A DNA stretch of 53,429 nt from Pseudomonadota bacterium. Its GTDB lineage: Bacteria > Pseudomonadota > Gammaproteobacteria > Competibacterales > Competibacteraceae. Under the pieces are notes generated by a model that had not been told where the DNA came from, searched no databases, and was given only the letters and a program-made list of their open reading frames with translations. The position numbers and the translations under genes are program-made. The first letter of the stretch is position 1, and every line of letters starts with the position of its first letter. This document shows positions 1 to 53,429 of the stretch, in pieces. Location: NCBI GenBank assembly GCA_018240295.1, contig JAFEGB010000104.1, positions 1 through 53,429 of the forward strand, read 5' to 3'.

Positions 1-564
1 CGACTGGACGAACTCTGCCATCAGCTTCCGTACCTGATCCATTTGTACGGCCCATCCACGGAGTTGTTCGAAGTGCCGGTCGATGCGGCTGCAGGCAGCC
101 AGCAGCGCGTCGTGCGCACCCTGGCATCCCTCCAGGCTCCAGAGATCGTGCTGATCCATGAAGTGGTGCACGAGACTGTTTCGCAACTGCACCAGTTCTT
201 TCAAACCGCTCTCGATCCGGGCGTAGTCGTCAGCGGGCATTAACAGCTTCATCCGCATTCCGAATGACACGGTGTCGCTGGCTGTGCGAGCGGTGATTTC
301 GTCGGATGCGTCGGCTTCCTCGGACACGAGATACGACCCGAGGAGCTGGCCTACCAGATTGCCAAGTGTCTTGCCGGCGACATTGGCTATGCGCTTCGCT
401 CGGCTCGACTCCAGCGCATCGACCGGTCCGTCAATCTCGTGATGCGCCACGAGGGCCTTGATCAGGCGTTCGTACTGCTGCAGACAAAGCAGGCAGCGGC
501 CGAGCAGTCGCTGAACCTCACGCTGCAAAGTCTGGAGTTCGCCATCGGCGGGAGGTGTCGTCAT
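1..564 (-). CDS. LOTUS/OST-HTH-type protein, N-terminal part (cut by window edge)
   Basis: The minus strand is open for 188 codons from ATG at 564 down to the left edge, so only the N-terminal part is present. The protein is soluble and largely helical (QREVQRLLGRCLLCLQQYER near the start, LVQLRNSLVHHF near residue 130). These stretches resemble, from memory, the N-terminal region of proteobacterial proteins annotated as OST-HTH/LOTUS domain proteins, whose C-terminal domain would lie outside the window. LOTUS domains are RNA-associated in eukaryotes; the bacterial role is not established. The start has no clear Shine-Dalgarno sequence. That it is a real gene is likely; the family call is tentative. 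Confidence 0.62.
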   Translation of the reverse strand, partial: MTTPPADGELQTLQREVQRLLGRCLLCLQQYERLIKALVAHHEIDGPVDALESSRAKRIANVAGKTLGNLVGQLLGSYLVSEEADASDEITARTASDTVSFGMRMKLLMPADDYARIESGLKELVQLRNSLVHHFMDQHDLWSLEGCQGAHDALLAACSRIDRHFEQLRGWAVQMDQVRKLMAEFVQS

Positions 565-990
565 GGCACTGAACCATCTCGGGAAGCGTGGGGGCTCTTT
601 GGGGTGAATCAGCCGGGTAGGCTGTGCATTCATGCGCACGCCGCACAATATTTCAAAATCCGCGTGCGCACGAATACACCGCATCTTCGCTGATCCTGTT
701 CATCGCCTGCCGAATCACGGCAACTCACCGTCGTCCCCTGCGCTCGCTGCCTTGCTCATGTCCCCTCGCCAGCCGCAGACGCTGCCGGGGTGGTCGTCTT
801 GACCTTTTCAGCGCCTTCGATCGCGGCGGGGAAGCGTCGCGGACCGTGAACCGCGGCCACAGCATCGGCTGTGCCCCGAGGTCGGGACCGGGCAAGCGAA
901 CACGGACGGCCGTGGTGCGTGCTATCGGGGGCTGGTTGCGGCTTTCTATACTGCCCGGCCCGCCCGCCGTCACCGCTCCGGAGCCTGCCG
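565..990. other. Intergenic region without a supported gene
   Basis: This 426-base gap separates the leftward LOTUS-type gene from rightward yqcC, so promoters for both should lie here, but no good -35/-10 pair was seen. It carries a palindromic repeat at 610-641. Open frames crossing the gap are arginine-rich shadows with no recognisable protein. Confidence 0.5.
610..641. repeat. Palindromic repeat, copy 1 (AGCCGGGTAGG..GCATTCATGCGCAC)
   Basis: This 32-base segment recurs at 53220-53251 with only two differences. It begins CAGCCGGGTAGG and ends in an imperfect palindrome around GCATTCATGC. Similar GGGTAGG-plus-palindrome elements are common between genes in proteobacteria. Their function is unknown. 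Confidence 0.6.
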
Positions 991-1332
991 ATGTCCCCCC
1001 CGATCGCCGAAGTCCGGATTGCCCTGTTTGAACTCGAAGCCGAGCTGCGTCGCCTCGGCTTCTGGCAGGCCGAAGCGCCGGCCCCCGAGCGGCTCGCGAG
1101 CAGCGTGCCGTTCTGTCACGACACGCTCGAATTCCACGAGTGGCTGCAGTGGGTGTTCCTGCCGCGCCTCGAAGCGATGCTCGCCAGTGCGCACCTGCCG
1201 CCGTTCGCGTGCCAGATCGCGCCGCTCGCCGAGCTGAGCTGGGAGCACGACGGGCGCGAGGTCGCGCACGCGGTCGCGTTGCTGGCGCGCATCGACGATC
1301 TGCTCGGCGATCCGGCGCAGCGGGCGCACTGA
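991..1332 (+). CDS. yqcC: YqcC family protein (DUF446)
   Basis: This 113-residue protein matches the E. coli YqcC family in length and layout. It has an N-terminal helix (LFELEAELRRLGFW), a central PFCHDTLEFHEWLQWVFLPR stretch equivalent to the EPLEWLQWV core of YqcC, and an LLARIDDLLG helix near the end. The ATG at 991 was chosen because GGAG lies at 980-983, seven bases upstream; a longer in-frame start at 871 adds only arginine-rich shadow sequence. The biochemical role of the family is unknown. It often neighbours the tRNA pseudouridine synthase truC, which is not seen here. Confidence 0.86.
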   Translation: MSPPIAEVRIALFELEAELRRLGFWQAEAPAPERLASSVPFCHDTLEFHEWLQWVFLPRLEAMLASAHLPPFACQIAPLAELSWEHDGREVAHAVALLARIDDLLGDPAQRAH

Positions 1333-1375
1333 GATCGATCGCACGTAAATGCGCTGTTTTCCCCCTCTCCCCCGA

Positions 1376-1400
1376 CCCCTCTCCCGCAAGGGGAGAGGGG
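1376..1400. repeat. GC-rich hairpin (CCCCTCTCCC/GGGAGAGGGG)
   Basis: A 10-bp perfect stem, CCCCTCTCCC (1376-1385) with GGGAGAGGGG (1391-1400), has a second copy of its left arm just upstream (CCCCTCTCCC at 1362-1371). It follows the yqcC stop codon by about 45 bases and could act as a terminator or REP-like element. Elements of this composition are widespread between genes in proteobacteria. Confidence 0.55.
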
Positions 1401-1410
1401 AGACCGGAGC

Positions 1411-1445
1411 CTGCATGGTGTGCAGCTTTGTTGCATACCATGCAG
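1411..1445. repeat. Long inverted repeat between yqcC and nifB
   Basis: CTGCATGGTGTGCA (1411-1424) pairs with TGCATACCATGCAG (1432-1445) with one mismatch around a 7-base loop. The left arm is also complementary to AAGCTGCACACC at 1481-1492, so two mutually exclusive hairpins are possible. The function is unknown. Confidence 0.55.
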
Positions 1446-1588
1446 CCCTGAATCTGCATCCGGCGTACACGCTGCGCAGCAAGCTGCACACCCTGCGGTT
1501 TGCTGACCCGCACGCCTTGCCTGCGCCTTCCAGGCGCTGCCGACACAAGCCGTCCGACGTGGGTTCTCCGACATGACCACAACGGGGA

Positions 1589-1604
1589 TGTCGGTTTCGA
1601 TACA
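1589..1604 (+). promoter_or_regulatory. Candidate NifA upstream activating site
   Basis: TGT at 1589-1591 and ACA at 1602-1604 are separated by exactly ten bases, the TGT-N10-ACA NifA site. It is centred about 80 bases upstream of the expected start of the sigma-54 promoter at 1651-1666, the usual geometry. An imperfect IHF-like sequence (TTTCAATAGCTAA, 1631-1643) lies between them, where bending would bring NifA to the polymerase. Confidence 0.7.
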
Positions 1605-1650
1605 CGCGACAATCCCTGCAAGGTCATGATTTTCAATAGCTAAATGGATG

Positions 1651-1666
1651 TGGCATTGCGCTTGCT
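1651..1666 (+). promoter_or_regulatory. Sigma-54 (-24/-12) promoter of nifB
   Basis: TGGCATTGCGCTTGCT has the invariant GG at 1652-1653 and GC at 1664-1665 with the required ten-base spacing, and a near-consensus TGGCA..TTGCT frame. Transcription should begin near 1677, leaving a leader of about 43 bases before the nifB GTG. With the NifA site it indicates nitrogen-fixation control of the whole downstream operon. Confidence 0.8.
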
Positions 1667-1719
1667 CCTCCCTGTCACAAGCCCTGCCTCGGGTTATACA
1701 GACAAGAAGGAGTGCCGCC

Positions 1720-3279
1720 GTGTCACAGATCATCTCCCTCTCCAGCCTGCAGACCATTCGCCCCGAAGTCCGCGAGCAGATGAAGCAGACGCTCGCCGAT
1801 CATCAGGGCTGTGGTACCAGCGGTGGCAGCGGCAAGTCGAGTTGCGGTTCCTCGGCCGGCCCGGCCGACATGGCCCCGGAAATCTGGGAAAAGGTCAAGA
1901 ACCACCCGTGCTACAGCGAAGAGGCGCATCATCATTACGCCCGCATGCACGTGGCGGTGGCTCCGGCGTGCAACATCCAGTGCAATTACTGCAATCGCAA
2001 GTACGACTGCGCCAATGAATCGCGCCCCGGTGTGGTCAGTGAAAAGCTGACGCCCGAGCAGGCCGCGCGCAAGGTGCTGGCGGTGGCTTCGACGATTCCG
2101 CAGATGACCGTGCTCGGCATTGCCGGCCCCGGTGATTCGCTGGCCAATCCGGCCAAGACCTTCGAAACCTTCGAGCGCATCTCGAAGGTGGCGCCGGACA
2201 TCAAGCTCTGCCTGTCGACCAATGGTCTGGCGCTGCCCGAGCTGGTGCCGATGATCAAGAATTACAACGTCGATCACGTCACGATCACCATCAACATGGT
2301 CGATCCGGAAGTCGGCGAGCAGATCTATCCGTGGATCTTCTACAAGAACAAGCGCTGGAAGGGCCGCGATGCCGCCAAGATCCTGACCGAGCGCCAGCTC
2401 GAAGGTCTGGAGCTGCTGACCTCGGCCGGCATTCTCGCCAAGATCAATTCGGTGATGATCCCGGGCATCAACGACCAGCACCTGATCGAGGTCAACAAGG
2501 CGGTCAAGTCGCGCGGCGCGTTCCTGCACAACATCATGCCGCTGATCTCGGAAGCCGAGCACGGCACCTACTTCGGCCTCAACGGCCAGCGCGGCCCGAC
2601 CGCGCAGGAGCTGAAGGCGCTGCAGGATGCCTGCGAAGGCGACATGAACATGATGCGCCACTGCCGCCAGTGCCGCGCCGATGCCGTCGGCCTGCTCGGC
2701 GAGGATCGCTCGGCTGAATTCACGCTCGAAAAGCTGATGGAAAAGACCGAGATCGAATACGACCTCGAAGCCCGCAAGGCCTATCAGGAACTGGTCGAGG
2801 CCGAGCGTCAGGACAAGGTTGCGGCGCGCGAGAAGGAAATGGCCGAAATGGCCAGCGTCGAATCCGACACCAAGATCCTGATCGCCGTGGCGACCAAGGG
2901 CGGCGGCCGCATCAACGAGCACTTCGGTCACGCCAAGGAATTCCAGATTTACGAGGTCTCGACCGCCGGTGCGAAGTTCGTCGGTCACCGCCGCGTCGAT
3001 CTGTACTGCCAGGGCGGCTACGGCGAGGAAGAAGGTCTGGACACGATCATCCGCGCGATCAACGACTGCACGGCGGTGTTCGTCGCCAAGATCGGCGGCT
3101 GCCCGAAGAACGATCTGCAGGCCGCCGGCATCGATCCGGTCGATGCCTACGCCTTCGAATACATCGAGCAGTCGGCGCTGGCGTACTTCAAGGATTACGT
3201 CGCCCGCGTCGAGAGCGGCGAACTCGTGCACACCGCGCGCGGTGATGCGCAAATCCGTCAGGGTGCCTTCGCGGCCTGA
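1720..3279 (+). CDS. nifB: Nitrogenase FeMo-cofactor biosynthesis protein NifB (radical SAM + NifX domain)
   Basis: NifB makes NifB-co, the [8Fe-9S-C] core of the nitrogenase cofactor, using radical S-adenosylmethionine chemistry. The 519-residue protein has an N-terminal segment of about 80 residues, a radical SAM domain with the cluster motif CNIQCNYC (Cys84, Cys88, Cys91), and a C-terminal NifX-like domain from about residue 384 ([20 protein letters not shown]). This two-domain form is normal for proteobacteria. GTG at 1720 is preferred because AAGGAG sits at 1707-1712; the longer ATG at 1648 would overlap the sigma-54 promoter. It is the first gene of a nif accessory operon. Confidence 0.97.
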
Positions 3280-3288
3280 TGCATGTCA

Positions 3289-3390
3289 GGCCGGTCACAG
3301 CGGGACGCTGCGCTTTCTGAGCCCCTCGCCACTTGCGGGGGAGGGGCCGGAAAGAAAGGGAGAAACACCAGGCAGTCCCGTGTGACCGGC
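3289..3390. repeat. Palindromic MITE-like element, copy A
   Basis: Terminal inverted repeats GGCCGGTCACA (3289-3299) and TGTGACCGGC (3381-3390) extend inward as GCGGGAC and GTCCCG. They enclose an inner hairpin, CCCCTCGCC..GCGGGGGAGGGG (about 3322-3347). The element starts ten bases after the nifB stop. Related elements lie at 18898-18985 and, inverted, at 20435-20529. No coding capacity is seen. It may also reduce read-through from nifB into the ferredoxin gene. Confidence 0.65.
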
Positions 3391-3454
3391 AGTACCGGCT
3401 TTCACCCAGCGTTTCCACGCTTTTCGTTTCGCAAACCGTAAAGGAGCTGCCGTC

Positions 3455-3649
3455 ATGGCCTACAAGATCATCGCTTCCCAGTGCACCGCCTGCTCGGCCT
3501 GCGAGCCGGTCTGCCCGAATGCCGCCATCTCCCAGAAGAAGGGCGTGTTCGTGATCAACCCGGTCGATTGCACCGAGTGCGAAGGCCAGTACGACGAGCC
3601 GCAGTGCGCGGCCGTCTGCCCGGTCGACAACACCTGCGTGCCGCGCTGA
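3455..3649 (+). CDS. fdxN: 2[4Fe-4S] ferredoxin, nif-associated
   Basis: This 64-residue ferredoxin carries two cluster motifs: Cys10, Cys13, Cys16, Cys20 ([12 protein letters not shown]) and Cys39, Cys42, Cys51, Cys55, the second with the long C-x2-C-x8-C-x3-C spacing typical of FdxN-type proteins next to nifB. AAAGGAG precedes the ATG. It probably delivers low-potential electrons for nitrogenase or for NifB chemistry. Its placement directly after nifB is conserved in many diazotrophs. The exact subtype name (fdxN or fdxB) is a matter of convention. Confidence 0.92.
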
Positions 3650-3659
3650 GCCTGCCCGC

Positions 3660-4007
3660 ATGAGCGCGCCGACGATGAACCTCAAGGTCAGCCGCAAGGC
3701 GGAGAAATTCATCCGCCGCATGATCACCTTCAGCGGCAAGGCCGGTGGCTTCCGGCTCGCCGTCAAGGAAGGCGGCTGTTCGGGGATGTCGTATGACTTC
3801 AGCATCGAGGCCGAACCCGCGGCCACCGACGCCGTGGTCACGACCGAGACCGGTCTGCAGGTGTTCGTGCCGGCCGAGTGCCAGGCCATGCTCGATGGCA
3901 TCGTCATCGAGTGCGAGGACTCGCTGATGAACACCGGCCTGACCTTCTTCAACCCCAACGCCGCGAAGAGCTGCGGCTGCGGCACCTCGTTCACGCCGGC
4001 TGCCTGA
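3660..4007 (+). CDS. IscA/HesB-family iron-sulfur assembly protein (nif type)
   Basis: This 115-residue A-type Fe-S carrier has the three diagnostic cysteines: Cys40 in the GGCSGMSYDF motif and Cys105 and Cys107 in the SCGCGTSF tail. It starts ten bases after the ferredoxin stop, so the two are co-transcribed. Nif-linked IscA proteins are thought to hold or transfer Fe-S clusters to nitrogenase maturation factors. An internal ATG at 3675 is an alternative start; neither start has a strong Shine-Dalgarno sequence. Confidence 0.9.
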   Translation: MSAPTMNLKVSRKAEKFIRRMITFSGKAGGFRLAVKEGGCSGMSYDFSIEAEPAATDAVVTTETGLQVFVPAECQAMLDGIVIECEDSLMNTGLTFFNPNAAKSCGCGTSFTPAA

Positions 4008-4207
4008 GTCCGGATACCGCACGAGAGAGAGATGAGGGGGCGGCGGTCATGATCCAGCAAATCACCCTGTCCGCACCGTCCCGGCCGCTGCCGCTGCCGC
4101 CGCCCGCCACGGGCGGCGGCAGCCGGACGCAGCGTCCCGGCCGGCGCCGGAATCTGGCCCTGACCAATCCGCGCCCCGCGCCGCACACCATCGACCGGAG
4201 CACCGAC

Positions 4208-4720
4208 ATGCCGCAGGTCTGGGAAGACGCCTGGCTCGCCCGCAGCATCGAGGCCGGCCTGCCGCGGCAGGCCGAACTGGCGCTGCTGCTCGCCGCCCGC
4301 AGCTACCACGATCCGGTGAAGGCCGAGGCGCTGCTGCAGGAAGCCGTGGCCGCCGCACCGGGGCATCTGGCGCCGCTGGTCGGGCTGTACAAGTTCTACT
4401 TCTACCAGGGGCGACTGGCGCAGGCGCTCGAAACCGCCGAACGCACGCTGCTGAAGGTCGCCCGCGACCTCGGCCTGCCCGAGGACTGGCGCGCCGTCGA
4501 GCGCGGCAGCCGCGATTTCTCCGATTACGCCGACGGCCCGCACCGCATGTATCTGTTCGTGCTGAAGGCCTACGGCTACCTGCTCGCACGCCTCGGCGAA
4601 CTCGCCGGCAGCCGGGCGGTGTTCGAAAAACTGCGCCTGCTCGATCCGGCCGACCGGATCGGTGCCAGCGTGCTGCTGCAGGTACTCGACCGTGGAGGAC
4701 GCGACGATGAAGACGACTGA
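4208..4720 (+). CDS. TPR-like protein of the nif accessory operon
   Basis: This 170-residue, mostly helical soluble protein has tetratricopeptide-like spacing (LALLLAARSYHDPVKAEALL, HLAPLVGLYKFYFYQGRLAQ, AGSRAVFEKLRLLDPADR) and an acidic tail ending GGRDDEDD. It is likely a protein-protein adaptor. Similar TPR proteins sit beside the LRV gene in other nif clusters; no enzymatic function is known. ATG at 4208 is chosen because GGAG at 4196-4199 is well placed and the helical fold starts there. An in-frame ATG at 4049 would add a proline/arginine-rich leader that looks non-coding. It overlaps the next gene. Confidence 0.78.
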   Translation: MPQVWEDAWLARSIEAGLPRQAELALLLAARSYHDPVKAEALLQEAVAAAPGHLAPLVGLYKFYFYQGRLAQALETAERTLLKVARDLGLPEDWRAVERGSRDFSDYADGPHRMYLFVLKAYGYLLARLGELAGSRAVFEKLRLLDPADRIGASVLLQVLDRGGRDDEDD

Positions 4721-5480
4721 CGACGCCATCCCGGTGCTCGGCTGGCAGGGCGAGGCGCTCGACTGCAGCGCTTGCGCACACACGGATCTGTACGCCGAAG
4801 CCGGCTGCGAGCCGGGCCGCGCCTGCGTCGAGGACCGCTACGCCAAGCGCATCGACCGCTTCTTCGCGCGCAATCCGCAGCTCGCCGATGGCCAGCTCGA
4901 ACACCCGTACTTCGAGGTGCGCGCCGTCGCCTGCAAGTACGCGAGCGTGTTCCGGCTGCCGGCGATGCTGGCGGACCCGGACGAGACCGTGCGTGCCAGT
5001 GCCGCGATGCGCGTGCCGCCGCGCCAGCTCGAAGCGCTGATCGACGATCCGCACCGCGAGGTGCGCATCCGCGTCGCCACCCGGCTCGATCCGAACCGCC
5101 TGTTCGCGATGGCCGCGGACGAGGACTACTACGTGCGCCGCGTCGTCGCGCAGCGCATCCCGGCGAGCTACCTGCCGCAGATGCGCAAGGACCCGGAAGC
5201 CACCGTGCGCGTCGAGGTCGCCCGGCGCATCGCACCGATCTGGGTGCTGACGATGCATGCCGATGCCGATGCCGCCGTGCGCTGCGAGGTCGCGCGCCGC
5301 GCCCCGGTCGAGCGCCTCGGCCTGATGGCTCGCGATGCCGACTGCCGCGTGCGCTGGGAAGTCGCGCTGCGCGCACTGCCCGACGTGCTGATGCGCCTGC
5401 TCGCCGATGCGGTCGAGCCGGTGCGCGAGCTCGCCGGCCGTCGCCTCGACGAGCCGGATTATCTGGCCGAAGAAGCCTGA
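4707..5480 (+). CDS. 4Fe-4S leucine-rich repeat variant (LRV) protein
   Basis: This 257-residue protein matches the LRV protein encoded near nifB in Azotobacter vinelandii, whose structure is known. An N-terminal [4Fe-4S] domain carries Cys20, Cys23, Cys34 and Cys40. Eight or so repeats of about 24 residues follow (DPDETVRASAAMRVP, DPHREVRIRVATRL, DPEATVRVEVARRI), forming a curved helical solenoid. The Fe-S domain plus solenoid suggests a scaffold or redox-sensing adaptor in nitrogenase assembly, but this is inference. The gene overlaps the upstream TPR gene by 14 bases, which indicates translational coupling. Confidence 0.9.
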   Translation: MKTTDDAIPVLGWQGEALDCSACAHTDLYAEAGCEPGRACVEDRYAKRIDRFFARNPQLADGQLEHPYFEVRAVACKYASVFRLPAMLADPDETVRASAAMRVPPRQLEALIDDPHREVRIRVATRLDPNRLFAMAADEDYYVRRVVAQRIPASYLPQMRKDPEATVRVEVARRIAPIWVLTMHADADAAVRCEVARRAPVERLGLMARDADCRVRWEVALRALPDVLMRLLADAVEPVRELAGRRLDEPDYLAEEA

Positions 5481-5494
5481 GGCCTGATTCCATC

Positions 5495-5782
5495 ATGAAG
5501 ATTTCGCGTGATTCCGATGTCGTCGAGCTGAACGGACCGCCGCATTTCGAATTCGGCGAGAAGGTCAAGTCCCGGCGCAACATCCGTAATGACGGCACGT
5601 TTCCGGGCCGGGAAGTCGGCGACATCCTCGTGCGCAAGGGCGACGAGGGTTACGTCGTATCGATCGGCACCTTCCTGCAGCAGTTCTACATCTACGGCGT
5701 CGAGTTCGTCGATCACGGCTACAAGGTCGGGATGCGGCGCAAGGAACTCGAATCGCTGGATTACGACGACGACGAGGACTGA
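5495..5782 (+). CDS. nifZ: Nitrogenase maturation protein NifZ
   Basis: The 95-residue protein is a single NifZ domain: FEFGEKVKSRRNIRNDGTFP near the N-terminus, then GDILVRKGDEGYVVSIG and FYIYGVEFVDHGYKVG. NifZ acts in maturation of the MoFe protein, helping the second P-cluster form. The usual NifZ is around 150 residues, so this is a compact form. It is followed seven bases later by a second NifZ-like gene. It starts 14 bases after the LRV gene, with a weak ribosome-binding site. Confidence 0.9.
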   Translation: MKISRDSDVVELNGPPHFEFGEKVKSRRNIRNDGTFPGREVGDILVRKGDEGYVVSIGTFLQQFYIYGVEFVDHGYKVGMRRKELESLDYDDDED

Positions 5783-5788
5783 ACGGCC

Positions 5789-6082
5789 ATGATCGAATCC
5801 ACCACGCCGCGTTATGACTGGGGCCTGCAGGTCACCGTCACCGACCACGTCTACAACGACGACGGCACCTTTCCGGATGTCGAGGAAGACGCGCTGATCA
5901 TCGCCGCCGGCAGCATCGGCGAGATCGTGCGCGTCGGCCTGCACGAGGAATCCAACATGCCGGTGTATCTGGTCGATTTCGGCATCCGCGTCGTCGGGCT
6001 TTCCGAAGACGAGATCGTCCCGTACGAGGGCGATGGCTCCGCACCCGTTTCCGAAACCAGTCCTCCGGGAGTCCCTGCATGA
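5789..6082 (+). CDS. Second NifZ-domain protein
   Basis: This 97-residue protein shares with the preceding gene the NDDGTFP motif near residue 24, the pattern of an acidic loop followed by a glycine-rich strand (IIAAGSIGEIVRVG), and a YLVDFGIRVVGLSEDEI strand that mirrors the first copy's YGVEFVDHGYKVGMRRKEL. The tandem pair could be a split version of longer two-part NifZ proteins or a diverged duplicate. Its stop codon overlaps the nifT start (ATGA), so the genes are coupled. It presumably also acts on immature nitrogenase. Confidence 0.85.
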   Translation: MIESTTPRYDWGLQVTVTDHVYNDDGTFPDVEEDALIIAAGSIGEIVRVGLHEESNMPVYLVDFGIRVVGLSEDEIVPYEGDGSAPVSETSPPGVPA

Positions 6083-6291
6083 AAGTCATGATCCGCCGCG
6101 ATTCGGCCGGCAAGCTGTCGGTGTACGTGCCCAAGAAGGATCTGGAAGAGCCGGTCATCGAACAGGAAAAGGACGACCTGTGGGGCGGCACCGTGCGCCT
6201 CGCCAACGGCTGGCTGCTTGGCCTGCCGGAAATGGCCGCTGACACCCGCCTGCCCATCACCGTCGAAGCGCGCCGGCTCGAAGGAGACTGA
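6079..6291 (+). CDS. nifT: NifT/FixU family protein
   Basis: This 70-residue protein begins MKVMIRRDSAGKLSVYVPKK, the signature start of NifT/FixU, followed by DLEEPVIEQE and a WGGTVRLANGW strand. NifT is a small conserved nif-operon protein whose role is poorly defined; in Klebsiella it is dispensable under laboratory conditions. GGGAG precedes the ATG, which overlaps the upstream stop codon by four bases. Confidence 0.93.
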   Translation: MKVMIRRDSAGKLSVYVPKKDLEEPVIEQEKDDLWGGTVRLANGWLLGLPEMAADTRLPITVEARRLEGD

Positions 6292-6293
6292 CC

Positions 6294-6560
6294 ATGATCC
6301 AGCCCGCCGAACTTGCCGACATCGGCCAGAGCCTCGAAACCCTGACCGGCACGGTCGGCGATCTGGCCCGTGCGCTGCGCGAACGCTATCCGCACCTGAG
6401 CTTCTCGGTGTGCGACGCGAGCGACGTGCAGGAAGACCCGATCGCGCAGACCGGGCGCTTCGACCTGCACCTGATCGATGCCCGCGAGCACTGCCTGCGC
6501 CTGACGCAGCAGTTCGAGCAGGCCACCGGCGTGCTGCTGGCCGCGCGTCGGCTGCACTGA
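6294..6560 (+). CDS. Small nif-associated protein (DUF6129-like)
   Basis: This 88-residue soluble protein has an N-terminal helix (ADIGQSLETLTGTVGDLARALRE when read across short breaks), a central strand pair (FSVCDASDV, FDLHLIDAREH) and a C-terminal helix. Proteins of this size and position in nif operons are annotated as DUF6129; the assignment is from memory and function is unknown. AAGGAG lies just upstream of the ATG, and it follows nifT by two bases, so it is certainly part of the operon. Confidence 0.75.
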   Translation: MIQPAELADIGQSLETLTGTVGDLARALRERYPHLSFSVCDASDVQEDPIAQTGRFDLHLIDAREHCLRLTQQFEQATGVLLAARRLH

Positions 6561-6625
6561 AACCGCACTGATCCCGCGATGCCGTCGCGCCGGTTCCGTC
6601 ACCCGCGGGGACGGCACCGGCGGCC

Positions 6626-6648
6626 GGCGACGGACCGCGACCGTCGCC
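6626..6648. repeat. Perfect GC hairpin between the small nif gene and the SIR2-like gene
   Basis: GGCGACGG (6626-6633) pairs perfectly with CCGTCGCC (6641-6648) around a 7-base loop inside a very GC-rich 180-base gap. No T-run follows, so it would be a partial transcription barrier or mRNA-stabilising structure, not a canonical terminator. Confidence 0.4.
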
Positions 6649-6740
6649 GGCGCCGGCGCGCCGGCCGGCAGCAGAGCTTCGCGAACGGGCCGCAGGGCCT
6701 GCTCGCAACCGAACGCAACCGCCTCCAGGAGTCCGCCGCG

Positions 6741-7589
6741 ATGAGCGACGACATGCTGATCGATACCCTGCGCGCCGAACTGGCCGCCGGCCGCGTCGTA
6801 CCCTTCCTCGGCCCCGGCCTGCTGGCGCTCTGCGCCGATGGCAGCGCCGTGCCGGCCTCGCCGCTGGAACTGGTCGGCGTCATGACCAAAAAGGTTTCGG
6901 TGCCGCACAAGCTCAAGAACAAGCTGCCGGGTGCCGCGCAGTACATCGAGAACTTCAAGCACCGCAAGACGCTGAAGAACCTGATGGATACGGCCTACGC
7001 GCCGGCCGTGACGCCGTCGCCGCTGCATCTGTGGCTCGCCGCGCAGCCGCTGCCGCTGATCGTCACGACCTGGTACGACGACGTGATGGGCGCCGCGCTC
7101 GCGTCGCGCAGCGACTGGGGCCGCATCCAGGGCGTGTCGCAGGCCGAGCACCGCGACGGCTGGACGCATGCCTTCGCCGCCGACGGCAGCCGCGTCGAGG
7201 CGGGCGCCGCCGAAGCCTGGACGACGCTGCTGTACCAGCCGACCGGCGCCGTCGCTCCGGCCGGCAACTACATCGTCTCGGATTCGGATTACGTCGAGGT
7301 GCTGACCGAGATCGACATCCAGACGCCGATCCCGGAGCGCGTGCAGCAGCTGCGCAGCGAGCGCAGCTTCCTGTTCCTCGGCTGCCGCTTCGATGATCAG
7401 CTCGCGCGCAGCTGGGCGCGCCAGATCAGCAAGCGCTCGGCCGGGCGCCACTACGCGGTGCTGCCCGAAGAGCCGACGAAGAACGAGCTGCGCTTCATGG
7501 AGGAATACGGCATCGAGCGCATCGAGCTGCCGCTCGCCGAATTCGCGGCGCGTCTGACCGGCGCCGGCGCCGTCGCCGAACCGGCCTGA
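6741..7589 (+). CDS. SIR2-like protein at the end of the nif operon, catalytic motif degenerate
   Basis: The 282-residue protein has the outline of a SIR2-like Rossmann protein: a glycine-rich turn (VVPFLGPGLLAL, residues 19-30), a strand equivalent to the TTNYDD motif but reading IVTTWYDD (Trp111 where Asn is expected), and an FLGCRFDD strand (212-219). Where SIR2-like enzymes have an LHG catalytic motif before a dY strand, this protein reads QPTG (166-169) before SDSDY. It may therefore bind NAD or another nucleotide without deacylating. AGGAG at 6727-6731 supports this ATG. Its place suggests a link between NAD status and nitrogenase, which is inference. Confidence 0.78.
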   Translation: MSDDMLIDTLRAELAAGRVVPFLGPGLLALCADGSAVPASPLELVGVMTKKVSVPHKLKNKLPGAAQYIENFKHRKTLKNLMDTAYAPAVTPSPLHLWLAAQPLPLIVTTWYDDVMGAALASRSDWGRIQGVSQAEHRDGWTHAFAADGSRVEAGAAEAWTTLLYQPTGAVAPAGNYIVSDSDYVEVLTEIDIQTPIPERVQQLRSERSFLFLGCRFDDQLARSWARQISKRSAGRHYAVLPEEPTKNELRFMEEYGIERIELPLAEFAARLTGAGAVAEPA

Positions 7590-7607
7590 TCCTCGCCATA
7601 CTGACCG

Positions 7608-7639
7608 CCGCAGTTCCGGAAGCAGCGCCGGGACTGCGG
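7608..7639 (+). terminator. Hairpin terminator candidate after the nif accessory operon
   Basis: CCGCAGTTCCGG (7608-7619) pairs with CCGGGACTGCGG (7628-7639) with one G-T pair around an 8-base loop, 18 bases after the SIR2-like stop. The downstream sequence has only a short T-run (GGCTTTA), so termination may be incomplete. Confidence 0.6.
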
Positions 7640-7784
7640 TGGTCGGCTTTATGTGCCGGCCTCGTGCCCGGGGGGAGATTTTTGCCGGTCGCTGCATCCG
7701 CCGGCCGGCTGCGCGCGAATAGGGAGGTGTGGAGCTTGTTCGCTCCCGTCCCGATCCCGAAATCCTTCCCCGAGGAGCGCCGCC

Positions 7785-8096
7785 ATGAACACGAACACGA
7801 ATGTGAATGCCAGGACCGCCAAGCACCTGCGCCTGATCGCCGCTGCCGCCGTGCTGTACGCCGGTTTCGGCGCCGTCGCCCACGCCGGCGATGCCGACAG
7901 CGTCTACGGCGAGGAATGGCGCGCGGTGCTGCAGGATCGCCCCGGCAGCTACGGCTACGCCGACCGGCACATGCAGCCGCACATGCCGGTGGCCGACGCG
8001 AAGCGCAGCAGCGATGGCCAGCGCACCTGCGCGCTGGACAGCGATTCGCCGCTCAATCCGCGCGGCGGCCGCAACAGCCAGACCGGCACCTGCTGA
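7785..8096 (+). CDS. Small secreted protein of unknown function
   Basis: This 103-residue protein has a signal peptide: positively charged start, hydrophobic core (LRLIAAAAVLYAGFGAVA) and an AHA-G cleavage site around residue 34. The mature part of about 70 residues is hydrophilic, with YGEEWRAVLQ early and two cysteines (TCALD and the final Cys) that could form a disulfide in the periplasm. GAGGAG precedes the ATG. It stands alone between the nif operon and a terminator-like hairpin. No family was recognised. Confidence 0.72.
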   Translation: MNTNTNVNARTAKHLRLIAAAAVLYAGFGAVAHAGDADSVYGEEWRAVLQDRPGSYGYADRHMQPHMPVADAKRSSDGQRTCALDSDSPLNPRGGRNSQTGTC

Positions 8097-8123
8097 ACAA
8101 GCTTCGCCGGCTCTTCGATCCGG

Positions 8124-8147
8124 ACGGCCCGCCCGCTGGCGGGCCGT
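8124..8147. terminator. Hairpin terminator candidate
   Basis: ACGGCCCGCC (8124-8133) and GGCGGGCCGT (8138-8147) form a perfect 10-bp stem with a 4-base loop, 28 bases after the small secreted protein and just before the convergent carboxymuconolactone-decarboxylase gene. The T-run after it is weak on the plus strand, so it may serve both directions. Confidence 0.55.
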
Positions 8148-8180
8148 TGCATTGCGGGCCTGCGGGGCGCAGTCCGTCGC

Positions 8181-8798
8181 TCAGGCCGGAAACGCGGACA
8201 GCCGGCCGGCCGGGGAATCCTGCGGGCCGGGCGTGCGGGCGACGTTCATGATCCAGCACACGCTCACGAAATAACCGGTGAGTGCCGTCAGTTCGACGGT
8301 GCCCGGTTCGCCGAACAAGCCGGTCGCTTCGGCGTAAGTCGCATCGCTGACGCCGTGCCGGTGCATCAGTTCGGTCACGAAATCGACCGCGCAGGTTTCA
8401 TCAGGCGCCAGATCGCGCGGGCGCCTGCCTTGCAGCAGACAGTCGATCACCTCGGCTGCCACTCCGGCCTTGAGCGCCAGCGGCGCATGCATCAGCCATT
8501 CGAACTGGTTGTGCGTTTCCCGGGCCACGATGCAGATCGCCAGTTCGCGCACGCGATCGGGCAGGCTGCCGCCGAAGCGCAGCGTTTCTCCGGTTTTGCC
8601 GATGCATTCCATCAGCTGCGGGGTCTGCAGCAAGGGCACGAACGGGCCGAACAGGGCTTTGCGCGGACCGTCGATGATGGCCTGAGCCGCCGCGCGCTGG
8701 GCTTCGGACATGGCTTCGCGCTCGGGGACCGGCAGGCGTTGCGCCGTCGAAGGCCCGAAACCCTGGGGGACGGCCTGCGCAGCCGCTGGTTCGTTCAT
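8181..8798 (-). CDS. Carboxymuconolactone decarboxylase family protein
   Basis: This 205-residue all-helical protein shows the AhpD/carboxymuconolactone-decarboxylase fold: FGPFVPLLQTPQLMECIGKT, then DRVRELAICIVARETHNQFEW and MHAPLALKAGV. It lacks the CxxC pair of true AhpD peroxidases, so it resembles the decarboxylase/lactonase-like branch. ATG at 8798 has GGGAG upstream; longer in-frame starts overlap the neighbouring gene. It lies 22 bases downstream of the MOSC gene on the same strand, probably one operon with the MFS transporter. The substrate is unknown. Confidence 0.87.
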   Translation of the reverse strand: MNEPAAAQAVPQGFGPSTAQRLPVPEREAMSEAQRAAAQAIIDGPRKALFGPFVPLLQTPQLMECIGKTGETLRFGGSLPDRVRELAICIVARETHNQFEWLMHAPLALKAGVAAEVIDCLLQGRRPRDLAPDETCAVDFVTELMHRHGVSDATYAEATGLFGEPGTVELTALTGYFVSVCWIMNVARTPGPQDSPAGRLSAFPA

Positions 8799-8820
8799 GC
8801 CGGATTCTCCCGGTGAAGGT

Positions 8821-9495
8821 TCAGCCGCGCCGATGCGCCAGCCGCTGCGCGAACGCCTGCCGCCAGACCGGGGCGAGCGTCGGCCAGCCGGCGAGGCGGG
8901 CGAGGGTGGCGGGGTCGGTGCCGTCGATCCACGCATCCCAGACCGCCTGCACGCTCGGGGCCTGCGGATCGGGGCTGCCCTCGGGGATCAGCGGGGACTG
9001 CGGACCGAACCCGCCGGCGTCGAGCACGCGGTACAGCCAGCCGCTGCGCCGCGTCGCCTCGACCGCGCGGGAAAGTCCCGGCAGGTCGTGGCGATGGTCG
9101 AGCTTCCAGCACGGCCGGCGCGGCTGGCTGACTTCCACGAGCGCCGTGCCGATGCGAAAGCGCTGGCCGATGCGTACCTGCGCCTCGGTCAGGCCGCTCG
9201 TCGTCAGGTTCTCGCCGAAGCCGCCGGGCACGAAGCCGGCGGCGTGCTGCGGGTAGTGGCGGCGCCAGTATTCGTAGTGCTCGCCGGGGTAGTGCAGCAG
9301 CGCGCGCTCCGGACCGCCGTGCCAGCGGCGGTCGACCGGCCGGTCGCCGTCGATGCCTTCGGGGCCGAGCCGGCATGGAGCGTTCAGCGGCTCGCGGAAG
9401 ATCGCGCTGACCTGGCCTTCCTCGGGCAGCACGCCGCGCCGTCCGCGGAACAGGCCGACGATGCGGATGCCGGTGTCCGCGGCCGGTGTGCTCAC
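8821..9495 (-). CDS. MOSC domain-containing protein (YiiM family)
   Basis: The 224-residue protein contains a YiiM-type MOSC domain: GIDGDRPVDRRWHGGPERAL, HYPGEHYEYWR, GGFGENLTTSGL, then VEVSQPRRPCWKL with the conserved cysteine that ligates molybdenum cofactor, and GWLYRVLDAG. MOSC proteins bind molybdopterin and act in reductive detoxification of N-hydroxylated compounds. The start is GTG at 9495, sharing GTGA with the stop codon of the upstream transporter gene. This indicates tight translational coupling. Confidence 0.9.
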   Translation of the reverse strand: MSTPAADTGIRIVGLFRGRRGVLPEEGQVSAIFREPLNAPCRLGPEGIDGDRPVDRRWHGGPERALLHYPGEHYEYWRRHYPQHAAGFVPGGFGENLTTSGLTEAQVRIGQRFRIGTALVEVSQPRRPCWKLDHRHDLPGLSRAVEATRRSGWLYRVLDAGGFGPQSPLIPEGSPDPQAPSVQAVWDAWIDGTDPATLARLAGWPTLAPVWRQAFAQRLAHRRG

Positions 9496-10700
9496 GGCGC
9501 CGTCTCCAGCCGCGTGGCGACGCCCGGCTGCGGGTGCAGGCGCGTCAGCATCAGCAGCGCGACGACCAGCGCGCCGGCGGCGAGCGCAAGCGGCAGGCCG
9601 AAGCCGGCACCGCTGCCGATCAGCGCCGAGGACAGCGCCGGGGCGAGGATCTGGCCAAGACCGAAGCTCGCGGTCATCAGGCCCATGGCGCGGCTGGCGC
9701 GGGTCGGTTCGGCCTCGCGGGCGACGGCGAGCGCCAGCCCGACCACGGCGAGGAAGCTCGCGCCGAACAGCGCACCGCCGGCGAGCGCACCGAAGGCGTT
9801 CGGCAGCAGCAGCGGCAGCGCGACGCCGGCGGCCTCGGTGGCGAGGGCCGCGGCCAGCGCGAATTCGGTGCCGCGCCGGCGCGCGATCACGCCCCACAGC
9901 AGGCTCGCCGGGATCGCCGCCAGCCCGGCGACCAGCCAGCAGGATTCGGCAACGAGTGCCGGCAGCCCGAGCGTGCGCACGATCACCGGCAGGAAGGTGG
10001 CGCTGACCGAGTAGCCGAAGCCGGCGAGTCCGTAGGCGGCCACCAGCCAGCCGAGGCGCACCGGCTTCGCCTCGCAGGCGGTGCGGGCCATCGCCGCGGC
10101 GGCCGGGGCCGGGCGCAGCAGCGGCCGGCAGAGCGGCAGCAGCAGCGCGGTCGCGATTCCGCTCAGCACCCAGACGCCGGCCGTGCCGACGCCGAGCCGG
10201 TCGAGCGCGGCGACCGCGAGCGTCGTCATCGCCATGCCGGCACCGATGCCGCCGTACAGATAGCCGGAGCCGGACGCGCGCCGCGCCGCCGGCAGGCGTT
10301 CGAGCACCAGCGCGCCGCCGAGCACCATCGCCAGCGCCGTCGCGACGCCGGCGATGAAGCGCAGCAGCGCCCACAGCGCGTAGCTGTCGGTCAGGCCCAT
10401 GCCGAGCGTGGTCAGCGCGGTCGCGACCAGCGCCAGAGCGACCACGAGGATGCGCCGGGCCGCCGGCACGCCGAGGGCCGCGTACAGCGCGCCGGCGAGG
10501 TAACCGACGAAGTTGACGCTCGCGAGCCAGCCGCCGCCGGCGGCATCGAGCGCGTGCTCGCGCAGCATCAGCGGCAGCACCGGCGTATACAGGAAGCGTC
10601 CGACACCCATCGCCAGCGCCAGCGCGACGATGCCGGCGAGCAGCAGCCGGCGTTCGTCGGCCGCGCTCGGGGAGGGATTCTGCAGCTCGGCGGTGCTCAT
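9492..10700 (-). CDS. YbfB/YjiJ family MFS transporter
   Basis: This 402-residue inner-membrane protein has about twelve hydrophobic segments in two halves, beginning LLLAGIVALALAMGVGRFLY, which matches the YbfB/YjiJ-type major facilitator proteins (GxGRFxYTPxLP motif). The cytoplasmic loop contains ARRASGSGYLYGGIG. It is the first gene of a leftward operon with the MOSC and decarboxylase-like genes and is divergent from a LysR gene, the usual arrangement for this subfamily. The substrate cannot be predicted. Confidence 0.9.
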   Translation of the reverse strand: MSTAELQNPSPSAADERRLLLAGIVALALAMGVGRFLYTPVLPLMLREHALDAAGGGWLASVNFVGYLAGALYAALGVPAARRILVVALALVATALTTLGMGLTDSYALWALLRFIAGVATALAMVLGGALVLERLPAARRASGSGYLYGGIGAGMAMTTLAVAALDRLGVGTAGVWVLSGIATALLLPLCRPLLRPAPAAAAMARTACEAKPVRLGWLVAAYGLAGFGYSVSATFLPVIVRTLGLPALVAESCWLVAGLAAIPASLLWGVIARRRGTEFALAAALATEAAGVALPLLLPNAFGALAGGALFGASFLAVVGLALAVAREAEPTRASRAMGLMTASFGLGQILAPALSSALIGSGAGFGLPLALAAGALVVALLMLTRLHPQPGVATRLETAP

Positions 10701-10750
10701 CGCGGCGCCCTCGCGGACGGTGGGGAATGTCCGCGCAGCCTAGTCGGGAT

Positions 10751-10776
10751 ATTCTATCGAATAAAATGAATTATTC
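10751..10776. promoter_or_regulatory. AT-rich operator/promoter region between MFS and LysR genes
   Basis: In otherwise GC-rich DNA, two overlapping inverted repeats occur: ATTCtatcGAAT (10751-10762) and GAATAAaatgaaTTATTC (10759-10776). They sit 33-58 bases upstream of the lysR start and 51-76 bases upstream of the MFS start, where a LysR regulator controlling both directions would bind. Confidence 0.55.
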
Positions 10777-10808
10777 TGTTCAGGTCCTATCACCGGGAGC
10801 GATGGATC

Positions 10809-11696
10809 ATGGACCTGCAGGCGCTTCGCATCTTCAAGGCGGTCGCAGACGAGGGCAGCGTCACGCGCGCCGCCGGGCGGCTGCATTACGTGCAGTCGAA
10901 CGTCACCGCACGGCTGCGCGGGCTGGAGGAGGCCCTCGGCACCGAACTCTTCCACCGCACCGGCCGGCGGCTGGCGATCACGCCGGCCGGGCGCACGCTG
11001 CTCGCCTACGCCGAGCAGATCCTCGGGCTTGCCGAGGCTGCGCGGCAGGCCGTGCGCGCCGACGACGTGCCGCAGGGCACGCTGGTGATCGGTTCGATGG
11101 AGACCACGGCCGCGGCGCGGCTGCCGGCGGCGCTGTCGGCCTTTCATCGCGCGCATCCGCAGGTCGAGCTGCAGCTCGAAACCGGCACGACCGAGGCGCT
11201 GCTCGCCGACGTGCTCGCCTACCGCCTCGACTGCGCGCTGGTCGCCGGGCCGCAGCACCACCCGGAACTGCACGCCGAGCCGGTGTTCGTCGAGGAACTG
11301 GTGCTGATCACCGAGGCCGCGCACCCGCCGGTCGGCGGGCCGCGCGACCTGCACCGGCCGCAGATGCTGTCGTTCAGGAGCGGCTGCGCCTACCGCGGCC
11401 TGCTGGAGCGCTGGCTGATCGATGGCGGCGTGCGCCCGGCGCGCATCGCGAGCTTCGGCACCTTCGAGGCGATCATCGGCTGTGTGGCCGCCGGCATGGG
11501 CGTGTCGCTGATGCCGGCGAGCGTCGTCGAGCCGCACCGGCGACTCGGCACGATCCGCACGCACCGCATCGAGGCAGCGTATGCACAGGTCGCGACGCTG
11601 TTGGTCTGGCGGCGCGATCAGGCCCGGCATGCGGCGCGCGAGGCCTTCCAGGCGACGCTGCGCGCCTGCGCGGGCAGCACGGAGCAGGCGGCATGA
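10809..11696 (+). CDS. LysR family transcriptional regulator
   Basis: The 295-residue protein has a LysR N-terminal winged helix-turn-helix (MDLQALRIFKAVADEGSVTR, then AAGRLHYVQSNVTARLRGLE) and a two-lobed C-terminal ligand domain from about residue 90. GGGAG precedes the ATG at a good distance. It is divergent from the MFS-MOSC-decarboxylase operon, with an AT-rich double palindrome between them, so it probably controls that operon and itself. The inducer is unknown. Confidence 0.94.
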   Translation: MDLQALRIFKAVADEGSVTRAAGRLHYVQSNVTARLRGLEEALGTELFHRTGRRLAITPAGRTLLAYAEQILGLAEAARQAVRADDVPQGTLVIGSMETTAAARLPAALSAFHRAHPQVELQLETGTTEALLADVLAYRLDCALVAGPQHHPELHAEPVFVEELVLITEAAHPPVGGPRDLHRPQMLSFRSGCAYRGLLERWLIDGGVRPARIASFGTFEAIIGCVAAGMGVSLMPASVVEPHRRLGTIRTHRIEAAYAQVATLLVWRRDQARHAAREAFQATLRACAGSTEQAA

Positions 11697-11833
11697 ACGG
11701 CGGCGGCGGCAGACTGCACCCGCTGCACCTCAAGCGGGCAGCGGCCGGCCGGCATTGCCCGGTGGCGGTGCCGCCGGCTGCGCCTTACGATGCGCGGCCT
11801 CGTTCCGGCCGGGCGGCCCCCGCGTCCGGGCCT

Positions 11834-11860
11834 GCCCAGTACGCCCAGTACGCCCAGCTT
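11834..11860. repeat. 9-bp tandem repeat (GCCCAGTAC)
   Basis: Two perfect copies of GCCCAGTAC (11834-11851) are followed by a third diverged copy (GCCCAGCTT). They lie just upstream of the flavin reductase gene. A similar 9-bp array with the same CAGTAC core overlaps the cysM 3' end at 40838-40864. Confidence 0.6.
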
Positions 11861-11877
11861 CCGGGGATCACCCGCCG

Positions 11878-12372
11878 ATGACTGCCTTCGACAGCCTCGA
11901 ATTTCGCCGCACGCTCGGGCGTTTCGCGACCGGCGTCTGCATTGCCGCGACCGTCGATGCCGACGATCACCCGGTCGGCATGACGATCAACTCCTTCGGC
12001 TCGCTGTCGCTGGAACCGCCGCTGATCCTCTGGAGCATCGGCAACGGCAGTTCGCTGCGCCCGGCCTTCGAGAAGCACGGCTACTTCAGCATCAACGTGC
12101 TGCGCGTCGATCAGGTGGCGCTGTCGAACACCTTCGCGATGTCGCCGGGGGATCGCTTCGCCGGGCTCGACTGGACGGCAGGCCTGGGCGGCGTGCCGCT
12201 GCTCAACGACTGCCTGGCGCGCTTCCAGTGCGCGGTCGAGCGCGTGCTGCCGGGGGGCGATCACCAGCTCATCCTCGGGCGTGTGGTGGCGCTCGAAACC
12301 TTCGACGGCGAGCCGCTGCTCTTCTACGCCGGCGGCTACCGGCGCATCGGCGACAGCGCCGGCGGCTGGTGA
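11878..12372 (+). CDS. Flavin reductase family protein (FMN-binding split barrel)
   Basis: This 164-residue protein fits the flavin reductase-like family: RRTLGRFATGVCIAAT near the N-terminus, DHPVGMTINSFGSLSLEPPL for flavin and NADH binding, and SALR/F-type strand GYFSINVLRVDQVALSNTFA. Such proteins supply reduced flavin to a monooxygenase or act as oxidoreductases; no partner gene is adjacent. ATG at 11878 is the first plausible start, after a non-coding stretch carrying 9-bp repeats. The Shine-Dalgarno sequence is weak (GGGGAT). Confidence 0.9.
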   Translation: MTAFDSLEFRRTLGRFATGVCIAATVDADDHPVGMTINSFGSLSLEPPLILWSIGNGSSLRPAFEKHGYFSINVLRVDQVALSNTFAMSPGDRFAGLDWTAGLGGVPLLNDCLARFQCAVERVLPGGDHQLILGRVVALETFDGEPLLFYAGGYRRIGDSAGGW

Positions 12373-12387
12373 TTGCGGGCTGGGGAC

Positions 12388-12756
12388 TCAGGCGCCGGCC
12401 AGCCAGTCGGCCAGCCCGTTTTCGTCCCAGCCGAGGCGCAGTGCGCCATCGGCACGCACGAGCAGCGGCCGGCGGATCAGCGCCGGCTGTTCGAGCATCA
12501 GCGTGCGGGCGAGGCCGTCGTCGAGCTGACGGCGCAGGTCTTCGGGCAGCGCGCGCCAGGTCGTGCCGCGGGTGTTGAGCAGGGCGGCCGTGCCGAGCAC
12601 CGCGATCCAGCCATCGAGCAGCGCCGGCGGCAGGCCGTCGCGCCGGAAGTCATGGAAGCGGTGCCCGATGCCCAGCTCCGCGAGCCGGCGCCGGGCGCGG
12701 CGCACCGTGTCGCAGTTCGGGATGCCGTAGAGCGTCAGCAGGGTGGCGGCAGACAT
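12388..12756 (-). CDS. ArsC/Spx-family reductase (YffB-like)
   Basis: The 122-residue protein has a thioredoxin-like fold starting LLTLYGIPNCDTVRRARRRL, with single Cys15 at the N-terminus of helix 1, and a LNTRGTTWRALP segment and PALIRRPLLV strand as in YffB/ArsC-family proteins. It lacks the extra cysteines of true arsenate reductases of the thioredoxin-coupled type, and is better called a YffB-like glutathione-dependent reductase of unknown substrate. It converges on the flavin reductase gene with 15 bases between stops. Confidence 0.88.
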   Translation of the reverse strand: MSAATLLTLYGIPNCDTVRRARRRLAELGIGHRFHDFRRDGLPPALLDGWIAVLGTAALLNTRGTTWRALPEDLRRQLDDGLARTLMLEQPALIRRPLLVRADGALRLGWDENGLADWLAGA

Positions 12757-12811
12757 CGCGTTGGAAACCCGTGGCGGGGCAGGGCGGGCGGCGCGGGGCT
12801 GCGGCGCTTTC

Positions 12812-12985
12812 TCAGCGCGGGCGCCACTCGTACTGTTCGCGCAGCGCCGATGGCAGCTCGGGCATCGGATACAGGCAGGTGATCGTGCAGTTTTCGCAGC
12901 GCTCGCGGCGCCAGCGATCGAGCATCATCAGGCGTTCCGACGCCGATGCGCCACGCAGGCGCGCAGCACGCAACTCGGTGAGCAT
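12812..12985 (-). CDS. Small cysteine-containing protein, unknown
   Basis: The reading frame shows good codon preference for this genome and encodes a helical segment followed by RRERCENCTITCLYP, a compact three-cysteine motif, and a tail ending EQYEWRPR. ATG at 12985 has GGAG four bases upstream; longer starts exist at 13030 (GTG) and 13099 (ATG) and would include an additional Cys-Pro-His segment. It lies 55 bases upstream of the ArsC-like gene on the same strand, so the two may be co-transcribed. No family was recognised. It may bind a metal or Fe-S cluster, which is inference. Confidence 0.5.
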   Translation of the reverse strand: MLTELRAARLRGASASERLMMLDRWRRERCENCTITCLYPMPELPSALREQYEWRPR

Positions 12986-13120
12986 CGTGCTCCAGGACAG
13001 ATGCGGACAGGCTTGCGGCTGTACCTGCACGGTTCGAGCCTCGGTTCGAAACAGGGAAGGGGGCAACCCATCCTGCCCCGGAAGCTGCGGGCCGGCCATC
13101 CGGGCGGCTCGGAATCCGGC

Positions 13121-13136
13121 CTGAGAAATTTCTCAG
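13121..13136. promoter_or_regulatory. Perfect 16-bp palindrome CTGAGAAATTTCTCAG
   Basis: This is a rare AT-containing perfect palindrome in a 406-base gap between the leftward cysteine-containing gene and the rightward DMT exporter. A dimeric regulator site is the simplest reading. The regulator is unknown. Confidence 0.45.
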
Positions 13137-13240
13137 CTGCACGGGGCGATGAAGATTCGTCCACCTGCACCCCGTTCGCGCAGCTTCTCCTACGCTTTGC
13201 TGGCAACCGATCCGGTTGTCACCCCCGTCTGGAAAGCACT

Positions 13241-13283
13241 GGCGACAGGTTCCCACCCCCGCGGACCTGTCGCCGATTTTTTT
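13241..13283 (+). terminator. Rho-independent terminator without an upstream gene
   Basis: GGCGACAGGT (13241-13250) and ACCTGTCGCC (13265-13274) form a 10-bp perfect stem with a C-rich 14-base loop, followed by GA and seven T residues. No rightward gene ends within 850 bases upstream, so it must end a short unannotated transcript or block antisense transcription ahead of the exporter gene. Confidence 0.75.
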
Positions 13284-13391
13284 GCACGTTTCCGGCGTGC
13301 CCGATGCACGGCTGCACGGCTGCCGTACCGGCGCGGCAGCCCCGCAAGCCAGCGGCTACGATGCGCAGCCCCGCGCCGCCGTACCGGATCG

Positions 13392-14273
13392 ATGATGAGC
13401 TTCCCGTCCACCGCCCCCGGCACGCGAGCGCCGCTGATCGGCGTCGCCCTCACGCTGCTCGCCGTGCTGTGCTTCGCCGTGCTCGACAGCAGCGCCAAAT
13501 ACCTCTCCCAGCACTATCCGGTGGCGATGGTGGTCTGGGCGCGCTATGCGGTGCATACGCTGCTGATGCTGATCGCCTATGCCCCGGCGCGCGGACGCAC
13601 GCTGCTGCACACGCGCCGGCCCGGGCGCCAGCTGCTGCGGGCGCTGCTGCTGCTGTCGGTGACCATCCTGTTCGTCAGCGGCCTGCGCTTCCTGCCGCTC
13701 GCCGAGGCGACTGCGATCATCTACCTGACGCCGCTGCTGGTGACGGCGCTGTCGGTGCCGCTGCTCGGCGAGCGCGTCGCCCGCGGCACCTGGATCGCGA
13801 TCCTGACCGGGCTGGCCGGCGTGCTGATCGTCGTGCGCCCGGGCGGGGCGCTGCTCGGCTGGACGGTGCTGCTGCCGCTGGCGGCGGCGCTCTGCAACAG
13901 CCTGTACCAGATCCTGACGCGCAGCTTCGCCGGCAGCGAGAACGGCACGACCACCAACTTCATCACCGGCCTGACCGGCACCGTGCTGGCCAGCCTGACG
14001 CTGCCGTGGGTGTGGACGACGCCGACGGTCGCGCACGCCGGGCTGATGATCGTGCTCGGCTGCGCCGGCTTCGGCGGGCATGCGCTGCTGATCCGCGCCT
14101 TCGAGCACGCCTCGCCGGCCGTGCTCGGGCCGCTGACCTACGGCCAGCTCGCGATCGCGACGCTGCTCGGTTTCGGCGTGTTCGGCACGCTGCCGGATGC
14201 GGCCTCGTTTGCCGGCATGGCGCTGATCGTCGCCGGCGGACTGCTGGTGCTGCTGCCGCGGCGCGCGGGCTGA
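13392..14273 (+). CDS. DMT superfamily (EamA) membrane transporter
   Basis: This 293-residue protein has about ten membrane segments in two EamA repeats (LIGVALTLLAVLCFAVLDSS, with AKYLSQHYP at the first loop, and ALCNSLYQILTRSFAGSEN at the start of the second repeat). EamA proteins export metabolites such as amino acids. The start is ATG at 13392 with an alternative ATG three bases later; the in-frame extension to 13149 crosses the terminator and is not credible. It stands alone. Confidence 0.88.
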   Translation: MMSFPSTAPGTRAPLIGVALTLLAVLCFAVLDSSAKYLSQHYPVAMVVWARYAVHTLLMLIAYAPARGRTLLHTRRPGRQLLRALLLLSVTILFVSGLRFLPLAEATAIIYLTPLLVTALSVPLLGERVARGTWIAILTGLAGVLIVVRPGGALLGWTVLLPLAAALCNSLYQILTRSFAGSENGTTTNFITGLTGTVLASLTLPWVWTTPTVAHAGLMIVLGCAGFGGHALLIRAFEHASPAVLGPLTYGQLAIATLLGFGVFGTLPDAASFAGMALIVAGGLLVLLPRRAG

Positions 14274-14282
14274 ACGCCGGCC

Positions 14283-14780
14283 TCAGCGCAGGCGCAGCGT
14301 TTCCTGGCGCCGGCGCAGCGCCACGAGGTTCAGACCGATGCCGGCGATGGTCGCAAGCAGCGCCGGCAGCACGATCGCGGCGAGCAGCACCAGCACGCCC
14401 GGCAGCCAGGCGCGGCTGTCCGACGGGCCATGGCCGACCGCGGCATCGACCAGCAGCCAGCCGGCCATCAGCGACAGCACGACCAGACAGACCAGCGCCG
14501 CCGCGCGCAGGCAGGCAGCGGCCAGCTCGCCGGGCAGGTAGCTGTCGTCGCCGGGCAGGTCGCCGGCGCTCGCGAGCGCCTCGGCCGGCGCCGGGTCCGG
14601 CAGGCCGAGCGTGTCGAGGCGACCGGCGGCGATGCGCGCGGCCGGGGACTCGGGCCAGAGGTTCAGCACGCGCTGGTACAGCGCGGCGGCCAGCGCCGGA
14701 TCACCGGCGCGGCGCGAGGCTTCGGCCTGCTGCAGAAGTTCTTCGGCGGCAGCCGAGGCGGGATCGGTTTGGAGGGGCAT
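14283..14780 (-). CDS. Membrane protein with N-terminal TPR-like segment
   Basis: The 165-residue protein begins with a helix pair resembling one tetratricopeptide repeat (EELLQQAEASRRAGDPALAA, ALYQRVLNLWPESPAARI), then has two hydrophobic spans (about 99-118 and 130-152) and a basic C-terminus. It is probably inner-membrane with the TPR-like part in the cytoplasm. It converges on the EamA exporter with nine bases between stops. ATG at 14780 is chosen because the upstream in-frame sequence is arginine-rich and overlaps the next promoter. No family recognised. Confidence 0.72.
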   Translation of the reverse strand: MPLQTDPASAAAEELLQQAEASRRAGDPALAAALYQRVLNLWPESPAARIAAGRLDTLGLPDPAPAEALASAGDLPGDDSYLPGELAAACLRAAALVCLVVLSLMAGWLLVDAAVGHGPSDSRAWLPGVLVLLAAIVLPALLATIAGIGLNLVALRRRQETLRLR

Positions 14781-14931
14781 GGCCGGGTTCCGTGGCAGGA
14801 CGCGCGCGACTCTGCGCAGCCGCCGCCGCGCCGGCAATCCTACGAAACGACTATTCGGCACGCGGACGGGCCGTGGCGCCGGCGACGGCTATGCTCGGCG
14901 ATCGCTATCGTCCCCCGCCGGAGCCGTGCCC

Positions 14932-15471
14932 ATGACCAGCGTCGTCTGCAGCGTCACCGTCAGCCTCGACGGTTTCCTGATCCCGCCCGGCAGCGCGCGG
15001 GAGGAGATCGACGGCGGCCGGACGCCGCTGCCCGAGCCCGGCGACCGCCTGCCCGCGCCCGAAGTCATCATCGTCGGCCGGCACACGGCCGCCGCGGCAC
15101 GCCGGGCCGCGCACTGGCCGTGGCCGCAGCAGACCGTCATCGCGCTGCTGCACAGCGAATCCCCGGCCGAGCGGGATGCGCGGCTCTGCTACAGCACCGA
15201 AACCCCGTCCGGGCTGCTGGCGCGCCTGCAGCGCGACGGCATCACGCGTGCGCAGCTCGCCGGCGGCAGCACGCTGATCTCGGTCTTCCACGCCGCCGGC
15301 CTGATCGACGAATGGCTGCTGCGCGTGGCGCCGGTGCTGCTCGGGGGCGGCCGGCCGCTGTTCGGGCCGGGCACGCATCCCTCGACGCTGGCGCTGGTGC
15401 ATGCCTGGGGCTATCCGGATGGCACCGTGCGCCTGCACTACCGTCGCGGTGACGCCGGCATTCCTGCGTGA
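14932..15471 (+). CDS. RibD C-terminal/dihydrofolate reductase-like protein
   Basis: The 179-residue protein matches the RibD C-terminal domain family: VVCSVTVSLDGFL at the N-terminus, PEVIIVGRHTAAAARRA, RAQLAGGSTLISVFHAAGLI (the conserved GG..l...ll..gLvDE segment) and LLRVAPVLLGGGRPLF. These proteins fold like dihydrofolate reductase and bind NADPH. Stand-alone copies are usually uncharacterised reductases and not riboflavin enzymes. It is probably monocistronic. Confidence 0.86.
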   Translation: MTSVVCSVTVSLDGFLIPPGSAREEIDGGRTPLPEPGDRLPAPEVIIVGRHTAAAARRAAHWPWPQQTVIALLHSESPAERDARLCYSTETPSGLLARLQRDGITRAQLAGGSTLISVFHAAGLIDEWLLRVAPVLLGGGRPLFGPGTHPSTLALVHAWGYPDGTVRLHYRRGDAGIPA

Positions 15472-15728
15472 GTCCACGTAAAAGCCGGTTTCGAAATGGA
15501 TTCCTGTCTGCTGCAAGCCGGTGTCGCCGGTTGCCGGCGCCACACGGCAAGTCGATGATTATCGGTTAAATACCAGCAATGCCGCGCCGGGGACGGCGCT
15601 GCCTGTCCGCCGGTGCTGCGTTCCGTGCCCGCTTGAGGCCCGGCACCTGCGGGTGCGAGGCTCGCGCCCCGTGCCCGCCAGCCGTCTCCGCCGGCGCTGC
15701 CGTCCCCCCGCCTTCCGGTATGTTGCCG

Positions 15729-18700
15729 ATGTCGTCTGAAGCTGTCCGCGAACGCTGCGCGCGCGCCGTTCGCCGCTGGTCCGTCCTCGTTCCGTTCGCG
15801 TTGCCGGTGGTGCTGCTGGTGCTGCTCGCCGGGCGGGAGGCTGCACCGCTGCTGCTGCCGCTGCTGGTCCTTGCTGCCCGCATCGAACTGCGCGCCGCGG
15901 GCGCACTCGCCGCCTGCGGCCTGGCGCTGGTGCTGCTCGCCGACCGCCTCGGGCCGCTGCTGCTGATCGACGCCGCCTGGTTCGCGCCGCTGGTGCAGGT
16001 GCTTGCGCTGATCGCCTGTCTGGGGCTCGCCGTGTACCCGTCGGTGCCGGCAATCCGCCGCGCGGGTGGGGACGACGAGGCCGGCCGGGAGCGCACCCGG
16101 CTCGGCGCGCTGCTGTCCTCGCTCGACGATCTGACCTTCGAATTCGATGCCGACGGCCGCTATCTGGACGTCTGGACCGCCCGGCCCGAGCTGCTGCTGA
16201 TGCCGCGCGAGCAGCTGCTGCAGCGCAACCTCCACGACGTGCTCGGGCAGGCCGAGGGCGACCGGGTGCTTGGCATCCTGCGGGCCGTGCTCGCCGACGG
16301 CGAGCCGCGCGAGGTCGAGGTCCGCATCCGGCTCGCCGATGGCCGCGAGCGGCAGATGCTCGGGCGCTGCGCACGCATCGCGCCGTCCGTGGCCACTGCG
16401 GCGGCGACGGTCAGCTGCCTCGTGCGCGACGTGACCGCGCAGCGTCAGGTCGAGCAGGCGCTGCGCGACAGCGAGGCGCGGCTGCGGACCATCCTCGAAA
16501 CCCTGCCGGTCGGTGCCGTCCACCATCACGTGCCGAGCGGCACCGTGACGCTGAACCACGCCGCCGAACGGCTGCTGCACTACGCGCGCGCCGAGGTGCA
16601 GCGCGTCGAGGCCTGGTTCGCGCGGCTGTACGGCGAGCAGGCCGAAACCGTGCTGGCGCTGTATCTGGCCGATCGCGAGCGCGGGCTCGATCAGGTGCGC
16701 ACGCTCGACGTGCACTGCGGCGACGGCCTCACGCGCCGCGTGCAGTTCGCCGGCTGCGCGAGCGGCGAACACGAGGTCTGGGTGATGACCGACGTCACGG
16801 CACACGAGCGCCTGCAGCAGCGCCTGCAGGCGACGCAGGCCGCCGTCGATGCCGCCGAGGACGCGCTGTACGTCATGGGCGAGGACGGCCGCTTCGTCGA
16901 CGTGAATCCGGCCGCCTGCCGCCGGCTCGGCTGGTCGCGCGAAGAGCTGCTGACCATGGGCGTCACCGACATCGACCCGCTGGTCGGGCTCGAACAACTG
17001 CGTGCGATGCGCGAAGAGGTCGCGCGCAAGGGCCATGTCCGCGTCGAATCCGAGCACTGCACGCGCGACGGCGAACGCTTTCCGGTCGAGATCGTCGCGA
17101 CCGGGATGCCGTACGGCGACGGCCAGTACAACTGCGCGATCGTGCGCGACATCAGCGCCCGGCGCGCCGCCGAAACCCAGCTGCGGCTGTACGCCGAGGT
17201 GTTCGAGCACGCCGCCGAGTCGATCATGATCACCGACGCCGGCTGCAGCATCGTCGCCGTGAATCCGGCGTTCACGACGGTGACCGGCTACGCGCCGGAC
17301 GAGGTGCTCGGGCGCAATCCGCGCATGCTCGCCTCCGGGCGCCAGGATGCAGCCTTCTACCGGGCCTTCTGGCAGTCGCTCGATGCGCACGGGCTGTGGC
17401 AGGGCGAGATCTGGAACCGGCGCAAGTCCGGCGAGGTGTTTCCGGAGTGGCTGTCGGTCAGCGTCGTGCGCGATGCCGATGCCGGCCCGCAGCACTACAT
17501 CGCGGTGTTCACCGACCTCAGCGAGCACAAGGCGCATGAGCGGCGCATCCAGTTCCTCGCGCAGTACGACCCGCTGACGCGGCTGCCGAACCGGGTGCTG
17601 CTGTTCGAGCGGCTCGAACACGCGCTGGCGGCGGCGCGGCGGGGTGCCCGGCGCTGCGCGCTGCTGTTTCTCGATCTCGACCGCTTCAAGAACGTCAACG
17701 ATTCGCTCGGCCACGGCATCGGTGACCGGCTGCTCGAAGCCGTCGCGCAGCGCCTGCGCGCGGCGCTGCGCGACTGCGACACCGTTGCCCGGCTCGGCGG
17801 CGACGAGTTCGTCGTGCTGCTCGAAGACCTGCCGGCCGGCGACGGCGAACGCGAGGCGGCGCTCGTCGCCGGCAAGCTGCTGGCCGCGCTCGCGCAGCCC
17901 TTCCAGATCGACACGCACGAGCTGCGCATCACCAGCAGCGTCGGCATCAGCCTGTATCCGGGCCACGGTGCCGATGCCGAGACGCTGATCCGCAGCGCCG
18001 ACACGGCGATGTACCACGCCAAGCAGTCCGGCCGGGACAACTTCCAGTTCTTCACCGAGGACATGAACGCCCGCGTGCTCGAACGCCTGACGCTGGAGAA
18101 CGGCCTGCGCCGGGCGCTGGCGCAGCAGGGCTTCGCGCTGGTCTGGCAGCCGCAGCTCGCGATCGGCGACGGCCGGCTGATCGGCTTCGAGGCGCTGCTG
18201 CGCTGGCCGCAGCCGGAGGGGCGGGCGCAGGTGCCGCCGGCGCAGTTCATTCCGGTGGCCGAGGACTGCGGACTGATCGGCGCGATCGGCGACTGGGTGC
18301 TCGATGCCGCCTGCCGGCAGCTCTGCGCGTGGCGGGCCGCCGGCCTGCCGGGGGTGCGCATTGCCGTGAACCTCTCGGCGCTGCAGCTGCGCGATGCCCG
18401 GCTGGCCGACAAGGTGGCCGCGGCCCTCGCCGTCTGCGGGCTGGACGGTGCCGCGCTGGAGCTCGAAGTCACCGAGAGCGCGCTGATGAGCGATCCGCCG
18501 CAGACCGCCGGCACGCTGGCACGGCTGCGCGCGCTCGGCGTGCAGCTCGCGATCGATGACTTCGGCACCGGGTATTCGTCGCTCGCGTACCTGAAGCAGT
18601 TTCCGATCGACCGCCTGAAGATCGATCGCAGCTTCGTGCGTGATCTCGCCAGCGATCCGAACGATGCAGCCATCGCGCGCACGATCATCACGCTCGCGCA

Positions 18701-18896
18701 CAGCCTGGGCCTGCGCGTGATCGCCGAGGGCGTCGAGACGCCGGCGCAGCTCGGATTCCTCCGCGGCCACGGCTGCGACGAGGCGCAGGGCTATCTGTAC
18801 GCGCCGCCGCTCAGTCCGGAACAGGCTGCCGAGGTGCTCGCGGCCGGCCGGATCCGGCCGGCCGCGAGCACCGGCACCGATGCCGGGCCGGCCTGA
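15729..18896 (+). CDS. Membrane PAS-GGDEF-EAL cyclic-di-GMP signalling protein
   Basis: About 1055 residues. The N-terminus has three or four membrane spans (about 18-100), followed by PAS-type sensor domains (roughly 120-240, 250-360, 365-475 and 485-605), then GGDEF and EAL domains. The diguanylate cyclase motif is intact (RLGGDEFVVL, GGDEF at 690-694) and has an RxxD inhibitory site just before it (RDCD). The phosphodiesterase domain keeps EALLRW (from 821), DDFGTGYSSL and IAEGVET, so both activities are possible. It likely tunes c-di-GMP and so motility or attachment. ATG at 15720 is an equally possible start. A palindromic element follows its stop. Confidence 0.94.
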   Translation: MSSEAVRERCARAVRRWSVLVPFALPVVLLVLLAGREAAPLLLPLLVLAARIELRAAGALAACGLALVLLADRLGPLLLIDAAWFAPLVQVLALIACLGLAVYPSVPAIRRAGGDDEAGRERTRLGALLSSLDDLTFEFDADGRYLDVWTARPELLLMPREQLLQRNLHDVLGQAEGDRVLGILRAVLADGEPREVEVRIRLADGRERQMLGRCARIAPSVATAAATVSCLVRDVTAQRQVEQALRDSEARLRTILETLPVGAVHHHVPSGTVTLNHAAERLLHYARAEVQRVEAWFARLYGEQAETVLALYLADRERGLDQVRTLDVHCGDGLTRRVQFAGCASGEHEVWVMTDVTAHERLQQRLQATQAAVDAAEDALYVMGEDGRFVDVNPAACRRLGWSREELLTMGVTDIDPLVGLEQLRAMREEVARKGHVRVESEHCTRDGERFPVEIVATGMPYGDGQYNCAIVRDISARRAAETQLRLYAEVFEHAAESIMITDAGCSIVAVNPAFTTVTGYAPDEVLGRNPRMLASGRQDAAFYRAFWQSLDAHGLWQGEIWNRRKSGEVFPEWLSVSVVRDADAGPQHYIAVFTDLSEHKAHERRIQFLAQYDPLTRLPNRVLLFERLEHALAAARRGARRCALLFLDLDRFKNVNDSLGHGIGDRLLEAVAQRLRAALRDCDTVARLGGDEFVVLLEDLPAGDGEREAALVAGKLLAALAQPFQIDTHELRITSSVGISLYPGHGADAETLIRSADTAMYHAKQSGRDNFQFFTEDMNARVLERLTLENGLRRALAQQGFALVWQPQLAIGDGRLIGFEALLRWPQPEGRAQVPPAQFIPVAEDCGLIGAIGDWVLDAACRQLCAWRAAGLPGVRIAVNLSALQLRDARLADKVAAALAVCGLDGAALELEVTESALMSDPPQTAGTLARLRALGVQLAIDDFGTGYSSLAYLKQFPIDRLKIDRSFVRDLASDPNDAAIARTIITLAHSLGLRVIAEGVETPAQLGFLRGHGCDEAQGYLYAPPLSPEQAAEVLAAGRIRPAASTGTDAGPA

Positions 18897-18897
18897 T

Positions 18898-18985
18898 GCC
18901 GTTCACACCGGCAGGCTTCGTCCTTCAGCCCCTCGCCCGGCGCGGGAGAGGGGGTAGAAAAACCATGCGCTTGCGTGTGATCGGC
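18898..18985. repeat. Palindromic MITE-like element, copy B
   Basis: Terminal arms GCCGTTCACAC and GTGTGATCGGC (imperfect inverted repeat) enclose CAGCCCCTCGCCCGGCGCGG and GAGAGGGGG, the same inner hairpin as copy A at 3289-3390. As in copy A, it begins directly after a stop codon, here of the GGDEF-EAL gene. It is noncoding. Confidence 0.6.
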
Positions 18986-19006
18986 CTTGCCGTGCGCGGC
19001 GGGCGC

Positions 19007-19201
19007 TCAGCGGTCGCGTTTCTCGTGCAGCACGACGAGCGCGAGCCCCGCGAAGCCGATCACGAAGCCGAAGGGCACCAGCGTCACCAGCGTCATGCCG
19101 GTGTCGGCGTGACCGGCGAGCATCAGGCCGAAGCCGCCGAGCAGGCCGGCGACGATCAGCAGCAGCGCGAGGCGCAGCGTCCATTGTCCGATCCTGAGCA
19201 T
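19007..19201 (-). CDS. Small two-span membrane protein
   Basis: The 64-residue protein has two hydrophobic helices (LALLLIVAGLLGGFGLMLAG and LVTLVPFGFVIGFAGLALVV) joined by a short HADTG loop, and a basic C-terminus EKRDR. It reads cleanly from ATG at 19201 and lies between the GGDEF-EAL gene and the DUF3750 gene, 63 bases downstream of the latter on the same strand. No family was recognised. Codon use is normal for the window, which supports a real gene. Confidence 0.62.
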   Translation of the reverse strand: MLRIGQWTLRLALLLIVAGLLGGFGLMLAGHADTGMTLVTLVPFGFVIGFAGLALVVLHEKRDR

Positions 19202-19264
19202 GGCTGACGGGTCTTTGGCAGGGGAGGGGCCGGCGAGCTTAGCGCGCTTTGCCGCGGCCTGCCG

Positions 19265-20086
19265 TCACGGCGGGCCGATGCGGCCGATGCCGGGCAGCTT
19301 CAGCGCCGGTCCGCCCGGATCGATGCCGGCGGTCAGGCCGAGCAGGTCGATCTCCAGGCCCTCCTCGACGGCGAGCGTCAGACCGGCGAGGCCGCCGAGC
19401 GTCAGCTGCCAGCCGGTGCCGCTCGGGGCCGGGGCCAGCCAGCGGCCGTCGACCGGGTAATCCTTGCCGATCGCCGTCGCCGGCAGCGCCAGACGCAGCT
19501 CCGGCACCGCGCGCGCGAGCTGGGCGACGAAGGTGTTGCTGTTCGGACCGGGCCAGACCCGGTAGCGATCGGCGTAGGGATAACGCCGTGCGGCATCGAG
19601 CAGGCGCGGGATGGCGTCGGCCGCGGCCGCGCCGCGCAGCTCGGCGAGCAGCAGCGGGCGGTTGCCGTACCAGTAGGCGTCCGGGACGCCGCTCGTGATG
19701 CTGACCGCCGAGCCGCCGCGGTACAGCCGCCAGCCGATCACCTCCAGCCGCTGCCAGGCCGGCGCCCCGGCCGGTTTCACGGCGATCCAGGTATGCACGC
19801 CGAAGATGCCGCGCCAGCCCCAGGCGCGCGCTGCCCAGGCCTGCACGATGGCTTCGGGCTGGTGGCCGGCCTCGGGCACCAGCCGGGCGCTGTCGTGGCG
19901 GGCCGCGTACCAGGGTTGATCCGTTGCGCTCAGCGCATGACGTGCGGCCTGCACGACAACCGGAAACACGAATACGAGCAGCAACCAGAGCATCGGGCGA
20001 CGGTACCAGCGGCGGGTGCGGCGGCGGGGCTTGCCGCCGGCGGGTTCTTCGGGATCGGCAGCGGAAGTGGCAGGCAGATCGGACAT
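19265..20086 (-). CDS. DUF3750 domain-containing protein
   Basis: The 273-residue protein has a basic N-terminal region (KPRRRTRRWYRR), one membrane anchor (MLWLLLVFVFPVVVQAARHA, about 52-71) and a periplasmic DUF3750 domain with GIFGVHTWIAVKP, WRLYRGGSAVSI and the characteristic DRYRVWPGPNSNTFVAQLAR stretch. The family is conserved in proteobacteria and has no known function; the domain resembles papain-like/NlpC-type folds only loosely. ATG at 20086 precedes the acidic leader. An unusual array of five 11-bp repeats lies 41-95 bases upstream. Confidence 0.87.
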   Translation of the reverse strand: MSDLPATSAADPEEPAGGKPRRRTRRWYRRPMLWLLLVFVFPVVVQAARHALSATDQPWYAARHDSARLVPEAGHQPEAIVQAWAARAWGWRGIFGVHTWIAVKPAGAPAWQRLEVIGWRLYRGGSAVSITSGVPDAYWYGNRPLLLAELRGAAAADAIPRLLDAARRYPYADRYRVWPGPNSNTFVAQLARAVPELRLALPATAIGKDYPVDGRWLAPAPSGTGWQLTLGGLAGLTLAVEEGLEIDLLGLTAGIDPGGPALKLPGIGRIGPP

Positions 20087-20126
20087 GGCGGCGGCGGGTT
20101 CTGAAAGCGGGGGGCGGAGACGGTTC

Positions 20127-20181
20127 AGTGTGTAGCCGGTGTGCATCCACGGTGTATCCGGCGTGCATCCGATGTGTATCG
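20127..20181. repeat. Five phased 11-bp tandem repeats upstream of the DUF3750 gene
   Basis: Units AGTGTGTAGCC, GGTGTGCATCC, ACGGTGTATCC, GGCGTGCATCC and GATGTGTATCG follow one another without gaps (20127-20181). The consensus is roughly GGTGTGYATCC. The period is close to one helical turn, and the array sits in the presumed promoter or leader of the leftward DUF3750 gene, as expected for cooperative protein binding on one DNA face. Confidence 0.65.
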
Positions 20182-20296
20182 GGTGGACGCCGGAATCCTG
20201 ACCATGCAGCGGCGCGCGGCGCCGGTCTTTCCCTGTCGTTGCAGAAAGATGGCGTTAACAGCAAGAAATCCTGATGCGACCCCTAGAAATGCTGGT

Positions 20297-20325
20297 TTGT
20301 CGCTGCGAAACCCCGTCCGCACAAT
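20297..20325 (+). promoter_or_regulatory. Candidate sigma-70 promoter of the small RNA
   Basis: TTGTCG (20297-20302) and CACAAT (20320-20325) are separated by 17 bases. They resemble TTGACA and TATAAT with two mismatches each. Transcription would start near 20331-20333 and run to the strong terminator at 20381-20413. Confidence 0.45.
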
Positions 20326-20330
20326 CACTT

Positions 20331-20413
20331 CCGGCATCTTCGTGATGTTTCTCCTCCCATCCTCCTCTGGTGGTCGTGTTGGGCCGGGTCGTCGGACCCG
20401 GCCCTCTTTTTTT
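20331..20413 (+). ncRNA. Candidate small RNA with anti-Shine-Dalgarno motifs
   Basis: A predicted transcript of about 80 nucleotides begins downstream of a plausible promoter and ends in a perfect intrinsic terminator. Its middle part is pyrimidine-rich and carries CTCCTCCC (20351-20358) and TCCTCCTC (20360-20367), both able to pair with ribosome-binding sites. No gene ends on this strand upstream (the DUF3750 gene lies leftward), and the next gene starts 300 bases later, so the terminator needs a local transcript. Its features resemble small RNAs with CCUCC loops known in alpha- and betaproteobacteria. No sequence family was recognised. Confidence 0.5.
20381..20413 (+). terminator. Strong rho-independent terminator
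   Basis: GGGCCGGGTC (20381-20390) and GACCCGGCCC (20395-20404) form a perfect 10-bp stem closed by a GTCG tetraloop, followed by TCTTTTTTT. It is the best-formed intrinsic terminator in the window. Confidence 0.9.
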
Positions 20414-20434
20414 GTTTCACGGCCGGTGCCGGCG

Positions 20435-20529
20435 GGATGTCGGGGAATGCCCTGTTTTTCCCTCTTTTCCGGTTCCTCCCCCGCGCGGGGCGAGGCGCTG
20501 ACAGGACGGCAGGTTCCCCGGTGATCGCC
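20435..20529 (-). repeat. Palindromic MITE-like element, copy C (inverted)
   Basis: Read on the minus strand, this segment aligns with copy A over its whole inner part: CGGGGAACCTGCC at one end, GCGCCTCGCC and GCGGGGGAGG in the core hairpin, then a purine-rich stretch (ACCGGAAAAGAGGG) and GGCATTCCCCG at the other end. Outer arms are GATCACC and GATGTC. It follows the small RNA terminator. Confidence 0.55.
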
Positions 20530-20717
20530 GTGGCTTGCGCAGCCGGCCGGCGCAGCGGCCGGTGGCAATTCCGGCGCACAGGCGGCTGCCGGTCGCTCGA
20601 ACGCCGGCCCGGCGCTGGCTTATCGTGTGCGGCGGATGCAGTGCTGGCGGGGCCGGAACGGCGCCGGCGGCCTGTGGTCCCGCTGATCGTGACGGCTGCG
20701 CCAAGAAGGTATCCATC

Positions 20718-21425
20718 ATGTGCGGACGCTTTGCGCTGTACGCGCCGGGAGAGCGGATCGCCCGGCAGTTCGGGCTGGAGGCCGTGCCGGAGCTGGCGCC
20801 GCGTTACAACCTGTCGCCGAGCCAGTCGCTGACCGTGATCACCGAGGGCCGCGGCCATGACCGCCAGTGTCATGCGATGCGCTGGGGGCTGGTGCCGGGC
20901 TGGTCGAAGACGCCGAGCGTGCCGTACAGCACGATCAACGCCCGCGCCGAGACGGTCGCCGAGAAGCCGGTGTTCCGCAGCGCCTTCCGTCGCCGCCGCT
21001 GCCTGATCCCGGCCAGCGGCTGGTACGAATGGCAGCCGGCCGCCGGTGGTCGCCAGCCGTGGTTCATGCACCCGCGTCGCGGTCAGGGGCTGCTCGCCTT
21101 CGGTGGCGTCTGGGAGCACTGGGCCGGCGACGGTGCCGAGCCCTTCGACAGCGTCGCGATCATCGTCACCGCCGCGGCGCCGTCGCTGCAGCCGATCCAC
21201 GACCGCATGCCGGTGCTGATCGAAGCGCCGGATTACGAAGCCTGGCTCGATCACGAGAACCACGACGCCGCGCGCCTGCAGACGCTGATGCAGCCGGCCG
21301 ATGCCGCCAGCGTGCAGGCGCTGCGGGTCAGCACCCACGTCAACAGCCCGAAGCACGACGATCCGCGCTGCATCGAGCCGCTCGACGCCGGCGACCGCCG
21401 GCCGGCAGCGCTCGACGCCGACTGA
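20718..21425 (+). CDS. yedK: SOS response-associated peptidase family protein (YedK/HMCES)
   Basis: The 235-residue protein is a complete SRAP domain. MCGRFAL gives the essential Cys2, which after methionine removal forms a thiazolidine link with abasic sites in single-stranded DNA. The other active-site residues are visible: Asn74 in NARAET, Glu104 in SGWYEW and His161 in PIHDRMP. It shields abasic sites from error-prone processing. AAGGT lies upstream of the ATG. It is monocistronic, preceded by repeat and small RNA sequence; no LexA box was noticed. Confidence 0.95.
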   Translation: MCGRFALYAPGERIARQFGLEAVPELAPRYNLSPSQSLTVITEGRGHDRQCHAMRWGLVPGWSKTPSVPYSTINARAETVAEKPVFRSAFRRRRCLIPASGWYEWQPAAGGRQPWFMHPRRGQGLLAFGGVWEHWAGDGAEPFDSVAIIVTAAAPSLQPIHDRMPVLIEAPDYEAWLDHENHDAARLQTLMQPADAASVQALRVSTHVNSPKHDDPRCIEPLDAGDRRPAALDAD

Positions 21426-21435
21426 AAGGCCCGGC

Positions 21436-21828
21436 TCAGCCGCGCAGGTGTGCCGAGAACAGCCGGTCGCGCAGCTTGCAGATCAGCCCGCGCAGGCCGG
21501 GCGGCGCCGGCGGCGCCAGGCAGCCGGCCAGCCAGTCGCGCTGCGCGCGCGCCGGATCGGATTCGGCGGTCAGCGCCACCGTGACGCCGCGCTTGCCCAT
21601 GCGCCGCAGGAAGCCGTCGCCGGCACTGCCGGCAATCACGACGCCGATGCCGTCGAGCGGATGCACGCCGTCGCGATGCACATGGAACACCTGCTCCGGC
21701 GCCAGCTCGATGCGCCTCGGCTGCGTGCCCGGCTCGGTGCCTTCGTACAGCAGCCAGTGACGCGACTGGCCGGCGTGGCCGGCGATCTGTCGGAAATCCT
21801 TCGTGGCGATGGCGATCTTCATGGGCAT
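21436..21828 (-). CDS. NifX/NifB-type dinitrogenase cofactor-domain protein (stand-alone)
   Basis: The protein of 130 residues (128 if the second methionine is used) starts MPMKIAIATKDFRQIAGHAG and matches the small domain that binds FeMo-cofactor precursors in NifX, NafY and the C-terminus of NifB. GVVIAGSAGDGFLRRMGKRG is the conserved glycine-rich turn. It is 18 kb from the nif genes and lacks the histidine-rich or Cys-rich extras of NafY. A role in cofactor storage or in an unrelated metal-binding step are both possible. It converges on yedK. The start is uncertain because neither ATG has a Shine-Dalgarno sequence. Confidence 0.85.
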   Translation of the reverse strand: MPMKIAIATKDFRQIAGHAGQSRHWLLYEGTEPGTQPRRIELAPEQVFHVHRDGVHPLDGIGVVIAGSAGDGFLRRMGKRGVTVALTAESDPARAQRDWLAGCLAPPAPPGLRGLICKLRDRLFSAHLRG

Positions 21829-21997
21829 GCGCGGAGGTCTTGTCGGCAAGCGGACAGGGACGGGTCGCGAGCGACCTGCTTGCCGGATTCGAGCAGGAAC
21901 GATGCCAGGACCCTGAAGGCCGGGCTTGCCGGCGGCTCGGCGAAGGCGACCCAAGCTCGCATGATCCGGCACAGGGGCCGGTCACGGGGCTGTCACC

Positions 21998-22348
21998 ATG
22001 CCGTGCCACTGGCACAACACTTATCCACCGACCCAGCAGGATCAGGCCTGGATCCTGCCGCTGTTCCAGGGGCAGACCCCGGTCGCGGTGGCCGAGGGGC
22101 ATCATCTCTGGGTCAGCCTGCGCACTGCGGTCGCATCGACCCAGGCGGTCGATACCGTGACCATCGGCGCGCCGCACGTCGGCGCCTTCGGCGACCAGAT
22201 ACACGTCACCGCGACCCTCAACGGGGTCAACCACCACGTCTACTACCAGCTTGCGACCCTGCCGGTCACCGCGCCGCCGCCGCACCCGAACCTGCCGCCG
22301 ATGCTGCTCGGCTACGTGCAGGGCCTGCTGCTGCGCGTGACCACCTGA
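21998..22348 (+). CDS. Hypothetical protein, 116 residues
   Basis: The frame runs from ATG at 21998 to a TGA just before the convergent ABC permease. It encodes a beta-rich soluble protein with a histidine/tryptophan-rich start (MPCHWHNTYPPTQQDQ), alternating hydrophobic strands (VAVAEGHHLWVSLRTAV, DQIHVTATLNGVNHHVYYQL) and a proline-rich linker (TAPPPHPNLPP). No signal peptide or family was recognised. The sequence is unlike the arginine-rich shadow frames, which supports a real gene. The Shine-Dalgarno is weak. Confidence 0.62.
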   Translation: MPCHWHNTYPPTQQDQAWILPLFQGQTPVAVAEGHHLWVSLRTAVASTQAVDTVTIGAPHVGAFGDQIHVTATLNGVNHHVYYQLATLPVTAPPPHPNLPPMLLGYVQGLLLRVTT

Positions 22349-22355
22349 GCGCGCC

Positions 22356-23408
22356 TCACTCCCAGCGGAACAGCGCCGCGCCGATGCCGAGGCAGACCAG
22401 CGTGAAGCCGGCGAGCACGCCGAGCTGCGGGGCGATGGTCGCGAGGCCGGCGCCGTCGATCATCACCGCGCGCGCCGCGGTCGTGACGTGCGTCAGCGGG
22501 AAGATCAGCGCGAGCTTCTGCACCCACGGGTGCATGCCGTCGAGCGAGAACCAGATGCCGGATAAAAACATCATCGGCCACGAGATCAGGTTCAGCAGGC
22601 CGTCGGCCATCTCCTCGGTGCGCAGGCGCGCGGCGATCACCAGACCGATGCCGATCAGGCTGCTCGCGCCGAGCGCGAACACCAGCAGCAGGTGCAGGTA
22701 GCTGCCGTACATCGGGTAGCCGATGAGCAGATGCGTGCCGGTGAACACCAGCGTGCTGACCAGCAGCACCAGCGTCAGCCGCGAGCCGATCTGCGCGGCG
22801 AGGAATTCGACGGCACTCAGCGGCGTCGCCTTCAGGCGCTTGAGCACGCCGTTCTTGCGGTAGCGCACGATCACGTAGCCGACGCCGTACAGCGCGCTCC
22901 ACATCATGTTCATCGACAGCACGCCGGGGATCAGCCAGTCGACGTAGCGGATCACCCGGCCGCGCACCGCCTCGCGCCGGAAGCCGGAACCGCCGTCGCT
23001 GCCGGCCAGCAGCCGTTCGGCGAGGTAGCCCTTCGCCGATTCCTCGTTGACCCAGTAGTGCTGCGTGCGCAGGTCGATGAGCAGGTCGAGCTGGTGGCGC
23101 TCGACGCGCGTGATCGCGGCTTCGGTGTCGGCCTCGGCGTAGGGCACGAACTGCACGTGCCGGGTATCGAGGAAGGCCGGGTGCGCGGCGCCGTCGTTCA
23201 GCACGCCGACCTTGTACTGCGGCGCCGGCTCGCCGGAGTAGCCGAACGCGAAGCCGAGCACGATCAGCACCGGCATCACCAGATTCCAGCCGAGCGCGGT
23301 GCGATCGCGCACGAACTCGATGTTGCGCGCGACGAATGCCGCCGCGACCCGCCGCGCGCGTCCCCAGCCGCGCCCCGGCGCGGCAGCGGCGATTTCGGTC
23401 GAGGGCAT
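22356..23408 (-). CDS. ABC-2 type transporter permease
   Basis: This 350-residue inner-membrane protein has the ABC-2 permease layout: one membrane span after NIEFVRDRTALGWN, a large extracytoplasmic domain (about 60-170), then five spans, with LIPGVLSMNMMWSALYGVGY and RLKATPLSAVEFLAAQIGSR typical of the family. It would export a lipid, drug or polysaccharide together with an ATPase. No ATP-binding subunit gene is adjacent in the window, so the partner is probably encoded elsewhere. GGAG precedes ATG 23408. Confidence 0.88.
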   Translation of the reverse strand: MPSTEIAAAAPGRGWGRARRVAAAFVARNIEFVRDRTALGWNLVMPVLIVLGFAFGYSGEPAPQYKVGVLNDGAAHPAFLDTRHVQFVPYAEADTEAAITRVERHQLDLLIDLRTQHYWVNEESAKGYLAERLLAGSDGGSGFRREAVRGRVIRYVDWLIPGVLSMNMMWSALYGVGYVIVRYRKNGVLKRLKATPLSAVEFLAAQIGSRLTLVLLVSTLVFTGTHLLIGYPMYGSYLHLLLVFALGASSLIGIGLVIAARLRTEEMADGLLNLISWPMMFLSGIWFSLDGMHPWVQKLALIFPLTHVTTAARAVMIDGAGLATIAPQLGVLAGFTLVCLGIGAALFRWE

Positions 23409-23697
23409 GTCAGGACTCCGGCGGGGGGACAGGGGCGGGGATCGTAAGCCGGCGGCGGGTACAGCGGCCACCGGGGCGGCGGTGCCGGCTGCGGACGGCG
23501 TCCGCATTGCGCGGCATTGCAGCCGGCGCCGGGGCGCCGCGGGTCGGGGACAGCGGCTATGGTTGCTGGCGGCTGACGCTCATCCGGCGACGGATTTCCG
23601 TCACCCTGCCGGCCCGATGCCGCGCCCGGGAACCCCGCTGACGTGATGCCGGCGGACAAGTTACTGATTGGAAAGGCCACGGCGAAACCTCGTCGAG

Positions 23698-23715
23698 TTG
23701 GCTTCCAAATTGCTC
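23698..23715 (+). promoter_or_regulatory. Sigma-54 (-24/-12) promoter of the fliL operon
   Basis: TTGGCTTCCAAATTGCTC has GG at 23700-23701 and GC at 23712-23713, exactly ten bases apart. It lies 39-56 bases upstream of the fliL start. In Pseudomonas-type hierarchies fliL operons are class II genes driven by RpoN with FleQ, which fits. The surrounding gap (23409-23753) holds no gene. Confidence 0.78.
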
Positions 23716-23753
23716 TGGCAGGCCTCACGTTCGAATCCTCAGGGACTGCACCC

Positions 23754-24323
23754 ATGGCAAAGAAAGAAGAAGCCAAGCCCGCGGAAGCGGCAGCCGCCGG
23801 TGGTGGCGGAGGCGGCAAGGGCAAGCTGATCATCATCATCCTGCTCGTGCTCATCCTGCTGATCCTGGCGGTGGGCGCCACGCTGTTCTTCACCGGCGCC
23901 CTCAACAAGTTTCTCGGGCACGGCGGCGATGATGGTTCCGCGGTGGCGGCCGGCGGCCATGGCGCGCCGATGGCCGTGCCGGTCGCGGTGCCGAAACCGA
24001 CCGGGCCGGCCAAGTACCAGCCGCTCGATCCGCCTTTCGTCGTCAACTTCGACGATCAGGGCGTGCTGCGCTACGTGCAGATCAGCGTCTCGATCATGGC
24101 CCGCGACCAGAAGGCGCTCGACAAGGTCAAGGAGAACGAGCCGCAGATCCGCTACCGGCTGATCCTGCTGTTCTCCGGCCAGACCTTCGCCGAACTCGGC
24201 ACACCGGCCGGCAAGGAGAAGCTGCAGCAGAAGACGCTGGAGGAAATTCAGAAGATCCTGATCGCCGAAACCGGCACGCCCGGCATCGAAGCCGTGTACT
24301 TCACCAACTTCGTGATGCAGTAG
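23754..24323 (+). CDS. fliL: Flagellar basal body-associated protein FliL
   Basis: FliL surrounds the stator units and supports torque. The 189-residue protein has a basic, glycine-rich N-terminus, one membrane span (LIIIILLVLILLILAVGATL, about 23-42) and a periplasmic SPFH-like domain with YVQISVSIMARDQKAL and a C-terminal IEAVYFTNFVMQ typical of FliL. ATG at 23754 was chosen over in-frame 23643, which would overlap the sigma-54 promoter. First gene of the fliLMNOPQR-flhB operon. Confidence 0.93.
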   Translation: MAKKEEAKPAEAAAAGGGGGGKGKLIIIILLVLILLILAVGATLFFTGALNKFLGHGGDDGSAVAAGGHGAPMAVPVAVPKPTGPAKYQPLDPPFVVNFDDQGVLRYVQISVSIMARDQKALDKVKENEPQIRYRLILLFSGQTFAELGTPAGKEKLQQKTLEEIQKILIAETGTPGIEAVYFTNFVMQ

Positions 24324-24365
24324 GCCTCGCCTGCATCACCGCCCCGTTCCGGAGAGTCCGCCGCC

Positions 24366-25424
24366 GTGCCGAACCGCGATCTGCTTTCGCAGGACGAACT
24401 CGACGCGCTGATGGAAGGCGTCGGCAACGGCCGCGTCGTGGTCGGCCGCGGCCAGTCCGCTGGCGAAGTGCTCGCCTACGACCTCGCCAGCCCCGAGAAC
24501 GTCATCGCCTGCATCCAGCCGGCGCTGAACACCGTGCAGATGCGCTTCGTGCATCAGCTCGGTCTCGGCTTCTACGAGCTGCTGCGTCGCGACCTGCCGC
24601 TGACGCCGGTCGAGGTGCACGCCGAGCCCTACCAGGACTTCGTCGCGCGCCTGCATCCGCCGTGCAGCGTCAACGTCATCGGCCTGTCGCCGATGGCCGG
24701 TCCCGGGCTGATCCTGTTCGATCACCCGCTGGTGTTCTCGCTGGTCGGGGCCTGGTACGGCGGTCAGGGCACGCAGTACAGCGAGACCGACCGCCTGGAG
24801 TTCACGGCCGCGGAGCTGCGCATGGTGCAGCGCCTGAACGCGCTGTGCGCAAAGGCGCTGGTCTCGGCCTGGCAGCCCTACCTGCCGGTGCGCTGGACGC
24901 AGCACGCCTCCGAGATCAGCCCGCATCTGGTCACGGCCATCCATCCCGGCGAGCTGCTGATCGTGTTCGGCATCGACCTGATGCTCGACGGCACGCTCGG
25001 CACCTTGCGCGTCGCGCTGCCGTCGTCGATGTTCGAGCCGGTGCGTGGCACGCTGCTCGCGGCGCTCGCACGCGAGCATCCGCTGCGCGACGAGCGTCTG
25101 CAGCGGCTGCTGGAGGAGGGCGTGCGCGATGCGCAGGTGCAGGTGAGCTGCGTGCTGGCCGAGCTGGAGGTCAGCGTCAACGACCTGCTGAACCTGCAGG
25201 TCGGCGACACGATCCCGGTCGACCTGCCCGAACAGGCACGGCTCGAAGTCGACGGCGTGCGCCTGCTTGCCGGCCATTTCGGCGACACCCAGGGCTGGCG
25301 GGCGCTGCAGATCGACCGCTGGCTGGTGTCGCTGCCCGAAACATTCGAACTGCCATCCGCCGAACGCGCCCTGAAACCCGTCGGCCGGGACAAGGCCCCG
25401 GCCAAAGCGGAGAGGAAGCCATGA
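24366..25424 (+). CDS. fliM: Flagellar motor switch protein FliM
   Basis: FliM (352 residues) binds phosphorylated CheY and forms the C-ring. The N-terminal CheY-binding peptide is present in diverged form (LLSQDELDALMEG), followed by the CheC-like middle domain with a motif for FliG contact (SPMAGPGLILFDHPLVFSLV in short reading) and a C-terminal SpoA domain homologous to FliN. Translation starts at GTG 24366 with GGAG upstream. It overlaps fliN by four bases (ATGA). Confidence 0.96.
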   Translation: MPNRDLLSQDELDALMEGVGNGRVVVGRGQSAGEVLAYDLASPENVIACIQPALNTVQMRFVHQLGLGFYELLRRDLPLTPVEVHAEPYQDFVARLHPPCSVNVIGLSPMAGPGLILFDHPLVFSLVGAWYGGQGTQYSETDRLEFTAAELRMVQRLNALCAKALVSAWQPYLPVRWTQHASEISPHLVTAIHPGELLIVFGIDLMLDGTLGTLRVALPSSMFEPVRGTLLAALAREHPLRDERLQRLLEEGVRDAQVQVSCVLAELEVSVNDLLNLQVGDTIPVDLPEQARLEVDGVRLLAGHFGDTQGWRALQIDRWLVSLPETFELPSAERALKPVGRDKAPAKAERKP

Positions 25425-25897
25425 GCGAACCCGAGGACCGGCCCGAAGGCGCCGAAGACAGCGCATCCCCCGCCGCCGCCACGGAACCTGCGGCCGCGAG
25501 TTCCGCCCCGCCCCCGAAGCCGGCGGCTCGCCCGGCCGCCCCGCCGCCGAAGCCGGCTGCCGCAACCCGCAACAGCGGGGGATTCGGCACGAATTTCGAC
25601 ACGGCCGGCGACCCGGTTCCGTCCGCGAACGGGCGGGCGGCCAATCTCGATGTCGTGCTCGACATCCCGATCACGCTGTCGATGGAGCTCGGCCGCACGC
25701 GGCTGTCGATCCGCGAGCTGCTGGCGCTCAGTCAGGGCAACGTCGTGCGCCTCGACCGCCCGGCCGGCGAACCGCTGGACATCCTCGTCAACGGCTGTCT
25801 GGTGGCGCGCGGCGAGGTCGTCGTCGTCAACGATCGCTTCGGCGTGCGCATCGTCGAGATCGTCAGTCCCGAGGAACGCATCAAGAGGCTGCGCTGA
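25421..25897 (+). CDS. fliN: Flagellar motor switch protein FliN
   Basis: The 158-residue protein has an unusually long, low-complexity Ala/Pro-rich N-terminal arm (about 70 residues with PPPKPAA repeated) ahead of a standard SpoA domain (LDVVLDIPITLSMELGRTRL, ELLALSQGNVVRLDRPAGEP, RFGVRIVEIVSPEERI). FliN forms the bottom of the C-ring and helps export. The start overlaps the fliM stop by four bases and the stop overlaps the fliO start. Confidence 0.95.
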   Translation: MSEPEDRPEGAEDSASPAAATEPAAASSAPPPKPAARPAAPPPKPAAATRNSGGFGTNFDTAGDPVPSANGRAANLDVVLDIPITLSMELGRTRLSIRELLALSQGNVVRLDRPAGEPLDILVNGCLVARGEVVVVNDRFGVRIVEIVSPEERIKRLR

Positions 25898-26391
25898 TGA
25901 CGGAAACGCGACACCGGACCCCGCGGGCCGCGTGGAGGCTGCCGGCACTGGCCAGCCTGTTCGCTGCCGGGCGCGCCGCTGCAGCCCCCGAAACCCCGCC
26001 GCCGGCGGCGCCGGCCTTCGACGTGAGTTCGCTGGTCAACCTCGGCATCAAGCTGCTGGTCGTGATCGCGGTGATCCTGGCGCTCGCGTGGCTGGCGCGG
26101 CAGGTGCCGACGCTCAGGCGCAGCTCCGGACCGATCACGATCCTCGGCGGGCTCAACGTCGGCAACCGCGAGCGCATCGTGCTGGTCGAGGTGCACGGCG
26201 AGCGCGTGCTGCTCGGCGTGACCCCCGGCAGCGTCACGACGCTGCACGTGCTCGACCGCCTGGCCGTGCACGGCGCGGGCGCGGGCGAGACGGACGGCGA
26301 GGACAGCCCGCGCCGGCGTTTCGACTTCCGCTCGGCGCTCGCCGATTACCACCGGGCACGGGAGGACGGCGGTGGACCGCCGCATCCGTAG
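25897..26391 (+). CDS. fliO: Flagellar export assembly protein FliO
   Basis: FliO (164 residues) assists assembly of FliP in the export gate. A basic N-terminus and hydrophobic segment are followed by the main membrane span ([20 protein letters not shown], about 46-65) and a cytoplasmic domain with [20 protein letters not shown] and [16 protein letters not shown], the conserved FliO core. It shares one base with fliN and overlaps fliP by 20 bases, so the genes are translationally coupled. Confidence 0.92.
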
Positions 26392-27145
26392 GGCGCTCGC
26401 GCTCGGCGGCGGACTCGTCGCGATGTGCGCCGCCACGGCGCTCGCGCTCGCCGAGCCGCGCGTGCCGGCGGTGACGATGACGCCGGGCACCGGCGGCGTG
26501 CAGGAGTGGTCGGTCAGCCTGCAGATCCTCGCGATCATGACGGCGCTGACGCTGCTGCCGTCGCTGGTGCTGATGACCACGGCCTTCACGCGCATCGTCA
26601 TCGTGCTGGCGCTGCTTCGCCAGGCGCTCGGCACGATGCAGACGCCATCGAACCAGGTGCTGATCGGGCTGGCGCTGTTCCTGACCGTGTTCATCATGGG
26701 GCCGGTGCTGCAGCGCATGCACGACGAGGCGCTGACGCCGTACCTCGAAGAGCGCATCGGCTTCCAGGAGGCGGTCGAGAAGGCGCGCGTGCCGCTGTCG
26801 CAGTTCATGCTCGCGCAGACGCGCGAGTCCGATCTGGCGCTGTTCGCGAAGCTCTCGGGTCGCGAGTCCTTCGAATCGCCCGAGAGCGTGCCGTTCACGC
26901 TGCTGGTGCCGGCCTACGTGACCAGCGAGCTGAAGACCGCCTTCCAGATCGGCTTCATGCTGTTCATCCCGTTCCTGATCATCGACTTCGTGGTCTCCAG
27001 CGTGCTGATGGCGATGGGCATGATGATGCTGTCGCCGCTGGTGATCTCCTTTCCGTTCAAGCTGATGCTGTTCGTGCTGGTCGACGGCTGGCCGCTGGTC
27101 ATGGGCACGCTGGCCGCGAGCTTCCACGGACCGGGCAGCGGCTGA
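26372..27145 (+). CDS. fliP: Flagellar type III export gate protein FliP
   Basis: FliP (257 residues) is the main subunit of the export gate. It has a cleavable signal sequence ([20 protein letters not shown]), a short periplasmic loop and four membrane spans. Family hallmarks are [60 protein letters not shown] and [20 protein letters not shown]. The start is GTG at 26372, six bases after GGAGG, inside the end of fliO. Confidence 0.96.
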
Positions 27146-27167
27146 ACGCACGCGAGGCCTTGCTGCC

Positions 27168-27437
27168 ATGACTCCGGAAACCGTGATCACGCTCGGCCAG
27201 CGCACGCTGGAGGTCTCGGCGCTGCTGTCGGCGCCGCTGCTCGGGGCGATGCTGATCGTCGGCCTGGTCGTCGGCCTGTTCCAGGCGGCGACGCAGATCA
27301 ACGAGCAGACGCTGTCCTTCGTGCCGAAGCTGATCGTCGCGGTGCTGGTCATCGTCGCCGGCGGCGGCTGGATGATCGAGATCCTGACCGACTTCACCGA
27401 GCGCCTGTACCGCAGCATCCCGACGCTGATCGGCTGA
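27168..27437 (+). CDS. fliQ: Flagellar export gate protein FliQ
   Basis: FliQ is a small 89-residue export gate subunit with two membrane helices joined by a short loop: LLGAMLIVGLVVGLFQAATQ and PKLIVAVLVIVAGGGWMIE, bracketing the conserved INEQTLSFVPK motif. It starts 22 bases after fliP and ends 22 bases before fliR. Confidence 0.96.
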   Translation: MTPETVITLGQRTLEVSALLSAPLLGAMLIVGLVVGLFQAATQINEQTLSFVPKLIVAVLVIVAGGGWMIEILTDFTERLYRSIPTLIG

Positions 27438-27459
27438 TGCGCGTGCCGGATTCGCCCCG

Positions 27460-28242
27460 ATGCCGCCGCTGACGAGCAGCGAGATCGCCGGCTGGGTCGG
27501 CGGTTTCGTGTGGCCGCTGTTCCGGATCGCCGCGATGCTGTCGGTCGCGCCGGTGATCGGGGCGCGCTCGCTGCCGCGGCGCGTGCGCGCAGCACTGGCG
27601 CTGGTGCTGACGGCGGTGACCGTGCCGCTGCTGCCGCCGGGGCCGCAGGTCGAGCCGATGTCGCCGGCCGGCATCCTGATCGGCGTGCAGCAGGTGCTGA
27701 TCGGCCTGTACATCGGCTTTGCACTGCGCCTGGCGTTCGCGGCGCTCGAAACCGGCGGGCAGATGATCTCGACGCAGATGGGGCTTGGCTACGCCTCGCT
27801 GATCGATCCGCAGAACGGTGCCTCGACGCCGCTGCTCGCGCAGTTCTACGGCCTGCTCGGCATGCTGATCTTCCTCGGCCTCGACGGTCACCTGCTGCTG
27901 ATCGAGACCGTGGTCGAGAGCTTCCACCTGCTGCCGGTGTCGACCGACGGCCTGGCCCTGCAGCGCTGGCGCGAGCTTGCCGATGCCGGCGCGATGATCT
28001 TCGCCGGGGCCGTGAAGTTCGCGCTGCCGGCGATGGCCTCGCTGCTGGTCGTCAACCTCGCCTTCGGCGTCATGACCCGCGCCGCGCCGCAGCTGAACAT
28101 CTTCGCGGTCGGGCTGCCGGTGACGCTGCTGCTCGGGCTGGCGATCCTGCTGTATTCGCTGCCGGCGCTCGCGCCGGAATTCCGTCGCCTGATCGACGCC
28201 GCCTTCCTGCTCGTGCACCGGGCGCTGGCGGCCGGAGGCTGA
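27460..28242 (+). CDS. fliR: Flagellar export gate protein FliR
   Basis: The 260-residue membrane protein completes the FliP5-FliQ4-FliR1 export gate. Six or so hydrophobic segments carry the family motifs ALALVLTAVTVPLLPP, GLYIGFALRLAFAALETGGQ and the GLGYASLIDPQNGASTPLLA segment, and the second half has ALPAMASLLVVNLAFGVMTR. It precedes flhB by one base. Confidence 0.96.
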   Translation: MPPLTSSEIAGWVGGFVWPLFRIAAMLSVAPVIGARSLPRRVRAALALVLTAVTVPLLPPGPQVEPMSPAGILIGVQQVLIGLYIGFALRLAFAALETGGQMISTQMGLGYASLIDPQNGASTPLLAQFYGLLGMLIFLGLDGHLLLIETVVESFHLLPVSTDGLALQRWRELADAGAMIFAGAVKFALPAMASLLVVNLAFGVMTRAAPQLNIFAVGLPVTLLLGLAILLYSLPALAPEFRRLIDAAFLLVHRALAAGG

Positions 28243-28243
28243 G

Positions 28244-29371
28244 ATGGCCGAGGAAGACGGACAGGAACGCACCGAGGAACCCACCCCCCGACGGCTCGAA
28301 CAGGCACGCGAGAAGGGCCAGATCCCGCGCTCGCGCGAGCTGAGCACGGCGCTGCTGACGCTCGGCGGCAGCGTGGCGCTGGTGTCGATGGGCGCGGGCT
28401 ACGTCGATACGCTGCTTGAACTGATGCGCGCCGGCTTCGCGCTGGAGTGGCGCGACATCTTCGAGCCGACCCGGCCGGCGCAGGCGCTCGGGCACGCGCT
28501 GCTGACGATGCTCGGGCTGCTCGCGCCCTTCCTGCTGCTGATGTGGGTGCTGGCGCTGCTCGCGCCGATCGCGATCGGCGGCTGGAACTGGTCGGCCGAA
28601 TCGCTCGCGCCGAAGTGGGAGCGGCTGGATCCGCTGACCGGCATCGGCCGGCTGTTCTCGCTGCACGCGCTCGCCGAACTCGGCAAGGCGCTCGCGAAGT
28701 TCCTGCTGGTCGGCAGCGTCGCGATCTGGGTGCTGCACGATGCCGAGCCCGAACTGCTCGGGCTCGCCGCCGAACCGCTGCCGCTCGCGCTCGCGCACGC
28801 CGGCACGCGCATCGGCGAGCTTGCGCTGTGGCTGGCCGCGCCGCTGCTGCTGATCGCCGGCTTCGACGTGCCGTTCACGCTGTGGCAGCACGCCAAGGAG
28901 CTGCGCATGACGCTGCAGGAGGTCAAGGACGAGATGAAGGACATCGAGGGCCGGCCCGAGATCAAGGGCAAGCTGCGGCGCATGCAGATGGAGTTCGCGC
29001 AGCGGCGCATGATGGATCAGGTGCCGGGCGCCGATGCCGTGATCGTCAACCCCGAACACTACGCGGTGGCGCTGAAGTACGAGGCCGAGACCATGAAGGC
29101 GCCGAAGGTGCTGGCGCTCGGCATCGACGAGATCGCGCTGCGCATCCGCGCGCTCGCCGGGGCCAGCGGCGTGCCGGTGGTCGAATCGCCGCTGCTCGCG
29201 CGCGCGCTGTATTACAACGCCAAGATCGATCGCGACATTCCGGTGGCGCTGTACCTGGCGGTCGCGCAGGTGCTGGCCTACGTGTTCCAGCTGCGCGCCG
29301 ACCACGAACTGCCGGGCGCGCCGATCCGGATGCCGGAGGTCGAGGTGCCGGCGGGCGTGCGCACCGAGTAG
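28244..29371 (+). CDS. flhB: Flagellar export specificity-switch protein FlhB
   Basis: FlhB (375 residues) controls the switch from hook to filament export. The N-terminal part begins with the typical ERTEEPTPRRLEQAREKGQI followed by four membrane spans; the cytoplasmic domain holds the self-cleavage site. Here that site reads N269-P270-E271-H272 (VNPEHYAVALKYE) where most FlhB proteins have NPTH. The Asn and Pro needed for cleavage are kept; Thr is replaced by Glu. The final about 20 residues are proline-rich. It is the last gene of the fliL operon; 156 bases follow before flhA. Confidence 0.96.
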   Translation: MAEEDGQERTEEPTPRRLEQAREKGQIPRSRELSTALLTLGGSVALVSMGAGYVDTLLELMRAGFALEWRDIFEPTRPAQALGHALLTMLGLLAPFLLLMWVLALLAPIAIGGWNWSAESLAPKWERLDPLTGIGRLFSLHALAELGKALAKFLLVGSVAIWVLHDAEPELLGLAAEPLPLALAHAGTRIGELALWLAAPLLLIAGFDVPFTLWQHAKELRMTLQEVKDEMKDIEGRPEIKGKLRRMQMEFAQRRMMDQVPGADAVIVNPEHYAVALKYEAETMKAPKVLALGIDEIALRIRALAGASGVPVVESPLLARALYYNAKIDRDIPVALYLAVAQVLAYVFQLRADHELPGAPIRMPEVEVPAGVRTE

Positions 29372-29527
29372 AGCTCCCGCCGGCGCCGGCGGGCTGGCGG
29401 GGGCCGCCGCCCGCCGTGCCGGTGTCCGGTGTCCGGCGCCGGCCAGCCGTCGGCACCCCACCCCGGCATTTCCCCGCGCGTCCCCCCGCGCGCCCTGCAT
29501 GGATTCCCGTCCCCGTCCTCCGCCCGC

Positions 29528-31675
29528 ATGAAAACGCCGTCCTTCACGCAAGTCCTGACCACGCTGGCCCGCAGCGGCCTCGGCGCGCCGGTGCTGCTGC
29601 TCGTCATCCTGCTGATGATGATCATCCCGCTGCCGGCGCTGCTGCTCGACGTGTTCTTCACGTTCAACATCGCGATCTCGCTGATCGTGCTGCTGGCGTC
29701 GATCTACGCGCTGCGCCCGCTCGATTTCGCGGCCTTCCCGACCGTGCTGCTGGTGGCGACGCTGCTGCGTCTGGCGCTCAACGTCGCCTCGACGCGCATC
29801 GTGCTGCTCGAAGGCCACAACGGCGGCGATGCCGCCGGCAAGGTCATCGAGGCTTTCGGCCACTTCGTCGTCGGCGGCAACTACGCGGTCGGCATCGTCG
29901 TGTTCGCGATCCTGATGATCATCAACTTCGTCGTGGTCACGAAGGGCGCCGGGCGCGTGTCCGAGGTCAGCGCCCGCTTCACGCTCGATGCGATGCCGGG
30001 CAAGCAGATGGCGATCGACGCCGATCTCAACGCCGGCGTCATCGACCAGGCCGAGGCCAAGCGCCGGCGCTCCGAGGTCGTGCAGGAGGCCGACTTCTAC
30101 GGCTCGATGGACGGCGCCTCGAAGTTCGTGCGCGGCGATGCGGTCGCCGGCATCCTCGTGCTGTTCATCAACATCATCGGCGGCCTGCTGATCGGCACGC
30201 TGCAGCACAAGCTGCCGGTCGGTCAGGCCGCCGAGATCTACGTGCTGCTGACCATCGGTGACGGTCTGGTGGCGCAGATTCCGGCGCTGCTGCTGTCGGT
30301 GGCCGCTGCGATCATGGTCACGCGCGCCTCGGGCCGCGCCGACATGGGCGAGCAGGTGGTCAGCCAGCTGTTCGGCTCCAGCCAGGCGCTCGGCGTCACC
30401 GCCGCCATCATCGGCATGATGGGCCTGATCCCGGGCATGCCGAACCTGGTGTTCCTGACGCTCGCCGGCGGCTGCGGCTGGATGGCGTGGCGCGTCTACC
30501 GGCGCGGTGCGCCGGGCATTTCGGTGACGGTCGGGGCGCCGGGCGGCGGCGGTGCGGCGGCCGCGGCCGGTGCGGCGCGTCCCGGGGCGACGCTGGCCGA
30601 GGAGGCCGCCGCGCAGCGCTCGGCCGCCGAATCGCGCGAGGTCGGCTGGGACGACGTGCCGCAGGTCGACACCATCGGCATGGAGGTCGGCTACCGGCTG
30701 ATCCCGCTGGTCGACAAGGGCCAGAACGGCCAGCTGCTCGCGCGCATCAAGGCCGTGCGCCGCAAGCTGTCGCAGGACCTCGGCTTTCTGGTCGCGGCCG
30801 TGCACATCCGCGACAACCTCGACCTGCCGCCGACCGCGTACCGGATCTCGCTGCTCGGCGTCACGGTCGCGCAGGCCGAGGTGTTCCCGGAGCGCGAACT
30901 GGCGATCGACCCCGGTCAGGTGCAGGGCGAGCTGCCCGGCACGCCGACCCGCGATCCGGCCTTCGGCCTGCCGGCGGTGTGGATCGACCCCGGCCAGCGC
31001 GAGATGGCGCAGGCGCTCGGCTACACCGTCGTCGATCCGGCGACGGTGATCGCCACGCACCTGAACCACGTGCTCGCCTCGCACGCACCGGAGCTGCTCG
31101 GTCACGAGGAGGTGCAGGAGCTGCTCGATCGCCTCGCCAAGGTCTCGCCGCGCGTCGTGCAGGACCTCGTGCCGAAGACGCTGCCGCTGCGCGTGGTCGT
31201 GCGCGTGCTGCAAGGGCTGCTTGCCGAGCACGTGCCGATCCGCGACATGCGCACGATCGCCGAAACTTTGGCGGAGCAGGCGCCGCGCAGCCAGGACGCT
31301 GACGTGTTGCTGGCGGCGGTGCGTGCCCGACTCGGTCGGCTGATCATCCAGCAAATCAATGGCTTGGGTGATGAGCTGCCGGTGATCACGCTCGATCCGA
31401 AGTTGGAACAGATTCTGCAGAAGGCCGTGCAGGCAGGTGGGGACGGACCGGCACCGGTCGAACCGGGCCTCGCCGAGCGGCTGCATCAGACGCTCGGCGA
31501 GACGGCGGGCCGGCAGGAGCTCGCCGGACAGCCGGCGGTGCTGCTGGTGTCCGACGCGATCCGCACGATGCTGGCGCGCTTCGTGCGCCACGGCATCCCC
31601 AACCTGCACGTACTGGGATTCGGTGAGATTCCCGAGGATCGCAAGCTCAAGGTCATCGCCACGGTCGGCAAATGA
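29528..31675 (+). CDS. flhA: Flagellar export apparatus protein FlhA
   Basis: FlhA (715 residues) forms the nonameric ring that docks export substrates. Eight membrane spans fill the first half, with the FHIPEP-family motif RLALNVASTRIVLLEGH and the conserved cytoplasmic loop between spans 4 and 5 (GAGRVSEVSARFTLDAMPGK, QMAIDADLNAG). A long flexible linker rich in Gly/Ala (about 340-385) leads to the C-terminal docking domain ending in FGEIPEDRKLKVIATVGK. ATG at 29528 is preferred; the longer frame from 29429 lacks membrane-protein character. Confidence 0.97.
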   Translation: MKTPSFTQVLTTLARSGLGAPVLLLVILLMMIIPLPALLLDVFFTFNIAISLIVLLASIYALRPLDFAAFPTVLLVATLLRLALNVASTRIVLLEGHNGGDAAGKVIEAFGHFVVGGNYAVGIVVFAILMIINFVVVTKGAGRVSEVSARFTLDAMPGKQMAIDADLNAGVIDQAEAKRRRSEVVQEADFYGSMDGASKFVRGDAVAGILVLFINIIGGLLIGTLQHKLPVGQAAEIYVLLTIGDGLVAQIPALLLSVAAAIMVTRASGRADMGEQVVSQLFGSSQALGVTAAIIGMMGLIPGMPNLVFLTLAGGCGWMAWRVYRRGAPGISVTVGAPGGGGAAAAAGAARPGATLAEEAAAQRSAAESREVGWDDVPQVDTIGMEVGYRLIPLVDKGQNGQLLARIKAVRRKLSQDLGFLVAAVHIRDNLDLPPTAYRISLLGVTVAQAEVFPERELAIDPGQVQGELPGTPTRDPAFGLPAVWIDPGQREMAQALGYTVVDPATVIATHLNHVLASHAPELLGHEEVQELLDRLAKVSPRVVQDLVPKTLPLRVVVRVLQGLLAEHVPIRDMRTIAETLAEQAPRSQDADVLLAAVRARLGRLIIQQINGLGDELPVITLDPKLEQILQKAVQAGGDGPAPVEPGLAERLHQTLGETAGRQELAGQPAVLLVSDAIRTMLARFVRHGIPNLHVLGFGEIPEDRKLKVIATVGK

Positions 31676-31723
31676 CCACGCGGCCGGTCAGCGGGCCGGT
31701 AAGGCCGTGAGAGAGACAGAATC

Positions 31724-33058
31724 ATGAAGCTGAAACGCATCTATGCCGCCAACATCCGCGAGGGCATGCGCAGGGTCCGCGAGGAACTCGGGTCCGATGC
31801 CGTGATCCTGTCGAACCGCCGTGTCGAGGACGGCATCGAGATCATCGCCGCCGTCAACTACGACGAGCAGGCCTACGCCGGAATGCAGGGCGCCAGCCCG
31901 GCGCCGGCGGCCGCGGCGGTGCGCGCGCCGGCATCGACCGCGGTTGAAACGGCTGACGCCGACACCGCGACCGCGACGCTCGCGGCCGTGGCGCCGCTGC
32001 GTGCGCCGGTCGAGCCGCTGCTGCGCGAGGCGCGTCCGGCCGCCAGCCGGTCGGCGGGCGTTGCGGCCGCTGCCGCGCCGGCGCGTCAGGAATCCGGCGC
32101 CCGCCACAACGTCACCTGGGCGCAGGACCCGGTGATCACGCAGATGCAGACCGAAATCTCGGCGCTGCGCCAGCTGCTCGAACAGCAGCTGACCTCGATC
32201 GCCTGGGGGCGCGAGGGCTCGCGTCAGCCGCGGCGCTTCGAGCTGCTCGAACGCCTGCTGAAGTTCGGCCTCGACGCCGAGCTCTGCTACGAACTCTGCG
32301 ATGCCGCGCTCAGCGAGCCCGACAACGAGCGGGCCTGGCAGTCCGCGCTCGGCCAGCTGCACCGCGGCATCGTGACGATGGACGACGATCCGCTCGATCG
32401 CGGCGGCGCCATCGCGCTGGTCGGCCCGACCGGGGTCGGCAAGACCACGACGGTCGCCAAGCTCGCCGCGCGCTACGCGCTGCGCCACGGCCCGCGCAAG
32501 GTCGGCCTGATCACCACCGACGGCTACCGCATCGGCGCCTACGATCAGCTGCGCACCTACGGCATGCTGCTCGACCTGCCGGTGCGCGTCGCCGGCGATG
32601 CGCCGGAGCTGCGTCAGGCGCTGTCGGATTTCTCCGACAAGTCGCTGGTGCTGATCGACACCGCCGGCATGGGCCTGCGCGACGTGCGGCTGGCGCAGCA
32701 GATCGGCATGCTGCAGACCGCGCCGGCCATCCACAACTATCTGGTGCTGCCGGCCAACGGTCATCCGGCCGCGCTCGGCGAGAGCGTGCAGGCCTTCGCC
32801 GGCGTGCAGCTGACCGGTGGCATCCTCAGCAAGCTCGACGAGGCCGCGCGCATCGCCGGCGTGCTGTCGCTGCTGTATCGCACCGGCCTGCCGCTCGCGT
32901 GGTTCACGAACGGCCAGCGCGTGCCCGAAGACATCGTCAGTGCCCGCGCCGAGACCCTGATGGCGACGGCACTCGACCAGCAGCTCGATGATTGCGGCAT
33001 CGCCGATGACGCGATGCTGGTCACCTGGGGAAGGAGAATCGTAAATGCCTGCCAGTGA
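31724..33058 (+). CDS. flhF: Flagellar biosynthesis GTPase FlhF
   Basis: FlhF (444 residues) is an SRP-type GTPase that places the first flagellar proteins at the cell pole. The N-terminal B domain (MKLKRIYAANIREGMRRVRE, then ELGSDAVILSNRRV) is followed by an Ala/Pro-rich linker of about 90 residues, an N domain and the GTPase domain with P-loop GPTGVGKTTT (about 234-243), ITTDGYRIGAYDQL, and DTAGMGLRD (about 312). It overlaps flhG by 14 bases. Its presence points to polar flagella. Confidence 0.97.
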   Translation: MKLKRIYAANIREGMRRVREELGSDAVILSNRRVEDGIEIIAAVNYDEQAYAGMQGASPAPAAAAVRAPASTAVETADADTATATLAAVAPLRAPVEPLLREARPAASRSAGVAAAAAPARQESGARHNVTWAQDPVITQMQTEISALRQLLEQQLTSIAWGREGSRQPRRFELLERLLKFGLDAELCYELCDAALSEPDNERAWQSALGQLHRGIVTMDDDPLDRGGAIALVGPTGVGKTTTVAKLAARYALRHGPRKVGLITTDGYRIGAYDQLRTYGMLLDLPVRVAGDAPELRQALSDFSDKSLVLIDTAGMGLRDVRLAQQIGMLQTAPAIHNYLVLPANGHPAALGESVQAFAGVQLTGGILSKLDEAARIAGVLSLLYRTGLPLAWFTNGQRVPEDIVSARAETLMATALDQQLDDCGIADDAMLVTWGRRIVNACQ

Positions 33059-33917
33059 AGCGATGCGTCCGGAGCAGGGCAGCGCGCCACGCCGTGCCGC
33101 GCCCCAGAATCCGGTCCGCGTCATCTGCGTGGCCAGCGGCAAGGGCGGCGTCGGCAAGACCAGCACGACGATCAACCTCGCCGTCGCGCTCGCCACCCTG
33201 CGCCGCCGCGTGCTGATCCTCGATGCCGACCTGGGGCTTGCCAACGTCGACGTGCTGCTCGGCCTGCATCCGGTCTGGAACCTCGCGCACGTGCTGGCCG
33301 GGGAGCGGACGCTGGAGGAGATCCTGCTCGACGGCCCGCACGGCATCCGCATCGTGCCGGCAAGCTCCGGCATCAAGCGCATGGCCGAGCTGTCGCCGGT
33401 CGAGCACGCCGGCATCATCAGCGCCTTCAGCGAGCTCGGCGATGCCTTCGACGTGCTGCTGGTCGATTGCGCGGCCGGCATTTCCGACAGCGTCGTCACC
33501 TTCGCGCGCGCCGCGCAGGAGGTCGTGGTCGTGGTCTGCAACGAGCCGGCCTCGATCACCGACGCCTACGCGCTGATCAAGCTGCTGTCGCGCGATTACG
33601 GCGTCGACCACCTGCACGTGCTCGCCAACCGCGTCGCCGGTCATCGCGAGGGCGTGGATCTCTACACCAAGCTCGTGAAGGTCACCGACCGCTTCCTCGA
33701 CGTGACGCTGTCGCACATCGGCAGCATCCCGGAGGACGCCCAGCTGCGCCGCGCCATCCAGATGCAGCAGGCCGTCGTCGATGCCTTTCCGAGTGCGCGC
33801 GCCAGTGCGAGCTTCCTGCGCCTTGCCGAGAACATCGAGCGCTGGCCGCTGCCGGCCGGCCCGAGCGGCCATCTGCAGTTCTTCCTCGAACGGCTGGTCG
33901 GTGCCGGCGTGCGCTGA
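33045..33917 (+). CDS. flhG: Flagellar number regulator FlhG (FleN), MinD-like ATPase
   Basis: This 290-residue ParA/MinD-family ATPase limits the number of polar flagella and antagonises FlhF and FleQ. The deviant Walker A motif is ASGKGGVGKTS (about 30-40), with Walker A' LILDADLGLANVDVL and a switch segment VLLVDCAAGISDSVV. The C-terminal helix (GHLQFFLERLVGAG) probably mediates membrane binding. A short extension of about 24 residues precedes the ATPase core, as in other FlhG proteins where it activates FlhF. Confidence 0.96.
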   Translation: MPASEAMRPEQGSAPRRAAPQNPVRVICVASGKGGVGKTSTTINLAVALATLRRRVLILDADLGLANVDVLLGLHPVWNLAHVLAGERTLEEILLDGPHGIRIVPASSGIKRMAELSPVEHAGIISAFSELGDAFDVLLVDCAAGISDSVVTFARAAQEVVVVVCNEPASITDAYALIKLLSRDYGVDHLHVLANRVAGHREGVDLYTKLVKVTDRFLDVTLSHIGSIPEDAQLRRAIQMQQAVVDAFPSARASASFLRLAENIERWPLPAGPSGHLQFFLERLVGAGVR

Positions 33918-33955
33918 CGCGCCGCGCCCCGCCGCCCCACGGGAGACCCGACACC

Positions 33956-34678
33956 ATGTTGCGCGCATCCTGTCCCTACGCGCCTGCCCGACCCGGACTC
34001 GACGAGCTGGTCGCCCGGCATGCGCCGCAGGTCAAGCGCATTGCCTGTCATCTGCTCGCACGCCTGCCGGCCTCGGTGCAGATCGACGACCTGATCCAGG
34101 CCGGCATGCTCGGCCTGATCGAGGCCGCGCGCCGCTACGACGCCAGCCAGGGCGCGAGCTTCGCGACCTTCGCCGAACAGCGCATCCGCGGCGCGATGCT
34201 CGACGAGATCCGCCGCGGCGACTGGACGCCGCGCTCGGTGCACCGGCGCTCGCGCGAGGTCGCCGCCGCGATCCGCGCGATCGAGACCGAAACCGGCCGC
34301 GAGGCCCAGGACACCGATGTCGCGCTGCGCCTCGGCCTGAGCCTGCCCGAGTACCACGACACGCTGACCGAGCTGCGCGGGCAGAAGCTCGTGTCGCTCG
34401 ATGACGACGAGCACGGCGAGGACGAGGGCGAGGGCCTGCTTGCGCAGCTCGCCTCCACCGAGGCCGGTCCCGAGGAGGAAACCGCGCGCGAGCAGCTGCT
34501 CGGCGCCGTCTCCGCGCAGATCGACGCGCTGCCCGAGCGCGAGAAGCTCGTGCTGGCGCTCTATTACGACGAGGGCCTGAACCTCAAGGAGATCGGCGCG
34601 GTGCTCGGTGTCAGCGAGTCGCGCGTCTGCCAGATCCACGCGCAGGCCGTCGCGCGGCTGCGCTCCCGCCTGCGCTGA
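33956..34678 (+). CDS. fliA: RNA polymerase sigma factor for flagellar genes, FliA (sigma-28)
   Basis: The 240-residue sigma-28 has region 2 (QIDDLIQAGMLGLIEAARRY, FATFAEQRIRGAMLDEIRRG, DWTPRSVHRRSREV), region 3 and region 4 with the helix-turn-helix LNLKEIGAVLGVSESRVCQI. It directs late genes such as flagellin, motor and chemotaxis genes after FlgM is exported. An acidic insert (DDDEHGEDEGEG) lies between regions 3 and 4. The gene follows flhG by 38 bases; no fliA-type promoter was seen within the window. Confidence 0.96.
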   Translation: MLRASCPYAPARPGLDELVARHAPQVKRIACHLLARLPASVQIDDLIQAGMLGLIEAARRYDASQGASFATFAEQRIRGAMLDEIRRGDWTPRSVHRRSREVAAAIRAIETETGREAQDTDVALRLGLSLPEYHDTLTELRGQKLVSLDDDEHGEDEGEGLLAQLASTEAGPEEETAREQLLGAVSAQIDALPEREKLVLALYYDEGLNLKEIGAVLGVSESRVCQIHAQAVARLRSRLR

Positions 34679-34701
34679 GCGACCGGGGAGCCCCTACGCC
34701 C

Positions 34702-35445
34702 ATGGACATCCTCAGTCTCGCCGGCATCGCGCTCGCGCTGGTCGCGATCATCGGCGGCCATCTGATCGAAGGCGGCAGCCTGGTCTCGCTGTTCAACCCG
34801 GCGGCCTTCGTGATCGTCGTGCTCGGCACCATCGCCGCGAGCCTGCTCGGCACGCCGATGACCGTGTTCCGCGGCGCGCTGCGCCGGCTGCGCTGGGTGT
34901 TCGTGCCGCCGCCCGCCACGCACGAGGAACTGATCGAGAAGATCGTCGGCTGGAGCCAGATCGCCCGCCGTGCCGGCCTGCTCGGTCTGGAGGACATCAT
35001 CGAGCGCGAGACCGAACCGTTCACGCGCAAGGCCCTGCAGATGCTGGTCGACGGCGCCGATGCCGAGACCATCCGCCACGCGATGGAGATGGAGCTCGCC
35101 GCGCGCGAGGACTTCGAACTGCGCGCCGCGCGCCTCTACGAGAGCATGGGCGGCTACTCGCCGACCATCGGCATCCTCGGCGCCGTGCTCGGCCTGATCC
35201 ACGTGATGGAGAACCTCGCCGATCCGTCGAAGCTCGGCAGCGGCATCGCCGCGGCCTTCGTCGCGACCGTCTACGGTGTCGGCTTCGCGAACCTCGTGCT
35301 GCTGCCGATCGCCAACAAGCTCAAGAGCGTGATCAACCGCCAGGCCCAGCTCGCCGAGATGGTCATCGAGGGCGTGCTCGCGATCGCCACCGGCGAGAAC
35401 CCGCGCAACATCGAGATGCGGCTGCGCGGCTTCATCCACGAATGA
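34702..35445 (+). CDS. motC: Flagellar motor stator protein MotC (MotA family)
   Basis: The 247-residue protein belongs to the MotA/PomA family, MotC branch: four membrane spans with a large cytoplasmic loop, IGGHLIEGGSLVSLFNPAAF in the first part, the conserved ESMGGYSPTIGILGAVLGLI in span 3, and GIAAAFVATVYGVGFANLVL in span 4. With MotD it forms a proton-driven stator, the second set in Pseudomonas-like bacteria, important for swarming and for high-load motion. GGGGAG precedes the ATG. In Pseudomonas cheYZAB sit between fliA and motC; here they are absent. Confidence 0.93.
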   Translation: MDILSLAGIALALVAIIGGHLIEGGSLVSLFNPAAFVIVVLGTIAASLLGTPMTVFRGALRRLRWVFVPPPATHEELIEKIVGWSQIARRAGLLGLEDIIERETEPFTRKALQMLVDGADAETIRHAMEMELAAREDFELRAARLYESMGGYSPTIGILGAVLGLIHVMENLADPSKLGSGIAAAFVATVYGVGFANLVLLPIANKLKSVINRQAQLAEMVIEGVLAIATGENPRNIEMRLRGFIHE

Positions 35446-35526
35446 AGCGGCGCTGATCCCCGGCGGCTGCATCCGCCCTCCGCCTTCCGTCATTCCGCCC
35501 GCACCGCCTGTCCGGAACCCGCAGCC

Positions 35527-36492
35527 ATGCGCCATCACCGCCGTGCCGACGACCACGAGAACCACGATCGCTGGCTGGTTTCCTACGCCGACTTCATCAC
35601 GCTGCTGTTCGCGTTCTTCGTGGTCATGTACGCGATCAGCTCGGTCAACGCCGGCAAGTACCGCGTGCTGTCCGAGAACCTCTATTCGGCCTTCCGCTCG
35701 CCGATCAGCGGCGGCGCGCTGCCGATCGGCTCCGAGCCGCAGGCGCTCTCCGACCCCCAGGACGGACGCAAGCCCAACCTGATCGCCCCGGACCTGCGCC
35801 CGCTGCCGACGCCGCCGATGCGCCCGGACCAGCGGCCGGTGCTCGATCGCAGCACCGGCCCCGACCGCCAGACGCCGCCGCTGGCGCGACCGGTGCCGGA
35901 GAACGCCCCGCACGCCGAGCAGCCGCAGCCCGGCGCGCCGCCGGCCGATGCCAGCCAGCAGCAGCTCGATGCGGTCGCCGGCGCCCTGCGCAACGCCATG
36001 ACCGACATGCTGCAGTCCCAGCAGATGGAGGTGCGCCGCGAGAAGCACTGGGTGGAGCTGGAGATCAAGGACAACCTGCTGTTCCCGAGCGGCAGCGCGC
36101 AGATCAACACCCAGGCCCAGGACCCGCTCGCGCGCATCGCCGGCGTGCTGAAGAACCTGCCGAACCGCGTGCAGGTCGAGGGCTATACCGACAACGTGCC
36201 GATCCGCAACGCCGTCTATCCGTCGAACTGGGAACTGTCGGCGGCGCGCGCGGCCAGTGTCGTCGAAGTGCTCGCGCATGCCGGCGTCGATGCGCAGCGC
36301 ATGGCCGCGATCGGCTACGGCGAGCACCGCCCGGTCGCCGACAATGCCAGCGCCGATGGCCGGCTGCGCAACCGGCGCGTGGTCATGGTCGTGCTGAACC
36401 AGCCCGATCCGCGCGCCGATGTCGCCGTCGACCCGGATGCTGCCGGCACCAACGGCCCGCGTGCCACCGATACCGCCGGGACTGCGCCATGA
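35527..36492 (+). CDS. motD: Flagellar motor stator protein MotD (MotB family)
   Basis: The 321-residue protein has the single MotB-type membrane span WLVSYADFITLLFAFFVVMY with the essential aspartate (ADF), a long Pro-rich plug/linker region (about 75-150) and a C-terminal OmpA-like peptidoglycan-binding domain (VEGYTDNVPIRNAVYPSNWE, AARAASVVEVLAHAGVDAQR, GYGEHRPVADNASADGRLRN). It anchors the stator to the cell wall. It is co-transcribed with motC and overlaps the DUF2802 gene by four bases. Confidence 0.94.
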   Translation: MRHHRRADDHENHDRWLVSYADFITLLFAFFVVMYAISSVNAGKYRVLSENLYSAFRSPISGGALPIGSEPQALSDPQDGRKPNLIAPDLRPLPTPPMRPDQRPVLDRSTGPDRQTPPLARPVPENAPHAEQPQPGAPPADASQQQLDAVAGALRNAMTDMLQSQQMEVRREKHWVELEIKDNLLFPSGSAQINTQAQDPLARIAGVLKNLPNRVQVEGYTDNVPIRNAVYPSNWELSAARAASVVEVLAHAGVDAQRMAAIGYGEHRPVADNASADGRLRNRRVVMVVLNQPDPRADVAVDPDAAGTNGPRATDTAGTAP

Positions 36493-37013
36493 ACTCCGAA
36501 GCCTTGCTGTGGGGCGTCGCGATCACCGCGATCGTGGTCGCCAACATCGTGCTGGTGGCGCTGGCCGTCATCGTCCACCGCCGCTGGCAGACGGCGTTCA
36601 CGCAGGCGAAGGACAGCGCCAGCGAGGGCGCGGCGCTGCTCGCCGAGCTGCGCGCGCTGGCCGCGACCCAGACGGCGCTGCAGGCCGAGCTGCAGAAATC
36701 CCACACCGAAACGCTCGCGGCCACCGAGGCGCTGCGCCTGGACGTGCGCGCGCTGTCCGCGGCGCTCGGCGTGTTCGGCCAGCGGCTCGGGCGCATCGAG
36801 GAAGACCTCGAACGCCGCGCCGAGGCCGCGCAGCCGGTCGGCGTGCGCACCGAACTCGAACGCAAGTCGATCGAGTTCGCCACGCGCCTGGCCTCGCGCG
36901 GGGCCTCGGCCGATGAACTCGTCGAGCTGTGCGGGCTGTCGCGCGGCGAGGCCGAGCTGCTGATGCGCGTGCATGCGAAGCCGGGCGCCAAGCAGGAAGG
37001 CGCGGGGCGCTGA
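36489..37013 (+). CDS. DUF2802 domain-containing protein of the flagellar/chemotaxis cluster
   Basis: The 174-residue protein has an N-terminal membrane span (LLWGVAITAIVVANIVLVAL), a predicted coiled coil (about 35-110) and a C-terminal DUF2802 helix-turn-helix-like segment (KSIEFATRLASRGASADELV, ELCGLSRGEAELLMRVHAK). In Pseudomonas-type genomes DUF2802 genes follow motCD and cheW; the function is unknown. It is coupled to motD by ATGA overlap, so it may assist stator or chemoreceptor placement. Confidence 0.87.
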   Translation: MNSEALLWGVAITAIVVANIVLVALAVIVHRRWQTAFTQAKDSASEGAALLAELRALAATQTALQAELQKSHTETLAATEALRLDVRALSAALGVFGQRLGRIEEDLERRAEAAQPVGVRTELERKSIEFATRLASRGASADELVELCGLSRGEAELLMRVHAKPGAKQEGAGR

Positions 37014-37182
37014 AGCCGCCGGTTTCCCGCCCCGGTGCCTGAGGGGGGCCTGAGGGCGGATCGCGGTCGCACCCGGCTCCGGCCCGATGCCGGTTGACAC
37101 GCCCGCAGATCGCGGCCTGGAATCGCCTGCCGCCGTGCACAGCTGCGGCGGCAGCGCCAGGAATCCGGGGAGAACCGCCATC

Positions 37183-37866
37183 ATGGCCCGTGCTGGAACC
37201 CTCCTTTTCGAACCCGTCCGCGAAGCGGTCACGGCCTGCGTGACCAAGTTCGGCGGGCAGCCCTGCTGGCTGAAAGCCCCGCAATGGCCGCTGAGCCGCG
37301 CGACCGGCCAGCCGATGCGTTTCATCGCGCAGGTGGCGCTGGAGGCCCCGCTCTTTGCCGGGACCGGCGGCCGCATGGCGTATCTGTTCATGACCGATGA
37401 TCCGGAGCAGTACGTCGATGGCACCTGGGAGCCGGAGGGCGGGGAGAACGCCGTCGTCGTGCAGCCCGGGCACTTCACGGGACCGGCCGTGGCGCTGGCG
37501 CAGGGACCGTCGCTGTACCGGATGGCCGAAGTCGCCGGGGAGGTACAGCTGCAGCCGCAGGCCGTCGAATTCCGGGTGCAGCTTCGGTTCGTGGAGGAGC
37601 CCGGGCATCAGCCGGAATCGGTGCGCGGCGAATGGACGCAGGAGCAGCAGGAGTCCCGGGCGCGGGCGCTGGAAGGCAGCAAGGTCGGCGGAACCCCCGG
37701 ATTCCTGCAGGGCGACGAGTTTCCGCAGCCCGGCGACTGGAAGCTGCTGCTGCAGCTCGATTCCACCACCGTGCCTTTTCACGTGAACTTCGGCGATGCC
37801 GGCATCGGCTATGCGTTCATCGACCAGGCCGAGCAGGAGGGCCGGTTTCTGTGGCAGTGCTGCTGA
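37183..37866 (+). CDS. DUF1963 (YwqG-like) protein
   Basis: The 227-residue soluble protein carries the DUF1963 pattern: TKFGGQPCWLKAPQWPLSRA, TGQPMRFIAQVAL, MAYLFMTDD, and VEEPGHQPESVRGEW, with a C-terminal LLLQLDSTTVPFHVNFGDAG strand and a final Cys-Cys. The family has a beta-sandwich fold and no known function. GGGGAG precedes ATG 37183. It follows the flagellar cluster after a 169-base gap, probably as an independent unit. Confidence 0.87.
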   Translation: MARAGTLLFEPVREAVTACVTKFGGQPCWLKAPQWPLSRATGQPMRFIAQVALEAPLFAGTGGRMAYLFMTDDPEQYVDGTWEPEGGENAVVVQPGHFTGPAVALAQGPSLYRMAEVAGEVQLQPQAVEFRVQLRFVEEPGHQPESVRGEWTQEQQESRARALEGSKVGGTPGFLQGDEFPQPGDWKLLLQLDSTTVPFHVNFGDAGIGYAFIDQAEQEGRFLWQCC

Positions 37867-37939
37867 CGGGAACCGGCAGGATCCCGGGCTTTCCGGCTAT
37901 GTTCGCCCGTCGCCCCGGCCCTGCATCGGAGTCCGCGCC

Positions 37940-38593
37940 ATGTACCAGCCCGCCAGCTTCACCGAAACCCGCCTCGACGTGCTGCATGCCGTGATGCGCG
38001 CCGCGCCGCTCGCGAGCCTCGTCATCCACGGCCCCGACGGCCTCGATGCCGACCCGCTGCCGCTGCTCCTCGATGCCGCCGCCGGACCGTGCGGCACGCT
38101 CGCCGGCCACTGCGCGCGCGCCAATCCGCTGTGGACGCGGGCCGGCACCGGCGGCATCGACGCGCTCGCGATCTTCCACGGCCCCGAGCACTACGTGTCG
38201 CCGGCCTGGTATCCGGCCAAGCAGGAACACGGCCGCGTCGTGCCGACCTGGAATTACGTGATCGTGCAGGCCCGCGGCCGGTTGCGCGCGATCGATGACC
38301 GTGACTGGCTGCGCCGGCAGGTCACGGCGCTGACGCAGCAGCAGGAAGCCGGTGCCACCGCGCCGTGGGCGGTCGGCGATGCGCCGGCCGATTACCTCGA
38401 CAAGATGCTCGGCGCCATCGTCGGGCTGGAGCTGCGCATCGAGCGGCTGAGCGGCAAATGCAAGCTCAGCCAGAACCAGCCGGCGGCGAATCGCGACGGC
38501 GTGATCGCCGGCCTGCAGGCACTCGGCACTTCCCGGGCTGCGGTGATGGCGGCCGAGGTGGCGGAGCGCATGACGCCGCCGCGCGCGGACTGA
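37940..38593 (+). CDS. FMN-binding protein of the PaiB family
   Basis: The 217-residue protein matches PaiB, a split-barrel FMN-binding protein first described as a repressor in Bacillus: MYQPASFTETRLDVLHAVMR, GTLAGHCARANPLW, GPEHYVSPAWYPAKQEHGRV, VPTWNYVIVQARGRLR and RLSGKCKLSQNQPAANRDGV are all hallmarks. In proteobacteria it is more likely an FMN-dependent protein than a DNA-binding repressor. It stands 73 bases after the DUF1963 gene and converges on rlmD. Confidence 0.92.
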   Translation: MYQPASFTETRLDVLHAVMRAAPLASLVIHGPDGLDADPLPLLLDAAAGPCGTLAGHCARANPLWTRAGTGGIDALAIFHGPEHYVSPAWYPAKQEHGRVVPTWNYVIVQARGRLRAIDDRDWLRRQVTALTQQQEAGATAPWAVGDAPADYLDKMLGAIVGLELRIERLSGKCKLSQNQPAANRDGVIAGLQALGTSRAAVMAAEVAERMTPPRAD

Positions 38594-38632
38594 ACGACCG
38601 CGGGCCGCAGGCGCCTGCGCCGTGCCGGCTTT

Positions 38633-39979
38633 TCAGTCGCGCACGAACAGCGCGATCGATTCGACGTGCGTCGTGTGCGGGAACATGTCCATGACGCCGG
38701 CGGCTTCGAGCCGGTAGCCGTGCGTGTGCACGAGTTCGGCGGCGTCGCGCGCGAGCGTTGCCGGGTGGCAGGAGACGTAGACGATGCGCGAGGCGCCCAT
38801 CGCGGCGACGTGCGGCATCATCTCCAGCGCACCGGAGCGCGGCGGGTCGAGCAGGATGCGGTCGTAGCGCGCCTGGCGCCAGGTCTGCGCCGTGATGTCG
38901 GTCGTCAGGTCGGCGACATGGAAGCCGGCGTTGCCGATGCCGTTGGCCGCGGCGTTGCGCCCGGCCCATTCGACCAGCGCCGGTTCGCCCTCGACGCCGC
39001 TGACCCGTCCTTCGGCGCCGGTGACGCGCGCCAGCGCCAGCGTGAAGTTGCCGAGGCCGCAGAACAGGTCGAGCACGTGCTGGCCCGGCTGCACGTCGAG
39101 CAGTTCGATCGCACGCGCGATCATCTGCCGGTTGATGTCGGCGTTGACCTGCGTGAAGTGCTGCGTGCGAAACGCGAGTTCCACGTCGTACGCCGGCAGC
39201 CGGTAGTGCAGGTCGGCGATCTCGTCCGGCCACAGCGCATGGGTCGAGCCGGCATTGCCGGGCTGCAGCAGGATGCGGATGCCATGCTCGCGGCCGAAGG
39301 CGGCGAGCTTTTCGCAGTCCTCGGCGCTCGGCGGGTCCATGACCCGGAAGTTCAGCGCCACGCCGTCCTCGCCGACCGCGACCTCGATCTGCGGCAGGCG
39401 CGATTTGATGCTGAGGCTGCCGATCAGCGCCGACAGCGCCTCGATGCGCGTGCCGACGCTCGGGTGCAGCACCTCGCAGCCGAGCAGGTCGGCGAGATAG
39501 GGCGCGTGCTTCTCGCGAAAGCCGACCAGCACCTTGTCCTTCTTCGGCACGAAGCGTACGCCGAGCCGCGCCTTCTGACGGTAGCCCCAGTGCGGGCCGG
39601 TCAGCGGCGCCAGCCAGTGCGCGGGCGTCACGCGGCCGATGCGTTCGAGGTTCTCGACGAGCTGGTCGTGCTTGAACGCGATCTGCCGCTCGGCCGCCAG
39701 ATGCTGCAGGCTGCAGCCGCCGCAGACGCCGAAGTGCCGGCAGCGCGGCGCCACGCGCTCGGGGCTCGCTTCGAGCACGCCGGTGGTCAGCGCCTCGTCG
39801 TAGCCGCCGCGGGTGGCCAGATAGCGGTATTCGACGGTCTCGCCGGGCAGCGCGCCTTCGATGAACACGACCTTGCCGTCGACGCGGGCGATGCCGCGGC
39901 CGTCATGGGCGAGGCTGTCGATGCGGGCGGTGAACACGCCTTCCGGCGCGCGGGGTTTGCGGTGGTGACGACGGGCCAT
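38633..39979 (-). CDS. rlmD: 23S rRNA (uracil-1939-C5)-methyltransferase RlmD
   Basis: RlmD methylates U1939 of 23S rRNA. The 448-residue protein has an N-terminal TRAM domain (FTARIDSLAHDGRGIARVDG), a [4Fe-4S] site (CRHFGVCGGCSLQHL) and a C-terminal SAM-dependent methyltransferase domain with QHVLDLFCGLGNFTLALARV, DRILLDPPRSGALE and the catalytic cysteine in VYVSCHPATLARDA. It is converged upon by the PaiB-like gene and lies downstream of the exonuclease gene on the same strand. Confidence 0.96.
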   Translation of the reverse strand: MARRHHRKPRAPEGVFTARIDSLAHDGRGIARVDGKVVFIEGALPGETVEYRYLATRGGYDEALTTGVLEASPERVAPRCRHFGVCGGCSLQHLAAERQIAFKHDQLVENLERIGRVTPAHWLAPLTGPHWGYRQKARLGVRFVPKKDKVLVGFREKHAPYLADLLGCEVLHPSVGTRIEALSALIGSLSIKSRLPQIEVAVGEDGVALNFRVMDPPSAEDCEKLAAFGREHGIRILLQPGNAGSTHALWPDEIADLHYRLPAYDVELAFRTQHFTQVNADINRQMIARAIELLDVQPGQHVLDLFCGLGNFTLALARVTGAEGRVSGVEGEPALVEWAGRNAAANGIGNAGFHVADLTTDITAQTWRQARYDRILLDPPRSGALEMMPHVAAMGASRIVYVSCHPATLARDAAELVHTHGYRLEAAGVMDMFPHTTHVESIALFVRD

Positions 39980-40042
39980 CGGAGCGGAAACCGGATCAGG
40001 GAGGGGGGATACGAAGGCGGCGGGCAGGGGCGGCGACAGCCG

Positions 40043-40828
40043 TCAGTCCCCGGGGCAGTTCGTCCAGCCGGCGCGGAACTCGTCGAAATGCGGCTGCGGG
40101 TTCTGGACGAGCCAGTCGCGCAGCAGCCGGCATTCGCCGGCGTAGCCCTCGGGGCCGAGGTTGCCGCGCATCAGCTCGAAGCGCAGCCAGACCAGATAGG
40201 TGTTCAGCACGTCGGTCTCGCAGTAGGCGCGGATCGCATCGAGCCGGCCGGCGCGGTAGGCGTCCCAGACCTTGCTGCCGTCCATGCCGAGCTTGCCGGG
40301 CAGGCCGAGCAGCGTCGCGATCTCGTCGAGCGGCGCGCAGGCGCGCGGCTGGTAGCCGGCGAGCACGTCCATCAGGTCGGTGTGCCGCCAGTGGAAGCGC
40401 GCGAGGTAGTGGTTGTAGCGGAGGCCCGGTTCGGAATCGCCGGTCTCCCAGTAGCGCGGCGCCTGCACGCCGTGCAGCAACGCGCGGTAGTGCAGCACCG
40501 GCAGGTCGAAACCGCTGCCGTTCCAGCTCACCAGCGTCGGCGTGTACTTGCCGATGCCGTCGAAGAAGCGCTGGATCAGCTCGGCCTCGCCGGATTGCGG
40601 CGTGCCGAGCGACCAGACGCGCAGCTGGCTGCCCGAGCGCAGCACGGCCGAGATCGCGACGACGCGCTGCAGGTGGTGGCGGATGAAGTCCGAACCGGTT
40701 TCCTGGCGGCGCAGATGGAACATCGCATCGGCGACCTGCGCGTCATCGAGGCCGGCGAGTCCGGCATCAAGCCGGCGGGCGCCGTCGGTGTCGGGAATGG
40801 TCTCGATGTCGAAGACGAGGACGTTCAC
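40043..40828 (-). CDS. DEDD-family 3'-5' exonuclease (PolB-exonuclease-like)
   Basis: The 261-residue protein is a DEDD nuclease of the type often annotated as predicted PolB exonuclease-like 3'-5' exonuclease: VLVFDIETIPD supplies Asp7 and Glu9, LVSWNGSGFDLPVLHYRALL supplies the second motif and RAYCETDVLNTYLVWLRFEL the third. It probably degrades single-stranded DNA or RNA; its cellular task is unknown. It lies 31 bases after cysM on the same strand, with 9-bp repeats between them. Confidence 0.88.
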   Translation of the reverse strand: MNVLVFDIETIPDTDGARRLDAGLAGLDDAQVADAMFHLRRQETGSDFIRHHLQRVVAISAVLRSGSQLRVWSLGTPQSGEAELIQRFFDGIGKYTPTLVSWNGSGFDLPVLHYRALLHGVQAPRYWETGDSEPGLRYNHYLARFHWRHTDLMDVLAGYQPRACAPLDEIATLLGLPGKLGMDGSKVWDAYRAGRLDAIRAYCETDVLNTYLVWLRFELMRGNLGPEGYAGECRLLRDWLVQNPQPHFDEFRAGWTNCPGD

Positions 40829-40837
40829 GGGCGCTTC

Positions 40838-40864
40838 ACTGTAAGTACTGTAAGTCCGGTCAGT
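40838..40864. repeat. 9-bp tandem repeat at the cysM 3' end
   Basis: CACTGTAAG, TACTGTAAG and TCCGGTCAG follow in a 9-base period (40838-40864) and run into the cysM stop codon. Read on the minus strand, the junction contains CAGTACTTA, sharing CAGTAC with the repeat at 11834-11860. Confidence 0.5.
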
Positions 40865-41762
40865 CCGGGAACACGCCGGTCGACAGATACCGGTCGCCGC
40901 GGTCGCAGACGATGCTGACGATCAGCGCGTCCGGGGTTTCGGCGGCGATGCGCAGCGCCGCGACCATCGCGCCGCCCGAGGAAATCCCGCAGAACAGGCC
41001 TTCCTCGCGCGCAAGCTGCCGGGTCATCGCCTCGGCATCGGCCTGATTCACGTCGAGGATGCGATCGACGCGCGGGGCCTCGTAGATCTTCGGCAGATAG
41101 GCCTCGGGCCAGCGGCGGATGCCGGGAATCTGCGCACCGTCGGCCGGCTGCACGCCGATGACCTGCACGTGCGGCGCGACCTCCTTGAGGTAACGCGACA
41201 CGCCCATGATCGTGCCGGTCGTGCCCATGGAGCTGACGAAGTGCGTGATGCGGCCCTGCGTCTGGCGCCAGATCTCCGGGCCGGTGGACTTGTAGTGCGC
41301 GAGCGGGTTGTCGGGGTTCGAGAACTGGTCGAGCACGCGGCCCTTGCCCTCGGCCTGCATCGAGAGCGCCAGATCGCGCGCGCCTTCCATGCCCTGGGCT
41401 CTGGTGACGAGGATCAGTTCGGCGCCGAAGGCCTTCATCGTCGCCCGGCGCTCCAGCGACAGGTTGTCCGGCATGATCAGGATCATCCGGTAGCCCTTGA
41501 TCGCCGCTGCCATCGCCAGCGCGATGCCGGTGTTGCCGCTCGTGGCCTCGATCAGCGTGTCGCCGGGGCGGATGTCGCCGCGGGCCTCGGCCTCGCGGAT
41601 CATCGACACCGCCGGGCGGTCCTTGACCGAGCCGGCCGGGTTGTTGCCTTCGAGCTTGGCGAGCACGAGGCCGGGCAGGTCGCGGCCGAGGCGCTGCAGC
41701 CGCATCAGCGGGGTTTCGCCGACCAGGTCTTCGAGGGTCGGAAACAGGGACGGGTCGATCAT
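40860..41762 (-). CDS. cysM: Cysteine synthase B
   Basis: CysM condenses O-acetylserine with sulfide or thiosulfate using pyridoxal phosphate. The 300-residue protein has Lys47 in NPAGSVKDRP for cofactor binding, the phosphate/acetylserine loop EATSGNTGIALAMAAAIKGY, SSMGTTGTIMGVSRYLKE and the CGISSGGAMVA loop. The start ATG is at 41762. It is divergent from the hybrid kinase gene, a frequent neighbour of cysM in gammaproteobacteria with BarA/GacS. Confidence 0.96.
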   Translation of the reverse strand: MIDPSLFPTLEDLVGETPLMRLQRLGRDLPGLVLAKLEGNNPAGSVKDRPAVSMIREAEARGDIRPGDTLIEATSGNTGIALAMAAAIKGYRMILIMPDNLSLERRATMKAFGAELILVTRAQGMEGARDLALSMQAEGKGRVLDQFSNPDNPLAHYKSTGPEIWRQTQGRITHFVSSMGTTGTIMGVSRYLKEVAPHVQVIGVQPADGAQIPGIRRWPEAYLPKIYEAPRVDRILDVNQADAEAMTRQLAREEGLFCGISSGGAMVAALRIAAETPDALIVSIVCDRGDRYLSTGVFPD

Positions 41763-41919
41763 GGGCGGCAGGTCCGGATGGGGCAGGGGCGCCGCATTCA
41801 GGCGGGCCGGCTAGTATACACGGCCCGTTCCGGCCGCCCGGCCGTTGCCCCTGCCGTCCGATGCTCCTCCTGCCGCTGCCTGCTGCTGTCCTGATCCACG
41901 CCTGCCGGCGTGCCGAGCG

Positions 41920-44340
41920 ATGATCTTCTCCGGTCTGCCGGCGCGCATCGCGCTGCTTGCCTTCGTGCCGGTGCTGGGGCTGGCTGCGCTCGCTTCGGCC
42001 TGGCTCGGCTACGAGCGCTATCAGGCCGGCGTGCAGGAGATCAACACCCGCGGGACGACGCTGGTGCGCCAGGCGGCCCTGGCCCTGGAGGGCGATCCGG
42101 TGCTCGAACGCGAGCGCCTGCGCCGCTACGCGCTCGGGCTGCTCGCCCTCGATGACGTGCTGACCGTGAGCATCGACGGCCTCGACGGCCAGACGCTGGT
42201 GCGCGAACAGCGCAGCAGCAGCCAGCGCCTCAACGGCAACGCCGGTGAGCAGCCCGAAGCCTCGCTCGGCTTCGAGGCACCGGTGCGCGGGGCGCTGGCC
42301 GCCAGCCTGACGCCGGACATCAGCCCCGGGCCGGGTTACCTGCCGGGGCCGGCGCGCGTGCACATCGAGCTGTCGCGCGCGCCGCTGTTCGCGCTGCGCA
42401 GCAGCGTGCTGATCGACACGCTCGGCCTGCTCGGGCTCGGGGCGCTGTTCGGGCTGCTGGCCGCGAGCCTCGGTTCGATCGCGATCCTGACGCCGTTCGA
42501 ACGCGTGCAGCGCCTGCTGAACCGGCTGCGCAACGGCCAGTTCGAGCCGCCGCTGCGCCGCGGCGACGACGGCGGGCCGCTCGATGCGCTGGAGGAAGGC
42601 ATCAGTGCCATCGCCCGGCTGCTGCGCGAGCAGCGCCAGACGCTGATGTCGCGCGACGAGCAGACCATGGCCGAACTGCACGAGACGCTGGAGGAACTCG
42701 AGATCAAGAACGCCGAGCTCGACATCGCGCGCAAGAAGGCACTGGCCGCGAGCCAGGTCAAATCCGAATTCCTCGCCAACATGAGCCACGAGATCCGCAC
42801 GCCGATGAACGGCGTGCTCGGCTTCGTCGAGCTGCTGGCCAAGACCGAGCTGTCCCGCACCCAGCAGGGGCATCTGCAGACGATCCGCGCCTCGGCGCGG
42901 CATCTGATGACCATCCTCAACGACATCCTCGACTTCTCGAAGATCGAGGCCGGCAAGTTCGAACTCGCGCAGCAGCCCTTCGACCTGCGCGAGCTGCTGG
43001 AGAACGCCGTGCTGCTGTTCGCCCCGAACGCGCACGCCAAGAACCTGTCGCTGGTGCTCGACGTGGCGCCCGAGCTGCCCTCGGGGCTGATCGGCGACGG
43101 GCCGCGCATCGCGCAGATCGTCACCAACCTCGTCAGCAACGCCGTCAAGTTCACCGATCGCGGCCAGGTCGAGGTCTGCGTGCGGCTGTGCTCCGAAACC
43201 GCGAAGACCGTGACGTTCGGCATTGCCGTGCTCGATACCGGCATCGGCTTCGCGCCGCAGGACCGCGCACGCCTGTTCAGCGCCTTCGACCAGATCGACA
43301 CCTCGCCGACGCGCCGCCACGGCGGCACCGGTCTCGGACTCGCGATCTGCCGGCGCCTGGTGCAGATGATGGGCGGCGACATCCACGCCGAGAGCGTGCC
43401 CGGTGAGGGCGCGTGCTTCGAGGCGACGCTGCGGCTCGATCGGCTGCTCGCCACCGAAGCCGGCGAGGGCGCCGAGGCAGTGCCGCCGCCGGTGTCGATG
43501 CCGGCGCTGCTGGCGATGCGCGACGAGACGCTGGCGCGCGCGCTCACGCACATCCTGGCGCTGCGCGGCGTGGCGGCGCGCCTCTGCCGTGACGTGAACG
43601 AGCTGGAGGCGGCGCTGTCGCAGCCGCCGGCGCCGGGACCGCTGCTGATCGCGATCGACCTGCGCACATTGCCGGGCGCCCGTCAGGCCCTGCCCGAACT
43701 GCTGCGCGCGCGCGAGCAGCCGGTCGAGGGCGGGCTGCTGCTGATCGGCGGGGCCGAGGCCGCCATGCCCGGCAACGGCGGCTTCGCCTACGGCCGGCTG
43801 CAGGCCTGGCAGATCGCCCGCCCGCCGGTGTCGCGCGAGGTGCTGCCGGTGCTCGATGCGCTGCTCGCCCGCCACGCCGGCACGCCACTGCCGGATCAGG
43901 CTTCGACGACGGTGCCGGCGGCGCACAGCACGCCCGGCACCCAGGGGCTGCACGTGCTGCTCGCCGATGACAACCTGATCAACCGCCAGCTCGCCCGGCT
44001 GTTCCTGCAGCAGCTCGGTGCGCAGGTCGACGAGGCGGCCAACGGGCTGGAGGCCGTGCAGCGCTGCGCCGGACACGACTACGACGTGGTGCTGATGGAC
44101 ATCCAGATGCCCGAACTCGATGGCCTGTCGGCGACGCGGCGCATCCGCGCGGCCGGCCCGAACCGCGATACGCCGATCGTCGCGCTGACCGCCGAGATCC
44201 TGCCGAGCGACGCCGGGCGTTATCGTGCCGCCGGCATCGACGATCAGGTCATCAAGCCGGTCACCGAGGAAGCCCTGGTCGCGACGCTGCTGAAATGGGG
44301 CAACCGCTGCCACCTGCCCGATCCGCAGGTGCAGGCCTGA
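41920..44340 (+). CDS. Hybrid sensor histidine kinase, BarA/GacS-like
   Basis: The 806-residue protein has two membrane spans (about 7-28 and 162-187) around a periplasmic domain, a HAMP-like segment, a coiled coil, a HisKA domain with phospho-accepting His290 (NMSHEIRTPMNGVLGF), a HATPase domain (IVTNLVSNAVKFTDRG, DTGIGFAPQDRARLF, GGTGLGLAICRRL), a degenerate receiver-like region (about 525-650) and a C-terminal receiver with Asp727 (VLMDIQMPELDG). No Hpt domain is attached; an Hpt protein is encoded just downstream. Next to cysM this is the BarA/GacS position, whose output is usually CsrA-titrating small RNAs through GacA/UvrY. Confidence 0.93.
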   Translation: MIFSGLPARIALLAFVPVLGLAALASAWLGYERYQAGVQEINTRGTTLVRQAALALEGDPVLERERLRRYALGLLALDDVLTVSIDGLDGQTLVREQRSSSQRLNGNAGEQPEASLGFEAPVRGALAASLTPDISPGPGYLPGPARVHIELSRAPLFALRSSVLIDTLGLLGLGALFGLLAASLGSIAILTPFERVQRLLNRLRNGQFEPPLRRGDDGGPLDALEEGISAIARLLREQRQTLMSRDEQTMAELHETLEELEIKNAELDIARKKALAASQVKSEFLANMSHEIRTPMNGVLGFVELLAKTELSRTQQGHLQTIRASARHLMTILNDILDFSKIEAGKFELAQQPFDLRELLENAVLLFAPNAHAKNLSLVLDVAPELPSGLIGDGPRIAQIVTNLVSNAVKFTDRGQVEVCVRLCSETAKTVTFGIAVLDTGIGFAPQDRARLFSAFDQIDTSPTRRHGGTGLGLAICRRLVQMMGGDIHAESVPGEGACFEATLRLDRLLATEAGEGAEAVPPPVSMPALLAMRDETLARALTHILALRGVAARLCRDVNELEAALSQPPAPGPLLIAIDLRTLPGARQALPELLRAREQPVEGGLLLIGGAEAAMPGNGGFAYGRLQAWQIARPPVSREVLPVLDALLARHAGTPLPDQASTTVPAAHSTPGTQGLHVLLADDNLINRQLARLFLQQLGAQVDEAANGLEAVQRCAGHDYDVVLMDIQMPELDGLSATRRIRAAGPNRDTPIVALTAEILPSDAGRYRAAGIDDQVIKPVTEEALVATLLKWGNRCHLPDPQVQA

Positions 44341-44473
44341 AGTGCAGGCGCGACCCGACGGGCCGCCGGACGGCTTCTGAACCCCCACCACTGCACCCGC
44401 AGCCGCCGGAGGCGCGCCGCGGAGCAGAGAACACCGGAGCCATGCCATGGAATGCGACAACCAAGGAGCGCAC

Positions 44474-44821
44474 GTGACTGAACTTCCCGTCTTTGACCCG
44501 CAGGAAGCCCTGCGCGTGACCGGCAACCGTGCCGCGATCGCCACGCATCTGCTCGGCCTGTTCCTGAACGAACTGCCCGAGGCCAGGCTCGTGATCACCG
44601 ATCTGGCCGCCGACGGCGAGCGCGAGGCGCTGCGCGCGCGCGTGCACAAGCTCGCCGGTTCGGCGATGTACTGCGGCGCGGTGCGGCTGCTCGCCGTCAG
44701 CCGGGCCCTGGAAGCCGCCATCGAGGACGGTGCCGCCGACGTGGACATCGAGACCGGCACGCGCTCGGTGCTGGACGAGATCGGCAGATTCATTGCGGCT
44801 GCGCCGAAGATGCCCGGATGA
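44474..44821 (+). CDS. Stand-alone histidine phosphotransfer (Hpt) protein
   Basis: This 115-residue four-helix protein carries the phosphotransfer motif ARVHKLAGSAMYCGAVRL with His58. It starts VTELPVFDPQEALRVTGNRA, very like the Hpt domain at the C-terminus of BarA/GacS proteins. GTG at 44474 is chosen because AAGGAG lies five bases upstream; ATG at 44447 is possible. It very probably completes the phosphorelay of the hybrid kinase 133 bases upstream, having become separated from it. Confidence 0.9.
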   Translation: MTELPVFDPQEALRVTGNRAAIATHLLGLFLNELPEARLVITDLAADGEREALRARVHKLAGSAMYCGAVRLLAVSRALEAAIEDGAADVDIETGTRSVLDEIGRFIAAAPKMPG

Positions 44822-44965
44822 ATCGGCGCAACACTGCGCGGCGCAGTCCGGGGCCGGGGGCGGTCGGTCGTCCGTCCCGCCGCCCGCGCCCGGCGGTTTG
44901 CCCTGCGCACGGGGCAATGCCGATACTGCTGCGCAATCCCTGCCCGAGTCCGTAGCCCCGTCCGC

Positions 44966-45853
44966 ATGCATCCCCATCGTCAGGCCGTGTTCTGCGCCCT
45001 CGGCGCCGTGCTGGCGTGGTCCACGGTCGCCGCGGCCTTCAAGTACAGCCTGCGCTGGCTGACGCCGGTCGAGCTGCTGCTGGTGGCCTCGCTCAGTTCG
45101 CTGCTGGTGCTCGCCGGCGTGCTGGCCGTGCAGGGCCGGCTCGGGCATCTGCGCCGGCTGCCGGCCCGTGACTGGCTGGCTTCGGCCGGCTACGGCTTCC
45201 TGAACCCCTTCCTGTACTACCTCGTGCTGTTCGAGGCCTACCGGCGGCTGCCGGCGCAGGTCGCGCAGCCGCTGAACTACGCGTGGCCGCTGGTGCTGGT
45301 GCTGCTGTCGGCGCTGTGGCTGCGCCAGCGCCTGCGGCTCGCGACGCTGGCGGCGATGGGGCTGTCGCTCGCGGGCATCGTGCTGATCTCGATGCAGGGC
45401 GAGGCCGCGGGCAGCGCCGGCAGTGATCCGGCCGGCGTGGCGCTGGCGCTGGCGAGCACGCTGATCTGGGCCGGCTACTGGCTCGCCAACAGCCGCGACC
45501 GGCAGGATGCGGTGCTGCGCCTGAGCGCCAACTTCGCCTGCGGCACGCTGTTCATCGCGCTCTGGTGGCTCGCCGGCTCGCCGCGGGCGCTGCCGCTGCC
45601 CGGCGTGCTCGGCGCGGCGTATGTCGGCGTGTTCGAGATGGGGCTGACCTTCGTGCTGTGGCTGTCGGCGCTGCGCCTGGCGCGCAATACCGCGCAGGTC
45701 GGCGGACTCGTGTACCTGTCACCGTTCCTGTCGCTGCTGTTCATCCACTGGGTGCTCGGCGAGACCATCCGGCCGGCGACGGTCGCCGGTCTGGCGCTGA
45801 TCGTCGGCGGCGTGCTGCTGAACCAGCTCGCCGGCCGGCGCGCGGCGCCCTGA
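44966..45853 (+). CDS. DMT family (EamA) aromatic amino acid exporter-like
   Basis: The 295-residue protein has ten membrane segments with two EamA repeats: LGAVLAWSTVAAAFKYSLRW at the start, FLYYLVLFEAYRRLPAQVAQ and PLNYAWPLVLVLLSALWLRQ in the first repeat, and YVGVFEMGLTFVLWLSALRL in the second. This pattern is close to the YddG/paraquat-methyl viologen exporter group. It precedes the ornithine-cyclodeaminase-family gene by 31 bases, so the two may be linked. Confidence 0.88.
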   Translation: MHPHRQAVFCALGAVLAWSTVAAAFKYSLRWLTPVELLLVASLSSLLVLAGVLAVQGRLGHLRRLPARDWLASAGYGFLNPFLYYLVLFEAYRRLPAQVAQPLNYAWPLVLVLLSALWLRQRLRLATLAAMGLSLAGIVLISMQGEAAGSAGSDPAGVALALASTLIWAGYWLANSRDRQDAVLRLSANFACGTLFIALWWLAGSPRALPLPGVLGAAYVGVFEMGLTFVLWLSALRLARNTAQVGGLVYLSPFLSLLFIHWVLGETIRPATVAGLALIVGGVLLNQLAGRRAAP

Positions 45854-45884
45854 AGTTTTTTCGCAACCGCCGCCGGAGGTGAGC

Positions 45885-46838
45885 ATGCAGGTGTTCGATG
45901 CCGCGCAGGTGCGCGAGGCGCTCGACGCGCCGGGGCTGATCGAGGCGCTGCGCGCGGCGTTTCGCGAGGGCGCCGAAGTGCCGCTGCGCCATCACCACAC
46001 GCTCGCGGTACCCGGTGAGCCGGCGGCGACGCTGCTGCTGATGCCGGCGTGGACGGCGGGCGGCTTCCTCGGCGTCAAGATCGCCGGCGTCTTCCCCGGC
46101 AACGCCGCGCGCGGCCAGCCGGCGGTGCAGGCGCAGTACCTGCTGATGAACGCCGGCACCGGCGAGCCGCTGGCGCTGCTCGATGGCAACGAGCTGACCG
46201 CGCGGCGCACGGCGGCCGCTTCGGCGCTCGCGGCCGGCTATCTGGCGCGGCGCGACGCCGCCCGGCTGCTCGTCGTCGCCACCGGCCGGCTGGCGGTGCC
46301 GCTCGCCTGCGCACACGCGGGCGTGCGCGACTACGTGCAGATCTCGGTCTGGGGCCGCGATCCCGCCAAGGCGGCGGATGTTGCCGGGCAGTTGCGCCGG
46401 CTCGGGCTGCCGGCCGATGCGGCGGTCACGCTCGAAGCCGCGGTACGCAGTGCCGATACGATCTCGTGCGCGACGCTGGCCACCGTGCCGCTGATCCGCG
46501 GTGACTGGCTCGCGCCCGGCACCCACCTCGATCTGGTCGGCGGCTACACGCCGGCGATGCGCGAGGCCGACGATGCGGCGATCGCGCGCGCCGAGGTCTT
46601 CGTCGACACCCGCGCCGGCGCGCTGGTCGAGGCCGGCGATCTGGTGCAGCCGCTCGCGAGCGGCGTGCTGCGGCCCGAGGCCGTGCTCGCCGAACTCGCC
46701 GGACTCTGCCGCGGCGAGCACCCGGGCCGGCGCGACGCGGCCGCCATCACCGTGTTCAAGTCGGTCGGCACCGCGCTTGAGGACCTCGCCGCGGCGGTGC
46801 TGGTCTGGCAGCGGCGGGCGCTGCCGGGATGCGGATGA
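45885..46838 (+). CDS. Ornithine cyclodeaminase/mu-crystallin family protein
   Basis: The 317-residue protein has the ornithine cyclodeaminase fold: an N-terminal substrate domain (ATLLLMPAWTAGGFLGVKIA, with the Lys of the GVKI segment), LLDGNELTARRTAAASALAA, a Rossmann domain of unusual start (LLVVATGRLAVPLACAHAG; the usual GxGxQA is altered to ATGRLA) and LAPGTHLDLVGGYTPAMREA. NAD binding may therefore differ from the norm. The ATG at 45885 is preferred with GGAGG upstream; GTG at 45879 is possible. Substrates vary in the family (ornithine, proline analogues, ketimines). Confidence 0.9.
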   Translation: MQVFDAAQVREALDAPGLIEALRAAFREGAEVPLRHHHTLAVPGEPAATLLLMPAWTAGGFLGVKIAGVFPGNAARGQPAVQAQYLLMNAGTGEPLALLDGNELTARRTAAASALAAGYLARRDAARLLVVATGRLAVPLACAHAGVRDYVQISVWGRDPAKAADVAGQLRRLGLPADAAVTLEAAVRSADTISCATLATVPLIRGDWLAPGTHLDLVGGYTPAMREADDAAIARAEVFVDTRAGALVEAGDLVQPLASGVLRPEAVLAELAGLCRGEHPGRRDAAAITVFKSVGTALEDLAAAVLVWQRRALPGCG

Positions 46839-47288
46839 GCAGCACAGGACTGGCCTGACCATCGGGCCATGGCGAGGCGCGCCGGCGGCTCTCTGCACCG
46901 TTGCGGCGCAGGGCCGGCCGCGGGCGAGGGCGCGGCAGCGGCAAGTTTCTGATCAGCCGCGCTTGCGCCGGGCTGGCACGGAAACGGTATTCCGCCTGCG
47001 GAATGTGCCGCTTCGGGGCGCCCGTGATCTGCGTCAGCCAAGCTGTCCGGTGTCCGGCCCGCAGGCTTGACAGTCGCGTGACACGGCAGCCATAAGCACT
47101 GCGCGGAACAGTGGCACCCCCAGAACGTGCCGGCCGGCGCAGGACGCCGGTACCGGATTCCGCCCGCGCCCGCGACGGCCGCCCGAGGCGGTCGCGACGG
47201 ACGCGGAACCCGCCGCAGCCTCATCTTCCGATCCAGTCCATTCGTCCTATCCAACATCCCTTACCGCTACTTGCGTAGGAGCAGAACG
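46839..47288. promoter_or_regulatory. Promoter and long leader region of livK
   Basis: The gap of 450 bases carries no supported gene. A good -35 box TTGACA (47067-47072) is followed after 17-18 bases by CCATAAG (47090-47096), giving a leader of about 190 bases before the livK ATG. The leader is GC-rich with short inverted repeats (for example CCGGCGC near 47130 and GACGCCGG near 47142) and ends in a pyrimidine-rich stretch just before AGGAG. A long leader suggests post-transcriptional control. Confidence 0.5.
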
Positions 47289-48419
47289 ATGAAGAAGGCT
47301 ATCCAGCGCGCCTTTGCCGTGTCCCTGCTGGCCGGTGCCGTCGCCTTTGGCGTCGGCGCGCACGCGGCCGACGTGATCAAGATCGGTGTTGCCGGCCCGA
47401 TGACCGGCGGCAACGCCGCGTTCGGCGAGCAGTTCTGGCGCGGGGCGGTGCAGGCCGCCGAGGACATCAACGCCGCCGGCGGCGTCAACGGCAAGAAGAT
47501 CGAGCTCGTGAAGGCCGACGACGCCTGCGAGCCCAAGCAGGCGGTCGCGGTCGCCAACCGCCTCGTCGACCAGGACAAGGTCGATGCGATCATCGGCCAC
47601 TTCTGTTCCTCCAGCACGATCCCGGCTTCCGAGATCTACGCCGAAGCCGGCAAGCTGCAGATCACGCCGGCCTCGACCAACCCGAAGGTCACCGAGCGCA
47701 ACATCCCGACGATCTTCCGCACCTGCGGCCGTGACGACCAGCAGGGCGCCGTCGCCGCCGACTTCATCCTCAGCACGCTGAAGGCGAAGAAGATCGCGGT
47801 GATCCACGACAAGGACACCTACGGCCAGGGCCTCGCCGATGCGATGAAGGCCTCGGCCGCCAAGAAGGGCGCCAAGGAAGTCCTCTACGAGGGCCTGACC
47901 CGCGGCGAGAAGGACTTCAACGCGCTCGCCACCAAGATCAAGGCCGCCGATGCCGATGCCGTGTACTTCGGCGGTCTCGCCGCCGAGGCCGGTCCGCTGG
48001 TGCGCCAGCTGCGCGAACAGGGTTCGACCGCGGCCTTCATCTCCGGCGACGGCATCGTCGACACCGCCTTCGTCACCGCCGCCGGCGGCCCGCAGTTCTC
48101 GAAGGGCGTGTACATGACCTTCGGTGCCGATCCGCGCAACCTCCCGGGCGGCAAGTCGCTGGTCGAGAAGTTCCGCAAGGCCGGCTACGAGCCCGAGGGC
48201 TACACGCTCTACAGCTACGCGACCCTGCAGGCGGTCACCGAGGCGATGAAGGCCACCAAGTCCACCGACGGCGCCACGCTCGCGAAGTGGCTGAAGGGCC
48301 ACACCGTCAACACCGTCATGGGCCCGAAGGCCTGGGACGCCAAGGGTGACCTGAAGGTCTCCGACTACGTCATGTACCAGTGGGACGACAAGGGCGGCTA
48401 CGCCGAACTGAAGAAGTAA
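47289..48419 (+). CDS. livK: Branched-chain amino acid ABC transporter, substrate-binding protein
   Basis: The periplasmic protein of 376 residues has a clear signal peptide (MKKAIQRAFAVSLLAGAVAF, with cleavage after AHA near residue 27) and a type I periplasmic-binding fold: VIKIGVAGPMTGGNAAFGEQ, INAAGGVNGKKIELV, DKVDAIIGHFCSSST and AVYFGGLAAEAGPLVRQLRE. It binds leucine, isoleucine, valine or related amino acids. AGGAG is upstream of the ATG. A strong hairpin follows, so the protein can be made in excess over the membrane parts. Confidence 0.95.
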   Translation: MKKAIQRAFAVSLLAGAVAFGVGAHAADVIKIGVAGPMTGGNAAFGEQFWRGAVQAAEDINAAGGVNGKKIELVKADDACEPKQAVAVANRLVDQDKVDAIIGHFCSSSTIPASEIYAEAGKLQITPASTNPKVTERNIPTIFRTCGRDDQQGAVAADFILSTLKAKKIAVIHDKDTYGQGLADAMKASAAKKGAKEVLYEGLTRGEKDFNALATKIKAADADAVYFGGLAAEAGPLVRQLREQGSTAAFISGDGIVDTAFVTAAGGPQFSKGVYMTFGADPRNLPGGKSLVEKFRKAGYEPEGYTLYSYATLQAVTEAMKATKSTDGATLAKWLKGHTVNTVMGPKAWDAKGDLKVSDYVMYQWDDKGGYAELKK

Positions 48420-48441
48420 GCCCGCGTCCGCAACGAGACTG

Positions 48442-48479
48442 CGACCCCCGCCACCCGATCCGGGGCGGGGGTCGACTTT
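48442..48479 (+). terminator. Attenuating terminator between livK and livH
   Basis: CGACCCCCGCC (48442-48452) and GGCGGGGGTCG (48464-48474) form a perfect 11-bp stem, followed by ACTTTT. It lies 23 bases after the livK stop and 69 before livH. Partial read-through would make livK mRNA more abundant than livHMGF mRNA, as is usual for binding-protein operons. Confidence 0.75.
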
Positions 48480-48548
48480 TGTCGGGGCTGCGCGCGCCGT
48501 GATCCGTGCGAAGCCGCCGCCCGCGACCTTGACCGGGGAGATTTCCGG

Positions 48549-49466
48549 ATGGACTGGCACATCCTCGCCCAGCAGCTCGTCAACGGGCTGACGCTGGGCT
48601 CGATCTACGGCCTGATCGCCATCGGTTACACGATGGTGTACGGCATCATCGGCATGATCAATTTCGCGCACGGCGACGTGTACATGGTCTCGGCCTACCT
48701 GACCGCGATCGCGATCGCCGTGCTCACCGGCTTCGGCATCGACTCGGCGCCGTTCGCCATCGTCATCACGCTGGCGCTGACGATGTTCATCACCGGCGTC
48801 TACGGCTGGTCGATCGAGCGCGTCGCCTACCGGCCGCTGCGCGGCTCGACGCGGCTCGCGCCGCTGATCTCGGCGATCGGCATCTCGCTGGTGCTGCAGA
48901 ACTACGTGCAGCTCTCCCAGGGCGCCAAGCCCCAGGGCGTGCCGACGCTGGTCAGCGGCACCGTGCGCCTCGGCACCGAAACCAATTTCGTGCAGATGAC
49001 GTACATCCAGATCCTGATCGTCGTCGTCAGCTTCGCGGCGATGGCGGCGCTGACCTGGATCATCCGCAGCACCTCGCTCGGCCGCCAGTGCCGCGCCACG
49101 CAGCAGGACCGCAAGATGGCGGCGATCCTCGGCATCGACACCGACCGCATCATCTCCACCGTGTTCGTGATCGGCGCAGCGATGGCGGCGATCGCCGGCG
49201 TGCTGGTGACGCTGAACTACGGCTCCTTCGACTTCTTCATCGGCTTCGTCACCGGCATCAAGGCGTTCACGGCCGCGGTGCTCGGCGGCATCGGCTCGCT
49301 GCCCGGCGCCATGCTCGGCGGCATCCTGCTCGGCCTGTTCGAATCGCTGTTCTCGGGCTTCGTCAACACCGATTACAAGGACGTGTTCTCGTTCGCGCTG
49401 CTGGTGCTGGTGCTGATCTTCCGCCCGAGCGGGCTGCTCGGTCGTCCCGAAGTGGAAAAGGTGTGA
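48549..49466 (+). CDS. livH: Branched-chain amino acid ABC transporter permease LivH
   Basis: LivH (305 residues) is one of the two membrane subunits. It has about eight membrane segments and family motifs QQLVNGLTLGSIYGLIAIGY, GMINFAHGDVYMVSAYL, YRPLRGSTRLAPLISAIGIS and GIKAFTAAVLGGIGSLPGAM, with the C-terminal FRPSGLLGRPEVEKV end. It is followed four bases later by livM. Confidence 0.95.
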   Translation: MDWHILAQQLVNGLTLGSIYGLIAIGYTMVYGIIGMINFAHGDVYMVSAYLTAIAIAVLTGFGIDSAPFAIVITLALTMFITGVYGWSIERVAYRPLRGSTRLAPLISAIGISLVLQNYVQLSQGAKPQGVPTLVSGTVRLGTETNFVQMTYIQILIVVVSFAAMAALTWIIRSTSLGRQCRATQQDRKMAAILGIDTDRIISTVFVIGAAMAAIAGVLVTLNYGSFDFFIGFVTGIKAFTAAVLGGIGSLPGAMLGGILLGLFESLFSGFVNTDYKDVFSFALLVLVLIFRPSGLLGRPEVEKV

Positions 49467-49470
49467 GCTG

Positions 49471-50802
49471 ATGCTGCCCGCTGCCCCCCTCCATTCCCGT
49501 ATCGATGTACTGGCGAGCCTGCGCGAGGCGCTGCTCGCCTTCGTGCTCGCGCTCGTGGTGTTCGGCCCGGTCTCCGGCCTGATGCTGAGCGGCTACAAGG
49601 TTGAGCCGCACTGGCTGCGGCCGCTGCTGCTCGCCGCGGTCGTCGCGGCCGGACGCTTCGCGATCCACCTGCTCGGCCAGACCCCGGCCGGCCGGCGCAT
49701 GGTCGCGCGCAATCAGGCGCGCGTGCACGGCGGCGTCACGGTCGCCGCCCTCGGCCAGAGCCCGAACCGCGCCCGCCTGCTGCTGGTGTTCGTGCTGCTC
49801 GGCGCCTTCGTGATTCCCTTCCTGCCCTGGCTGCCGGTGCCGGATGCGCTCGCCGCGCTCGGCGGCAAGTACTGGCTGTCGAACCTGATCCTGGCGCTGA
49901 TCTACGTGCTGCTCGGCCTCGGCCTCAACATCGTCGTCGGTCTCGCCGGCCTGCTCGATCTCGGCTTCGTCGCCTTCTACGCGGTCGGGGCCTACTTCCT
50001 CGCGCTCGGTGCCCAGTACCTCGGCATCGGCTTCTGGACGGCGCTCGTGTGCGCGCCGCTGCTCGCCGCCTGCTGCGGCGCGGTGCTCGGCTTCCCGGTG
50101 CTGCGCATGCACGGCGACTACCTCGCCATCGTCACGCTCGGCTTCGGCGAGATCATCCGGCTGGTGCTGAACAACTGGCTGGAGTTCACCGGCGGTCCGA
50201 ACGGCGCGCCGGTGCCGCCGCCGACGCTGTTCGGACTCGAATTCACGCGCACGGCGCGCCAGGGCGGCACGCCGATCCACGAGTTCCTCGGCATCGAATA
50301 CAACACCAACCTGAAGCTGGTGTTCACGTACCTGGTGCTGCTCGTGGTCGTCATCCTCATGGTGCGGCTGCTGACGCGCCTGCGGCAGATTCCGATGGGC
50401 CGGGCCTGGGAGGCACTGCGCGAGGACGAGATCGCCTGCCGCTCGCTCGGCATCAACCACGTCGTCGTCAAGCTCACCGCCTTCATGATGGGTGCGATGA
50501 CCGGCGGCCTCGCCGGCGTGTTCTTCGCGACCTATCAGGGCTTCGTGAACCCGACCTCGTTCACGTTCTTCGAATCGGCGCTGATCCTCGCCATCGTCGT
50601 GCTCGGCGGGCTCGGCTCGACGGTCGGCGTCATCATCGCCGCGCTGGTGCTGACGCTGCTGCCGGAGCTGCTGCGCGAGTTCGCCGACTTCCGCGTGCTC
50701 GCCTTCGGCCTGCTGATGGTGCTGATGATGATCTGGCGTCCGCGCGGCCTGATCCGCCCGCAGCGTCCGGCCTTCGCGCCCCCGCAGGAGGTGGCGCGAT
50801 GA
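49471..50802 (+). CDS. livM: Branched-chain amino acid ABC transporter permease LivM
   Basis: The 443-residue LivM carries an N-terminal extension of about 120 residues with two or three extra membrane spans (as in E. coli LivM), then the conserved core: [60 protein letters not shown] and [20 protein letters not shown]. The stop overlaps the livG start by four bases (ATGA). Confidence 0.95.
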
Positions 50803-51634
50803 AGCCGTCCAGCCTCCTCGAAGTCCGCGGCCTGACCATGCGCTTCGGCGGCATCGTCGCCAACAACGACGTGTCCTTCGATGTCGCCGATGGCTCGATC
50901 ACCGCGCTGATCGGCCCGAACGGCGCCGGCAAGACCACCGTCTTCAACTGCCTGACCGGCTTCTACCGCGCCAGCGGCGGCACCATCCACCTCGCCACCG
51001 CCGCCGGCGCGCCGGTCGAGGTCGGCAGCCTGCTCGACAAGCCCTTCATCGGCGGTTCGTATCTGGTCGCGCGCGCCGGCATCGCCCGCACCTTCCAGAA
51101 CATCCGGCTGTTCCGCGAGATGAGCGTGGTCGAGAACCTGCTGGTCGCGCAGCACCAGCGGCTCGACCGCAACGTGCTCGCCGGCGCGCTCGGCACGCGG
51201 AAGTTCCGCCAGACCGAACGCGACGGCCTCGCCCGCGCCTTCCACTGGCTGGAGGTCATGGGCCTGACCGCCGATGCCAACCGCCTCGCCGGCGAGCTGC
51301 CCTACGGCCGCCAGCGCCGGCTGGAGATCGCGCGCGCCATGTGCACCGGCCCGCGTCTGGTCTGCCTCGACGAACCGGCCGCCGGCCTCAATCCGCGCGA
51401 GACGCACGAGCTGTCCGAACTGATCCGCACCCTGCGCAGCGAGCACCGCGTGACGGTGCTGCTGATCGAGCACGACATGAGTCTGGTCATGGGCATTTCC
51501 GAGCACATCGTCGTGCTCGATCACGGCGAGGTCATCGCCGCCGGCAACCCGGAAACCATCCGCAGCTCCCCGGCCGTGATCGCGGCCTATCTCGGCGCCG
51601 AGGAAGCCGAGGTCGAGGGCGGGGAGGGCACGCG

Positions 51635-51638
<4 letters not shown>
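50799..51638 (+). CDS. livG: Branched-chain amino acid ABC transporter ATP-binding protein LivG
   Basis: LivG (279 residues) is an ABC ATPase with Walker [10 protein letters not shown], the signature segment [16 protein letters not shown] (the LivG version of LSGGQ), Walker [14 protein letters not shown] and the switch His in [11 protein letters not shown]. An insert of about 30 residues between Walker A and signature ([20 protein letters not shown]) is longer than in E. coli LivG. It overlaps livF by four bases. Confidence 0.95.
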
Positions 51639-52384
<746 letters not shown>

Positions 52385-52389
52385 CGCCG

Positions 52390-52422
52390 GCCGGCCCGCC
52401 GCAGTGATCGCGGCGGGCCGGC
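52390..52422 (+). terminator. Hairpin terminator after livF
   Basis: GCCGGCCCGCCGC (52390-52402) and GCGGCGGGCCGGC (52410-52422) form a perfect 13-bp stem with a 7-base loop, five bases after the livF stop. The following sequence is not T-rich, so it may act with Rho or as an mRNA 3' end. Confidence 0.6.
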
Positions 52423-52519
52423 TGGCTTGCGGTTGCGCGAGGGCTGCCCGAACAGCGGTGGCCTGAGCGGGAACGCGCACGTGTCGATCGCCCCGGCCCG
52501 GCCACCCCGGCCGCAGCCG

Positions 52520-52762
52520 TCAGTCGCGCATCGGGTAAGTCCCCTGCACCGCGATGCAGAAATGCAGGTTGGGCGCCGGTTCCTTGTCCCGCAGGTCGGG
52601 CAGGGCGAAGGTCCTCATGCCATCGCCGCCGAACTGGTTGCCGAGCAGCGAGTACAGCGCCTCGTTCTGCGCGATCGACAATAGCTGCCCCTCGCAGCGG
52701 ACCCAGCCGCTGGGGGCGTAGGTATACGGTAACAACAGGATTTGTCCGAGAAACGCTTCCAT
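52520..52762 (-). CDS. Compact phage tail collar-domain protein
   Basis: The 80-residue protein matches the N-terminal part of the phage tail collar (microcystin-dependent protein) family: MEAFLGQILLLPYTYAPSGW, RCEGQLLSIAQNEALYSLLG and GGDGMRTFALPDLRDKEP, then joins directly to the family's usual C-terminal strand (HFCIAVQGTYPMRD). The roughly 90 middle residues of the full-length family are absent, giving a compact version. AAGGAG lies six bases before ATG 52762. It is isolated, with no other phage genes, and its role is unknown. Confidence 0.85.
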   Translation of the reverse strand: MEAFLGQILLLPYTYAPSGWVRCEGQLLSIAQNEALYSLLGNQFGGDGMRTFALPDLRDKEPAPNLHFCIAVQGTYPMRD

Positions 52763-53091
52763 CGAGACTCCTTGAGCGGGCTGAGTGCAGGTGCCGGCGC
52801 GGGATGCGATCCGTGCGTACACGGATGCGCAGCCACGCTGCCAACCACGGTCCGTGGTATTGGCCGCGCGCAGTCTAGGTGCCGATGCGCTGCGTCAAGG
52901 TAAGCCGGGGTTGCACCGGCTGGGCGCGCAGGGCGGGTCGGCATGTGCAGGGCGGGTCAGGCGTGCATGGCACACCTCGAATCACCTCACCGGCTTTCCG
53001 CGCGCCGCAACCCGCCTTCCGCCTTGCTCCGGAGTCCCGTTTCCGCCCCGGATTGGGTCTATGCCGCCCCAGAATGAGTCGGCGTCGACAC

Positions 53092-53154
53092 TTCAGGTAT
53101 CGACGCCGATGGTTCGGGTGCCGGCGTCGGTAGTTCGACGGTCGGCGCCGGTAC
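53092..53154. repeat. Degenerate 21-bp tandem repeat (three units)
   Basis: Three consecutive 21-base units start TTCAGGTATCGACGCC (53092), TTCGGGTGCCGGCGTC (53113) and TTCGACGGTCGGCGCC (53134) and each ends in (C/T)CG-G(A/T)TGG, GGTAG or GGTAC-like sequence. A weaker half unit precedes them. In one minus-strand frame they would encode seven-residue Pro/Glu repeats, but there is no good gene start. Confidence 0.5.
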
Positions 53155-53219
53155 TCTGACCCCCCGAAACGGCCTTCCGGATGCCGGTGCCGCTGGCTGA
53201 AGTGCCGATTCCGGAGTTC

Positions 53220-53251
53220 CAGCCGGGTAGGGTGCGCATTCATGCGCACGC
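53220..53251. repeat. Palindromic repeat, copy 2 (AGCCGGGTAGG..GCATTCATGCGCAC)
   Basis: The segment matches 610-641 at 30 of 32 positions. The palindromic part TGCGCATTCATGCGCA is perfect here around a TC centre. It lies 49 bases past the cheB stop, on the side of its 3' end. Confidence 0.6.
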
Positions 53252-53300
53252 GTTGTCACGCGTCCGATACGGGATTCCGGTTCGAAGAACGTAGCTGCCC

Positions 53301-53429
53301 TCAATGCCGCAGCGCCCCGACGATCTCCTGCGGGATGGCGTCGAGCGCCAGCGTGCGGTCGACGGCGCCGAGCTTCACGGCCTCCTTCGGCATGCCGTAG
53401 ACGACGCAGCTCGCCTCGTCCTGCGCCAG
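53301..53429 (-). CDS. cheB: Chemotaxis response regulator protein-glutamate methylesterase CheB, C-terminal end (partial)
   Basis: The last 42 codons of a minus-strand gene run in from the right edge. The segment begins [20 protein letters not shown], then [20 protein letters not shown], the typical C-terminal end of CheB (the QDExSsVVyGMP motif precedes the last helix of the methylesterase domain). The rest of the gene and presumably other chemotaxis genes lie beyond the window. The catalytic triad residues cannot be seen here. Confidence 0.88.

Follow-up and report, generated by a model that had tools for sequence, protein, structure and literature searches.

Predicted small RNA locus

The window (53,429 nucleotides, contig JAFEGB010000104.1) comes from a Plasticicumulans-like genome of the Competibacteraceae, a group known for PHB storage. 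Between a DUF3750 gene and an SRAP gene about 300 bp downstream lies a predicted small RNA gene (Table 1), in the order weak promoter, 5' hairpin, CTCCTCC-CA-TCCTCCTC-TGGTGG, perfect GC terminator, and seven Ts. A sequence check placed the promoter pair, both CCUCC motifs, and the terminator where the initial annotation had put them. As it had also said, no rightward gene feeds the terminator, because DUF3750 runs leftward and SRAP begins beyond it.

Table 1. Features of the locus, in window positions
Feature	Position	Strand	Remarks
DUF3750 gene	19265-20146	-	Neighbor
Sigma-70-like promoter	20297-20325	+	-35 TTGTCG, 20297-20302; 17-bp spacer; -10 CACAAT, 20320-20325
Predicted small RNA, ~83 nt	20331-20413	+	Start placed from promoter, end from terminator
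5' hairpin GGCAUC-UUCGU-GAUGUU	20333-20349	+	Common to Competibacteraceae copies (CATC...GATG)
First anti-Shine-Dalgarno motif	20351-20358	+	DNA CTCCTCCC, RNA CUCCUCCC; from sequence, alignment, and fold
Second anti-Shine-Dalgarno motif	20360-20367	+	DNA TCCTCCTC, RNA UCCUCCUC; mostly inside hairpin loop
GGUGG (GGTGG)	20369-20373	+	Nearly invariant in family; able to pair with either CCUCC
Intrinsic terminator	20381-20413	+	Perfect 10-bp stem GGGCCGGGTC/GACCCGGCCC with GTCG loop, 20381-20404; then TC; seven Ts, 20407-20413; stem compensated in relatives
SRAP gene	from 20718	+	Neighbor

The promoter has the hexamers and 17-base spacer first described for it but is weak, with 8 of 12 consensus bases against the 9/12 threshold of the promoter scan; paralog promoters have better hexamers (TTGACG...TATACT), with the -35 and -10 at a comparable distance from the RNA. 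The terminator, called the best in the window, is indeed the best formed among the terminator-like sites listed across it; a site at 7601-7646 has a longer stem but a weak T tail. None of 200 shuffles folded as well as the region 20325-20413 (z = -4.4). In predicted folds of the family, GGUGG pairs with one CCUCC and the other is left in a loop or a free strand; in the window copy, UCCUCU sits in the loop and UCUCCUC is single stranded upstream. The claim that both CCUCC motifs are unpaired was thus half right, since one is free or in a loop but the other pairs with GGTGG in the predicted fold.

The window has a single occurrence of the double CU motif, and a count that tolerated two mismatches was not above the 1.9 matches expected by chance, so that the motif by itself proves little; folding (z as above) and conservation lift the site above chance. 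The UCCUCCUUU core presumably resembles the 3' tail of 16S rRNA. The exact tail, TGGATCACCTCCTT, was not found in six Competibacteraceae genomes, in which the rRNA is probably unassembled.

Family distribution and conservation

BLASTN of 20240-20440 against relatives turned up more copies, among them one at a second locus of the window genome. Scanning named genomes with a pattern found copies in Plasticicumulans acidivorans, P. lactativorans, and Competibacteraceae/Gammaproteobacteria metagenome-assembled genomes (MAGs). A covariance model (R1) was built from a 34-sequence alignment of Competibacteraceae copies and sub-threshold matches to Rfam model RF02278, in which the core CUCCUCC-A-UCCUCCUUUGGUGG is followed by the terminator and UCCUCCUUUGGUGG is nearly invariant. 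R1 matched 127 of 369 genomes and 100 of 272 genera of the gammaproteobacterial class (including beta), a breadth that is partly by construction because sub-threshold RF02278 matches were included, with most matches in genomes outside the alignment; a sample of the phylum gave just two weak matches outside the class. The window copy has the family core (CUCCUCC-UCCUCCUUUGGUGG) and an intrinsic terminator and scored 47 bits (20346-20411; E value, 3.5e-8 per genome); its sequence is part of the R1 alignment, and the BLASTN and pattern matches in relatives are independent of R1. By covariance model, its genome holds six copies, on contigs C5 (the window; one), C286 (two), C107 (two), and C270 (one).

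Across 83 distinct sequences, in an alignment fitted to the model, which favors pairing, 98.2% of pair cells were kept and 199 cells had changed on both sides, a result that none of 500 shuffles matched; when the partner was slid by one column, pairing fell to about half. The initial annotation had staked its reading on conservation of the CCUCC motifs and the stem in relatives, and motif, GGUGG, and terminator are kept in paralogs and in about 100 genera. Its core claim of a small RNA gene is accordingly supported by fold, conserved family, and terminator covariation, with transcription itself presumed.

The second motif is the best conserved part of the family, with UCCUCCUUU in most members. 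Three loci in other Competibacteraceae genera (L182, L197, and L209, in genomes G014, G012, and G004) have lost the first CCUCC and kept UCCUCCUUUGGUGG and PhaR-type boxes. Since these genera keep the second CCUCC alone, UCCUCCUUUGGUGG looks like the essential part of the RNA.

Members often lie in tandem pairs or triplets 100 to 280 bp apart (L007, 1338-1571; L002, 1352-1574; L120, 1501-1843; L177; L187). As aligned, the two C107 copies of the window genome do not differ within the RNA, and another copy pair in that genome adjoins a lactate permease gene. In three related genomes, copies (L002, L007, L231, and L120) stand beside UreD or gamma-glutamyltransferase, of nitrogen metabolism.

Three other accounts of the locus were weighed. 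The family could be real and the window copy a decaying paralog with little or no transcription: its promoter is weak and without a PhaR box, its core has one inserted C and one T-to-C substitution, and five other copies exist in the genome. Against this, the perfect terminator with its seven Ts, the 5' hairpin, and GGUGG are all intact, and relatives that are clearly conserved score in the same range as its 47 bits, so that decay appears unlikely. The RNA could instead be the message of a small peptide gene, with an ATG at 20345 and a frame running through the terminator (MFLLPSSSGGRVGPG...). That ATG is kept in Competibacteraceae copies, and Bordetella S17L likewise holds a 32-codon frame (PMC11722255), but the distance from GATG to GGTGGT is 25, 29, 31, 32, or 33 nt between copies, which shifts the frame; the ATG is absent from most other family members, and what is conserved is a nucleotide core and terminator pairing. 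The peptide reading is scarcely credible and was rejected because its frame changes from copy to copy. Nor, in all probability, is this a leader or attenuator of the SRAP gene in place of a trans-acting RNA. SRAP is near and on the same strand, but paralogs occur in tandem pairs and beside unrelated genes (urease accessory, lactate permease, phosphatidyltransferase, gamma-glutamyltransferase, and phasin), and the SRAP-leader reading, very improbable in consequence, was rejected on the grounds of those unrelated neighbors.

Relation to described RNAs

At cut-off, an Rfam search of the window gave zero RNA family matches. The best model, RF02278, scored 26.6 bits against a gathering cut-off of 50, and relatives in the same bacterial family reached at most 36.1 bits. 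Among 20 family loci searched at the Rfam cut-off, five beta-type loci matched RF02278 and the other 15 matched nothing at the small RNA position. Scores for RF00519 (MmgR/alpha-r8; 20.5 bits versus a cut-off of 41; best relative, 25.2) and RF02877 (Neisseria NmsRb/RcoF1; 18.1 bits versus 52) were also below threshold; NmsRb/RcoF1 is a CU-rich regulatory RNA of similar general size.

RF02278 is the Betaproteobacteria toxic small RNA family, with the Burkholderia double-hairpin RNAs ncS03, ncS05, ncS27/bdhR1, and ncS62, which are predicted to cover ribosome-binding sites and whose levels rise in glucose medium; overexpression of ncS27 slows growth (PMC5688073). The window copy has the same order of CU-rich 5' strand, CCUCC loop, and U-tailed terminator, and shares GGUGG, short length, and several copies per genome. 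However, the RF02278 first hairpin is perfect (8-bp stem UCCACCUC/GAGGUGGA with a UCCUCCU loop), whereas the window copy fails to form several of the model's pairs, and its predicted fold has a short bulged stem at that position and a separate 5' hairpin. The window RNA might be a plain RF02278 member, nothing new, under a model that is too narrow: RF02278 is the top Rfam match for the window and most relatives, the parts stand in the same order, and beta members of the R1 family pass its cut-off. The low window score, the unformed 8-bp first hairpin, and the failure of all non-beta members tested to reach the cut-off speak against this, and we consider it rather unlikely.

Bordetella pertussis S17, akin to the RF02278 RNAs, is an RNase E-processed, Hfq-dependent RNA with ribosome-binding-site targets that represses BP2158 and is reported to be conserved through Betaproteobacteria (PMC11722255). 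By its published description, S17 is alike in its conserved CU-rich 5' part (reported as identical through Betaproteobacteria, with an identical segment of 27 nt) and U-tailed terminator (PMC11722255); it differs in being a single locus whose ~190-nt precursor is cut by RNase E, with higher levels in Bvg+ mode, whereas the family here is short and multicopy, with its own promoters. MmgR of Sinorhizobium meliloti (alpha-r8, RF00519) is a short Hfq RNA tied to PHB, and PhaR/AniA binds the MmgR promoter at the type of box described below (PMC12542648, PMC8401924). It is alphaproteobacterial, however, the window copy is below the RF00519 cut-off and lacks the box, and the resemblance is one of working and not of membership.

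The RNA kind is therefore already known; its gammaproteobacterial spread and this clade are uncatalogued in Rfam. The word "undescribed" in the initial annotation stands for the clade, which is without an Rfam match at threshold, and falls for the kind, given the RF02278 RNAs and S17. A search for the core sequence in paper text gave one unrelated match only, and none of the papers listed in a search on small RNAs in Plasticicumulans or Competibacter was relevant.

PhaR-type operators and proposed action

The sequence TGCRNYGCA, the core of the PhaR consensus TGCRNYGCASMA (PMC6201568), overlies the promoter in many family copies. With promoters taken by covariance-model coordinates, the box was present in 26 of 85, versus 1.5 in shuffles, and in 1.2 to 1.7% of control windows. 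By group, it was found at 11 of 18 Competibacteraceae-like loci, which are no independent test because the idea of the box came from them, and at 10 of 16 Burkholderiales-type (beta) loci (~0.5 expected each). In the class sample, phaR was present in 13 of 14 box-bearing genomes versus 24 of 100 others (p = 9e-7), in 9 of 10 versus 24 of 100 with the discovery family excluded (p = 7e-5), and in 8 of 8 versus 14 of 55 after collapsing to families, which removes shared ancestry only partly (p = 8e-5). The lone box-bearing genome without phaR is a MAG of 86% completeness; phaR is present in its congener.

In the same bacteria, 12 of 30 phasin loci have promoters with paired boxes around the -10, at a spacing of 26 to 30 bp. 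Several small RNA promoters have a box pair in the same positions, spaced 23 to 24 bp, a layout resembling that of Ralstonia phaP1, where footprinting located PhaR sites around the start site and upstream of the -35 (PMC12849132). In P. lactativorans, the gene immediately downstream of one RNA copy encodes a phasin. The promoter of the window copy has no recognizable PhaR-type box, and so lacks this likeness to MmgR; boxes are present at its paralogs on C107 and C286 and in relatives. Control by PhaR of part of the family, excluding the window copy, is well supported at the level of sequence. The operator over family promoters is new here. In the main text of two papers on RNAs of the RF02278 type, PhaR, PHB, and phasins go unmentioned. 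Direct binding of PhaR to the MmgR promoter (PMC12542648) is a precedent for such PhaR-small RNA wiring.

The family has a conserved core, terminator compensation, copies at unrelated loci, and no kept reading frame, and hfq is in the genome. We judge it likely that the locus is an independently transcribed anti-Shine-Dalgarno small RNA gene, one of six copies in a family with a PhaR-type operator in many members. Transcription would start from the sigma-70 promoter and end at the U-tail, and the RNA would be held by Hfq, for which the genome has a gene (G000:C252) and the RNA a terminal run (seven Ts). By base pairing with the Shine-Dalgarno sequences of several mRNAs, the CCUCC motifs would then reduce translation of these messages, and masking of one motif by GGUGG may confine the effect mainly to strong sites. 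That the family RNA acts on Shine-Dalgarno sites is very likely, judging from its core and from described relatives that act at ribosome-binding sites (PMC5688073, PMC11722255). Because of the operator over the promoter, the RNA is probably PHB released in many members: PhaR would repress it without PHB, and PHB granules would draw PhaR away. The window copy, without a recognizable operator, may be constitutive or otherwise controlled.

More tentatively, and at somewhat less than an even chance, an old anti-Shine-Dalgarno family may couple translation to carbon storage in beta- and gammaproteobacteria alike, with PHB-titrated PhaR releasing multicopy RNAs that damp strongly initiated genes and with the Burkholderia "toxic" RNAs in the PhaR regulon. 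If so, an RNA class known from Burkholderiales and a handful of further beta groups would reach about one-third of sampled gammaproteobacterial genomes, and many copies would bear a storage-polymer switch. This would explain the rise of the Burkholderia double-hairpin RNAs in glucose medium (PMC5688073) and offer a testable posttranscriptional layer for PHB hyperaccumulators such as Plasticicumulans; a rebuilt Rfam family would allow immediate annotation of these RNAs.

A second promoter class was seen at many loci (L036 and L062 among them), with TTGACA, 17 to 18 bp, and then a conserved ATATTAGAAAATNCTTACATACTGATT-like stretch. Promoters of the ATATTAGAAAATNCTTACATACTGATT type, a broad motif, occur in at most about half the genomes (57/114) and are anticorrelated with phaR.
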